DNA of 64,000 nucleotides from Coffea arabica (lineage: Eukaryota > Streptophyta > Magnoliopsida > Gentianales > Rubiaceae), in assembly GCF_036785885.1 (NCBI RefSeq), contig NC_092310.1, positions 2,170,001-2,234,000 on the forward strand. Direction: 5' to 3'. This document shows, one piece after another, positions 1 through 64,000 of the stretch. Under the pieces are notes generated by a model. That model worked only from the letters and a program-made list of their open reading frames with translations, searched no databases and was not told the DNA's origin. Both the position numbers and the translations under genes were made by a program. Positions within the stretch are counted from its first letter, which is position 1. Every line of letters begins with the position of its first letter.

Positions 1-3046
<3,046 letters not shown>

Positions 3047-4800
3047 TTCTGCTCTGTTACACTCTCGCTCTCCGGGTGTGGAGGATATTGCCAATTTATG
3101 GTATTCCTTTATTGCTTCTTTCTTTCTTTTTTTTCCTTTTCTTTTTTGTGTGAATTTGGGTAAATTGATACAATGGGCTCTCAATTTTTTTTTTTTAATG
3201 ACTTCAATTTAGTTACTCAGGTAATATTATAAACCTTACCAAATTTGTAATAAATCCCATGAGTAAATATTTCATGCATTGACAATATACACACTTGTGC
3301 ATCCAATTGCATTTCCAACATGTAAAATTTGTTGTTTAAATTTAAGTTTAGATGAGGTGACATGCATTTATATACACAATTGCATAGCTATTGCATTCCC
3401 AACATGCAAAGTTTGTTGTTTAAATCTAAGTCTGGATGATATGACATGTATTCAGATCAAGGTTTTCAAAATCAGAATCCTACCTAGGATCGTTTTTTGG
3501 TTAGCAAAATCGAATCGTAGAATCGGTAGACCCTACAAAAAAATGTAATAAATTGTCATATTTATAATTTTTAAGTTTGCAAATCATAAATATAGTGACA
3601 AATAATGTAATTCATGTGCAATCAATAAAATTATATTGCTAATTAAGGTTAAAATTGTGCTATATAAAGTATTTCGGACAATTTGAAAAATATAGAGAAA
3701 TTTGGAACTACTTATAATAAATTGATTAAACTAAACAACTTGTTCTTTCTTGTTGTAAACCCAAATTCAATTATGGAACAATATACATGGAAAAGTTGAC
3801 TTTATATGTGTATAAATCATCTTATTAACAAAATAGTTAAGCACAATACATTTAGTTAACTATGATTTAGTGATTGATTATTACATCATTTTTTTATATA
3901 ATAGGATAATTAAATATTACATATATAATAAAATGTTTCAAATATATTTTAATTGATAGAAAAATTGGTATACAATAAATAATTAATTAAAGAAAATTTT
4001 GAGAATAGAATTTTTTGCTAAAAAACGTGTATTTTGGGTTCAAATTTATAATCTACCACTTAGCCACTTATAATTAGCAAAAGTATTAATTCATTTCTAT
4101 AGACTCTAAACCATATTAATTTATTATAATAAAGACACAAAACACTAGCTCCATGTGATAACCTATAACAAAGATCATCTATTCACTTTAGTGAATTATA
4201 TGAGTCAAATTTAAAGATTCATCAAATTTTCTAGGTTCGGAATTGGGGTTAGTTATTTACATAGATTTGAAGCACTTTGACTATAGTTTACAACGTAACA
4301 AACAGCACTCAATTTCGACTTTTCTACACAAAGATATGGTCAAAATACTAAAATTGTTACTTAATTTATTAGAAAGTTTAATCCATATAGTATATAATAA
4401 TTCAAGTTTAAGAATTAGTTATAGAGTTTAAGAATTAGTTAGTGTGATGTGGCATGCATTTAGACCTATCACTCTATATAGAAAGATTAATCATTTAGAC
4501 CTATCACTCTTTATAGAAAGATTAATCATAATATGTAATAATTCAAAAATTAATTATGTGAAAAGTCACCAAGTTCTTTCTTTCATTTTGTAGATAATTT
4601 TAGCTATAATAATGTAGGCAAATTTTCAGCCTTCACGTATGGTTAAAAATCCATGAATTCACCATTCTTATAAATAGGATTTGGGATGATCTTGTAAGAA
4701 GTCAGGATCCTCGGGTTGGTTTTAGTTTGGTGTCTTGAGTTTTGGTCCTTTAGATTGTGATAACTTGGTGTAATATTTTACATTAAAATTGTGAGCTTTG
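3047..4800. other. AT-rich intergenic stretch
   Basis: Intergenic DNA upstream of the zinc-finger gene. It has a T-rich start (poly-T at 3186-3197) that may belong to the promoter and 5' leader of the minus-strand gene. An imperfect direct repeat at about 3295-3365 and 3383-3445 contains the shared phrase 'aatttgttgtttaaat'. The rest is AT-rich with no ORF I can support. Confidence 0.5.
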
Positions 4801-4804
4801 ACTA

Positions 4805-4980
4805 ACACTGTGGGGTATCCGGACCACCCCACTAATCCCGCACATCACCCAGACAGAGCGGACCCGACCGATACCTAAGAATTCATCAGTTGGGTTGCAG
4901 ACTGGAATCGAACCCAGGCGGACTTGGAGTAACTACCCCGCCTCTACCATCCGAACAATCCAGCGCGGGCTCTGGACTCA
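4805..4980 (-). mobile_element. tRNA-derived SINE-like element
   Basis: Read on the minus strand, the segment begins GAGCCCGCGCTGG, carries an A-box-like TGGTAGAGGCGG and then an exact B-box core GGTTCGATTCC about 40 bases on. This is the spacing of a pol III tRNA promoter. It continues into a non-tRNA body rich in GC compared with the AT-rich flanks. No full tRNA cloverleaf or anticodon arm is evident, so it is read as a SINE rather than a tRNA gene. The family is not identified. Confidence 0.6.
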
Positions 4981-4992
4981 CTACTTGAGAAA

Positions 4993-5360
4993 CTCAATAT
5001 GATGAAAGTTTTGCATAAAGTTTATTGGAATGAAAATTGGAGCCACTAAGTCGACTAGAAGGGAGAAGGGGAAATGTAGATGTGACATTTTAAGCCCAAA
5101 AAAATGACTATAAGTAACATTTTTATTAATTCTTTTACAGATTACTTTGGTCAAGCTAATGTAGTAGCTGATTCTTCTCAATATGATGAAAGTTTTGCAT
5201 AAAGTTTTCTGGAATGAAAATTGGAGCCACTAAGTCGACTAGAAGGGAGAAGGGAAAATGTAGATGTGACATTTTAAGCCCAAAAAAATGACTATAAGTA
5301 ACATTTTTATTAATTCTTTTACAGATTACTTTGGTCAAGCTAATGTAGTAGCTGATTCTT
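4993..5360. repeat. 184-bp tandem duplication
   Basis: Two nearly identical direct copies lie at 4993-5176 and 5177-5360. Each starts ctcaatatgatgaaag and ends gtagtagctgattctt. Only a few substitutions separate them (for example tttattgg versus ttttctgg), so the duplication is recent. The units carry the start of the RNase H-like relic described separately. Confidence 0.85.
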
Positions 5361-5470
5361 TAACTACTATGGGTAGTTTAGGCTTTCCTTTCATTGTTAT
5401 TAGTTCGTTTGTAGATTTGCCAAAACTGATGAAAGGCCTATGTAATGTTGATAGATTTGGGATTGGATAA
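5318..5470 (+). pseudogene. RNase H-like retroelement relic (C-terminal fragment)
   Basis: The plus-strand frame reads DYFGQANVVADSLTTMGSLG and then, about 20 residues later, DLPKLMKGLCNVDRFGIG. This matches the C-terminal end of the RNase H domain of plant non-LTR retroelements, which typically has a REAN-x-VAD-x-L motif followed by a DLP...G...D..G tail. The frame stops at 5470, and no reverse transcriptase is found upstream. Only the tail survives. Its first part is duplicated in the adjoining 184-bp tandem repeat. Confidence 0.6.
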
Positions 5471-5730
5471 AACTGAAATCCGCAAATTTGAAGTCTGAAT
5501 CCATTAACTTATTGAATTGTTAAGTATTAAATTTAATACATTTGAGTCCATATCACATTCAGTGATAAATGAATAGTTTATCACTTAATTTTAGAAGCAA
5601 GTTTTGCCTAGAAAATTCAGTACTATTTAATTAATTCAGATGTTCAATTTTTAGTTGTCAAACGGTCTAAATGTATTAAGATCTAAATCCATTAAATTTA
5701 AATATTGAACTAGATTATCAAACAGAGCCC
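5456..5730 (-). mobile_element. MITE, family B copy 1
   Basis: AT-rich element ending in ttatcaaacagagccct, with the internal phrases cacattcagtgataaatgaatagtttatcactt and taaatccattaaattta. The same element is present inverted at about 27241-27512 and again at about 53924-54206. Sharing across three places, with ends related to TTTGATAA/TTATCAAA, supports a small non-autonomous DNA transposon. Exact ends and target duplication are not settled. Confidence 0.6.
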
Positions 5731-6714
5731 TAGACATGATAAACATTTGTCATTCTTTAATTATTATTAAGAGATAAGATTTTATGTTCCCCTCGATTTA
5801 CGTATAATTATTTTATTTTTATTAATAAAATGGGTAACCAAACTCACCCGTCAGACATCATTGGCGGTTTTGGAAAAAAAAAAAACAAAACAAAAAAGAG
5901 TAGCACTTGGGAACTGCATAGCAATAAAAAAATTTGATAATGCCAAAGCCAGAATACTTCCCTGTATGGGAAGGGACTAAATTGATATCTTCTGAAAATA
6001 CGAGGGACCTTTCCATCAGTTTGACCTTTTACTTCCATGTTATTTGTGTTGAGAGTGGGTTTTGCTAGCTTAAGCTTTGTCAACAGTAGCTAGCTCAAAG
6101 TTGTTGCACAATTACTAGTAGTTAACATTCTAAACTAATCAAACTCTTGAAAAACTTCTGATGAAAACACACATACTTGAATTCGATTGTACAGCTTTAT
6201 AGAGTTTGTCCTGGATTGCATCTAAATAAGTTCATGCCAACAGTCTCGTTAAGTAGAACTGCAAATGCGACAACTTCACAGAAATAGTTTCAGAAGTTAC
6301 TAACATCAGCCAAGAAAGGGCTATGAACAAATTCAAGCATTGGACTATACCATCATTCAGAAGTAAATGAAAAAAAAAAAAAGAGAGATATCTGTTATAT
6401 CCCCATTCAAGAGTTTATCCAATTCTACATTTTTATTATTTTGTTGGCATTCAAATACTCTGACCTAGTAAAACTGAAAACCCATTCAACAGCTGAAGGT
6501 AAAGGTGAAATTGTCAAAGTCACTCCCTTCAACCACAGCTGTCTGCTTCAGAACAAGTGGTGTTTTTAGGCATGCTTGAGAAAAGTGCAGACAAAGGATG
6601 GGTCTGATATTAGCATGGAAATGAGATTACTCCCAATTCCCAGAATCTCCAAGTTTGCAAATTGAGTTGGCATTGATACAAGGCTGCAGTTTCATCACCA
6701 ATGGTGTTATGGAA
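5731..6714. other. Intergenic, nothing clear
   Basis: AT-rich DNA with short poly-A runs at about 5874-5885 and 6368-6381. I see no supported gene or repeat. Confidence 0.4.
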
Positions 6715-9700
6715 TCAGTGAAATTCAGGAGTATCAATGGATCGAATTCCAATTGAGTCAGTAATCCTGGTCACCACAGACTCCAACCTGACCAACCAAA
6801 AAGCAAAAAAGAGTATCCTGATGGAAGGAGATAAGCAGTGAGATGGGGAAAAAAAATCTAAATGGCCAGAATCAAGACAATCTTCTTTTAGAAAGGCCAG
6901 AAGAGGCAGCGATTTGGTTCTTCAAAAATATATCACCACTATCCCATGGCCTTAGTTTGATCATGTCCAAGCTCAGCACTGTTTTCCTTCAAAATTAAAC
7001 TTCGCTTCCAAACTTCATGACTGCCTGGAAGACACATGGATGGAAAAGAAACAGAAAAGCCCATTATTTATCTGATAAAAGAAAAAGCACATAACTAGAA
7101 AACTGCATGTCAATAAACAGAATTCAGAACAGTACTAAACTGGAGAGGGCACATTCATAAAATTATGCTCATAAAGGAGAGAAGTGTGATTAAAGGAAAA
7201 AAAAAAAAGTAATTCTACAATGGAAGACTAAGAAATAAATGAGATGGTAAAGTATCTTTAATTTTTTTTATGGGCTTACTCACAGGAATATAGAATTGTA
7301 GGTGAAAACATGTGGCACAGACGAAGGTTAACTCATTTTCTACTAGTGTCATAATTTGATCTCTCGTGAAAACATACATGCCTACACAACCACAGAAATG
7401 TGTAATAAAAACTGCCTAAGCTATCTCCATAATGGAACCATTAAGTGCTCAACAAAGTTTACATGAACACCCACAAAAAAAACACGTGGCCAAATTTATC
7501 ATTTGCCATACTTTCTAGGCTGATAACTCTTCCATATTCCAGAACTAAAACAAAAAAAAGCATTACATGACAAAGAAACAGAAGGAGAGGTAGCCACTCT
7601 TTAGTCCAATTGCTTTAACACACAAATCAAACTACCTGTAATAAGACCATTATTATTCCAAGGCACGAGGAATTGTTACCAATTTTTGTAAGAAAAAATT
7701 GCAGTCATTACGAGATGTGTAAAATGAACGTCCAGCAATATTTGACCAAAACAAGCAGAATTAAATAAGTTTTGCCAATCTATTTTTCCCTCTTTTAGGG
7801 ACCTCCCAAAAAGTTCATTCACAAAAAGGTAAATGTAAGTGTAACAATTATAAGACCGCACGTAAATTCAGAATACCAACCTATCTGACATCATCAACTG
7901 CATGTGATCTTCACAAAATGCTGGCAAACCTTTTCTCCAAGGCATCTTGCAAAGCAAGAAAGCACCCCCAAAATCATGAAGCAGCAAAGGAATCAAGCTG
8001 CAAAACAAAAGACTCCCTTATACCTACGAATTAAAGCATAGTCCACTCCAACAAGAAATAAAAACAATAATGAGCTGAAATACTGCAATCTATCTTCGCA
8101 GGAGCCATAGACCAGCTTAGAGGTAGAGTGACTATTGCTTACATGAACTTCAATCTATGAGGCCTCAAATTACAAAACCACTTTTTGGTACTGTTTCAAC
8201 TGATTTGATTTGTACTTCTATGCCAAGGATTGCCCAAATCTTCAGTTCAAGCATATGGGTATGCTTTATACAATTCATTGATTTGTAAGCTTCAAATAAT
8301 CATTTCTAGAAGCAAGTCCTTTCACTCTATTTTTTCATTCAAGAAATATGTCTGTGATTCACTCCCAGATCTAACTCTCTCAAAAGAATGGCACAGTCCT
8401 TTTCGCATTCTTTGTCATTGAACCAACTGCATTTTTCCCACAATCCCAATTCACTGATTAGCTGCAACAAAAACATCCTTCAATAACTCCAAATGTTACC
8501 TTCTTAAACCAGGGAAAAAAATACAATTAAGGCGTTAAATCATCATTTCATAGACGTTTAAGGATACAAGTCAGTGAAGGGGAGAAAAGAAGTAAGGTGT
8601 CTAAATTTTTTTTTTTAAAAAAAAGGACCAACAAAAACAGCAGAAGGGACTGAAATACAAATTTAAGTGAATGAAGCCATTCTGTTATGCAATGATTTTA
8701 GAAAAGAGGAACAAGACTCCAACTCAAACATAAAATCCTATCAAGAGAGGGAAAGAAAATGAAATAAAAAAATAATCATCTTATAAATGGAATTCTTATT
8801 TTTTTTTAAAAAAAAAAAGCAGCAGCAAAGACAATCAGACTCTCAACATATCATTTCCAACAACTTACCACCATAATAGACTCAGAACAGCTTCTATGTA
8901 CAATTTTAATTTACTCCATCTTAAAAACTGCCTGAAAGTATAGATTTGCTCAATCCAAGTAAAGTCATGGGCTTATCCCCATCCAGCTAGCCACAATGCA
9001 TCTTCATTTGCTAAACATCTTAAGAGTATCCATGCTTCTATGAATTAAGCTACAAATCCTCCAATTTTTTGTCCATCTCAATAATGCAAACAGATCATTT
9101 ATCATGTGAAGTTGTCCATTTAGCCTATCAGCAAAACCTCCACTTACTACAACTGAGCAAAATTACTATTTTGTTTAAATTTAGAAAATATATGAAGGAA
9201 AAAGAAGAAGGGAATTCTTAACGTTCCATTATTGCTGAAAGTCATAGCCTTCCGCCACACCATATCTCTTCTTTTTTATTAAATTTCATTTTCATCCATT
9301 AACATCCCTAATCCTACCTTCCAAACTGGCTTTTTGGGACTTGTAGCATATAATGTGAACCAAACAATATAAAAGAAAGAATTGAGTTATAAATAGATCA
9401 GAATACTAAACTTAACTGCCAAGCCAAGAGAATAAGCCAGACCTCCTAAAACATGATGGTTATTAACATGAATGAAAACACATAACAGGCAAAAGTCCGG
9501 ACATAAAAGTCACCAGCGATGAGACAGAAAACAAGTACATCACCAAAACAGATCAACCAGAAAATCAAACATAAATAAGCAGTCAAAGGATAAAAAAGCT
9601 AAAAAGGAACAGATAAGTAAGTAGAATTATGTGCAGTAATATGGAGGTCGATGCACCATACAGGGTTAAAGCAGTCCAAATACAATACACAAGACTGGGA

Positions 9701-9860
9701 AAAAAAAATCCTTTGCCTGGTATTACTGGTTACCCAGGATTTCTTCCACAAAAAGAAAACTCACAATGCTGGCAATGTCTCTTGGAGAATAGTTGAAAAC
9801 CAGGAAACCAATGCATGATAGAATCCCCCAAGAACAGCACATTTCTCATTTTATCATGTT
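6715..9860 (-). other. Possible cryptic spliced gene (terminal exons only)
   Basis: Candidate exons on the minus strand: 7997-7881 (acceptor tttgcag, donor AG|GTTGGT) and 6787-6715 (acceptor ggtcag, ending TGA). Joined in phase they read ...MPWRKGLPAFCEDHMQLMMS and then DRLESVVTRITDSIGIRSID, ending TPEFH-stop. A further upstream exon near 9838-9765, ending at a GTGAGT donor, could join in the right phase. I recognise no family and the frames are short, so chance open frames or 3'-UTR introns of the upstream PPR transcript are real alternatives. Apart from this the stretch holds only AT-rich sequence and poly-A/T runs. Confidence 0.22.
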
Positions 9861-10622
9861 AAAAATAAAACTTTTAAAGGTCCATCAAACAAAGATTCAA
9901 GGAATCTATTAGCTGACTGAGCATGTGCAAGTAGCAGATACCATCTTAAAACCCAAATCTTGCATTTTGATTTGTTAATCAATGCTTAATTAATTATTGC
10001 AGATAGCCAAGTGGGTGAGGGACATACTCACCTTGAAGCATCTATTTTTCCTTATTTCATAGGTAGGAATGAGAGGTTTTATCTCCCTACCCATCCATAA
10101 TAAACCTTGAAACTTTGAACAAAAGAACAATGAAAGGAATTCAACAAGCAGAAAATTTTTCCTCTAAAGATAAACAGCAGGTACTTAAAAAATTACAATC
10201 CAAGAAAGCAAAAGAGGAAGAGAAGGAAAGCAAAGATACAATCGTGTGGGAAGATCTTATACTGACAAGTAGACCTCTTATTACTAAATTCATGAACAAT
10301 TTAGGAAAAGATATTTCAACACTATCATGAATGTGAAAAGCTAAATTGACCAGATATGGTATTGTAGGGCTCATCTTAAGAATGCACTAAGAAAGCAATG
10401 AAAAAGACAAATATGGATGTTTCCATCCCATCTATACAAAGCTTCCGAAAAAAGACAAATCTCCTCTCCAATTCCCATCTAGTGGGGTGTTTCATTAATA
10501 ATCTAATCAATAAGAAATACAGGGGTTTAAAAAAAAGTAACTTCGTATGCCTTTTTTACTCACCAGGACAAAACATTTCAAAATAGGAAAAGGTTCTGTC
10601 TTCACCATTTGTTACTGGGTGA

Positions 10623-12431
10623 TCATATTCCACTGTGATCAGCCAACAGTTCAACAAGTGGGTTAGCTTCTCCTAATGATGATGAATTTACTTTATCAGA
10701 TACAGTAGTTTGATGCAAGTTATGATCTATTTCTAACCAACTAAGTGCTTGTTCTTTGCTAACATTCCACTCATTCATTATCTGTCTCAACCTCATCACA
10801 GAGTCCCACTTGCCAAGTGCTGCATATATTTTTGACAGTGAAATGTAGATTGCTGGTGATTGAGGATTCAACTGAAGAAGGTGTTTTGCTGCTATTCTTC
10901 CCAGCTCTATATTTCCATGCATCGTACAAACACCAATTAAGGCATTCCAGACATGTTCGTCTGGTTTGCATGGCATCTTTCTTAGATGATCCATTACCTC
11001 ATGGAATCGTCCTGCTCGACCTAAAATATCAATTAAGCAAGAATAATGTTCTTGATCTGGAACAATATTGTGATCGCGATTCATTGACTCAAATAACCTA
11101 AGTCCCTCGTGCACAAGCCCTGAGTGACTACATGCACTGAGAAGAACAAGAAAGGTGATTTTGTCTGGTCTAACGCCCGCTGTCACCATTTCAGCAAACA
11201 AATTTATTGCTTTCTCACCAGAACCATGCTGTGCAAGTGCAGATAACATTGTGTTCCACAATACTACGTCTTGTTTGTCACCCACAACATCAAAAACTTG
11301 CTTTGCAAGTTCCAGACAACCACACTTTGAATACATGTCAATGAGAGAACTTAAAACTATTGAATTAGGCCTAAATTTAATCCTTATCAAATGTGCATGG
11401 ATTTGTTTACCATGTTTGAGTGAGGCTATACTTGCACTAGCACAGAGGCAACTACTAAAAGTAAACTGATCAGGTCTAATGCAAAGCATCATCATCTTCA
11501 TAAACAAGTCAAGGGCCTCATGTCCCTTGTCATTACGAGCATAACCTGAAATCATAGCAGTCCAAGAAACAGGATTCCTTTCAGGCATCACATCAAATAA
11601 CACCCTGGCTGACTCCATATCACCCCATTTGGCATATCCTGATATCAAAGTGGTCCAAGCCAGAACATCCCTTCTTCCCATCTGATCAAATAATTTCCTG
11701 GCATCACCCAATTCCCCACATTTAGCATATGCATCAACAATGGAACTAGAAAGGACCACATTTAGTGAAAACCCTGCAACCAAAACTTGAGAGTGGACCT
11801 GCTTTGTTAGCCTCAACTCCTTCAACTTCACACAAACCGTCACCACTCCAGCAAAGCTATACTCATTAAACCCAATAACTGACCTCCTCAACTCTTTATA
11901 AAACCTCAAAGCTTCATCACATATACCACTCTGCGCGTAGGCAATTACCATAGTATTCCACGATACAACGTCCCTCTCGGGCATTTTATCAAACAACCTC
12001 CTTGCAGGCTTTACCATAAGTTGTTTAGCATACCCAGAAAGCATGTTGTTCCAAGAATACAAATTTCTCAAGCTCATTTTATCAAACACTAAGCGTGCTT
12101 CAATGTGATCGCCGCATTTACCGTACATATTGATCAAATGATTGGCTAAAAATGTATTGGGGTGTTTGAGACCAGTAACCTTTAGATGGAGGTGAACCCA
12201 TCTGCCCAATTTCAAATTCTTGGACTCAGCACACTTCTGTATGAGAAAAGCTAATTTTTTACAGTCCAAACGAATGCCCTTTTGCGCTAAGAGGTCTAAA
12301 GACTTGACAGCTTCTTGAAGGTGACCTTGAGAGCAAAGATTCAGAAAGTTTTGGACTATGCAAGTATTATTCTTGTTACTGGGCTTAAATGACGGCTTGA
12401 GAATGCGAGTTGGGGAGAAGAGAAAGGGCAT
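10623..12431 (-). CDS. PLS-class pentatricopeptide repeat protein (At2g21090-like)
   Basis: Intronless gene for 602 residues. The start is the first in-frame ATG (12431), giving MPFLFSPTRI; an in-frame TGA lies upstream. PPR/PLS repeats fill most of the protein: HLINMYGKCG, LYSWNNMLSGYAK, DVVSWNTMVIAYAQ, SSIVDAYAKCG, VSWTAMISGYAR, SSLIDMYSKCG and ACSHSGL. A C-terminal E-type region (KPDEHVWNALIG, then about 100 residues) has no DYW domain. The order and wording of the repeats closely resemble Arabidopsis At2g21090. PLS-class proteins bind organelle RNA sequence-specifically and often serve C-to-U editing; an E-only protein would need a DYW partner. The Pro/Ser/Lys-rich N-terminus fits mitochondrial or plastid import, though which is unclear. 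The RNA target is unknown. Confidence 0.92.
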   Translation of the reverse strand: MPFLFSPTRILKPSFKPSNKNNTCIVQNFLNLCSQGHLQEAVKSLDLLAQKGIRLDCKKLAFLIQKCAESKNLKLGRWVHLHLKVTGLKHPNTFLANHLINMYGKCGDHIEARLVFDKMSLRNLYSWNNMLSGYAKQLMVKPARRLFDKMPERDVVSWNTMVIAYAQSGICDEALRFYKELRRSVIGFNEYSFAGVVTVCVKLKELRLTKQVHSQVLVAGFSLNVVLSSSIVDAYAKCGELGDARKLFDQMGRRDVLAWTTLISGYAKWGDMESARVLFDVMPERNPVSWTAMISGYARNDKGHEALDLFMKMMMLCIRPDQFTFSSCLCASASIASLKHGKQIHAHLIRIKFRPNSIVLSSLIDMYSKCGCLELAKQVFDVVGDKQDVVLWNTMLSALAQHGSGEKAINLFAEMVTAGVRPDKITFLVLLSACSHSGLVHEGLRLFESMNRDHNIVPDQEHYSCLIDILGRAGRFHEVMDHLRKMPCKPDEHVWNALIGVCTMHGNIELGRIAAKHLLQLNPQSPAIYISLSKIYAALGKWDSVMRLRQIMNEWNVSKEQALSWLEIDHNLHQTTVSDKVNSSSLGEANPLVELLADHSGI

Positions 12432-13937
12432 TGCAGGATGCAAACATATGGGATGGCGGCGGCACGCTGTTGTTCTTCATTTATGTTGTGATGAAGTCAT
12501 TGAAATCAACCGCTGTAATATGAGCTCCGGCGAGTATCGCCGGTTCAGATTGGCCGTAGGGAGAGCAAAATGCAGAACCCACTAGTCAAAATTATTCATA
12601 AATGGAAATCATGCAAATTTTCTAATGATTTACCGTTTTCAGTGTGTAGTGTTATGGGTGAGCTGGTCCAAAAGCGCAACTAGACCTAAGATAATACAAA
12701 TACTACTTATTATGTATTATTGCTCACTAAACAATGTACAAAAAAACTCAGCCAATAGGCATTGGTTAAGATGAGGTCTAAGTTTTGAGGAAAAAAATGA
12801 AAAAGTGAAGGTAAATGTGAAACATGAGAGAGTTTAGACTAAACATTTTTTAGATGCTTATAGAACTTTTAACGAATCGAACGGTTTAAAGTCAATCGTT
12901 TAATAAACAAATCGGTACTCGAATATTTATACAAATAAACGAATTGAACTCGAATAATATTCATAACTCATTAATTAATATTAGAGTTGAACTCAAACCC
13001 TATTCGTATAATATACAAACAGAGTTTGAACACCAAATATTGTGTTCGATTCAGCTCGTAAAAATTCTAGCACTCGAAACCTAATTAGTGTATGAAATTT
13101 TCAATGGTTTTATAGAGGTTGGAAACTTTTTATAGGGTTCATATAGAGTTCATCTAAATGGTTGAATGTCCGTTCCAATTGCAATCCCAAACTGAAGGTT
13201 TCGTTATTTGTTGTGCAAGAAGGAAGCTTGATGTGAGTTGGTCACACTTATGTTAGTCACTTTCTCTTATTTATTTTCAAATTTAATTGTTTGGTTGTTG
13301 AGTAAAAGTATTTGTCATAAACAAATCAACTTTTATCTTCTTAAGTTAATTAGTGAAAGTGAGGATGATTGTGTCATATTCAATTTGAATATAAAAGGAT
13401 TAAAGGTACATTTCATATTCTTAATAGCAATTGTACAATTTAAATCGTTTCCATTTGTTGAAAAAATAAAATGTACAATTTAAACACTGTAAAATTAAAA
13501 AATGAAGGAAAAAATCAAATTGTGATCTTCATTTGACTCCAGCAACTTTCGTAGACTAACAAAGAACATAGTCACATTTATCTTTAGGTGGAAATAGGAA
13601 AGTTTGGTGCTAATGATATGAATAGCAATTCACGCGCTTCTTCCATTCACCAAAAAAAAAAGGGAATAAGAATGCCTATTCTTTTTCAATATGATTATTC
13701 ACGAATAGCTAGCCAAAGCAGAAACTCGCAGACTCATTCTTTGTAATTTCAACTTCAGATGTCTAGATTTCTATCTTCAAGGGTTTTAAACCAACTCAAT
13801 TCATGTACATCACCTAATCCACCTTTTTGGTTCATATGCGGGTATAGATAAATATTTTCAATTAACTCCTCTTTTCAACGCATTGATTTCTGAACTTTCT
13901 CTGCCTCATTTTATCACTACAAAACATGTTTAAAAAA

Positions 13938-13991
<54 letters not shown>

Positions 13992-14222
13992 TTCCAGGCT
14001 CATAACAGGCACCTCTACAATCACCATCAAGCATATATTTCCACAAGAACAATCTTTACATTAGGCCATGGATTCTTCCGAGGCATCTAATCCCAGAGCA
14101 ACTTTGTTATCAAATATCTAGGGCAAGAAATGAGAAAAAAATCTGGACAAATGTCCAAACATAATTCAATCTTCTCCGCTGGACCCTCACAATTAACTAG
14201 ACTTCCTGGTTCATGCTCAGAA
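12432..14222. other. Intergenic between PPR and kinase genes
   Basis: Contains the PPR promoter region next to 12431 and an AT-rich tract at about 12860-13080 with many TCGAAC/GTTCGA-type words, which resembles decayed copies of the element types seen at 23223 and 53050. The 3' flank of the kinase gene lies at the right end. An extreme poly-G run is listed separately. No gene is supported. Confidence 0.5.
13938..13990 (+). repeat. Poly-G homopolymer, 53 bases
   Basis: An uninterrupted run of 53 G follows taaaaaa and precedes attccagg. It lies about 230 bases beyond the stop codon of the kinase gene (i.e. C-rich in that gene's sense). Such a pure run is very unusual in plant DNA; it is either a sequencing or assembly artefact or an extreme G-quadruplex-prone microsatellite. 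Confidence 0.95.
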
Positions 14223-17200
14223 TCAACACACAGTCCGCCCGTAGCACAGGGAAGCAAGATAGAGGTTCTTTGCCCATTTTTCCTGCTTATAGTAAACACA
14301 TACAGAGATAACAAAGTTAACCCCCACAATAAATGAAGTATTTTGATACAAGATCCTTGTCCGCCAAACCAAACTGCAGGATAGCCCTTCGGTATGCAAT
14401 AAAGTTAAAGCAACAACGATTGAAAATGACAGGTTACAAGGTTCAAATAGCACATCCCAACAAATATTTACCTTAACATGGGTGCTTGGGAACTGAGATG
14501 TTCTTAGAGTTTCCTGAGTCTCATCAAGCAGTTTGCGCCGAGGCACACTCAAGATAAGAGCAGCTTGATCCCAGGTAGCAGCAGTTGCTGTAATTCGGTA
14601 ACCACTATCCCACCGTTTATGAATGCCCTCACTGGGATAAAGAAAATCAAGCTCCACAACCTGGAAAAACAAAGATATTTCAGTCAAAACGTTTTATGCT
14701 TAACAGAAATAAAGACACATTCAGGACAGTAATAGGGAACACAAGGCACTCTTCTGACGGTAACAGCCCATGTTTTTTTAAAAGAGGTGGGGAATGCCAA
14801 GTTTCTGTTAATTCATAGCTCAATTCCTTTCCCTTCTCCCTGTCAATTAACATAACTGTGAACAGCGCCAATAAGACTTTAAAGTTTAAATGGCATGCAT
14901 ACACCCCAAAAAAAAAAAATAAAGAAGGGACATAAAACTCTTCTAGGCAAAAATTCTCAAGACATTCCACTGCATGAAGAAGATAAAAAAGGGCACTTTG
15001 CACCAGTTGCACAGCATCCACTGTTGTCTAAGTTGAATCAATCTAAGATGGTGATTTTTCCATTTTCCCACACTAGCACAAATGTCTAAAAATGCAAATT
15101 AGTTCAATGGTTTTGAGGCAAAATGTCTAAAAGTTTGTGCAGCTGATAAGGGGTGAATTGGGTCAAATCCGCAAAATAACCAGAAACAAGTAACCTAACC
15201 TGATCACTGAAGCCAGAGTTTCGGGACATAACCACAGCCCATCGAGTACCAGCAGTAGCCATAGATGTCACGTGAAACCCTTCCTTCCACTTCTTGTTAA
15301 TCCACTTGAATGGAAAGGAATCACTTACTTTGTAAGATTGTTGGTTATACATGGTGCCTGCAGAGTAACAGGAATTTAGTATTAAGAGGCAAGATATTCA
15401 ACTAATAAAACTGATCCATCACACGTCCAAGGTTACAAAAAATTATTATGCATACAACTTTTTGCTCAAAACGAGGAAAAGTAAAAATAGTAAAAATACT
15501 CTGTGGCCAATACCACACCATACAGCATTAGCTAAGCCAGGCTTCATGCTAATTCCCAAGCCCAAGGAGATAAACTCCTGGTCCTTCCTCTTTTCTTTTT
15601 CTTTTTTTTTTTTTTGGGGTGGAGGGGACAAGGGTTGCAAAGGAACAATAAATCACAACTTGATGTGGCATAGACACTTGCAAAATGAAAATTGAGTCAT
15701 CTGTCCAGTATTAGCACAAAAATTGAAATTATACAGCACAACCAGAATGAAGCAATTTTAGCGTATTAGCACATCCCAGTCTCACTTTGTTCCTTCAAGA
15801 GACAAATACTTAGCACAAGAAATCTGTCAATCTGAGCTCTACAATGGTTCACATAGACTAATCTCCACAGAGACAAGCCACTGTTACAGCTCACCCAAAT
15901 GGACAAGATGCACAAATAATGGTAGCAATACTTAAGAATTGTTTCCCTATTCTTGATTCATCCGAAAGCATTTTAGCAAGTATAATTATGTTTAACTGAT
16001 TGATAACAGACACCATATTTTGCAACCTTACCTTTTGACATTACCACTAACGAACTTCCATTAGTTGCACCAGCAAGACAGCTGATATAATAGTTCTTGT
16101 CCCACTGGTCCATAATCCACTCCTGTAATAAAAAAATAATTGCACTTAGAGGTCACTTGGTCGGTGAAGTTCCAGATAAGGACACTATCTTTGTTTGTCA
16201 ACAAAACAGGTTATGCAAATAACTTACCTTGTGCAAGAAAAAAGGTGATATCTCAAAAACTTGGCTTGTAAAATTAGTCCCAGCATCCATAATAATGGCC
16301 CACAAGTTGGAACATGATGCCACAGAACTTATATACAACCCATCTTCTACCCCTCTTTCTACATGTTGCGCTAATCTTGCATCCGATACATTATAATGGT
16401 ACCTTTTGTGTAGAACCAAACAAAAAGAGGATAAAAAAGGGTATTCAATAGGCAATGACATTATGGCAATGGCAGAGGACTATCTACATATATAAATACA
16501 CACGCACACATATACACATACACAATAGTCCTTTTGTCATTTTCCCCAACTTTTTATCCAAAATTTTTTTCCTTTTAGGTTATGTGGGTAAGCTTCACCA
16601 TCCCAGAACCACTGACAAATATATTCTGGTCTATTTTCCCCCTTTAACAGAAGCAGCCGGAACCAAAAAAGAACAAAGAGGAAACAATGCTTCCAATCTA
16701 TGTTCAAACCAAGTACTTACTGTTTCAGGATTCAGATTAGACAACAGAACACCCCAGTAACTTGAGAAATAAAACAATATCAGATAGCATGAACTGAACT
16801 ACCACCATTCTAAGAGAAAGATTTTTTTTTTTTAACCTCTGTTTCATAGGCTTCCTAGCATTGTAAATTGAAACCCATTGTGATGCTGGGACTCCCATAC
16901 GAACTTTCTTCCTTGGCTGTTCCACTTCATCCTCATCAAGATTCAATCTGGGTCGCTTTTGGCCGATTTGGATAATCTAGCAAAAAAGTTAATAAATAAA
17001 AGCTATAAAATGATTATGAACATCAAATAAAGGAAAGCAGAACATGTACTCGGGTAATAAAAGAATCACCTTTTGAGCACCATCTGTATTTAATGGTCGG
17101 GTTGCAGGATCGGCAGCAATCATACCCTCAAAAATAGATATTAACTTTGAATACTTTGGCTCTTCGTCAAATTTCAAGTTAACAACAGTTTCAAGAAATT

Positions 17201-20200
17201 CTCTGAGAGGGGCAGGGCAAAAGCAACATAGCGCTTCAGGAGCTGTTGCCATCTTTTTCTTAGCCACCTGGAATGATTTGTTATCACCCTGAGGTAAAAA
17301 GATTGAACACGAGTAAAACAGCTGAAGAGGACATCAGAAAAATAAAGTAGACATAGGGCTTAGCCGAATACTCCAGTCTAAAGGTCAGAAAGTAGGACAA
17401 GGAAGTACCTGAAAACCTTGCCATGGCAACCTGCCTCTGTGGAGAAAAATAAGCGTATATGCAAGTGATTCTAAATCATCCCTTCTACTAGCAGTCCTTC
17501 CTAAGTGAGCATGCACACTAGCATAGCGGACGGTCCCTCTGGGACATCACCAGAATGGGGGGAAAAGAGTATTTAGTGGAAGCAGAGTTATTCGAACATC
17601 AGACTTTACAGTATGAGCAACATTCACCTGAATATGTCAGGACGTTGATCATATTCAACATGTTGCCCCCTGGTGCTGTCTCTCCACTTAGTTGCTGCAA
17701 TAAACGCATAGATACAAGTAAAATGGAAAGTATGGGAAATTGTTTAAAAAAAAAAAGGAGAAGAACAAATAAGAAGTCTATTAGGTTGTGTGTCTCACCT
17801 AATCCTAAATCTACAAGAAACAACTTCTTTTCTTGAGGTGTTGATGGCTGGCCGAGCAAAAAGTTCTCAGGCTTTACATCCCCATGCACATACCTAATTT
17901 CATGAAACGTAAACCATGGCAAGACAAACATACAAACATCAGTAGATCCCATCAATACCATACGAAACATTAAGAGATACAGACTGAAGGTAGGAACAAG
18001 AAAAAGGTGGTGTAATACCCTTTTGCATGCAGCTTCTCCAATATTGACAAGGATTCAACTGCAATGCAAGCAACCATTTCCCCAGACATCCTGCTAATTG
18101 TGCATGATCAGTTCAAAAGCAAGGCGACTAAGTACAATATATATCTTAGCGAAAGTGAGAAACAACAGCAGCAACCAATTCTGCTGATACACTGCCTACT
18201 CCACCTACAAGGTTTCAAAATACACTAAGACAGCAACAGATATCAAAACCATTGGCAAAAAGTCAACCTTAGTTTAAAATAAAACTATTGGCATCTCAAA
18301 AGAAGATAACAGACTATCACTTTACCCAATTTATCTTGTCTCCTACATCATCATGGCATATGACCCGTTCTTATACTTTTTTATGCACATACTATTAATC
18401 AACAGCAAGCATCTGAAATTGAACTTCAAAATGCACCAAAACAGCAACCAAGTGCAATACTACGATAAAAGAGAACTCCTACTTCAACAAACATCAAGCA
18501 TGCTGAAAGGAAGTTAAATTTTAGTGTGCAAAATGAAACCCAATAGACATGTAAAAGAGAACATGGCACACTATATAAGCAACCCTTCAGAAACTTACGA
18601 CTGCCCTGAGGAGTTCCAAACATCCCACAAGCTGGGCCCTAACATGTCCATGACCTACCACATTCAAAAAGCAATCTATCAGCATACATATAGCCGGAAC
18701 AGCAATTCACAAATCCTACACGGGCGTGTCTAAAGACACATGTGCAGTACAAAGGCTAAATGCATTTAGCACTCAGATCATACCATTACATAGTAGTCTC
18801 CTTGTTTTCCTTTATAGTGTACTTTAGGCACTCCATGGCTACCTCCAAGAGTGCTATTAAGATAGAAGCAAAAAGATTTTTACAATTGAGAAAATGTAGA
18901 AACGCTTGCTAAGGAGAGGATTCAAATGCATACTTGTAAACCTGCCACTCATATGGAGGACCATAGCTGCAGCCTTTGCTATTTCTATGCTCAAATTTCA
19001 GAGCTACCTGAAATGACAAACAACATCAAAATTAAATCACAACATCTGCATTTATTTGTGATGCTGTTTATGTTGAATAGATAAACGTAGTTTCTTGACT
19101 AATTTAAAGAAAACGGGAGAAAATTAACACTACCTCCACAGCTCCAGGACCTGTTGTCCGCTCTCCACCAGAAACACGACGACCCAAAAAAACCTGTCCA
19201 AAGCCACCTTTACCTAATTTCCTCTCAACCTTATACATGGGTGAGCCTCCAACTTGCACCTGAAAATCCACTCCAACATAAGGAAAAAATGTTCTTAACA
19301 TGCATAAAGAAGATGAGTCCACTAATAACTTTCCTGTCTAATAAAGCAAGCAAATAACCCAATTTTTAAAAAAATCAGCAGGGGATGGTTGGGATTTAAG
19401 ATACCAGGGGGATGAGGAGGGGGAAGGGGATGAAACCGGGGACTTCTAAATCCCGAGGTCTCAATCCTGGCCATTAGACCAAGGCCTCTACAAAAAGCCA
19501 CATAACCCAATTATCAACATGCCAAACCAAAAATAACTTCTTAGTCTTAAATTATAAAAGCACAATTTGAGTTCTTGCAAATCATCAGAACAAGAGCTGC
19601 ACCAAATTTCTTCCACAGTCAGATACAACGCCACCCCCAAGGCATGAAGTCTTTGGGACTAAAAGCATTGCAAAGTAACTATAAATTGGGATCTACCTCA
19701 ACACCCCTCTGCCAAAATTCTCAAACATGTGCTTTTACATAAGAAGATACACAGATTGAGATGCAATTGAGCTTGTTCACTAACCCAAATATCATCAGTT
19801 AAACCAAAAATTTAGGAAAAAAATCACCTTGATGAATTAGCACATTGAATGCCTGCATTTACATCTTTCAGCCCATACAAACGCGCATATAGATACAAAA
19901 TCAACAAAGTACTGCATGCAGGCCCATTTATAATTCATCTTTACTCCCACCTACACAAACTAACCCATCCTATGCTGCAATTAACTACGTAAGTGATTAA
20001 TGAAACAGCGCTCCCCCCCCCCAAAAAAAAAAAGGAATTAACCTTATCAGGAAAAGATGCAAGAGAGGCATCATCTTCTAGTCCAGCACTCCCTTTAGCA
20101 CTCATACCCCCACTTTCATCCCCCATCTTTTTGACCTTTTCCTCAACCACCACCGCCGCTTCTTCTTCCTCCTCCTCCTTTACCTTTTCCTTTTCCTTGT

Positions 20201-20489
20201 TATCCGCCTTAGCTTTTCCCTTTCTTACCCTTTTCACCGCCTTTAACTCCTCCTCTACCTCAGCTACCTTCCCCGCCGCTTCCGCCGCTGCTTTAGCTTT
20301 CGCAGCACGAGTTTTAATATAGTTCCCAGCAAACCCAACACCTGCCGCCTCTCCTTCTACTTTCCCCTTCCTCGCCTTCTTTTCTTCTATTTCCTTTCCT
20401 TCCCCAGCCGCTGCTGGCGGCAAAACCGGTGGAACTACTGTCGGCGAACCACAAAGGCCTAGACGAACTCCGGCCCGCAACTCCGACAT
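14223..20489 (-). CDS. MLK3: MUT9-like / photoregulatory protein kinase (CK1-related, MLK3/PPK4-like)
   Basis: Complete 16-exon gene, 722 residues. Exons: 20489-20043, 19259-19134, 19007-18934, 18853-18784, 18654-18599, 18090-18019, 17893-17799, 17694-17628, 17538-17409, 17288-17070, 16976-16837, 16402-16228, 16122-16032, 15357-15200, 14660-14472, 14282-14223; all join in phase. Residues 1-149 are a basic/acidic low-complexity leader with [11 protein letters not shown]. The kinase domain (about 158-450) has glycine loop [10 protein letters not shown] (164), Lys in VALKF (195), HGDVKPEN (D287) and DLG (D310). A nuclear-type KK/RK segment (QPRKKVRMG) and a conserved C-terminal domain follow, ending [15 protein letters not shown]. 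It closely follows Arabidopsis At2g25760. Family members phosphorylate histones (H3T3, H2A) and photoreceptor/clock proteins such as phosphorylated PIF3 and cryptochrome in the nucleus. The paralogue assignment is by memory of sequence. Confidence 0.93.
19375..19500 (-). mobile_element. tRNA-like SINE fragment in kinase intron 1
   Basis: On the minus strand the intron reads GGCCTTGGTCTAATGGCCAG, an A-box-like block, and then CCCGGTTTCATCCCC, a B-box-like block, at tRNA-promoter spacing. The following C-rich segment and the flanking A-rich sequence fit a SINE in the same orientation as the host gene. The B box is imperfect, so it is probably old. Confidence 0.5.
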
Positions 20490-20515
20490 TTGCAGATACC
20501 ACAACCCATGCAATG

Positions 20516-20530
20516 AACCCTAACCCTAAT
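20516..20530 (-). promoter_or_regulatory. Telo-box in kinase 5' leader
   Basis: AACCCTAACCCTAAT (plus strand) sits 27 bases upstream of the kinase start codon. Telo-boxes (AACCCTA repeats) are known plant promoter/leader elements bound by telomere-repeat-binding (TRB) factors and are frequent near growth-related genes. The role here is inferred from position only. Confidence 0.6.
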
Positions 20531-21986
20531 TGAATTTACCACCATCAGTACTACCTTTCTCTCTGTCGCAGTCCTCTTGATCTTCTTCAGCTAAGAAAGC
20601 ATCATTTCCGGAACCCTGAAATCTAGCATTAATTGAAAATTAATAGAAATAAAGTGTTTATAATCGGAATCTTGACAAAGAAAAAGGGGAAATCGGGGGA
20701 AGAAATCTGGGGTTTGAATTTTGGTGAAATTGGGACTAGGGTTCGAGACGGAAAGCACGCATGCCAAAATATCTCTGACTCTCTGTATATGTGTTGGAAA
20801 AAAGGTGAGATAGTGCCAAAGAAAAAGGAAAGAAAACTGGTGTATGAGTTTGGGCTCTTTCTTTATTTGTAAAATTATGGCATGTTTTGTGAATTGCTCG
20901 ATGAGTACGTGGTCTAACTTTTCTAGAAGAAAAGAATGGTGACCTACAATTTTTTTTAAAGCAAATTTAGCCCATTTGGATTGCTATTTTTTTTGGGTTT
21001 TTTTATAAAAAAATATATTATAACAATTCGACATATATGAGATAAAAAAATAATTAAAAATTTGTTCGTAGAATGTAAACATTTTTAGAAGATCTGATAG
21101 ATATTTTTCTAAATTTTTGCTTGCATCATAAATATATATTTTCCAATGCATCCTTTTATGTTCCCAATCACAATTACTTTTGTTACGTCGTATATATCAT
21201 ATCATAAAAAACGTTACAATGATTATTCCAAATAATACAGTACTTTATCCAAACACATTAAAATCCAAACAAAAGTGCATTTGACCTATGAGTTTGGGGT
21301 AGCTGGTAAGCGAGGTGATGATGCCAATAGGAGGTCGCAATTAGATTCTTACATGTGGCACCTTAAAAAGTTCTAGCCAAACCTCACCTTAAGAGCCCGA
21401 CTTTGCAAGCATTTCTCTAGTCAAATATGATGGATTAGTCTTATTTGAAGGTGGGGATATCAAGTGTTCAGTGGGAAAACAAAAAAAAAACAAAAGTTCA
21501 TTAGGATAGGATTTATTTATCCAAAAAAAAAATTCTTGTATCATAAACATATTTTTTGATACATTTTTTTTTTCAATCACCTTTTATCTCATGTGCATTA
21601 TATTGTTAAAAGTTCTACAGTAATTATTTCAAATAATCTCCTATTTAAACAAGATATTAGCAAGTTCAGAAAAAAAAAAAAAAAAAAAACTTTCAAACCC
21701 CCAGTTTACTGTTCATATTATTTTATGTCTAAACTACTCTATGACTTTTAAGAATAGCTATTAAAATTGGCTAGTTATTTTCATGTTGATGTCCAGTAAA
21801 GCTGAAAAATAATTTTAAAAAAATTGACAATTGAGTTGATCTATGCTTTTCATAAACTTTGAAGTTGTCATATGTAGTATCATTTTTTTTATCTGTGCAT
21901 TTTAACTTGATAGCTTAAGCATCAAATTTAATAATTAATGAAAGGCTTGGAAGCCTTAATAGCAATCGTCAACCACCACACTTGCG
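20531..21986. other. Kinase upstream region and MITE-like DNA
   Basis: The first ~350 bases are the probable 5' UTR and promoter of the minus-strand kinase. At about 20965-21260 a MITE-like element has facing ends catttggattgc and atccaaacaaaag; it resembles the TTTGGATT-ended element at 24414. A poly-A run lies at about 21670-21690. No gene is supported. Confidence 0.45.
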
Positions 21987-22553
21987 TAGGAGGTGTGAAT
22001 CGGTAATTCGAAACTTTGAAATTGGAATTTTTTGAAGTTTTGGCATCAGAATTTCTGATCGAATTCGATTTCGAATTCACTAACTTCGAATTTGAATTCA
22101 ATTCGAAATTCGATAAATTTTGATTTCACTGAATTCAGGAATATAAAATTTATTATTATAATATAAATATTATATTACATATATATATAAATATATATAT
22201 ATATATGAAAAACTAATTTGACATCGAAATAGGAATTCCGAATCACCGAATTCAGGAATATAAAAATTATTATTATTATATAAATGCTATAGTTCATATA
22301 TATAAAAAAATATTATATATATATATATATGAAAAATGAATTTGAAATCAAAAGAGGAATTCCGAATTCCGATTTCAAATTCACGGAAATTCAGATTTGA
22401 AAAATCCCATTACTGAATTCAAACCAAATTCGCATAATTCAAAATCGGAAAACCCGATTTCAATTCTGAATTCCGAATTACCGATTTCAAAAATTCCAAA
22501 TTAAATTCGAATTCGATTGATAAATCAGAATTTTTCGATTTTGCACACTCCTA
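21987..22553. mobile_element. Non-autonomous hAT-like element, AATTCGAATT-rich
   Basis: Ends are TAGGAGGTGTGAATCG on the left and CGATTTTGCACACTCCTA on the right, inverted relative to each other with some mismatches. The flanks are CACTTGCG (21979-21986) and CACTTGCA (22554-22561), a 7/8 match of the 8-bp target duplication typical of hAT elements. The interior has two diverged copies of a block beginning gaattcaggaatataaaa plus AT-dinucleotide runs, and no coding capacity. Confidence 0.7.
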
Positions 22554-23222
22554 CACTTGCACTATTTCCCGTAGCTCCTCACAAGAGTCACAGAGAAAAA
22601 GGGGGGAAGAATGTCACAACATGAAAATCCACTAGTACTATCAATCTGCTAACCATAAAGTTCCAACTCGGATGAAAAATCAAAAAGCTTATTACGATAA
22701 TATGGTGGAACTAGTGACTCTTTTTGCTTTGATCTTGGTGGCATTGGTATCTATATTAGTCATGGATTGGGGTTTTTGTGCAAGTAGGAGCTAATTAAGG
22801 CAATGAGTAATGCAAAATTTGGTAGAAGGTTGCGTAGTTAGGTTCAGTAGAGTTAGAAGCAGTGGTTGTGGTTCTACGTTGCAACTAGGTGATATGGGGT
22901 TGGCTGGGGTGGGTTCTTAGGGACAACAAGTCTTCTGTTATGCAATGGTTGTGAAACATTCAAGCTACATGCTTTAATATGTTGATATCTGCGCTCTTTA
23001 AATTATCACAGTTATACTTTTAATTAAGTTGAACTTTATAAAAAAGACACGTGTTAACACATCAGGATGTGTAATATAGACGTTACATATTAGTATATAA
23101 CAGAAGATGCATAGTCGTCGTTGAACCTCTTTGTCATGGCTTAAGGAAAGAGTATGCACAAAATACCCATAACCATTGTTAGGCTTCTTTATCATGGCTT
23201 AAGAAAGGAGTATGGGTCATAA

Positions 23223-23595
23223 TAGAGATGTAATCGAACCGAGCTGCTCGTAAGCACGGTCAAAAACTTGACTCGAACTCAGGTTGACCAAGTTCGAGTC
23301 GAGTTCGAGCATCCAGAAGCATTGTTCGAAGGATTGTCGAGACTTATCGAGCTTTTTAATTTTAATTATTTAATATATTATTATTATAAAAGTACCCTTA
23401 TACCCAAAAGAGTTGTTGAATTTACGAAATGTTTCAAATCATATAAAAATTTTTAAAGGGCAATAATTGTTTTTTCGCTAAAAAATTATCAAGAAAATGA
23501 AAATTTTTAACTCGAGCTCGAGTTCGAGCTTGAGCGAGTAGTATTATTGCATGTCGAGTCATACTCGAGGTCGATTCGACTCGATTACATCCCGA
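23223..23595. mobile_element. Non-autonomous hAT-like element, CTCGAG-rich
   Basis: Left end TAGAGATGTAATCGAA and right end CGATTACATCCCGA are inverted repeats matching at 12 of 14 bases. Flanks GGTCATAA (23215-23222) and GATCATAA (23596-23603) match at 7 of 8 bases, an hAT-sized target duplication. The sub-terminal parts are full of GAGTTCGAG/CTCGAACTC words. Related sequence occurs at about 47690-48230 and 53050-53400. Confidence 0.7.
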
Positions 23596-23666
23596 GATCA
23601 TAATCGTGTTGGTGACAAGGTACAAGTGAGAGTTGGTTGACTTTAGTGAGTCGTTTGAAACTTTAA

Positions 23667-24006
23667 GACCCGTTTGGCAAGTGAATTTTTTTGTTATTTG
23701 TCTAAAATCTTACTGTAATTTACTGTAAAAATTTTTATAAAATTTTTTAAAGTGTGTTTTTTTTTAATATTTTGAAGTGTATAGTATAAAAATTTTAAAA
23801 AGTTTTTTAAGATTAGTGTAGTTAAAGTTTTAATATTAGTTCACTGTAAAACTTTTTATAAATTTTTTTGAAGTGTGTTTTTGTTTAATATTTTGAAGTG
23901 TATAGTATACAAATTTTGAAAAGTTTTTTATGGTTAGTATAATTAAAGTTTTTAAAAAATTTATAACTGACAGACTTGACAAAAAACTTGACTGCCAAAT
24001 AAGGCC
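23667..24006. mobile_element. MITE, family C copy 1
   Basis: Starts gacccgtttggcaa and ends actgccaaataaggcc, imperfect inverted ends. Its interior has two direct copies of a block containing ttttgaagtgtatagtat. The same block and similar ends recur at 28242-28452 and 28466-28685. Confidence 0.65.
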
Positions 24007-24413
24007 GTGTATGATGTGAGGCAAAGCGTTAAAGACAATTTTGTCATAAAAGAATAAAAAAATTGAGGGAGGAGGGCCCAGGTCCAAATTGGTAGTGCAA
24101 ATAACGGCTGCCTTTTAACAATCAACTATTCCAAAAGATATCTCCAATCAACGTGGTCAACGTTTGTTTTCAAACTTGCATTTATGAATTGCCTATAAAG
24201 CTATAACATATTTTCTTTTAAGCAACTCGAAAAAATCGTGAAACACATCAATCTTTAAAGACGTCACTTGTGAAAAATTAAAACAATTGATAACATACAG
24301 GAAATTCTTCCAAACTCGTGGTCTTCACAATATTAATGATTTTTTCTATTTTCACGTGATAAAATTGGACCTCATGATTTGGACTTTTCCATTGCTAGAT
24401 AATAATATAAGAA

Positions 24414-24583
24414 GGGTTTGTTTGGATTGGCCTTTATTTTCCCAAATATATTTGTTTTCATGATCATTACAATTTTCAATACACTTTTTTACCTTCTCAA
24501 TTACCTTTTTATCTCACATACATCACATCACAAAAAGTACTACAGTAAAAATATCTCAAATAACTTATAATCCAAACAAACCC
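24414..24583. mobile_element. MITE with GGGTTTGTTTGGATT inverted ends
   Basis: A 170-base AT-rich element with near-perfect terminal inverted repeats: gggtttgtttggatt on the left and aatccaaacaaaccc on the right. No coding capacity. Target duplication not clear. Confidence 0.75.
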
Positions 24584-24899
24584 AGGCAAAGAAAGTTTTG
24601 TTGTTGAGTAACTAGTGATAGATCTGGAAAGCTTTAGGTAGTTGTGGTGGTAAATGAGCAGAGAAAATTAATTGATAGGCAATATCATAATAATAGCACC
24701 ACATATTTGTAAGTTGTACCTTTTTAGTCTTTCGATGATTCAAGTTTGATGATTACAAATTGCAGCTAAGGAGATAGCCAAGAGATGAAATCTTGGATGG
24801 GTTTTAAAGGATCAAATATGGCTTAGTTTCGGTTATTGCATCATATCAAATGGGTAAAGAAACAATAAACAACCCTAAGGGATGGAATAGAATAGAGAA

Positions 24900-25640
24900 A
24901 GGGTTTGTTTTACATTTATTTTTTAAAGTTTTTGATTTGAATGAGTGTGCAAGAGTTGGGGATGTTTTTGAAATATTTTATTGTAGTAATATATATGAAA
25001 AACTTTTACTGTAAATATTTTTAATGATGTTTTTTGAGATATTTTTGAGATATAATTTAGGGTATTTTTAAGATTTAAAAATTTTTAGAATAATTTTTAA
25101 AAATTAACACTCCACCCACAATCAATATCCACCACCGCTATCATCCCCTCTCTCCCTCCTCCTCTCTTATTCCCGTACCTCTTCCTCCTCCCTCTCTCCC
25201 CTCCCACCCTTTCCTTTCCTTCATTTTCTCGCTAGAACCCGGGCCTCCCCTTCCTTGCTCTTTCCAATTTAACCTCATTGAGACCGGATCCTGGCCTTCG
25301 ATTGAGGCCTTCTGGTTGAGGCTAGAGGGGAGGAGATGGGGTATCGTGTGGAAGGGAAAAGGAGAGGAGGAGGCAGAGGGAAGGAGAGGAATGAGGAGGA
25401 AAAAGAGGGAGAGGAAAGAGGAGAAAAGAGAGGGAGGAGTAAGATGGTGGGTGGGGGTGATAGATTAAAGAAGAAGATAATATAGATTTTATTTTTTAAT
25501 TTTTGATATATTTGAAATTATTTTTGATATATTGTATGGATATGGTATTTTTAGAATTATTTTTATATGTGTTGCTGTAACATTGTATGTGAAAAAATTG
25601 GTTTTTCAAAAAGTGGAGAATCCAAATAGAGCCTAAGTTC
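24900..25640. mobile_element. Hairpin-like element with polypyrimidine/polypurine arms
   Basis: A left end agggtttgtttta and right end gagaatccaaatagagcct resemble the MITE ends at 24414. Inside are a C/T-only-like tract (about 25139-25215) and a facing G/A tract (about 25345-25445) separated by some 130 bases. The two arms are partly complementary (for example ctctccctcctcct versus aggaggaggcagaggg), so the single strand could fold into a large stem. No protein is encoded. Confidence 0.5.
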
Positions 25641-25689
25641 TTTGGACTACAAGATATGGTATCACAATGTGCTCGGCATCATGATCATC

Positions 25690-26395
25690 TAATTGACAAA
25701 TAAGGGTAGCCATGATTCAAATTTGAACTGGAACACAACCGAAATCAGATTGACAATTTATTGAATTGCAACTAGAATTGAATTTTGGAAACCAAAATTG
25801 AAACCATAACCGTGACTAAAATTTAGGTTCAAATTCACTAAAATTTTGAACCAGAATCAAAATCAACGGTTTACTAACCGCTCAAACCATTTGAAAAAAT
25901 ATTTGCTACCTAAACGTATTTAACTAGTTTAGAGTTCAACGTCAATACTCACCATTTAATACTCGTAACTCCAATTATGATCCAACAACTATTTGTCCCA
26001 TTCCATTAGTAAGTCTATACTCCATGACTAATCTAAATCCAAGATGAATATAATTTAATTAACAATGAGATATTTTTCATAAAAATTGCATCATTTTTCT
26101 TTTTCCTTACACATGATAGCATAATAAATTTCTTTCTTTCTTTTTTTTTTTTTTTTTTACATTCATTGTCATTTTTTCCTATAACCAATTTTACGATAAT
26201 AAGTCTTTAAACATAACTAAAAAAATTGGAACCGTAATCGGAAAAAATCAAAACCATGACTAGTGCCGAAGGTTCAAGAACCGTAACCATAAGCATCCTT
26301 ATAAGGATCGGTTTAGGTTTTCCTTTTAACAAAATCAAAATCTTCAATTTTTAAATCGAAAGTATTGATTTTAGAACCGTGGTCATGCCTATTTG
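25690..26395. mobile_element. Probable decayed non-autonomous transposon
   Basis: The segment begins agggtagccatgattcaaa and ends tagaaccgtggtcatgcctat; the ends are roughly inverted. The interior repeats gaaccgta/aaccataa words in both orientations. This is the look of an old hAT-like MITE. Borders are uncertain and no target duplication was found. Confidence 0.4.
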
Positions 26396-26519
26396 GCAAA
26401 TGGGAGCACATGTTACTCCAAATCAAAGAAAATGTGGGGTTGTCAATCCACTCAAGGTGTGGAAAATAGAAGTATAAGCTGAATTGGTGGAGGCAAGGCA
26501 ATTGTAATATTTGCAAAAG

Positions 26520-27235
26520 TAAATCTTATATACACTGAAAGTGTTTACATTATCACCATTTGATTCATGATATGTATGCAAAAATTAAATTTTAAATTTG
26601 AATTTTGTATAGTTGTCATTCATCTAACGCTGATAGTGTATATACACTGTTAGTGTAAAAAAAATTAATCCTATTTGAATCTAAAAGTAAGAAATATAAG
26701 TGTGTGCTTAAAATTCCAAGAAGCTGTTATCTCGAAACGAGCTTTAGACCAACAAATCCTCATAAAACAAGGCCAAGAAGCTATTCAAGAAACCAATTAT
26801 ATATTGAATCTTCAGTAATTAATCGATTAGGAAAGTTCTTGACTAAGCATGCATAATGCAATGGAACATTTAAACCGTCTTTCTGGACTTCTTAAATTTG
26901 TTGAGCCTTTAGTGTACTTTAGGTTTAATTTGCCTTGCATATGCGACTAATTTTAATCCATATATTTTGTTCAGTGACTTGAGTCTAAGGCTTGTCAGTA
27001 AAATTAATCGCTTGCTAGCATTATACAGTTTCAATAGCATTTTTTACATTGTGATATATGCGAGAACAAAAGATTATTGAAAAGATATAAATTTTGATTG
27101 GAAAATATGTTTATAATGCAAACATATAATTTTTTGTAAATATAATGTGATATCCAAACAAACCCATTGTTATAGCTATCTTTTAGGCAGATGAAGAAGC
27201 AAAACTGCGTGCCAACTGGTGCATTGCATACAAAA
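26520..27235. other. AT-rich intergenic, nothing clear
   Basis: Holds two short facing copies of a tatacactgaaagtgt / tatacactgttagtgt type word (about 26529 and 26640), perhaps ends of a small MITE. Otherwise nothing recognisable. Confidence 0.35.
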
Positions 27236-27240
27236 CAATT

Positions 27241-27512
27241 AAGACTTTGTTTGATAACTCAACTTAATCCTTAATTTTAATGGATTTAAATTTTAATATT
27301 TTCAGATCGTTTGATAAGCAAATATTGAGCATCTAAATTTAATAAGTGGCACTAAATTTTTTATGCAAAATTTGTTCCCAAAATTAAATGATAAACTATT
27401 CATTTATCACTGAATCTGATATGCACTCAAATGTATTAGATTTAATGTTTAACAATTCAATAACTTAATGGATTCAAATTTCATATTTCAAACTTTAATT
27501 TTATTAAACGCA
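27241..27512 (+). mobile_element. MITE, family B copy 2
   Basis: Begins ctttgtttgataactcaac and ends ttttattaaacgcacc; the interior includes aaactattcatttatcactgaat, the reverse complement of the phrase in the copy at 5456-5730. The orientation is opposite to that copy. Confidence 0.6.
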
Positions 27513-28241
27513 CCTAAGTATCAATCAAGTTCCTATAACTTCATGGCATAATCCTATTGCCATTTCTAGCTCAAACACTGGGTTTGTTTGAATCCATTAA
27601 ACAATTGACAAATAATTCTACAAATAATACTCAATTTTTTGCATGAGCTTCAATGTTGATTAATTTGTCAATTGTTTCCAATTTTTTGCGGCCATTTACT
27701 ATTTTTATGCGTCTAATTAGAAGTATGAAAAGAGATATGTACCATGACAGATTTTTATCAAAATTTTAACATATTAATTACTGCAACTTTTTCAACGATC
27801 GAATATGCACGGAGCCACAACGTTAAATTACTCATTTGATGATATATTCACACTAAAAAAGAATGACTGGCTTGGGATGTTATTCAGAAATAGAGTGCAA
27901 TTTAGGTAAGTATAATTGTAAAATCTAAAATTTTTGTTGTCATTCGTGATTTATGAAATTTTTTTTCTAAAAAGCTCCCAATAAATGAAAATGGTTACTA
28001 CTATTATACCTTCAGTCACACCTCACATTTCCAAAATATTGTCATTAAACACTTTGCAGATAATTAATTGATGTATTTGAATCACCACTTTTATTCTTTT
28101 CAAGTACATAATGAATACAAAATTTTGCTAGTGATATTCTCAATCTCAAATAAACATCCTCTTTTAATGTAATCTCAAATTAATTCAACTCTATCGTCTA
28201 TAACCAAATCTCAAAAGAATTCAGTTCTTGTTTAAATTGAA

Positions 28242-28685
28242 GGCCTCATTTTACAAATGAGTTTTTTTAGCGTTTGTTTAAAATTTTAATGTAGTATTGT
28301 AGGAAAAATTTTTAAAGTGTATAAAATTTTAGATATGTTGAAGTGTATAGTTTAAAAAATTTAAGAAGTTTTTTGGAGGTTATTGTAGTTAAACCTTTTA
28401 AAAAATTTGTAGAAATCAAAATTGACCAAAATCTTGTTTGCCAAACGAGGCCAAACACGCCCGTAGGCCTCGTTTGTCAAATGATTTTTTTTGATATTTA
28501 TCTAAAATTTGACTGTAACTTCATTAGAAGTTATAGAAAAAATTTTTGAAATGTAATTTTTTGAATATTTTGAAGTGTATAGTTTAAAAACATTGAAAAG
28601 TTTTTTGAGGTTAGTAATATTTAAAGTTTTAAAAAATTTGTAAAAGACAAATTTGGCAGAAAACTTATTTGCCAAACAGACTCGT
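28242..28685. mobile_element. Two adjacent family C MITEs
   Basis: Copy A is 28242-28452 (ggcctcattttacaaatg ... tttgccaaacgaggcc) and copy B is 28466-28685 (ggcctcgtttgtcaaatg ... tttgccaaacagactcg). They lie head to tail with 13 bases between. Each has imperfect GGCCTCGTTTG inverted ends and the interior phrase ttgaagtgtatagttta, shared with 23667-24006. Confidence 0.7.
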
Positions 28686-28879
28686 AATTTTCTAAAGAAA
28701 AACTTTTATATTTTTCATATATATATATTTTAATTAATTTTTACTTCACCCATATCAAATCAAATTGATACAATATATAATTTTTTTAAATAAAAATTAT
28801 AAAAAATAATCTAGACTAGACCTTGTAATATTCACGTTCTATTCAGTATCGGGTAGCAACCCGTGAGTCTCGTTATTAC

Positions 28880-29635
28880 TAGGGATGGGTGCCCGCGGGT
28901 GCCCGCCCCGCGGGGGGCTCACGGGGCGGGGGGCGGGGTATACTCCCCCGCCCCATCCCCCGCCCCGCCACCCGCAAAAAAAAAAAAAATTATATATATA
29001 TATATATATATATAAATGACTATATATTATATGTAAGTTAATTAGTTATAAACTTATGATAATGATATTATTAATTAGATGTATTATATAATGTATATTA
29101 GTTTATGTAATATAATTGATATTATCAATTATATGAATAATTATACATGTCTACTAATATAATTTATTAATTAGTTATACTAAATTTACTAATACATTTA
29201 TACTAAATTTCTAATTACACTTAATAGAATAACACTTTTTTCTAAAAAAAAAGCACAAACACAATGATGAATTAGTGATTGCATTTGTACTAAAAGTGAA
29301 AATTTGACTATTTTAGTTATATTTATTTCATCATATTGGATTGTATTCAAATAACTTCTGTTTGATTGTTTTTATGAGTTTCAATTGTAAAATTACAATG
29401 AATAATAATTTGGTGATGTGTTGATATTTTAGTACTTGATTATTTATTAAAATTTAATTATAATAAAATTTTATTAATCCCGCGAGTGCTCCGGGACAAG
29501 ACGGGGCTGGGGCGGGGCGGGGCGGGGGGAGCGGGAGGCGGGGAACGGAGCGGGGGACGGGGGGAACTAATAGGCAACGGGACGGGGGACGGGGGAGGGG
29601 TCCCCCGCCCCAACCCCGCCCAGTTGCCATCCCTA
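28880..29635. mobile_element. hAT-type non-autonomous element upstream of CMT3-like gene
   Basis: A 756-base element with ends TAGGGATGG and CCATCCCTA, flanked by a perfect 8-bp target duplication GTTATTAC (28872-28879 and 29636-29643). An 8-bp duplication and TAGGG-type termini are diagnostic of hAT elements. The outer ~100 bases at the left and ~160 at the right are extremely GC-rich (CCGCCCCG / GGGGCGGGG words); the core is AT-rich with a TA-dinucleotide run. There is no transposase. The right end is 322 bases from the methylase start codon, inside its likely promoter. Confidence 0.88.
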
Positions 29636-29957
29636 GTTATTACCCAATACCCATACCCATATTCAAACGCCAATGATTATCCAACCCCTCAACGTTCACT
29701 TTCCTCGGACTTCACTTCCCTCGTTCAAATCCACTTCATTCACTCCCCGAAATTCCGCCTTCCCGCCTAGAAATATTTTCAAATTCACATTAAAAAACTC
29801 GCAGCAAAAGACAGGGAAGAAGAAGCCCTCCTTTTCAAAAACAATACCCCATTTCCTTCACCTTCTTCCCTTACCCCCTCAAAAAACCCTTTCTACTCTT
29901 TCCCCATTTTCCACAAATCTCTTCCATCGTTCTTGAACTAATTCTTTCACCTCCGAA

Positions 29958-32900
29958 ATGGGGAAGAGGAAGGGTTCATCGACGCCGGCAGCTTCGAGGG
30001 AGAAATCTAGGGCTTCTTCTTCTTCTTCGGTAGAGAAGAAGTCGAAGCGACAAAGGATGAAAGTTGAGTCGGTTCCGGCAAATGTGGATAGTGATTTCAT
30101 GGAGGAGCCGGACGTGGTGGTTGTGTCGGATGACAATGAACGGGAGGATGGAGGTGAGGTCGAGGGAGAGAGCTCGCCTATGTCGCCGGCTGAGAGGAAG
30201 ACAAAAAGGCGCGTTCTTGCGGAAAATGAGGAGGAAGGTGATTTTCGGTTTCTTGGTGAGCCTGTTGCTGACAAGGAGGCTCGTTGTCGGTGGCCTCATC
30301 GATATGCAGTCAAGCAAAAGGTCGGAAATGTTTTGGTTTATTGTATATAATCGACAGCTATGGATTTGTACATGTGTTTACCTGTGAAGAGTAGATGAAC
30401 TTAATCTGAAAAGGGTATCTTTTACGATTCTTCACTTTTCGTTTTTTTTTCTGAGAGTAAGATTTTATTCTCCATTTTTTGCGTATTCTGAAAAAATTAG
30501 GGCTTTTTTTTAAAGGGTTCTGGACATTCTTTATTGTGATTATATTTGCAAGTACGTTGAATGTGAATAAAGTTTCATGTCTTTCCTGATACAAAGCTGG
30601 TTTTTGGCTGTTTTTGTAAGTAATAAAGAACAAGGACTTTTGTTTTTTCCAAAGAAACATTTGAGACGATGTCAACTTTTTGGTCTTTTTAATATGATAC
30701 AAATCAGTAGGAGCGCAAGCACATGTAACCGAGATTATAGCAGATAAATTGAGGAAAAAGATGCTGGAAATATTGTCGTTGTAGTATGTCAGATATGGGA
30801 GCTAGTTTGGAGTATTAAAAGGGTATTGATAGCTGGCCAGATTATCCTGAATAAGCTCAAGTGTCTTTCAACATGGACGCCCTGAAAACTAATGTTAGCA
30901 GTTCCTTGGGCTTCTTCGCAAGTCTCTGTTTTATTCTTAGAATCTCACTGTTGAGGTTAACATACGACCGTTCTATGGACATTGGGATTGTATTTCCTTC
31001 AGTTGTTTGCTAGTGTCAAAAGTTTTGTCTTTTGGATCATGCCAAGTTTGTCCATTGGTCTTACGCTTTAAACTCGTTCTTTTGCTTTAAACTCGTTCTT
31101 TTATCTTTCGGTGAATCTATATGTTTTCCATTCTGAGTCTATCTCGTTTTGGGTGGAAAACTTTGGCTTTCGGATAATGCTTTGGTTTTAGTTACTTGTC
31201 ACTATAAAATCTTTATCTGGTTTATTCGAAGTTTGATAATTAGTGTATCCTTCTGCGAGTATGGGTTTTATAGACTTAATGGGGGATTACTCATCTTGGC
31301 TAAGATTAATTTTGTCCACAACCTGCACGAACTCAATGGGAACTTTTAGACGAGCAAAAAATACTTTTCAAGTGGATTCTGCGCAAACAATTTTTCCATT
31401 AGCTCCCTTTAGCAAATAGGAGGCTGTATGTTGTCATTGTTTTATCTTTCTGATAATTAGTATCCTTTCTTTTAGTGAATCTTTATGAACTAATAGTTAA
31501 ATAAAGGTAATTGTTGTTCTTAAAAGAGCCTTAGTATGAAATACTTTTGGTTGGATCTAAGTGTAGGAGATACCCCAATTATGAACTAAAAATGGTTTGG
31601 TTTTTTGTCATTCAAACAAAACTTGTTCATGTTATCAGCTATAATCATCATGCTGAATGTTGATGTGCACAAATTTAATTTGAATTTTTGGCTGAGTTAA
31701 TGAGCTAATTGTTTTGGTTATACAGAGGAAACAAAATGCAGTTTTAAAAGACTCAAAAGGGTGAGTATATGGTTCTTGATTATTTAATTTTCTCATTCTA
31801 GTTCTACTTATTAGAACTCTTTGCATATAAATTGTTGTTCTTTAATTGCTTGCATTTTTTTTCTATTCACTTGGAAAGTGAGGATGACTCTGAAGAATTT
31901 ATCGATGCTAAAAGACACTTCACTCAAGCAGAAGTTGATGGGCAGATTTTTAACTTGGAAGATGATGCTTATGTACAGGTACAGGAACTTTGCTTCCTTT
32001 TTCTAGTAAATGGAAGATTTTGCTAGTATGACATTTTGAGTGGGCTAGGTCTAGTCATACCAAATCAAAACCTATCTAGTCTAGAGGTGACCTGCACATA
32101 TCGTGTTTTCTGTCAAGGTTTTTAGCATCTGTCATGGGTGTGCAATGAGCTTAATGTAAGATTCATCTCTTGCTCCTGCATTTGCTTTTTCCAGTGCTGT
32201 TATGTAACAAGGAAATAATCTGTTCTCAGTATAAATATGTAGTTGTTGTCATATCTTGAAACTCGAATGCTATGTGATCTTTTTAACTTATGATTGTTAA
32301 GACTGAGTAATGATTTTGGAGAAGTAAAAGGAGGGTTTTAAGTTTGTTTACTTGGACTTAGATGTCCAGCTTTTTTAAATGGTCTCAGATATCATAGACC
32401 ATGTAGTGTTCCAAAACTTATGAGATTTTGTGGATGTGGCATCGTTTCTATTTCTTTTAACTGTCTGAATTCTACGGGGTTCATTATCTTTCCAGAAAAT
32501 TTAATGTGAATTTCCTACCCATAAATATCGTAACTTTTTTTGGGTGTCTTGTTAATCTTGTTATGTATTGCAGGTGATCCTTGTGGCTTAGCGTTTTTGC
32601 ATTGAAGATTGTATAATCAAGGCCTAGATATTTTTTTCTTATAAGTTGATTCTAGTTTTTTCTTTCTTTCTTTTTTTGGGTTCAATTTTCCCTTTGCTGA
32701 AAGCTGCTTTTAGAGGTTTTTGTTTTTATCTGTGAATTTAAATTATTTTAACCATCAGAAAGCTATTCGTGAGAAACAACTCTAGAGATTTTTTCCACTG
32801 TACTTTTGCTTTCGAAATTGAGACAAAAATACCTTTTCAGGATTTAAACAGCTTGGAGTGTCATTTTTTGGTTATAATCTTTTGAAATGTGCCATTTATG

Positions 32901-35900
32901 GAGTATAACAGGCTAATACCAAAATAGGAGGAAATTTTAAAGAGAAAATAAATCTTATATTGTTGAGAGTTGCCTTCTTTGACAACTTTGTTAGCCTGGA
33001 TTTCATTGTCTTGGTTTTGCCGGTATTTTGAATCACATGTATCCAAATCTGGTTCAGAAAGTTGTTTAATTCTTGCCTAATTAACATGCTGTCACAAGGC
33101 TGAAGTAGGCAAAAGAAATTACATCTGCAAAATAGTGGAGATGTTTGAGGGAACTGATGGCATGCCGTATTTCACTGCTCAGTGGTTTTACAGGGCCGAG
33201 GATACTGTAAGGCTTGACAATCATTCCTTTAAATATCTGTATTTTCAATTTCCATTTTCTGAATTATACTGCCACTTCCTGTGGTCAGATCATTACAGAA
33301 TGTCATGAATTTATAGACGAAAAGCGAGTATTCTTTTCTGAAGTCAAGAATGACAATCCTTTGGACTGTCTGGTTAAGAGACTTAGGATCGCCCGGCTGC
33401 CGCCAAATGTATGCTGACTTACCTAAGAAACGTCTTTTCAACTTTGAGCTTCTGTAAACCTTTTTAACAGGACCGGCTGCTATTTCAGATGGATTTGGAA
33501 TGCAAGGATGCTGCAAAATCAAATTGTGACTATTATTATGACATGATGTTCTTAGAGCCTCACTGCACGTTTATCAGCTTGCCGCCTGGTAACTTTTTTT
33601 CCTTTATATATTGTCAGCAACAAATTACTCTTTCTTTTTTCACAAACTTTATAGTGTAAAGTTTTGGATGATATTTATATTGTCCAGAGAATAATGGAGC
33701 TGGAAGTGACTCTGGCTCTACAATATCGAGTGAAGCTGATGCTACTGGAGCAGTGGCTAGTGGTGTAGAGGTCTCCCAAGAAGCAAACCACTTGGAGATG
33801 AGGCTACTGGACCTGTATTCAGGCTGTGGGGCAATGTCCACTGGACTTTGCCTGGGAGCTTATAGCACTGGTGTTAAACTTGTTACCGTAAGGACAATAA
33901 GTTTTCTTGAACTTCTTTCTAGTTGTTATGTCGTTCTTTACCATTAAAATAACTTCTCAATGCAGAAATGGGCAGTTGATGTAAACAAGTATGCATGTGA
34001 AAGTCTAAAATGGAACCATCCGGAGACTGAGGTGTATATTGCTCCATATGGTTTTGTATCCATTATTTCTATATTTATAACCTTGTTCAGGATACATTTT
34101 TCTTCTTGATAATTTCTTTTTGATTAAGGTACGAAATGAATCTGCCGAGAACTTTTTGCTTTTGATTAAGGAGTGGGAGAGGCTTTGTGTCTCCTATGCA
34201 TTAGTAGAAAGCAATGTTCTACCACATCCGTATGTTAGCTCGTCAAATGAGCAAGTAGATGAAGTTGGTGGAGATGATGAAGATGACGATGTTGATGATA
34301 GTGATGGTAATAGTTCTGAAGTTTTTGATGTCAAAGAGGTATTGGCTATGTGCTATGGGGATCCAAAAGAGAGTGGTGCTGTTGGTCTTTACTGTAAGGT
34401 ATACTTGTTGGATTATCAGTGTACCTTTATATCTCTATCTTGCCTTTTTAAACATTTTCAATTAGCTTTGGCTTGTAGTAATGTCTCTAAAATGCAATTT
34501 AGATTCGCTGGAAAGGTTATGGACCAGATGATGATACATGGGAGCCTATAGACGGTTTAAGGTAGGCATTAAGTCTGGTTTGCTTAGTGATTTCTTGATG
34601 TTATTTGTTTCCTTGAAACAATCACTGACCTTCTATACGTGTTTCTTAGTGATTGTCAAGAGAAGGTGAAGGAATTCGTCACTAAAGGTTACAAAAGAAA
34701 GATTTTGCCTTTGCCTGTAAGTTCAAACATCTTCCAAAGAGATGTGAAGTATACTGGACTACTGCAGATTATGTTATCTAATTTGTTGGTTTCTTGATGT
34801 CTTGCAGGGAAATGTCGATGTTATATGTGGGGGCCCTCCTTGCCAAGGAATAAGTGGGTTTAACCGATTTCGGAATACAGACCAACCATTACAAGATGAA
34901 AAAAATAAGCAGCTTGCCGTCTTCATGGATATTGTGGCTTTTCTAAAGCCTAGATTTGTGTTGATGGAAAATGTTGTTGATTTGATTAAGTTTTCCAAAG
35001 GGTATCTTGGGAGGTATGCTTTTGCTCGGCTTCTTGCTATGAACTATCAAGCACGACTTGGAATGATGGCTGCTGGTGCTTATGGTCTCCCACAGTTTAG
35101 AATGCGTGTCTTTATGTGGGGTGCTGTTCCTAAAGAGGTGATACTCAGTTTTTCTTTTTCTTATTTATTTATTCAGGTTTCAAGGTGTCTTTCCTCTCTC
35201 ATTAGCAGTACCTACTCTTCTATTAATGCAGAAGTTGCCTCAGTACCCATTGCCTACCCATGATGTCGTTGTGAGAGGGGTTGTTCCCAAGGAATTTGAG
35301 GTAGGCTATGGATGGTAGAAAAATATTATACAATTTGATTTTTGCTTCTTTATTAGCCTAAATCTTCTGTGTCAATGTAGTCCAATACTGTAGCTTATGA
35401 AGAAGGTTCAAAAGTTGAATTGGAGAAGGAGCTTTTTCTTGAAGATGCTATTTCTGATCTTCCACCGGTATATATTGCCAATACTAAGCTTTTTTGAATT
35501 AATGTATGCCTCTAATGTTCCTTATATGCTTAAAACTCTCTCTTTATCTTGCAAACTTAACATTTAGGTTGAAAATGACGAGCCACGAGATGAAATGCCA
35601 TATGGTGGTGCGTCCAAGACTGAATTTCAAAACTTCATCAGATTGAGGAAAGATGGTAAGTTCATATTTCTTTATTTCTCCTTTCAGTACTTCTGGATTT
35701 ATAATTTTCAATGCCTTATTTTAAACCTGGAATTCTTGCTTTGTCTTGGTGAGCATGGTAACGTGATTCCAATGGATGCTAAAAAAGTCATCTAACATTT
35801 TTGATCCAGAGCAAACAATACACGTTTGCTGGTGCTTAAAAGTTTCCAGCTATATTTGTCATTCATTGTTTATGTTGTGAAAAAAGTTAGTTTACCAACT

Positions 35901-38057
35901 AAGCATCGAACTATTTACATTCTTAAATCTGGAATGTAATACTTAAATCCATGAAACTAAAAGTACTTTGTTTTATAGGTTTCCTTTTTCTATGGCTTTT
36001 ACCTTGTCTTAATTTAGCACAATATGGATTACGTTCTGATACAGGTTCTCTGCGTAGTTTGAGTTTGAAAAGTTATTGAATGTCGTCTTTCACAGTGTTT
36101 TTTCTTTCTGATGCAGAAATGCCAGGTAGTCTAGGCTTTGGATTAGAAGTAGCTCCACATTTGCTGTATGACCATAGGCCGCTCCAACTAAATAGGGATG
36201 ATTATAGTCGGGTGTGTCAGATTCCCAAGAAGAAGGTATATTTTAGTTCGTTAGTCTTTTTCTTTTTTATGTTTTGTTTTTCCTGGTCAAAGGACCTTCT
36301 CTCATGTATTTATGCTTTTCAGGAGCTTCTTGTTATGTAAATTGTCAATTGAATACTACCTGCTTCTGAACTATTTGTACCATGGTTGCTAGGGTGCAAA
36401 CTTTAGAGATTTGCCAGGTGTAAGAGTCCGTGCTGATAACAAGGTGGAATGGGATCCAGATATAGAGCGTGTCTATCTGCCCTCAGGGAAACCTTTGGTA
36501 CGACTTCTTGAATATCTATATCATGCAGATCAGCATGTATTTGTTTATTTCTTCATTGATAATCCTTACCCTAGTGAGTTGCTTGTGCAGGTACCTGATT
36601 ATGCTATGACTTTTGTTGGTGGATCTTCATGCAAGTAATCTTCATTTCTCTCCTATGTCTCTCAAATTGCTTCTGTGATAAATTTTTGTTTTTTGGCTTT
36701 TCACACAACTATTGTTGCATGCCATTTAGGCCTTTTGGACGATTGTGGTGGGATGAGACAGTACCTACAGTTGTCACACGAGCAGAACCTCACAATCAGG
36801 TACTGTTGTTGTCACTTTCTAATTTAATTGAATATTCTGGTTTGCTGTTTTATACTTCACTGAATGATGAACCTTCTTTGGACTTTGTCAGACCATATTG
36901 CATCCAAAGCAAGACAGAGTCCTTACAATCCGAGAGAATGCTAGACTCCAAGGATTTCCTGATTATTACAAACTTTTTGGCCCCATTAAAGAGAGGTAAA
37001 AGCTGAGGAACAATTATGTTTCTGACATATTTAGGCATTCTATAGAGTACGCGCTAATATGATCCTCATAGGTTCTCTCAATTCTTGTTACACCCTTGAA
37101 TAAAACAAACTGCCTCTTGGCCTCATACTTAGTCTTTTTCCATCAGTTAGAATTTGCAGACATATGTTGAAACGAGGAAAAAAAATTGCAGTAGCAGCGG
37201 GTTTGTCACTGTCAGAGTGAAAGAAAATTAGATCCCAAAAAGTCTTTCCCTTTCACCTGTTCTCATAATGACAGCGAGGATATAGGACATGTTGCTGACG
37301 AATATGGCAATGCATAGGTTGTGTGATAAAATGGTGAAGAGGTTGTAGAACTCTTAAAAGTAGCTTAATTTTGAGATGGAAGTGTTCAATGTATTGCATC
37401 TAGATTTCATTATGAAAGTAAAATATCAACTCAACTATACAGAGGCTTTTCAGTATTATTCACCTAGTTTCGCAAAATCTTGGACCTTCTGCACTTTCAG
37501 ATAATCTGTGAGCCAAATTCCAAATGGCGTCTACTTAGTGTGCAGAGCACAAGTTACTCTTCTGGAACTGTTTCAGAAAGCAGCTGGTTTTAGTTGTCTG
37601 TCAGCTTCTGTTTCTTCATGAGTTTGGTCATTGTCAATAGGCCTGTGTTGCTACATGTTGAGATGTTATTTATATAGGCAATTAGTTGCTGATTTGCTTG
37701 ACTGCATCGTGAAATTTGATTTGCTTGACTGCATCGTGAAATTTGCTGATTTGCTATATGTTGAAGAAAGCCATGTTCATTATCCTGAAATTTGATTGGC
37801 TTATTTGGTAATCAACAATATTATAATACCTCCTATGTGAACACGGAATGGATATCTGTTTGCAATTATTAACACTCGATGTTTTATGATACTCCAGGTA
37901 CATTCAAGTTGGCAACGCAGTTGCTGTGCCAGTTGCTCGCGCTTTAGGATTTTCTTTAGCTTTGGCTTTGAAGGGTTTGTCAGGCGACGAACCAGTACTG
38001 CAATTACCAAAGAGCTTTCCAAATAATGTCGAGCTTCCTGCAGAAGTGTCTTCATGA
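29958..38057 (+). CDS. CMT3: CMT3-like chromomethylase (plant CHG DNA cytosine methyltransferase)
   Basis: A 21-exon gene, 887 residues. Exons: 29958-30320, 31726-31760, 31879-31978, 33099-33206, 33289-33408, 33489-33588, 33688-33887, 33966-34031, 34129-34398, 34503-34561, 34650-34716, 34808-35137, 35232-35300, 35381-35467, 35568-35655, 36117-36235, 36393-36497, 36591-36634, 36730-36799, 36892-36995, 37898-38057; all join in phase. After a short basic/acidic leader come a BAH domain (about 145-275), motif [14 protein letters not shown] (317), a chromodomain (about 427-490; cage residues F430, W457, Y460), the catalytic GGPPCQG loop (C508), MENVVDL (E550), and target-recognition parts up to [14 protein letters not shown]. 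The chromodomain inside the methylase fold is specific to chromomethylases; the short leader argues against CMT2. CMT3 methylates CHG sites on H3K9me2 chromatin and silences transposons. Motif I has GCGA where the Arabidopsis protein has GCGG. Confidence 0.95.
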
Positions 38058-39458
38058 AGGAAGCCAAATTTGTGTTTTTGTAACCCATCCAACACAAAAT
38101 TACATGCCATTTATTGGTCACATTTATTGGTTATTTGTCGGAATTGTTCATAATTTGTATCATTTGAGTACCATGTTACTATTATTTACTCCATGAAACA
38201 GCATGTGCTGAAAGTAGTACTGCTGAACTCTTGCTGATCAACTGATCCTCACACGTTGTGATGTACGAGCTGAACGTGTTGAAAGAGAAGCATTATCGTG
38301 CGAAGCAATGTTCTAGTTTCTATAATTTGATCATTGACAAGTGCGAAGACAGTCATTCTGACTTGCCTTTCTTCATATAATCTTATTTTGATGGATGTGG
38401 TTGTATTCGAGAATGGAAGCAAATTTGTTTAAATTATTTTGATGGATCTTTTATATTTTGTATCTTTATTAAATTTTATGATTTTTCAATTTAAATATAC
38501 TTGTGACATGTTTAATGTATTTTATGTCATTAGTGCAAATTATTTTGTCAAGTAAATCGTGCTGGACGATTTCTAGTGAGATGATTAATAATATTGATTA
38601 ATGTATTATCAAAAAAAAAAAAAAAAACTCAAGTCTTACCAAGCTACTCACTATTATTTGATCGAAGGGTGAAGTGTCAATAAGACATGTTTCTAAGATT
38701 TGTAGGGTTTTCTTAGATTGACCATTTTAATTGATTACAGATTTTGATTTTGAATAATCAACTTTTGTGATATTTTTTTATTACTTTTGTACATTGATTA
38801 CATATTTTTTAATGATCATTCGTTTGAATTATCTGTTTTTAAAATATTTTACGATATACGAGATTATTTTTGAGGATATTTTTGAGATTTTTATGATTGT
38901 TTTTGTTTGTATATTATTGTAACATTATATATGAAAATTTAGTGACCAATCCAAACGCAGATTGTAACAGATTACTCAAAGAATAACCTTTGCTGATTCT
39001 AATTATTCTTTATAACAATTTCTATAATCAAATTTTATATAAAGCAACCGAGAACAAGGTCGTAGTGGAGTTCAAGTGAATTTAGTGACTTTGAAATTGC
39101 AATCTGGTATTTGAAAGACACTCGTGATGATCTTTTGAAGATTGATCATGGTTACCAACCCACCGTTATTCCTTTCCCTCCTACAAAACTTTGAAGAAAC
39201 ACAAAAATTCTACCCAGAAATAAGCAAATGAAAAACAGAAAGGGTCAGCTACAATATGAGATCACCAAATACTAAAACTGTGAAACACTTGCCCTTTTTG
39301 TTTGGATTACTACAATATACTGATGTGAATTCAGATCCACATGATAGTACTAAAGAAAATATGTGAAGTACCTCATTTAGCAGCAAGAAGTTCAACAACA
39401 GGATTTGCTATTCAAATCACCAACTGTTGCATCAACTACAAATACATCTGAATTAGTT
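38058..39458. other. Intergenic between CMT3-like gene and small gene
   Basis: The CMT3-like 3' UTR probably ends in the first few hundred bases. A poly-A run is at about 38612-38628. An AT-rich element-like stretch lies at about 38690-38960, ending gtgaccaatccaaacgcagat, similar in style to the TTTGGATT-ended MITEs. No gene seen. Confidence 0.4.
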
Positions 39459-39776
39459 TTAGGAAGCAAATTTTTGGGATTTTTTCAATTTGTCGATTGG
39501 AAAAGGGGGCAACCGAAGAACAGCTTCCTCAGTCTCAATAGGGTCCGATCTCAATATCTGCAAAGAAACCGGGGTAAAAAAAGAAAACCTGAAATCAGTT
39601 TGAACGGTTCAAAATAAGAAGGAAAAAGAAAAGAATCAAAATTGACTTACTGGGTCTTTGAGAATTGGCTTAGTGTCATCGAGAGCAGGTCTAAATTGGG
39701 GTTTTTTCTGTCCTTTCGTTTCAGTTCCGCCATTGTTGCTCTTGCTCGAAGCCTCTGCTGCTGCTGCTTTCTTCAT
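39459..39776 (-). CDS. Small conserved plant protein, 74 residues, unknown function
   Basis: Two exons: 39776-39651 (42 codons, donor CCA|GTAAGT) and 39557-39459 (acceptor tttgcag, stop TAA). The product begins MKKAAAAEASSK, is basic and Ser/Ala-rich in its first half, then reads KPQFRPALDDTKPILKDP and continues ILRSDPIETEEAVLRLPPFP before a short Lys-rich end. The SDPIETEEAVLRLPPFP block looks like a conserved motif that I associate with an uncharacterised plant protein family. Perfect splice signals and phase support a real gene. There is no signal peptide or membrane span. The name and function are unknown to me. It is divergently oriented from the CMT3-like gene's end. Confidence 0.75.
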
Positions 39777-41288
39777 TCTTTTCTTCAGTTCTAGCTAAGT
39801 GGTGGGTTTAACTGGTAGGCGTTGGGCGTCCTTTCTAGTATTATGTATAAGCGTGGGCTTTTGTCTAGCTAGGTTGAGGGGATCCAGTATACAGAAAAGG
39901 GAAAGAAAAAAAGAAGAAGAAGAACCTAATATATAATCATTTGTCCTGAGTCCTGACTTACAAAAAATAACCCTTTTCTTCTAACCCTCCCACTATAGAC
40001 ACCCAGGCATGTTAATGGATTGGTTTTTATCCAAATTTAATTCAAATCCAATGTATTTGGGTAGGGTTTGGATTTAATTTATCAAAACCCTACTTAGACC
40101 TAAACCCTATAAAAGAGTTATGTATTTGGATAGAATTTGATTTTTTATGATTTATATCCAAATCCAAACCCATAACAGGCTTTACCAAACCCATGTATAT
40201 ATAGTTAAATTATATATATTAGTAAATTTATAAAATATTCTAATATTCTATGGTCATTGGATCGAATACAGTAAGATTTAATGAATGTTTTCTTTTTTCA
40301 AGTTAATCCTAGTTATTTTTGTAATTAGTACAAACTTTTTCAGAAAAAAGAAGAAAAAGTAAATGCAAATAAATGAAAGATTGGACGTAGATACAGTTGA
40401 AGTTTTAAAAATAAGTCGAAACTGTCGATAATAGTCACTTTTTGAGTTTATAATATTGCATTCAACTTCTTGAATATTAATTTTATTATTTAAAATAAAA
40501 ATTGGATGATGTTTATATTTTTTGAAATCTGCATATTTTTAATATATTTTTACTTTAGTGTATTAGAAAAATATATCGGGTACCCATTGGATACTCAAAT
40601 CTAGAAGGATTTGGATTTGAATTTGTTTTTTCAGGCCCATAAGGCTTTGGGTCTGAATTTAGGTCTAACTAAATTTAATAAATCTGGATCTAAATCAAAA
40701 GGATCTAACCTAAACCTTACCCATTGTAATATCTAGACACCTCTAGTAGAGCATCCAATGAATGCCCAACATTTGTTGTGTGATTTTCAGTGGTAGCATG
40801 GTTTTGCATTTGAAATTGCATCCATTCAACTCTCCTACCATAAATTCAGGCATCTATCTAATTTGAATTGTAATAAGTTCATTTGGATATCCACATAGTT
40901 GAATTATTTTCCCCCATAAAATGCAGCTCTCAAAGATGATCTTTTGAAATTTGAATTTTTGAAATTTATATGAGAATTTGCAAGAGAGACTGTGTTGAAA
41001 AATTCAATTCAAGAACCATACTTTCTGGTGCTAATCTGGGCATGGTTTCAATACTGCCATTATCCTATGTTACTTGTTGACTAGTTGGAACAAAAGATCC
41101 CGTAGAATTTAGGTAGCTTTTTTCCCCCAACAGGTTGGTAGTTAATTGTATAATAAAATTTATGTGTAGGTTGATCCCTCTCACACAAGCTAGATATTGA
41201 AGATTAAGAAATTGTTTGTGGCTCCTGTATATATGTTCCACAAAAAGAAGTTCAAACTGAAACAGTAAGCATAGTGAACCTTTTGAGG
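39777..41288. other. Intergenic with transposon-like DNA
   Basis: The first ~130 bases are the promoter/leader of the 74-residue gene. At about 40005-40745 an AT-rich block with ggtttggat / atccaaacc words in both orientations (cattaatggattggttttt, and ...cccattgtaatatctagacacctc at the right) resembles a decayed non-autonomous hAT element. The 41150-41288 part is the 3' flank of the NIN-like gene. No gene seen. Confidence 0.4.
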
Positions 41289-44200
41289 CTATGTCTTCAA
41301 GGGCTCAATATGAAGTCTGACAGTTGACCTGTCTGATGATCTCATAGCTCTTAAATGACTCTGCAAATCTGCATCTCTGGATAGACAAATCCAATTGTTA
41401 TTGACATCTTGATACTTGATCTCATAACTTTCACCACTCAGGTTGAGCCGTTTCTTTATCGCATCTCTGAGTTGCATCAGTCCTGATGAAAGAGAGAGCT
41501 GAAACTTTATCATGACTTCTTTGTATGTTGCCTTTATTGTCATGAGGCTTTCATTTTGCATTGTCATAGCTTGTGGCATAGGAGGTGAAGCAGAAGTAGC
41601 AACTTCCTCAGGAATCTGATTGGTGCATGGCTCAACAGCAAGTCTGATTGTTGGGTTTTCCTGTGGTTTCATGATAGTCACACAATTATGCAAATCATTG
41701 TCGCTGGTCAATGGAATCCATTCATTGGGTTCAGCTAGACACTTGATGTCAAAGCTGTCACCGCTTAACTTGAACTGCTTCATGACTTCGTTTTTCAGTT
41801 CCATCAATTTTGAAGAAAGGGAAACCTGAAGCTCTACAGTCTCCTCTTTATATGTTGCCTTTATGGTCATGATCCTCTCATTCTGCACTGGATTTATCTG
41901 CAGCATAGGGCTCCCAACAGAATCCCTGGAACTTTCAAGGTGTTGATTCTGAGTAGGCTCAAGAAGAACTTTGATTGTATTCTTCCTTTGTGACACCATA
42001 TCAAACATCAACTTCTGCAAGTCCACATCATTGGATACTAAAATGTAGTTATTATCTTCCTTTTGATACTTGATCTCAAAACTTCCAGTTGTCAAATTTA
42101 ACCTCTTTGTCACTTCTTTCTCAAAATCCATTATCCCTGAAGAGAGAGAGAGTGGAAACTTAATCATGTCTTCCTTAAATGATGCCTTTATCATAATTGT
42201 GCCTTCATTTTCTGGTGCTGGTGGTGCCTTTATACTCTCATTGTGCACTGGATTTATCTGCAGCATAGGGCTACCAACAGAACCCCTGGAACTTTCAAGG
42301 TGTTGATTCTGAGTAGGCTCAAGAAGAACTTTGATTGTATTCTTCCTTTGTGACATCATATCAAACATCAACTTCTGCAAGTCCACATCATTGGATACTA
42401 AAATGCAGTTATTATCTTCCTTTTGATACTTGATCTCAAAACTTCCAGTTGTCAAATTTAACCTCTTTGTCACTTCTTTCTCAAAATCCATTATCCCTGA
42501 TGAGAGAGAGAGTGGAAACTTAATCATGTCTTCCTTAAATGCTGCCTTTATCATAATTGTCCCTTCATTTTCTGGTGCCGGTGGTGCCTTTATACTCTCA
42601 TTCTGCACTGGATTTATCTGCAGCATAGGGCTCCCAACAGAATCCCTGGAACTTCCAAGGTGTTGATTCTGAGTAGGCTCAAGAAGAACTTTGATTGTAT
42701 TCTTCCTTTGTGACATCATATCAAACATCAACTTCTGCAAGTCCACATCATTGGATACTAAAATGTAGTTATTATCTTCATTTTGATACTTGATCTCAAA
42801 ACTTCCAGTTGTCAAATTTAACCTCTTTGTCACTTCTTTCTCAAAATCCATTATCCCTGATGAGAGAGAGAGTGGAAACTTAATCATGTCTTCCTTAAAT
42901 GATGCCTTTATCATAATTGTGCCTTCATTTTCTGGTGCTGGTGGTGCCTTTATACTCTCGTTCTGCACTGGATTTATCTGCAGCATAGGGCTACCAACAG
43001 AACCCCTGGAAATTTCAAGGTGTTGATTCTCAGTAGGCTCAAGAAGAACTTTGACTGTATTCTTCCTTTTTGACATCATATCAAACATCAACTTCTGCAA
43101 GTCCACATCATTGGATACTAAAATGTAGTTATTATCTTCATTTTGATACTTGATCTCAAAACTTCCAGTTGTCAAATTTAACCTCTTTGTCACTTCTTTC
43201 TCAAAATCCATCATCCCTGATGAGAGAGAGAGTGGAAACTTAATCATGCCTTCCTTAAATGCTGCCTTTATCATAATTGTGCCTTCATTTTCTGGTGCTG
43301 GTGCTGCAGGGTGAGAAACAGAAGTAGTGCCTTCGTCAGGAGGTAAATCAGAACGTGCTTGGTCTCTATTACGTGTTCTCTTATTGTGGTTTTCAGATCC
43401 TCTTGCATCTTCGTGAGAAAGGGAATGATCAGCTTTTCTCTTGTTGGTCTGTCTATCTATGCTACGCTCTCTGCATAACTGCTTTTCTTCATGTATGACA
43501 ACTGTAAAAATGAGAATTTGAATCAAGATTAATACCAGGTGATCTTGTCAGCCATATAAGCAAATGAACAATGCAGTCATACTGAAAGCTAGGTTCAAAT
43601 TCAAGATAGCAAACTCACTATCAGACATACACTCAGCATCTTCAAGTTGCCTTCTTGACTGGTTTCTGGGAACCTTCACTCCTGGTGCCTTTACCATGTC
43701 TTCATTATTTTGAAGAACAGGAAGATTGTCCTGTGTTCGTACATTCTCACAGTTGTTATGTGAGAATCTAAGCAAAGGTTGAGATCCGGTTGTTGCACAC
43801 ATTTCCAAAGATTCATCCAGTCTATCAAGTTTAATTATGTTCAAAGGTGTATCCGCCCCTGATTCTTGTACAGATGCAACCTTGAAACTCTGAAAGTTCT
43901 GCTGTACTGCAGCTAAAAAAGCTTTCAAGAGGGTCTGTGGTTTCCCATAAGAAGGTTGGTACGGGCACAGAAAAAACTCTAGCACATAAACTTCATTTCC
44001 TGTGGATCTACTTTGCAGACAGACAGCAAAAGAGCCAGTTAAGTTAACTTTGCGTGCACTAAGTACTAGGGGGTACTCATCAATACTTAACTGCTTCACA
44101 TCTTTGCAGAAGCATGAAGCACCAGATGTAAATGCACTCCATACAACACTCTGTCCTTTCTTTAAGCCAAACTGAATGCAATCCTTTTGGAAGGAGGAAA

Positions 44201-46331
44201 CCTTCTTGACTGACATAACTGATCCCCTTTCACTTGTGCACATGACACTTTCATTATGGTTCTCTCCAGTGCTTGTGAACCAGGTCTGAGCAAAACGTAT
44301 ACAGTGTGCATGACAGAATGCATTCAAACCGTTCTCAATTTGACTGAGGTCAAATTCATGCTGAGAAATCTGCTTTGGACATTATCAGTAAGAAAAGGAA
44401 TCATACAGTACGAAAAGCGAGTCAGCAATAAAATAACTTAACTGATACATGTGAAAAAAATGTGGCTAGATACAGTCACCACTTACTCTATCCTTGTGAA
44501 GTGACAAATGTGCATCACAAATCCTCAGTCCTACGGCCTGCAGGAAAGAATATAACTATCACTATACATTTTTGAGATCATCATAGTGAAATGATTTCAG
44601 AAATTGGAATGAAATTTTCTATTAAGACTTGTAGCATGCAATGCAGGTAAACATGACAGCTTTATGACCGGATTCGACTATACAAGAACCCAACAAGAAC
44701 AAAAGAAGTCCTGAAATTATACGAACATCGCTTACATCAGTACTAACACAGAATCCTATCTGATGGATGTGAAGCTGAAACCCCTTTGCTATTTAAGGGG
44801 GATCTTCACTAAAGGGGGATCTTCACAGGATCATCATGCCAGCTATACAGCATGGTAATTGAAACATAAACAAGTCAAATAGAAAGTTCTTGTCCTTCAC
44901 ATGAAAATTTTTCCAACGCCATGAGTTACAGCTCAGACTTCATGGGACCAAACGTTGAAAAGGTTTCCACATCATAGATCATAGCTTAGACATGAATGAG
45001 TAATTGTTCTAGTGCGAAAGCAAGAATTCATAATAACTTTCACTATCATAGAGTTCAGCAGAAGCTATGCCACTTCAAATATCCTCCACTTCAAGCCAGA
45101 GATGTCAATTATGCATAAAATAGATAGCTTCAGCTCAGAAAAACTCCAATTATTTGAAGACAGCTGACATTTCAGGAAATGTGTTAGCCAAGTTCTACAG
45201 CTAATGTATCTGAAAATGACTCTGTAGCACAAGAAGCACAGATTACTTCAACTGACAGAACTTTTGCAATCTTTTTGGCTTCCTGATTTCATCCAGCGAT
45301 ATGAGAATCTTGCTAAGACAATTTTTTAGGGCATGAAAGTAATGGAATTTGATGCCAACCTTTGTAAAAGCTCAATTAGCTGATTCTTTTGAATAAACAT
45401 ATCATTTGCTGGCAGAGAACAAAAGAAGAAATGATCTTCGCGTCACTTCCAATTTCTAAAGAACAAGGAGTTACAAAACAGAAAAAGCTCAAAAGAGAAG
45501 CTTGTTCCCCTTGCATCCAAGACCAAAGCATTTACAACAAGAAAAATTAGCAGGTTTTTTGGGCAAAATTTACAATAGAAGCACAATTTCCATATGGAGA
45601 GGCGAATTAAACATGCTAGTACTTTATCCTTGGTGAATAATGGGTTGAGTTAGAAATCGAACCTTGAAAGCATCATCAATAACTTTTCCAATTGCATCAG
45701 TAAAGTAATAATTCCCATCCCACGAAGTAATCAGCTCAAGCACACCGACACATTGATCCCTAACTGACTCAAAAACTGGCAAAGCCAGGTATCCATTTAC
45801 ACCACATCTAACAGCAGCATCCCTCAGTTTAAACTCTTTAGATGAGTAACAAGACACATATGGACTAAATTCTGAAACCCCATTTCTAAAAACCCGTCCA
45901 ACAGGGCCAAGCTCTTCTTGACAATCAAGATCATATCTGTGTTCCAAACAACGCTTCCTATACAAACAGAGTCCTTCGGTGAGCAGACTAATACCAAAAG
46001 GAAGATCTGAAGTCACAAGAAGCTGTTGGGTGCCTATTGTTTTGGGCATCCACAGTTGCACTAAAGTGGGGAAGAGAAAAACACCCAAACCCTCAAGTGC
46101 AGATTTGATCTTTTCTTTGATTGCCGCAATCCCTTTGTTGTTGTTGAATTGAATAGATTCATCTTGGCTACAGAAGATCATAAGATGGGAGATGGACTTC
46201 TGGTCTGATACAGAAAGTTGACTTGGCATGAGACTGATGAACTCAGAAACTGAATATCTTCCTCTAAGATCATCAACATGGATGAGTAAAGACTGGTTTT
46301 TTTCCATCTTTGATACTATCTGGGATTGCAT
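41289..46331 (-). CDS. NIN-like (NLP) protein lacking RWP-RK, with six tandem PB1 domains
   Basis: Four exons: 46331-45663, 44537-44487, 44369-43619, 43501-41289; in-phase CDS for 1,227 residues. Residues 1-223 and the following ~220 match the N-terminal GAF-like region of NLP nitrate-response factors (LGPVGRVFRNGVSEFSPYV, YSSKEFKLRDAAVRCGVNGY, CVGVLELITS; then CHAHCIRFAQTW, FCKDVKQLSIDEYPLVLSAR, FAVCLQSRSTGNEVYVLEFF). NLPs then carry an RWP-RK DNA-binding domain; here residues ~440-560 are a short basic/acidic linker with no RWPxRK motif, and intron 3 is only 117 bases, too small to hide it. The C-terminus has six PB1 domains (about 565-646, 685-766, 805-886, 925-1006, 1034-1115, 1144-1224), where NLPs have one. 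Each keeps a beta-1 Lys (IMIKA/MTIKA) and an acidic OPCA-like segment (VSNDVDLQ, SRDADLQ). PB1 domains join proteins head to tail; a scaffold or dominant-interfering role is inference. Confidence 0.85.
41880..43286 (-). repeat. Four PB1-coding tandem units on a 360-bp period
   Basis: Within the last NLP-like exon, units begin at 43286, 42926, 42566 and 42206 (minus strand), each 360 bases, the fourth running into PB1 number 5. They differ by only scattered substitutions (for example AAFKEG / ASFKED / AAFKED), all in frame and with none introducing a stop. Linkers (SVGSPMLQINPVQNESIKAP and then PAPENEG) are repeated with the domain, so the duplicated unit is PB1 plus linker. Confidence 0.93.
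44538..45662 (-). other. Intron 1 of the NLP-like gene
   Basis: A 1,125-base intron between AAG|GTTCGA and cctgcag|GCC. I see no exon or repeat in it. Confidence 0.75.
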
Positions 46332-46851
46332 TTCCTAGCTTCAAGAATTGTTCTTCAAAGCCCCTCTTTTAGCCAATTCAAAGACTCGAATAAGGGTTGT
46401 TGGCTATGCAATAATCCATAGAAGAAGGATTCCAAAAGAGGTTCAAGAGCTCATCCATCTTGTAGCTTCTGCCTTCTGTGTATATGCATCGTCGAATGCA
46501 AAGAGTTCAGATTTCAGAATGGTTCAGGAGGTCAAAGTTCAGAAAGACAAAAGCAGACAATGACCCCACGAGTCTATGACAATGACTGGTTTGTGGCCTA
46601 CATTTTCCCAAGGTGCAAACGACAAATCCATATCACCAAACTCTAGTCACTGCGAGCTGTGGAATACTGGAAGTGGAAAAAGTCTGAAATAGGTCACAGT
46701 TCCACAACTTTTCGAAAGAAAATCTGACACGTCCTGCGCTGGATAAAGTATACGCCTCCATCCCCAAAATTTTGCTTAAAAGAATTTTCACGCGATTCAA
46801 TTCAGTACGAGAAGAATCAAACGCTCGGCCTCTTTTGAGAGCCTTCAGAAT
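46332..46851. promoter_or_regulatory. Upstream region of the NLP-like gene
   Basis: About 520 bases between the NLP-like start codon and a transposon insertion. This must contain the leader and core promoter, but no clear TATA element or nitrate-response element could be picked out with confidence. Confidence 0.4.
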
Positions 46852-46860
46852 TTCTTATTA

Positions 46861-47637
46861 GGGATAATTTCAGAAAAGCTTATGTGAAATTTAAAAAATT
46901 ACACATTCCTCCTTTATTATTTAAAATAATAATATTATTTTTAAATATTTTAATAAAATTCTCTTGTTTGATATATTTATATTTAGAATGCCTTTAAAAT
47001 TATTTTTTTCATTCTTTTTCCTTTTTATTTTAATTTTTTGTCAATAAAATTGTAAAATTATCATTATTATCTCTGATTTCTATTGTAACCAAATGTCGAA
47101 CTAATGATTTTTTTGATGAGTTAACTTTATATATAATCCAATGTTTTTTGCTAATATTTGATTTCTATTTTTTAGTATTAAAATTAATAATAAATCAACA
47201 AGAAATTGCCCAAAATTATTACTAAATTATGATAATTTCACTGCTCAAAAAATTCATAAACTCTAAATCAATTATTTCAACATTTATTGTCTATCTTATA
47301 AATCTAAATCTATAATAAAATACCATCAAAAGTATCCTATCATAGTGATAAATTTATTATTGCAGTTGTTTATCAAATAATAGATATGGAGATGAAAAAT
47401 TCGGCACATTTTTCTTATAATTACATTAGATAATCTTATAATTTTATAAGAAAGTAAATTAAAACTCATTACACAAGGGCATTTTGGGTATTCATTAAAA
47501 ATTTGACCAAGTCAATATTATTTTAAGATTTTGTTACTAAAATTATCAAATCAAGAGAGGTATATATAATTTTTCAAATCTTAGGAGAGTTTAGTGAAAT
47601 TGTTAGAAACCTCAGGGAATGTTTCTGGAATTATCCC
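46861..47637. mobile_element. Mutator-like non-autonomous element with 9-bp target duplication
   Basis: Ends are GGGATAATTTCAGAAA and its near-inverse TTTCTGGAATTATCCC (15/16 match). The flanks are a perfect 9-bp direct repeat, TTCTTATTA, at 46852-46860 and 47638-47646. A 9-bp duplication fits Mutator-like elements. The 777-base AT-rich interior has no transposase. It lies 530 bases upstream of the NLP-like start codon. Confidence 0.85.
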
Positions 47638-47659
47638 TTCTTATTATTATACTTATGTT

Positions 47660-48240
47660 TAGTGCTTCTAATTAAGGGCTTAAATTAATCATACTAAATG
47701 ATTTGGATTCACAAGTAGTTTGGTTAAGGGCTTGATTCGAACTCAATATCGATCGAGTTGCCGAGTTTAAGTCAAATTCGAGCTACTTGATAAAGTAATC
47801 AAGTTGAGTTTTAATTAGGGGTACAAATTAACCATGCTACTTGATTCAGACTCGCGAGTACTTTGGTTAAAGATTCAAGTCGAACTTGGCATCGATTGAG
47901 TTGCCAAGTTCGAGTTGAGTTTGAACTACTTGATAAGGTAATCGAGTCGATTTCGGGTGAAAAAAAAATCAAAATTCGAGTATTTGTCAAGCGTCTCGAG
48001 TAGTGTATTTACAATATAGTTTTTAATTATTTATTTTAAAATTATGAAATTTACTAAAAACTGATCTTAAAAACTCAATTGAACTTGATTGAGTTCAATT
48101 AAACTTGATTTGGTCGAGTTCAAACTCAATTTTAAAGCACTCAACAATTTTAAATTCGAGTTCAAGTATTTTTATTAGTAGAACTCGAATGACTCGATAC
48201 TTGACTCGACTCGATGACAGTCTTACTTCAGACCCGATCG
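47660..48240. repeat. Duplicated TCGAG-rich transposon remnants
   Basis: Two diverged direct copies of a ~150-base block (about 47690-47812 and 47830-47952) share phrases such as tttggttaa.g..t.gattcgaact and ctacttgataa.gtaatc. TCGAGTT/AACTCGA words continue to 48215. They resemble the CTCGAG-rich hAT-like element at 23223-23595. Confidence 0.5.
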
Positions 48241-48498
48241 TTGGCTACTGGCATCGATTTTGCCAAGCATATGAAGTTTCACACAAAATAGTGATCACAG
48301 ATTACACCAAATTCAGGCTCCAATTCGTTAAATTTACATGTCATGTCATGTGTCCCCTTCTGACAGAGTATGCGGTAATTTGGAAACCGCAGGGACAAAT
48401 GCCACATGTTTACTGCATAGTATAATGATATCCAAAATCAGTCAAAATTGGTCCTCATCAAGAACGGCAAAAGAAAAACAAAATCGGTGTAAAGTCTG

Positions 48499-50983
48499 AT
48501 GATTTCCCGCCAGATTGAGACCCTGTTACAACGGTCAAAAACCACTAGTCATCTTCTTCAACTGCAATCTCTCAGCATCAAAACAGCTCTAGATCATCAA
48601 GAACACTTCCTTTCTAGACTTATACTTGCATCGTCTTTAATATCACTGCAAATTTCAAGAGAAATCTTTGACAAATCACCGATTACACCATCACGTTTTT
48701 CTCGGAATACACTGATTCAAGGGTATTCAAAGAGCTCAATACCATTAGAGTCGGTAAAAATGTTCGTTGATCTTCAAAGAAGTGGGATAAAACCCGACAA
48801 CTATACATACCCTTTTGTGCTCAAAGCTTGCGGGCGTTGTTCAATGGTTGGAGTAGGTGGGACTCTGCATTCAATGGTGTTGAAGATGGGTTTTGATTGG
48901 GATTTACATATATGCAATACACTGCTCAGAATGTATGGAGGGCTTCATCTGATTGCGTATTCGAGGCAAGTGTTTGACGATATGTCTCAAAGAGATGTGG
49001 TTTCTTGGAGTTCTATGATTGCTGCTTATGTTAATTGGTACGTTCTATCCTTAATCAGTTACCGAAGTAATGCTAATTCTTTTGTTTTATTTCCTTCTTA
49101 CTTGTCTCAGCAATTAGGGGTTCGTAATTTATCTTCGAAACACCTAACTTCCTTTGCAATGAGTCGTAGTGGGGTTGTTCATGGTAGAAAGCCCAACTAC
49201 GGAGTGTACTTTGTTTAGAGAAGGGAAGGAGAAAATCAGTTGGAGTATGGGAGTCAGACTTCTTAGTCGACTCCTATGTTTTTGGACGTCCATTAATATT
49301 ATTAATATTTTTTTGGCTTCCAGCAACAAAGGCTATTATAATGCATAAGTATCATGCTGCACAAATTCCATTGAAAGATAATGACTTGTGCATAGATCGT
49401 ATATAATCCAATTGATCTTGTGGTACTTTGCTTATGCTCTTCATTTTTCTTTTGCTTTTACTTTCTGCTAATTCTGGCCAGGGGATATGGTTTAACTCCC
49501 TAAACAACTTGTTCAAGCTCTATTAGTCACAACATGCTTTTACGCGATCACAGAGTCATATACAACTTATTGCATTTTAATTACTGGACTCCCGAAAACA
49601 TTATTATAATATTTAATTATCAAGAATTAAGATGAAGGTTTTGGTATATGGTAGCAAAAGGCAATAAAAATTAATCTACTTTTCCAAATGAATGAGTCTC
49701 AATCTTGTTAACTGCAGCATATTCTTAATGTTTATAATATAAGGTGCCTAAAATTTATACTCTTTATGGGCACTGCTTCTTCAATTCATTAGCTACTATT
49801 TTCTAGGTTTTAGGTGCCTTATAGCTTGTATGGATGTAGATACGATCACTGTAAAAAAATTTCTTCCGCACTGTTTACAGCTGACCTTGTTTACAAGTTA
49901 GCTTGATCGATTAAGTGCTAGACACCCTTGAGAACTTGTTATATGGGGACTTATGGCCGTCGTCTTGTGAAATTGTGCTGATTGTTGGTCTCAAAATGAA
50001 AATTGAAGTAGTGGAATGGTATCTGATGATTTTATTGTCGGCTAAGGGGATTATCTTTTACTTCCTTTGTATTCTTTAGCATGTAGTTAAGGCTCTGTTT
50101 CCAATATTTTAACATTTTATAGTCTTGAAGTTTTTGTTTGACCTATAACTTGACTTTGAATGATTACAGTAACTGTCCTGTAAATGCTTTAACTGTTTTC
50201 CAAGACATGATCATACAACATGAGAAGCCAAACTCCATCACTTTGGTTAGCCTGCTTGCTGCATGTACTCGTCTCCTCAATGTCAAGCTTGGAGAATCCA
50301 TTCATTCCCGCATTCTAACTAACGGTGTTGGATTGAATGTTGAACTGGGAACTGCTCTTCTTGAGATGTATGCAAAATGTGGTCACATGCTGGAAGCGTT
50401 CCTTATTTTTGATTCAATAAGTGATAAAAATTTGCAGTCTTGGACTGTCATGATTTCTAGCCTTGCAGATAATGGCTTTGGGGAAGAAGCTATGTCATTG
50501 TTTTCAAAAATGCAAGAAGCTGGCCTGCAGCCTGATAGTAAGTCATTTTCTGCAGTTCTTTCTGCATGTAGTCACATGGGTCTTGTTGATGAGGGAAAAG
50601 ATTATTTTGATAAAATGGTAAAGGTTCATAATATCAGGCCAACCATGGAACATTATGGTTGCTTGGTGGACATGTTTGGTCGTGCTGGAAAGATTGAAGA
50701 AGCTTATCAGGTTATAAAGAGCATGCCCATGGAACCTAATTCTATTGTATTGAGGAGCTTCATCAGTTCATGCAGATATCATGGCCGTATTGTTTGTGAA
50801 GAAAAACATCTGAAGCAACTTCTTAAAATAGAGCCTGATGTTGGAGCAAATTACGTGCTTGCTGGGAGTATGTGCTCTCTTTCTGGCTATTGGAGTGACA
50901 CTAATGACCTTAGAGTTTCCATGAAAGAAAAAGGTTTAAAGAAGGTTCCGGGGAGCAGTTGGGTGCAGCTGTCTAGTGCCTAA
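48499..50983 (+). CDS. PLS-class pentatricopeptide repeat protein, one intron
   Basis: Exons 48499-49037 and 50170-50983 encode 450 residues; the intron (49038-50169) has donor TG|GTACGT and acceptor gattacag. Splicing joins SSMIAAYVNC to NCPVNALTVFQDM, restoring an uninterrupted PPR motif; without splicing the frame stops at 49216-49218. Repeats visible: FSRNTLIQGYSK, LHICNTLLRMYGG, RDVVSWSSMIAAYVN, GTALLEMYAKCG, LQSWTVMISSLADNG, ACSHMGLVDEG, HYGCLVDMFGRAG. An E-type region follows and ends KVPGSSWVQLSSA, with no DYW domain. This family binds organelle RNAs, usually for editing or processing. The N-terminus (MISRQIETLLQRSKTT) is basic and Ser/Leu-rich, suiting a mitochondrial or plastid address. 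Most PPR genes are intronless; an intron within a motif is a little unusual. The Arabidopsis counterpart is not recognised. Confidence 0.88.
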
Positions 50984-53040
50984 TCCCAGAAAACTGATAA
51001 AAAGGCCATAAGTTCCTGTTCTGGTTCAGATGGCTTGAGACTTGCATTCTGGAGAGCTGATGAACAATTTGCTAGTTCAAAAGGCCATTAGTTTTCTTGG
51101 TAATAATGATGTTAAGAGGAAGCCCTTTGCTTCTGCAATCAAATGATCTTTGTTTGCTGGTAGGATTCTTGGAGTCTAAACTAATTTTGGAAGAGATGAC
51201 ACATGGTTTGAGTTGCAAAGCTTTTATGACATGAATACCTTCATGCAGGAATGCTTCTGTGCAATTTGAGGTTGTTTCGGTTGTGGTTGGTGTAGTATGG
51301 AATACCTATTTGTAAGATACACAGAAGTTTAGAGTCTTGCTAGCAATTGATTACATGGTCTCTTGATTCTTCTATCACAGTGGGTTTCATTAGAGCACCG
51401 AATTATGCAGAAGTTTTGCTGCTGAAGTTAAATGGCTTGAAAATGGGACTTTCATTAATTGTTACGTGCATAAAATTGCTCAGTATCCAATTGCTGAACC
51501 AATTCAGTTGTAACAGACTGCAAAGGAATCATGTCTGTAATTTCATGTGAAACAATTACAACAGACAAGAAACCATGGGTTTCCGCCTGAGCACGGAAGA
51601 AAAGTGAAAGATTCTCTATCTCCATGCAAAATGTGAGATGATATTTTCCTTTAGGGCCAAATTTCAGTAGTACAAGCTTCAGCTTTGTTTGGCAGTGGCG
51701 TGCAGTTAGTTGTTTATGCCTATTGCTACCTTGTCTTCTGCTCTCTACTGCATAAGAGTTTTTCAGAATTAGTTTTTAATGGTATGGGCCATTTATCTCT
51801 TGCCTTTTGGTTTCCTTATGGATGCATTTGTGCTCTAGACATACTTATGCGTAATGCAATGCTATGTTCATCTGGAAGTCATTTCCTTGATTTGAAAATC
51901 ATAAAAGAAGCATTTATGTGGTCCAAGTTCTCGGGACCCAGTGTTCTTCTTAAGTTATAGTGTTCAATCAGTTTAATTTTCTTCTGACGTTTGGCAAATT
52001 GGATTGGTGGGCAGTGGCAGATGAAGTGAAAGTTGCAGCAGGCAACGATATCATGCTGAAAGCTGCATGCTAGCACGAGTATATGAATCGTGAAGATGAT
52101 TAAAGAACAATGAGATTATTTGTTAGAAAATGCTCTCAATTCCAGAGGATCCAATACTAAGAGAAGTATGCTCCCTTTATCACAACATTAATGTACTCTA
52201 TTTAGCTTTATTCATGTGATTTAGGCATTTGCAACCATGATAAGAAGGATGATAATGTTTAGAAGGATGATAAGCATGGCCTTGTTTGTACTTTGTGTAG
52301 ATAGCTAATTGTCTGTTCATGACTGCTGGTCTTCTAAAGGATGCTGACCAACGGACCTGACTTTTGTAGGTTAAGGAAGAGGAAATGCCTTTGTTTGGAA
52401 ATCACATAAGTACTTTCAGGTTGCAGAGCTCTTATTCATTCTATCTTGCAGTTCTGGCTTTCCTGGTTTTTTTTCTAGGTCATATAATTGTTGTATGTTA
52501 GCATCAATTACAGGAGGCTACGCTCTAGCAATCCAGAGAATACATAATTTATGCATGCCAGGGTGTAATTAGCAAACTGAGTTTGTTCTTCCTGCTGGTT
52601 CTCTCAGGTTATGAACCTTTTTTTTCAGGATTTTGCTAGAGCAGTAAACAGTTTTAAGTCACAACTAAAATATCTAGAGATGAAATATTGTGGCTTTCAT
52701 GAGATGCTCATCTGACCTATTGCTGACAATTGGTGGAGAAGTTGGTCCTGATGTCTAATCAAGCTGACCTCTGTAATGGCATCCCTGATGAATGTACACG
52801 TCCGGTGAAATGTGGAAATACAATTTTTTTTTGGGGTTTTGATGCCATATGATGTTAGTAACTTTTCATTTTGGTATAAGAACTGCTTTCTTTCTCTGAA
52901 TTAGTTTGGCAGCTGATGCTCACGTTCTGAGTGTACAAACTTATACTGCAATTTGGAACCTCTCTTTCTGACCGTCACTTCTGTAGATTGAACATCCCTT
53001 TGAATGTGTTTTGACAGCTGACAGTCTACACAACCTTAAT
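50984..53040. other. 3' flank of PPR gene, no further gene seen
   Basis: Moderate-GC, transcript-like sequence, perhaps a long 3' UTR. Open frames such as that near 51685-51960 lack a recognisable family or start. Confidence 0.4.
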
Positions 53041-53044
53041 TGCT

Positions 53045-53410
53045 TGCTTTATTTTATCAAGCTCAAACTTGAACTCAAGCTCGACGAGCTGCTAATTTAA
53101 AGCTTGAGCTCGAATTCGAAAAATTAAAAAATAATTATTTTAATTTTTTAAAAATAAATAAAATAATATTTTTTAATAATAATAAAATATTAGGGATATA
53201 TATGTAATTTTATTATTAAAATAAAAAATAAATATATATACTCGAACTCGCGAGCTAACAAGTTTAATATTTTTGAACTTGAGCTTGAGTTCAAGTTCGA
53301 TTTGCCCAGCTCAATCTTGACTCGAATTATTCTGAACAGCTCGATTCAAGTTCGATTTGCCCAGCTCAATCTCGATTCAAATTATTCTGAGCAGCTCGAT
53401 TCGTTTGTGA
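53045..53410. mobile_element. GAGCTCGA-rich hAT-like MITE remnant
   Basis: Left part reads aagctcaaacttgaactcaagctcgacgagct and right part ttgaacttgagcttgagttcaagttcg, inverted relative to one another, around an AT-only core. A ~58-base stretch near the right end (gattcaagttcgatttgcccagctcaat) is tandemly duplicated. Related to 23223-23595. Confidence 0.55.
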
Positions 53411-53923
53411 TTCTTAACTACTTTGTCCAAGAATGGTTCCAACGAAAAATCACATGCATGAAACCTGTGTTATAGTCAGAGTTCAGTATTATTTTCCAGA
53501 GGACAAAAGAACAGACAAAAATGGTCCCTTTTGTACCCCAATTTTTTTTGTTTGATGCCAATATTAACTGATCTAGTGGCAACCACAATGGTGGAATCTT
53601 TATAAGTTGAAGTTAGACGCTCAATGGTTCCAAAGTGTTCAGGCTTAATGCTGAAATTTCCTTTTTGATTCCTTTTTTATTTAACAATATTGGTTTAAAC
53701 CTGAAAGCAAGATTCTATTTGCTTAAAAGCAGTTTTAGGAAACACAACACAATTAACAGGAGGAGATAAACCACATTTCAAGTTCTTTCCCCACTCTTCT
53801 TCCAAATTTGGACTCCAGCTTCTTTCCCTCCATACTTCGAAACGGTTGCTCATGTTTGCGCAAGGGTCCATGACTCTTCTTTTTATCATTTCCTATTGGA
53901 TTTCCTTCTACATTTGTTATTTC

Positions 53924-54206
53924 GGGTGCGTTTAATAAAATTGAAATCTGAATTTTGAATTCTAAAACTTGAAACCTAATATCTAGATCTATTAAATTAG
54001 TAAAATTGTTAAAAACTGAAATCTTAATATTGAACATATTTTGCATTAAGCGATAAGTGAATCGTTTATGATTTAGTTTTGGAGTAAGTTTCACATAAGT
54101 TCATTTAGAATCATTTAATTAATTAAAATGTTCTATTTTTTTGTTATCAAATACACTTAATGTCTGAACGTATTTAAATGTTGAGTTGAATTATTAAACA
54201 GGGTCT
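53924..54206 (-). mobile_element. MITE, family B copy 3
   Basis: Begins gggtgcgtttaataaaatt and ends gaattattaaacagggtctt, close to the ends of the copies at 5456 and 27241, with the shared interior phrase cgataagtgaatcgtttatgatt. Confidence 0.6.
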
Positions 54207-54209
54207 TAA

Positions 54210-55087
54210 TTGCTCTAATCTAATCATTTAATAGGCTAATAGTTTAATTAATTTTCCAAATTAACCAAAAATATTTTTGACTGCAATAGGGAACTAGGAA
54301 AATGTATTGAAACTTATTGAGAATGCCCCATGTGCTTGCTTTAGTACTGTTACTTTATATGTTACCCTACACTGAAGCTTCTGGTTCATCATTTGTCTGT
54401 CTCATTGTTGGTGAAGATTGTGCTCCAATTCCCAATGATCTTTAGAGATCAAAGTCCATCTTAACCATACAGAGTAGTTAATTAATCATGTTGATCTTTT
54501 CTTTTCTTGGATAATTAGTTCATTAATCATTTTCATATTGGCAAAGTGCATTTGTTTTAGAAAACGAGACGCAAAAATCATCCTTTTCTTCTGTAATCCA
54601 TATCAACTTTACATCATTTAACTACTCATTTAAAGGGATGGTAGAATTTCCCTTGATTTACATAGGGAGGTTGCTTTAAATCAATAAAACAGTGATACAA
54701 GTGTTTTTATGTTTCAGATGAACACCAGAAAATTATGATCAATTTACCATTTTCTTGTTTGGATTTGAATTTTGAATGGCATAATATATAGTAGCATGAT
54801 TAGAAAACACATTTTCTCACAGAAAACACACACAAACCTGAAAACGTAGGTATACAATTACTCTCAGTTCTTAACCCCTTCGAAAGAAGAAAAAGAAAAA
54901 AAAAAAAACCCAAAACAGGTTGTATACTAAACTTCTAATACTGATAAACGTTAAATATTTACACATGAGAGGTCAAATTCTGCTGGTCTTCAACCCAGAT
55001 ATTGCACTGGAAACTAAAAATGAACAAGAAACTAGTCTCGTACCATACATAGAAACTACTGCGGCTACTATGTAGTACTACATATTT
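54210..55087. other. Intergenic, nothing clear
   Basis: AT-rich; the right part (from about 54960) is likely the 3' UTR of the minus-strand membrane protein gene. A poly-A-rich run is at about 54888-54908. Confidence 0.4.
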
Positions 55088-55477
55088 CTATCTTCTGCTA
55101 AATAAAGGGAACCAACGTTCTTGGAAAGAAGTATGGTGAGAGACCATAAATAGGAGAAAAATGAGCAGAAGTGCAACCCCAACTGGAGAGCCTCCAACCC
55201 TGTGAGGTGAGTCCTCCTCTGGTGAAGATGTCACAGATGGACCACTTTCTGAATATTCGCCCCTTGATAGCCAGTGCACCACAAGGAGTAAAATCACAGG
55301 AAAAATCAGCAGCACAAGCTTCAACTCCTGTAGTATGTCTTCATACTTGTTCTCGTAGTTGATGTACCATGTGAATACCAAGAACAAGAAAACTACGAGC
55401 AAGAAGAAGAAGAAGTGAATGGGTAGAGAAAGGTACTGTAGATAATGGTTGTATGAAGACCTGTAATATCTAGCCAT
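55088..55477 (-). CDS. Small plant membrane protein, 129 residues, unknown function
   Basis: Single exon starting ATG at 55477 and ending TAG. A short Tyr/Ser-rich head (MARYYRSSYNHYLQYL) is followed by a long hydrophobic segment of Phe/Leu/Val (about residues 17-39), a charged loop, a second span (LVLLIFPVILLLVVHWL, about 53-69), a Ser/Glu/Pro-rich loop, and a third span after GGSPVGVALLLIFLLFMV, ending with FQERWFPLFSRR. The GGSPxGVA...L..S...ERWFPL ending looks like a conserved motif of an uncharacterised plant transmembrane family. No enzyme or transporter motif is visible. A TATA box lies about 175 bases upstream, which fits an independent, possibly inducible gene. The function is unknown. 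Confidence 0.8.
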   Translation of the reverse strand: MARYYRSSYNHYLQYLSLPIHFFFFLLVVFLFLVFTWYINYENKYEDILQELKLVLLIFPVILLLVVHWLSRGEYSESGPSVTSSPEEDSPHRVGGSPVGVALLLIFLLFMVSHHTSFQERWFPLFSRR

Positions 55478-55647
55478 AGTGGTTGATTCTGGAAGTAGCT
55501 AGTAGTGTTGTGAGGAGAGTTGGATGTCTATTACAAAGAGTAGTATTGTAGCTGAGATGTACTAGAAAGCTAGCTAGGTGATGGTGTGATGTATTGTGGA
55601 TACAAGTGTAGTAGTGCTTAGAAATAAATGTTTCCAAGTGGGGATCG

Positions 55648-55656
55648 GTTTATATA
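55648..55656 (-). promoter_or_regulatory. TATA box of the 129-residue membrane protein gene
   Basis: On the minus strand the sequence reads CTCTATATAAACC, a strong plant TATA match, about 175 bases before the start codon. That spacing implies a leader of roughly 140 bases. Confidence 0.6.
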
Positions 55657-55699
55657 GAGGAGATATCATATTTTTGCACAAAAAATGCTAGTAAAAATT

Positions 55700-57910
55700 A
55701 AGGGCCAATTATGTGGTTTTGATAAAAGGATTCCTTAAATTGATGACAAAATTTAGTCATCCTCTCTCGTAAAATTACATGGTTGACAAGACTAAGTCAT
55801 GACACTTCATTAAATTTTCGTTCTCAATAATAATGTACTCCCTCCCTTTTTCTATAACTAACGTTTAAGAAATTTGATTTAGTGTACTTTTATCTGTCGT
55901 TTTATTATCCCCATACAGTATTAATTATTTTTTCACAATTTTACCCTTTTATCTCTCTTTTCCAATACAGGATTCTTAATTACTACTCCTAGTAATTATT
56001 GCTTCTCTCTTTGTAACAAACCTAGTAATTATCTGCCCCTCCATATTCTTTTTTCTTAGTTTGCATTGCTTTTGGTCTAGTTTAACAGCACTATTTAGTA
56101 CTCTAGTGAGAGAAAATATGGGTGAATTGAACAATTAATGAGGGTACAAAAGAAAAGTAGTGTACAGATTTAAGCAATGAAAAACTTTTCTTAATTGGTG
56201 TGCACAACCTTAAATGTCAGTTATAAAAAAAGGGAGGATAATTTGATGAGAAATGAGTTCAGTGTCACAAAGTTCTTTGGTTGTACTTAAATTATTTGGC
56301 AACAGATGATTTACTGGTGTCATTTCTTAACCAAGAAAAAACTTCTTTTCTTGAGTCATTGTGATTCGACTTTTTTGGGGATGGGATATCCAAAGTCAGG
56401 ATGCTTCTGAGGGCAGTGTAGGGTTTTAGTGGCATAGATTCTTTTCATATACAGTTTCTGATCAATGTGATGATGCCACCTACAACCGACCATAGACACT
56501 TGCACGGGGGATTGAGAGGAATAATGTAGAAAAAGGTTTAGGGTTTAGTGATGGTAAGGTGGAATATTACTCGAAAGTGAATAGCGAATGTTGGTCCACT
56601 CTGAAACCCTTCATCTTTCTCTTTTCCTTCCCTTGGTAATAAAGCAGTTATCTCCTTGTACTAACTTTTCTTGTTGGGAAAGAATCCTTCCAATATTAGC
56701 AAAGATGACAAGTTTTTTAAGCAATGGAAACAATATATTTGAGATTGTCATGTATTTTCCTAAGTAAGCCATTTTCCCCCCTTTTTAAGAAAGAAAAATA
56801 AAAAGATGTTAGTATTCGTGTACTCGGAATATATTGGTGGAAAAAAAAAATAATAATAAAGAGAGAGAAAGCTTAAGAACTTCAAGAAATTCTTCGTTAT
56901 TTCTTCCTTTCTCCTTTGTATTTTCTCCTTTTTTTTTGAGCTAGACCGTGTGGACACTTTGCTCCGGTCATTTGGTAGTTAAGCCTTTAGTCAATTGTCC
57001 TTTTGTTATCTGATGGATTATCACCTTAATCATTCTTAATTAACATAATTGGCAGTTTGACTACAAGAAAGTGGTGTTATCCCCAACTCAGCACTAAATG
57101 ATTACCTTTCAAAGTGAACTTCATCATGCTAATTGATTCGACTTGACAGTTTGTGATATGAGGATGAAGACATATTTGCCGAGTAAAAAATTTGCCGCGT
57201 ACAAAATTTGGATCGATGAAGTGTATATAATATCATTATTGGAAGCATGACAACTGATTTGAATTGAAATTAAAATCTAAATTTTACATATGTGTCATGC
57301 ATCTAATCATGATAGCGCATATACGGTTAACATATATAGGGTTAATTCAAAAAATTTAGAATAGTATTTTTAGTTATATATATGAATTAAAGTATTTTAC
57401 ACTGTAAATTTTTTTTTATAGAGACAGGATTGGATGCATGACATATTATTTTAAAATAAATTCAAATTCTATCTTTATACATGTGGTATAAATTCAACTC
57501 TCCTCGTGTAAAAAGCTCTACAGGCAAGTACATAAAAAGTTAGTCCTATATACATTCCTTGCTCATTTTGCAACTTGTAATGCGCAAGAGGAAACAAAAA
57601 ATGCAAGGCAATGGGCCCAATTTTAAAATTTCCAGTGGGCAAGTATTACCAGGCCCATTTATCTCATGAATTGTTGAATATGAAACTCTATTGGTCCATT
57701 TAGCCCGGCACATTATTATCAGGCTCATTACGTGGAATTCCCCAGTGTTCTGTTTCAGGCCCACCCAAAGTTCTGTGGCTACTTATTGAGGTGTCGCTTG
57801 CTTCGCATTAATAAATTGGAATTATAATCTTCAATATTAATCCAAATTATTAGAATCTCCGGCTGTGTTTGATTTAATACATAAATATAAAAAAAGAATA
57901 GTTCCACTTG
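55700..57910. other. Intergenic, mostly unremarkable
   Basis: AT-rich sequence. A telo-box-like gtttagggttt occurs near 56537. From about 55840 to 56240 there is a MITE-like stretch bounded by actccctccctttttctataa and the near-inverse ttataaaaaaagggaggat, typical of Stowaway-type ends. No gene supported. Confidence 0.45.
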
Positions 57911-57914
57911 GGAC

Positions 57915-58113
57915 TTTTTTTTTTGGTAATCCAAAACATGTCTCGATCCGAATTCTTAGGACCTGAGCCGACACACCAAATCGGAGGAGTGCGTCACGGT
58001 CCCACGCAGCGATTCGGAACATATCACGGAGGTTCAAATTTAGAATAAGATTTGAACCCAGAATCACAAGGATTTTTCAGAGTCCGCTTATCATTGGACC
58101 ACCCCGTGAGGCC
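57915..58113 (-). mobile_element. tRNA-derived SINE-like element with A-rich tail
   Basis: On the minus strand it begins CCTCACGGGGTGGTCCAATG with an A-box-like TGGTCCAATGATAAGCGG, then GGGTTCAAATC as a B-box-like word, a GC-richer body, and ends in ACCAAAAAAAAAGTCC, an A tail. This order (pol III head, body, A tail) is that of a SINE. It lies in AT-rich flanks. Confidence 0.6.
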
Positions 58114-59230
58114 TCACTTGGATTTGATTTAAGCTTGATTGCCCGGACCAATGAGTCGGTCTGGTCTGAGAAACTGCGACCCTTCCCATCCCGTCTAGTG
58201 TATAGAAGAAGATTCCAATATTACATAGACACTGTCATACTGTATTAGTAACTATCCTTATCCTCCCGTTTATCCTTTTCCTTTATAAAATTTGGAGTCT
58301 CTCCTTAAATAAATAAAAAAAGATTAAGTTATCGTGTATATTATTCTTTACCAAAGGCCGTAGAATTTATGGGCATTTGAATCTAGATTGAAAAGGAAAT
58401 TTGGACGAATTCTTTATTGGATGGTTTCCTTCGTCCATTTCCAATAACTTTACATCCGTATATGGATCTCAGCTAAAAGAAAGCTCTGTTGTATTCTAAA
58501 CCTAATATGGTCACCCAAGACATACACTTCTTTCTTCCAGAAGTTAATTCTAAGCCTGTTGCTTGTCATTTTTATGGTCCACTTTGATCTTATTTGTTTA
58601 CTAATCCAAACATTGTGCAAATTGTACAATTCTAGAATATCGTATTTTTTACTCACTAATTTGGCTAATGCTTACATTTGAGAATGCAGATTAACACACA
58701 CACACATATAGAAATCATAGGCGGAAGATATTTCTACATTGTCCTTTTTCAGTAAAGTTCATTAGAATGAGCCTGAATTAAAATTTTACGTTGATTAATT
58801 TAACACTGTTTCCTTAAGGAGACAGGTTAGAACTAAAGTGAAAAACAACTTCTAAAACGTACCAAAGCATGCACAACTTAACAAGAAATCTCATTCCAAA
58901 CTAATTTTTTTTTTGGTGGCAATTCATTTTTCTCTTACCTTCTCATTTCTCTCCACACCCTTCCACCGGAATGACAATTCATGCTGTGGAATGCACTTTC
59001 TCTCGAATTAGACTGAACGGAGAAGTTGGACGGGATTAGTTTGTTAGGTTCTTCCCTACCTTTTCTGATGGACACATGTCTAGCTCTTAACTACAAGAAA
59101 GTTCTGATTCTAGTCCCCCAATCCAAATTTCAGTTCAAACTTTTCTCTGACTTCTAGAATGGTGGTAATTACCTCGCTGAACTTATCCGATGCTGTTCTT
59201 GATTCGGCATCTTGCAGTGACCAGACTAGT

Positions 59231-59241
59231 TCTATATAAAT
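59231..59241 (+). promoter_or_regulatory. TATA box of secreted peptide gene 1
   Basis: TCTATATAAATA lies about 80 bases before the start codon at 59315. The same arrangement (TATAAATTT, then a TAGCCCTCAT word) precedes the paralogue at 61885, so the promoter was duplicated with the gene. Confidence 0.6.
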
Positions 59242-59314
59242 AAACTCACCAGAAGAAGCATAGCCCTCATGAGTCATAATTTTGATTTGTATCTTAGAAA
59301 CAAATTTTTGCAAT

Positions 59315-59608
59315 ATGCCAAAAGTCACAAGACTAAGTTCAATTATAGTGCTCATCAGTTTTATAGCACGTCGCAGCCAGCTTCAATATTTGACAGCAAT
59401 GGCAAATGAAGATGATGATCATTCAGCTAATTCAGGCGCCATGGCCAATGTCGGCAATGCACCGACAATCAACTCAGCCGTTGATCAACAGCATGGCCAG
59501 CTTAAGGATGACCATATCTTGGAACCCCTGGAAGATTGCAATTGTGACCCATGCTGCCATATGATTTGCGATAATTCCTTTACCCTTAATTCATCAAAAA
59601 AAGACTAA
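59315..59608 (+). CDS. Small secreted Cys-rich protein, copy 1 (diverged)
   Basis: 97 residues from ATG at 59315 (MPKVTRLSSIIVLISFIARR). It is a paralogue of 61885-62196: the leaders share AGCATAGCCCTCAT and the N-termini share M-K-V-T-L and a GNAPTIN/GNAPIFN block. The hydrophobic stretch that should be a signal peptide is short and interrupted by Arg-Arg (about residues 19-20), unlike copy 2, so secretion may be weakened. The mid-part is Asp/Asn-rich, and the Cys-containing end reads EDCNCDPCCHMICDN with six Cys (counting the MIC one), shorter than in copy 2. It may be a diverging or decaying copy. Family and function are unknown. Confidence 0.5.
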   Translation: MPKVTRLSSIIVLISFIARRSQLQYLTAMANEDDDHSANSGAMANVGNAPTINSAVDQQHGQLKDDHILEPLEDCNCDPCCHMICDNSFTLNSSKKD

Positions 59609-59879
59609 GAAATCTGTTGCCCCTAGTCCATCAAAACACCGGAAGTTTGCAAATTCGATTCCTTGGATTGTCAATATGTTCATAAAAGAACAGAAGTAGG
59701 GGAATGGAAGTGCTTGATCATTGAGTTCTGTCCAGTGTTTTTCTCATCTGTAGCTTTCTCATGTAAGCTGTGTAGAGAAATCATATAGGTGTCTGCGTTG
59801 CCCTTAACACTTAGGTTAATAATTTTCATAAGAAGTTTTGTACATAACTACGTAACCATCTTAATTTTGGATTATACTA

Positions 59880-61350
59880 TACGTCTTGCCGGCCATACAA
59901 TATATATCAAATGCAATTATTTTTGTACCAATCGGCTTTAGATTCTACTGTGCCACTTAGTTTGATGGTTTGGAGGAGGAGAGATCGAGGTTGAAACGAA
60001 TTCTTTAAAAAATGAAGGAAGAAATCAACAACAAGGTTATTAAAAAAAAAAGTGAGAGAAAACCAAATAGGGAGGGGAAAGGAAGGGAAGGGAAAGGAAA
60101 GGAAAATAACAACAATATCTCATCAAATTATTACTGTGCAAATTTTTATATTCCTTTATTTAAAACAGATTTGCCAATCAAAACCATATAATGAAATATA
60201 CAATTTAGTTTAACTATTCATTCGAAAGTAAAACATATCAATTCCTTCCCAATTTTAATATAGATGGAATTAATCTTTCCTACATCGTTTGTGTCAAAAA
60301 TTTTCTATGCAAGTGATTAAGACACCATATATAATTTGTTACTGTAAGATTAAAATCAAGGTGGTTGGACAACGACTAAGTCTAACTATATTTAATACAT
60401 CATACACTTGTATATTTTTTTATTTCTTTTGTAATATAACTTGTAATTAAGTAACATATATATTGTAGAAGGCATGAAAGCAAAGAATATATTGATTCAT
60501 TAATTAAAATAAGAGAAATATTATTAGTTTATTAATTTTCAATGATAGTGGTGTATTTTGGAAAATAAAGAGAGGCAGTCAATATTCAGTTACATTTAAT
60601 TAATCTCATACTAAAAGAATGTTTACTGAAGTGTGTTCAGTAAAGGTTCTTTTGGATATATTAAATAATTTATTTTGGTATTTGAATATGGAATGAGAAC
60701 AAAGTTCTTGTTTTTTTTTAACTTATTGATTTGTTGGTGTACATATTTTTGGGCACCAAATGAAACAAAACTCTAAATTGTGCAGGGTATCAAAGGCACA
60801 AGCCGGCGGCAATAGCTGTTTCTTTTCGAATTCATAGGAATAAGCACAATCCCATGACCTTTTGGATTTTATAGCTTGTGAATATTTAAAAAATTTTAAG
60901 TGTAACATCGAACTATCCTCTTATCCTCTTATCTACACAATCGTAGACAACGTACATTCAATGTAATTAATTTTGTATGCATTTGGTCTGAAATCCTATT
61001 CGGCCACTTGGTTAGATGGTTAGGGTAGATTCTTCAAAAAATGAAGGATGAAATCAAAGACAAAATTGGAAGAAAGAAGAAAGAAGGAAAAAAAGGGAAA
61101 TTGAAATTAATGCAAAAAATAATGAATTCTTATCAAAGTGTTTGTATGCAATCTTTTATATCATATATTTAATTTACAACATATTTTTTTTTACTTTCAC
61201 TTTTGATTTTAATATTCAACATAACAATCGCACTCGTCTAGTTTTAGGATAAATATAAATTAATCTTTTCTACTCTCTACAATGTTTGTGTAGAAAAAAA
61301 AAATTCATACAAGCAACTTATGTGCATGTCATATAAACTGAATTTAAAAT
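59880..61350. repeat. Diverged direct duplication between the two peptide genes
   Basis: The block at about 59890-60340 resembles that at about 60940-61350. Shared words include gccacttagtttgatggttt / gccacttggttagatggtta, attcttt.aaaaaatgaagga.gaaatcaa and ttaatctttcctac / ttaatcttttctac. The offset is about 1.05 kb. The copies are old, with many changes and indels. The rest of the gap is AT-rich with poly-A runs (e.g. 61446-61465) and no gene. Confidence 0.6.
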
Positions 61351-61791
61351 TGATTTGTATACACGATATGCATATAAGTCCGCTTAATTGTTTGAAAATT
61401 TTTTAGGTGTTGGAAAAGTTTAATCCTAAAACTTAACGGAAACCAAAAAAAAAAAAAAAAAAAAATCATTGGCATATCAAAATCCATGTGGTTGTACAGT
61501 TAAGTGATACTACTAGATAGTAGAGGTGTGAAAAGCAATAAAATAAATTAGTTTCTTAATTGGTAAAAACAAACTAGAGTTCTATTACTAACTAATTTTG
61601 AAACTAGAGTGCAAAAGTAAATTTAACTTGAAAACTTTTAGGGGAATCTTTTCAGCCAACTTCAAGGGATCTGCAAGAACGGCAAGTCACTATAGATGAC
61701 GGTGATTCCTGTGCAAATAGCAATGGATGGGATCGAAGTTTTTGAGGTGATTCTCGAGAACTGGGCATCCTGAGACCACCAGGTCTCGTAC

Positions 61792-61801
61792 CATATAAAT
61801 T
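61792..61801 (+). promoter_or_regulatory. TATA box of secreted peptide gene 2
   Basis: ACCATATAAATTTACTCATCA, about 90 bases before the likely start at 61885. It aligns with the TATA region of copy 1. Confidence 0.6.
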
Positions 61802-61884
61802 TACTCATCATGCATGAAGCTTAGCCCTCATAAGCTATGTGCATTTGTTTTTGTAAGAAGCAAGCAAAAATTGCTGCAAAAAAA

Positions 61885-62196
61885 ATGGCCAAAGTCACAG
61901 GACTATCAATTCTAGCGCTCATCTGCACTCTTTTAGTTTTAGCCCTCACAACTTTGCCAGCAATGGCTGCAGCCGAAGAATTTGGCAATGCACCAATTTT
62001 TAACAGGGACATCCATCACAATGAACTGAGCAAGAATGGCTTTCGCTTGGGTTCGGGAAGGAAGCTGCTTCACGAGGAAAAATGTGTATGCAATTGTGAT
62101 CCGAATGTGCCCGAAGGCTGTTATCCTTCAGACCCTAATTGTACAGGGTATTGTAATTCTCCCCATAGAGGTCACAAGGTTGGGAATGGGAATTAA
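61885..62196 (+). CDS. Small secreted Cys-rich protein, copy 2
   Basis: 103 residues from the ATG at 61885; an in-frame ATG at 61837 would add 16 residues, but the alignment with copy 1 and the clean signal peptide favour 61885. Residues 1-29 (MAKVTGLSILALICTLLVLA, then LTTLPAMAA) form a typical signal peptide. The mature part starts near AEEFGNAPIF, has a basic GRKLL segment, and ends in a Cys cluster CVCNCD...GCYP...NCTGYC, i.e. C-x-C-x-C-x7-C-x6-C-x3-C, giving six Cys able to form three disulfides. Size and plan resemble plant secreted peptides in general, but the spacing matches no family I know. The short Arg-Lys segment before the Cys cluster could be a processing site. The role is unknown. 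Confidence 0.7.
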   Translation: MAKVTGLSILALICTLLVLALTTLPAMAAAEEFGNAPIFNRDIHHNELSKNGFRLGSGRKLLHEEKCVCNCDPNVPEGCYPSDPNCTGYCNSPHRGHKVGNGN

Positions 62197-63297
62197 CCCT
62201 TGATCCAGTCAGGTTTATCAACAAACTCGAAGTGGGAGAATGGGAATCCTTTTAATTTTCAAGCTCAACATTCGTGTCATTTTTATTTCCCTCTTCATTC
62301 TGCAGAAAAGGAGTGACCAGCTCCTTCAAACGAATGGTGTGTGTTTTGCCTTGTCATCTCTATCCATTGATGGATTTGGGTAGAGGGATCAATAAATTTG
62401 TAAACTCTGTGATTTCAATGCATCTCCATCCAAGACATGCGATTCCAATTTATTACGGTGCTTGTTTCTAACTGTTCCTAAAATTCAAGCTCGAGTTCAA
62501 AATGACCGTGTGTCGGTTAGTATACATGCTACTATGCTGTATTCTACTCTAATGTATTAACTAAGATATTAAAAGTTACAACTTAAAACTCATGTCTTCA
62601 TTAAAGATAAATTTTATGTACAATAACATATGAAAGCCTCTATTTTAGGATGTGTTTTAAGAAACACTAAAATATTTCAAAAATTTGCTTCACAAAATGT
62701 GTTTTGCAAACCTGTTGATTAAAGATTAGAAATATGTAACTTTAGAAGCATATTAGTTAATTTATTAGTGACCCGTATCTTGTTGATGTCACATCACAAT
62801 ATACTACACAAATCTAAACTAAAGAATTCAAATCAAAATTTTGAATATTATCTAATGGAATTACTAGTTATCTGACCGCAACTGAATGACTGATATCTAA
62901 ATTAACTACTAAAAAATTGGATGGTATTTGAATGTTGATCTTGTAAAAAATAAAAAGTATAAACACCGAATTTTTTTAACCGCCTACCTCACTACTAGCC
63001 GATGAACACAGATATTTGTTTGTGTGCTTACATATTTACTAGATCAAAAGATCATTAATGGTTCACTGGTTTTAGATGTTTCAACTTCCGAGGATCATCT
63101 TTGTCCATTATTTTGGGGCTTCTGTCTACATTATGATGCTTAGACCGTCAATTTGATGGCGGAATTTGCTTGCTCTGCAGCCATTCTTGATCAATTGAAA
63201 GGGCCGAATTGTCATCTGCAAGGAAAATGGAGATACATTTTGCGAAGTTTTGATGGCATGCTGTTGCCACATGCTATACAGCTCACCGTGCCATATT
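62197..63297. other. 3' flank of peptide gene 2 and AT-rich DNA
   Basis: Probable 3' UTR to about 62470, then AT-rich DNA. A short open frame from about 63156 (MAEFACSAAILDQLKG) runs into the GC-rich transposon end and is not supported as a gene. Confidence 0.4.
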
Positions 63298-63423
63298 TTG
63301 GGACGGGGGCACACTCCCGCACCCCCTGCCCCGTTCCCCGCCCCACCCCCGTCCCAACCCCCTCCCCATTAACCCCCCGTAGGGCGGGTTGCCATTGTCA
63401 TCCGTTCCTATTGTCATCCCTAG
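63298..63423. mobile_element. Terminal fragment of a GC-rich hAT element
   Basis: A CCCCGCCCC/GGGACGGGGG-rich stretch ends gccattgtcatccgttcctattgtcatcccta. The last bases give TAGGGATGACAAT on the opposite strand, matching the termini of the hAT-type element at 28880-29635. No matching left terminus is evident, so it is read as a truncated or rearranged relative. Confidence 0.5.
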
Positions 63424-64000
63424 TCGTATTGTATGTTTAGAGTCGATCTTTTTAGATAAACTTTTAAAAAAATGCATGTGACTTTATTTTTATTATCAGA
63501 CATATGAATGTTTCAAAACATTTAGATAGATGTATGAATAATTATAAATATAAAGTTATCGATTCGCTTCTCAATAGTGAAGAATAAGAATCATACTCTA
63601 TCTCCATGTATATACATATATAGAGAAAAAAAAAATCTCCATATATAGCTGAGGTAGTGGAGAAAGTGGCCTAGTAAGAAAACTAAAAATCTTTGTTTTG
63701 TAAGATGCTAAAGCATTAATGTTCTTGATTTATTCTTTTTTTTTTAACCATGCACAATACTCTCTAAACAAAAACTACGGATATTGATACAAAACCATAC
63801 CATTCAAAATAATTGTGTATCACGAAAAATGGATAGTGAAGTTAATTATTGTAAGCACAAAAATTCACTTGGCTTGAATTGTTAAAGTTGCATAGAAATT
63901 GGTTTGGTAATTAACTTTAGAAAGTTACGTCCGCTTGTACCTCTTATCTAGTAGTAGATCAAGTCAAGGGGAGATTGATTTTGTCTTATTATTGGCCTTG
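63424..64000. other. AT-rich right edge, nothing clear
   Basis: Low-GC sequence with TATA-type repeats near 63608-63622 and poly-T/A runs; no gene, RNA or repeat that I can support. Confidence 0.4.

Follow-up and report, generated by a model that had tools for sequence, protein, structure and literature searches.

A coffee NIN-like protein with six PB1 domains and no recognisable RWP-RK domain, from what looks like a divergent branch related to NLP6/7

NIN-like proteins (NLPs) act as central switches when plants respond to nitrate. The coffee gene described here resembles the canonical NLP6 and NLP7 in its GAF_NLP region, in the exon/intron phase at the RWP-RK and in a C-terminal PB1 with a conserved lysine, but its product has no recognisable RWP-RK, carries six PB1 domains where the canonical proteins have one, has phenylalanine for the pocket histidine, and has lost most of the acidic OPCA residues. 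PB1CP of Arabidopsis, a PB1-only protein that is said to dampen NLP7, can be compared by description: like the coffee protein it has PB1 without RWP-RK, and it differs in being PB1-only. Our literature search returned no paper on PB1CP.

NLPs with two PB1 domains appear in an RWP-RK survey of peanut (PMC7474775) and in such surveys of relatives of sweet potato (PMC12428392) and of a relative of foxtail millet (PMC11148446). These proteins share with the coffee protein the possession of more than one PB1, but they have two and no array, and those from peanut and Ipomoea triloba are reported to carry an RWP-RK. Rice OsRKD7 and OsRKD10 are reported without RWP-RK domains in one cultivar (PMC12450915), but they are of the RKD type, not NLPs, and the available text mentions no PB1 array. 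The nearest relatives in our trees are divergent asterid NLPs with a degenerate RWP-RK (Camellia, Cornus, Cinchona, Solanum and Lamiales paralogues), most of which, unlike the coffee protein, keep a recognisable domain. The open-access literature that we searched yielded neither an RWP-RK-less NLP clade nor a PB1 array.

The window, by which we mean the whole 64,000-nucleotide stretch of Coffea arabica DNA that was analysed, carries the gene on the minus strand (46331-41289), where four exons with GT/AG borders throughout join in phase to encode 1227 amino acids with a single terminal stop. A sequence-only reading had proposed a continuous four-exon gene with NLP GAF-like parts and six PB1 domains in one 2.2-kb exon, and its coordinates, strand and phase were all correct. 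Pfam matched GAF_NLP (PF22922), the N-terminal hallmark of an NLP, with an E-value of 2.1e-42 (145 bits against a cut-off of 24.1), and found the C-terminal PB1 (PF00564) of an NLP as six stretches (E 6.3e-75), all in exon 4; weak matches to other Pfam names over the repeats, among them NYN, PilZN3 and Ig-like, were regarded as spurious. The protein that is public for C. arabica, P0001 (1223 aa), differs only in that the exon-3 donor is placed 12 bp earlier, and the homeolog, on G000:C2, shares the architecture but has five PB1s. An origin as a retrocopy was rejected because the gene has introns, one of them at the NLP position and phase.

Features of the coffee gene and its product, in window coordinates
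Feature	Position	Strand	Remarks
Exon 1	45663..46331	-	start codon and N-terminal GAF-like domain, residues 1-223; GAF-like fold seen in model of homeolog P0002
Exon 2	44487..44537	-	51 bp; GTAAGT donor
Exon 3	43619..44369	-	GAF_NLP domain and beginning of linker; donor of public model 12 bp earlier
Exon 4	41289..43501	-	2213 bp; eroded RWP-RK remnant, linker, six PB1 domains, stop codon
GAF_NLP domain (PF22922)	43884..44363	-	residues 243-402; Pfam
Phe307 codon	44169..44171	-	aligned to histidine of H-L-Y nitrate pocket
Eroded RWP-RK remnant	43434..43501	-	in register with second half of RWP-RK in canonical coffee NLPs
360-bp tandem array	41875..43307	.	4.0 copies, 97% matches; carries PB1 domains 1-4
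PB1 domain 1	43041..43280	-	residues 565-644; Pfam
PB1 domain 2	42681..42920	-	residues 685-764; Pfam
PB1 domain 3	42321..42560	-	residues 805-884; Pfam
PB1 domain 4	41961..42200	-	residues 925-1004; Pfam
PB1 domain 5, diverged	41631..41870	-	residues 1035-1114; Pfam
PB1 domain 6, diverged	41304..41543	-	residues 1144-1223; pairs with last Cinchona PB1 in PB1 tree

The same reading had reported no RWP-RK between GAF and PB1, and the domain searches agreed. Pfam gave no RWP-RK (PF02042) in the protein at E<=1, with filters that drop most matches above about 0.1, and a local RWP-RK profile did not match the protein either. Scanning the window in all six frames gave at best 7.5 bits (E 0.47), with nothing near the expected place, against about 135-144 bits for canonical rows; a hidden RWP-RK exon was rejected because neither the protein nor the six frames gave a profile match. 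A genome-wide PF02042 search placed no match on the window's contig (C1) among the 150 of 218 candidates that were scored. The predicted model of the homeolog P0002 contains a pair of GAF-like domains along with five PB1 folds, for the most part at pLDDT 80-96, and leaves the linker (424-558) disordered, therefore predicting no folded DNA-binding domain. Solved structures searched by sequence with P0003 gave no match, and the best 50 of 1531 rows of a fold search were chiefly arrays of ubiquitin-like folds and tandem GAF proteins, all at low TM scores, which is consistent with the reading proposed below without being specific to it.

Exon 4 begins in the phase and codon register of the four canonical coffee NLP loci found among six fetched (intron phase compared by eye), and its first codons score 22.3 in an in-register test against RWP-RK, where the next best window of the protein scores 6.1 and none of 50,000 shuffles reaches the score; the test, designed after the coffee motif had already been seen, used a profile built from 10 of 62 canonical and 33 of 51 degenerate sequences. 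The remnant is not visible in Cinchona by this test (score -0.7). A gap-allowed profile search with 2000 shuffles per protein gave, among the proteins reported, a weak signal in the window protein (2.7 bits, reached by 4 of 2000 shuffles), its homeolog (2.8 bits, 4 shuffles) and Henckelia (2.9 bits, 5 shuffles), a strong one in Paulownia (22.7 bits, with shuffles up to 7.4), marginal ones in P0004, P0003 and P0005 (reached by 46, 71 and 84 shuffles) and chance-level results in P0041, P0150, P0151, P0044 and P0045 (351, 438, 575, 295 and 399 shuffles), with no match in P0040. Because exon 4 of the coffee gene starts in the canonical phase and keeps an in-register remnant, its RWP-RK has decayed in place and was not cleanly cut out.

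It might be argued that the RWP-RK lies in a missed exon or that the 360-bp array is an assembly error, given that near-identical four-copy repeats are places where assemblies err and that the public protein, apparently from the same assembly, is no independent check. Against this stand the profile searches above, the location of the remnant where the RWP-RK should be, and the homeolog, which carries three near-identical units of its own; we regard an artefact as very improbable.

The build, which might have been a singleton, is shared by a wider clade. We re-scanned with Pfam 12 relatives (the homeolog, Cinchona, Lithospermum, six Lamiales, two Ipomoea and one other), and with the window protein all 13 clade proteins scanned match GAF_NLP and PB1, while none matches RWP-RK at E<=1. 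In the final tree (55 of 165 proteins, with P0006, P0162, P0030, P0152 and P0059 left out of 60 rows), Coffea, Cinchona, Lithospermum and six Lamiales-type rows form one group with support of 95/94, or 83/65 when Ipomoea is added; the Lithospermum row is long and its placement with Rubiaceae is supported at 81/9, and the tree carries a long-branch warning (Nicotiana meeting Cinchona P0155/P0157). The window protein falls among divergent NLP rows in two trees, both of NLP rows only with no non-NLP outgroup. Given this grouping, and the intron phase and register shared with the four canonical coffee loci, the protein is an NLP by descent, though its domain content is not that of an NLP transcription factor.

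With the canonical RWP-RK profile at least 51 homologues scored 25-75 bits, as against about 135-144 bits for the canonical rows from which that profile was built, and 27 of 164 homologue ids, some outside the clade, had no match; two of the 27, P0008 and P0159, then matched a degenerate RWP-RK profile, and part of the RWP-RK-less homologues outside the clade may be incomplete gene models. Arrays are also found in Camellia, with seven PB1s in P0038 and four in P0042, where a degenerate RWP-RK is still present. PB1 arrays evolved more than once, the Camellia arrays separately from the RWP-RK-less branch. As a separate observation, the databases contain Ipomoea batatas proteins with GAF_NLP and PB1 and without RWP-RK, whereas the available text of PMC12428392 states that all its NLPs have both RWP-RK and PB1.

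Between the window gene and its homeolog dN/dS is 0.281, 33 of the 63 changes being nonsynonymous against a neutral expectation of about 50 (binomial p 1.7e-6), and neither copy has a stop or frameshift; these comparisons indicate purifying selection on the gene between the subgenomes. In the last two PB1s dN/dS is 0.05 (one nonsynonymous and five synonymous changes), and within the array three of four units gave 0.73-0.89, so the extra PB1 copies appear weakly constrained. That last value, the long branches of the relatives and the difference in PB1 number between homeologs (six and five) would suit a relaxed gene heading to pseudogene, its PB1 copies produced by slippage. However, the dN/dS of the whole gene and of the last two PB1s makes a pseudogene unlikely, and with uninterrupted homeologs and a reading frame that is open in several plant groups we hold decay to be improbable. 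The RWP-RK-less type recurs across several related groups of plants and so looks like a working family branch, not a broken gene, and the coffee gene looks like a functional, non-DNA-binding part of a divergent NLP6/7-related branch comprising coffee, Cinchona, Lithospermum, Ipomoea and Lamiales.

What the array might bind can be approached through its faces. The basic-face lysine (K867-equivalent) expected of a type I/II PB1 is present in 6/6 window PB1s, whereas the acidic OPCA residues are mostly gone (D909 in 1/6, D911 in 4/6, E913 in 1/6); by eye, the D922 equivalent is apparently kept in 6/6. Canonical PB1s have the lysine, D909 and D911 in 61/61 and E913 in 60/61, and, as that set was picked by a pattern containing K, the letter was left open, giving K in 62/62 matched, with two unmatched. 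The acidic motif is intact in the canonical coffee NLPs L010 and L012 (L009 and L011 had no match to the search pattern). Among the 12 clade proteins, the lysine is found in 31/31 ungapped PB1s, D909 in 16/31 ungapped, D911 in 20/31 ungapped and E913 in 2/32. Since D909 and D911 are often kept, a mainly basic face characterises coffee more than it does the clade as a whole, in which only the loss of E913 is general; and since four of the six coffee units keep D911, they may still bind to some extent through the acidic face.

The PB1 domains of NLP7 contact one another from lysine to OPCA, and losing either face gives monomers (PMC8200828). The best explanation, in which we place about even confidence, is that the coffee gene encodes a functional, non-DNA-binding member of the NLP6/7-related branch, a multivalent PB1 partner, mainly basic in its binding faces, by which ordinary NLPs are captured. 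The RWP-RK has decayed in place and the C-terminal PB1 has multiplied, to six in the coffee gene; since each would present mainly its basic face, the array would self-polymerise poorly and bind the PB1s of ordinary NLPs at their intact acidic (OPCA) face, gathering several NLP molecules at once. Both the binding to NLPs and its effect are what we infer: the hub would most likely buffer or cap NLP oligomers, damping nitrate-driven transcription, and would not itself be nitrate-gated, because it could not bind DNA and its pocket has lost a key histidine.

Another partner of the NLP PB1 is the HQ region of TCP20 (PMC7051960), and it could be that the array mainly binds non-NLP proteins (TCP20-type or other PB1 proteins, for example) and acts outside nitrate signalling, as its strongly diverged PB1 sequences and the phenylalanine in the nitrate pocket of all 14 aligned clade rows might suggest; the conservation of the lysine needed for PB1-PB1 contact in every ungapped clade PB1 argues otherwise, and we consider such a switch of partners unlikely. 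Capture by PB1 need not silence NLPs, given that NLP7 with a mutant PB1 still transactivates in protoplasts, and in plants far higher expression of NLP7 with a mutated PB1 was needed to restore the nitrate response (PMC6393987). The latter result would suit an array that acts as a scaffold or co-activator, assembling DNA-bound NLPs into larger complexes and raising output instead of damping it. The anatomy is equally compatible with such a role, as are separate arrays in the RWP-RK-less branch and in Camellia with its degenerate RWP-RK, but the loss of most acidic residues from the coffee units favours capping over chain building; this is not decisive, and we see scaffolding as possible though doubtful.

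The pocket histidine of NLP7 is H404. The coffee pocket reads F-L-Y in place of the H-L-Y of an NLP7-type sensor, and the histidine position is Phe in 14/14 aligned clade rows, against 19/19 canonical rows with His, so that the protein may bind nitrate differently or no longer bind it; an H-L-Y pocket mutant is cited in PMC9731675. The sequence-only reading had suggested a non-DNA-binding multivalent hub that might respond to nitrate through a retained sensor region. The GAF folds are indeed kept, by Pfam and in the homeolog model, and the hub fits the RWP-RK loss, the PB1 multiplication, the purifying selection and the occurrence in several groups, whereas the loss of the histidine leaves the retained nitrate sensor unsupported in that form.

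Tentatively, the capping role may extend to the branch as a whole: a previously unrecognised asterid NLP branch would have given up DNA binding and nitrate gating to become a multivalent PB1 comb that caps NLP oligomers, with PB1 number (1 to 6) setting how many NLPs are held and the Camellia array standing separate. In the available text, PMC8200828 used only sequences having both RWP-RK and PB1, and the sweet-potato survey PMC12428392 searched with profiles of both and reported both in all its NLPs. Because surveys select on RWP-RK, the branch may have been overlooked. A shared non-DNA-binding branch with repeated PB1 domains would be a natural regulator of the step that limits PB1-driven NLP oligomers.

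The minus-strand NIN-like protein (NLP) gene proposed in the sequence-only reading is a four-exon model with GT/AG borders, joined in phase into a protein of 1227 aa. The coffee protein itself is already public, as P0001 (C. arabica, 1223 aa, entered as 'protein NLP6-like isoform X2'), which uses an exon-3 donor 12 bp earlier and matches the model in the rest. A Pfam scan of the translation gave GAF_NLP at 145 bits and PB1 in six stretches (248 bits) with no RWP-RK at E<=1, bearing out both the six PB1 domains and the claimed loss of RWP-RK; across six frames of the whole window, a canonical RWP-RK profile reached only 7.5 bits (E 0.47) and a profile built from degenerate copies 6.3 bits (E 1.2). 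PB1 units 1-4 belong to a tandem array of 360-bp repeats (97% matches), and units 5 and 6 are diverged.

Features of the window and NLP-like loci elsewhere in the coffee assembly (G000; C, contig; L, fetched locus)
Feature	Location	Strand	Remark
NLP gene	window 46331-41289	-	four exons
Exon 2 donor, GTAAGT	exon end 44487	-	sequence reading
Exon-3 donor as modelled here, GTGAGT	after 43619	-	sequence reading
Open frame resembling DNA cytosine methyltransferase exon	window 34748-35260	+	by eye
Open frame resembling PPR-type gene	window 10626-12476	-	by eye
Open frame resembling PPR-type gene	window 48493-50980	+	by eye
Homeolog (L045)	G000:C2
Satellite-like array, 1330-bp unit	G000:C7:6640019-6796983
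Stretch of that array (L050)	C7:6700000-6709900		eight near-identical units in 9.9 kb inspected
Divergent NLP-like gene cluster	C11:56.33-56.58 Mb		degenerate RWP-RK
Divergent NLP-like gene cluster	C12:55.88-55.97 Mb		degenerate RWP-RK
Divergent NLP-like gene cluster	C13:37.04-37.08 Mb		degenerate RWP-RK
Divergent NLP-like gene cluster	C7:6.86 Mb		degenerate RWP-RK
Divergent NLP-like gene cluster	C8:6.58 Mb		degenerate RWP-RK

The same domain set was recovered in relatives by three protein searches: in the homeolog (P0002, five PB1), in Cinchona (P0003) and Lithospermum (P0005) with two PB1 each, in Phlomoides (P0004), Paulownia (P0039), Salvia (P0040 and P0041), Perilla (P0150) and Henckelia (P0152) with three each, in Ipomoea (P0044-P0047) with one each, and in P0151, a 640-aa frame with two PB1 on a 3509-base record. 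Because this frame continues through the position where the intron between exons 3 and 4 would lie, the record would appear to be a transcript. When the window protein and 12 relatives were scanned with Pfam, GAF_NLP and PB1 were present in 13/13 and RWP-RK at E<=1 in 0/13.

A tree was built from 55 N-terminal regions, which end ahead of RWP-RK and PB1. In it, Coffea, Cinchona, Lithospermum and Lamiales-type rows form one group (support 95/94) that Ipomoea adjoins (83/65); Henckelia, absent from this tree, joins the same group in an earlier 60-row tree. The closest neighbours of the clade are divergent NLPs with degenerate RWP-RK, and thus the domain seems to have weakened first in this part of the family and then to have fallen below recognition in the clade. 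On the canonical profile, 51 homologues score 25-75 bits and a few still lower (P0034 17, P0028 9); canonical rows score about 135-144 on this profile, which was built from those same rows.

Among the other NLP-like loci of the coffee genome, the array on C7, near the divergent locus at 6.86 Mb, holds >100 partial RWP-RK matches over about 157 kb (150 of 218 candidates scored). The units inspected contain a divergent NLP's final exon (half an RWP-RK and a PB1), and in some of them the PB1 frame is broken. In the divergent clusters, one PB1 match was found in each of five 9.9-kb stretches (L046-L049, L051).

Six coffee loci were fetched, and four of them (L009-L012) carry the canonical second half of RWP-RK. 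In these it directly follows an intron acceptor in phase 1, laid out by eye as two bases, eight codons and Cys-Arg; exon 4 of the window gene has this phase and the same eight codons, with Cys-Arg next. A fixed-register score based on 10 canonical and 33 degenerate RWP-RK sequences was 22.3 for the start of exon 4, 6.1 for the next best stretch of the protein and 80.8 for a canonical sequence; 0 of 50,000 shuffles attained 22.3 (maximum 13.7). The coffee remnant is just modest in a gap-allowed search, and in Cinchona it is invisible in the same register (-0.7); Paulownia has a longer remnant at 22.7 bits (shuffles <=7.4). In the AlphaFold model of the homeolog, residues 424-558, the expected RWP-RK site, are without structure. 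Taken together, the shared phase and register, the remnant and this structureless stretch make decay of the domain in place the most likely account.

The exon lengths of the homeolog are identical bar one 360-bp unit, and its reading frame contains no stops or frameshifts. Between the two genes dN/dS is 0.281 (Nei-Gojobori; 30 changes at 688.2 synonymous and 33 at 2632.8 nonsynonymous sites), a departure from neutrality with p 1.7e-6 by a crude binomial test, and the last two PB1 domains differ by one nonsynonymous and five synonymous changes. Pairwise among three of the four array units (the fourth missed the search string), dN/dS is 0.73-0.89, and therefore the array copies themselves drift. 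In a weakly resolved tree of 45 PB1 domains (89 columns), each of the three Lamiales positions clusters across species. Of the two Cinchona units, the first clusters with coffee units 1-4 and the second with coffee unit 6. Arrays from Camellia (P0038, seven PB1; P0042, four) form a group of their own, which indicates that at least the Camellia and coffee arrays expanded separately. Both Camellia proteins retain a degenerate RWP-RK beside their arrays.

The nitrate pocket was located in the alignment by residue numbers that we take to be those of the H-L-Y residues; the H-x-L and 30-residue L-to-Y spacing that they imply was present in the eight canonical rows inspected. The window protein reads F-L-Y, so that of the retained nitrate sensor proposed earlier the L and Y stand but the His does not. 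Phe replaces His in 14/14 clade rows (not all of them independent, since two are the coffee homeologs and three come from Ipomoea), against His in 19/19 canonical rows; the 21 other divergent rows have His in 6 and Phe in one. Ile takes the place of the L in the three Ipomoea rows, and the Y is retained in all 54 aligned rows. Mutation of the H-L-Y pocket impairs the nitrate response of NLP7 (PMC9731675).

The PB1 domains of NLP7 join by two faces, one with K867 and the second with D909, D911, E913 (and D922), and an NLP7 that lacks either is monomeric (PMC6393987 and PMC8200828). The six window units retain K in 6/6, D909 in 1/6, D911 in 4/6 and E913 in 1/6, and 32 domains from 12 clade proteins (window protein in, homeolog out) retain K in 31/31 ungapped, D909 in 16/31, D911 in 20/31 and E913 in 2/32. 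Among 61 canonical domains (57 distinct) the counts are 61, 61, 61 and 60, in a set chosen by a pattern that includes the K; with that letter opened, K stood in 62/62 matched canonical rows (2/64 unmatched). These counts indicate that the basic face is retained throughout and that the acidic face is weakened, in coffee most.

Such an anatomy would suit a protein that does not bind DNA and turns the basic sides of several PB1 domains towards ordinary NLPs, whose acidic faces they would meet; the acidic motif is retained in two canonical coffee NLPs. Among the possible roles of the protein, capping or buffering of NLPs is judged most likely. Activation of NLPs by the protein as a scaffold ranks second, ahead of a change to partners other than NLPs.

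An open-access literature search found neither an RWP-RK-less NLP branch nor a PB1 array. NLPs with two PB1 plus RWP-RK are already known from PMC7474775 and PMC12428392, with another two-PB1 case in PMC11148446, and PMC12450915 reports the absence of RWP-RK from two rice RKD proteins. Surveys that select on RWP-RK, as described in PMC8200828 and PMC12428392, would overlook this clade.
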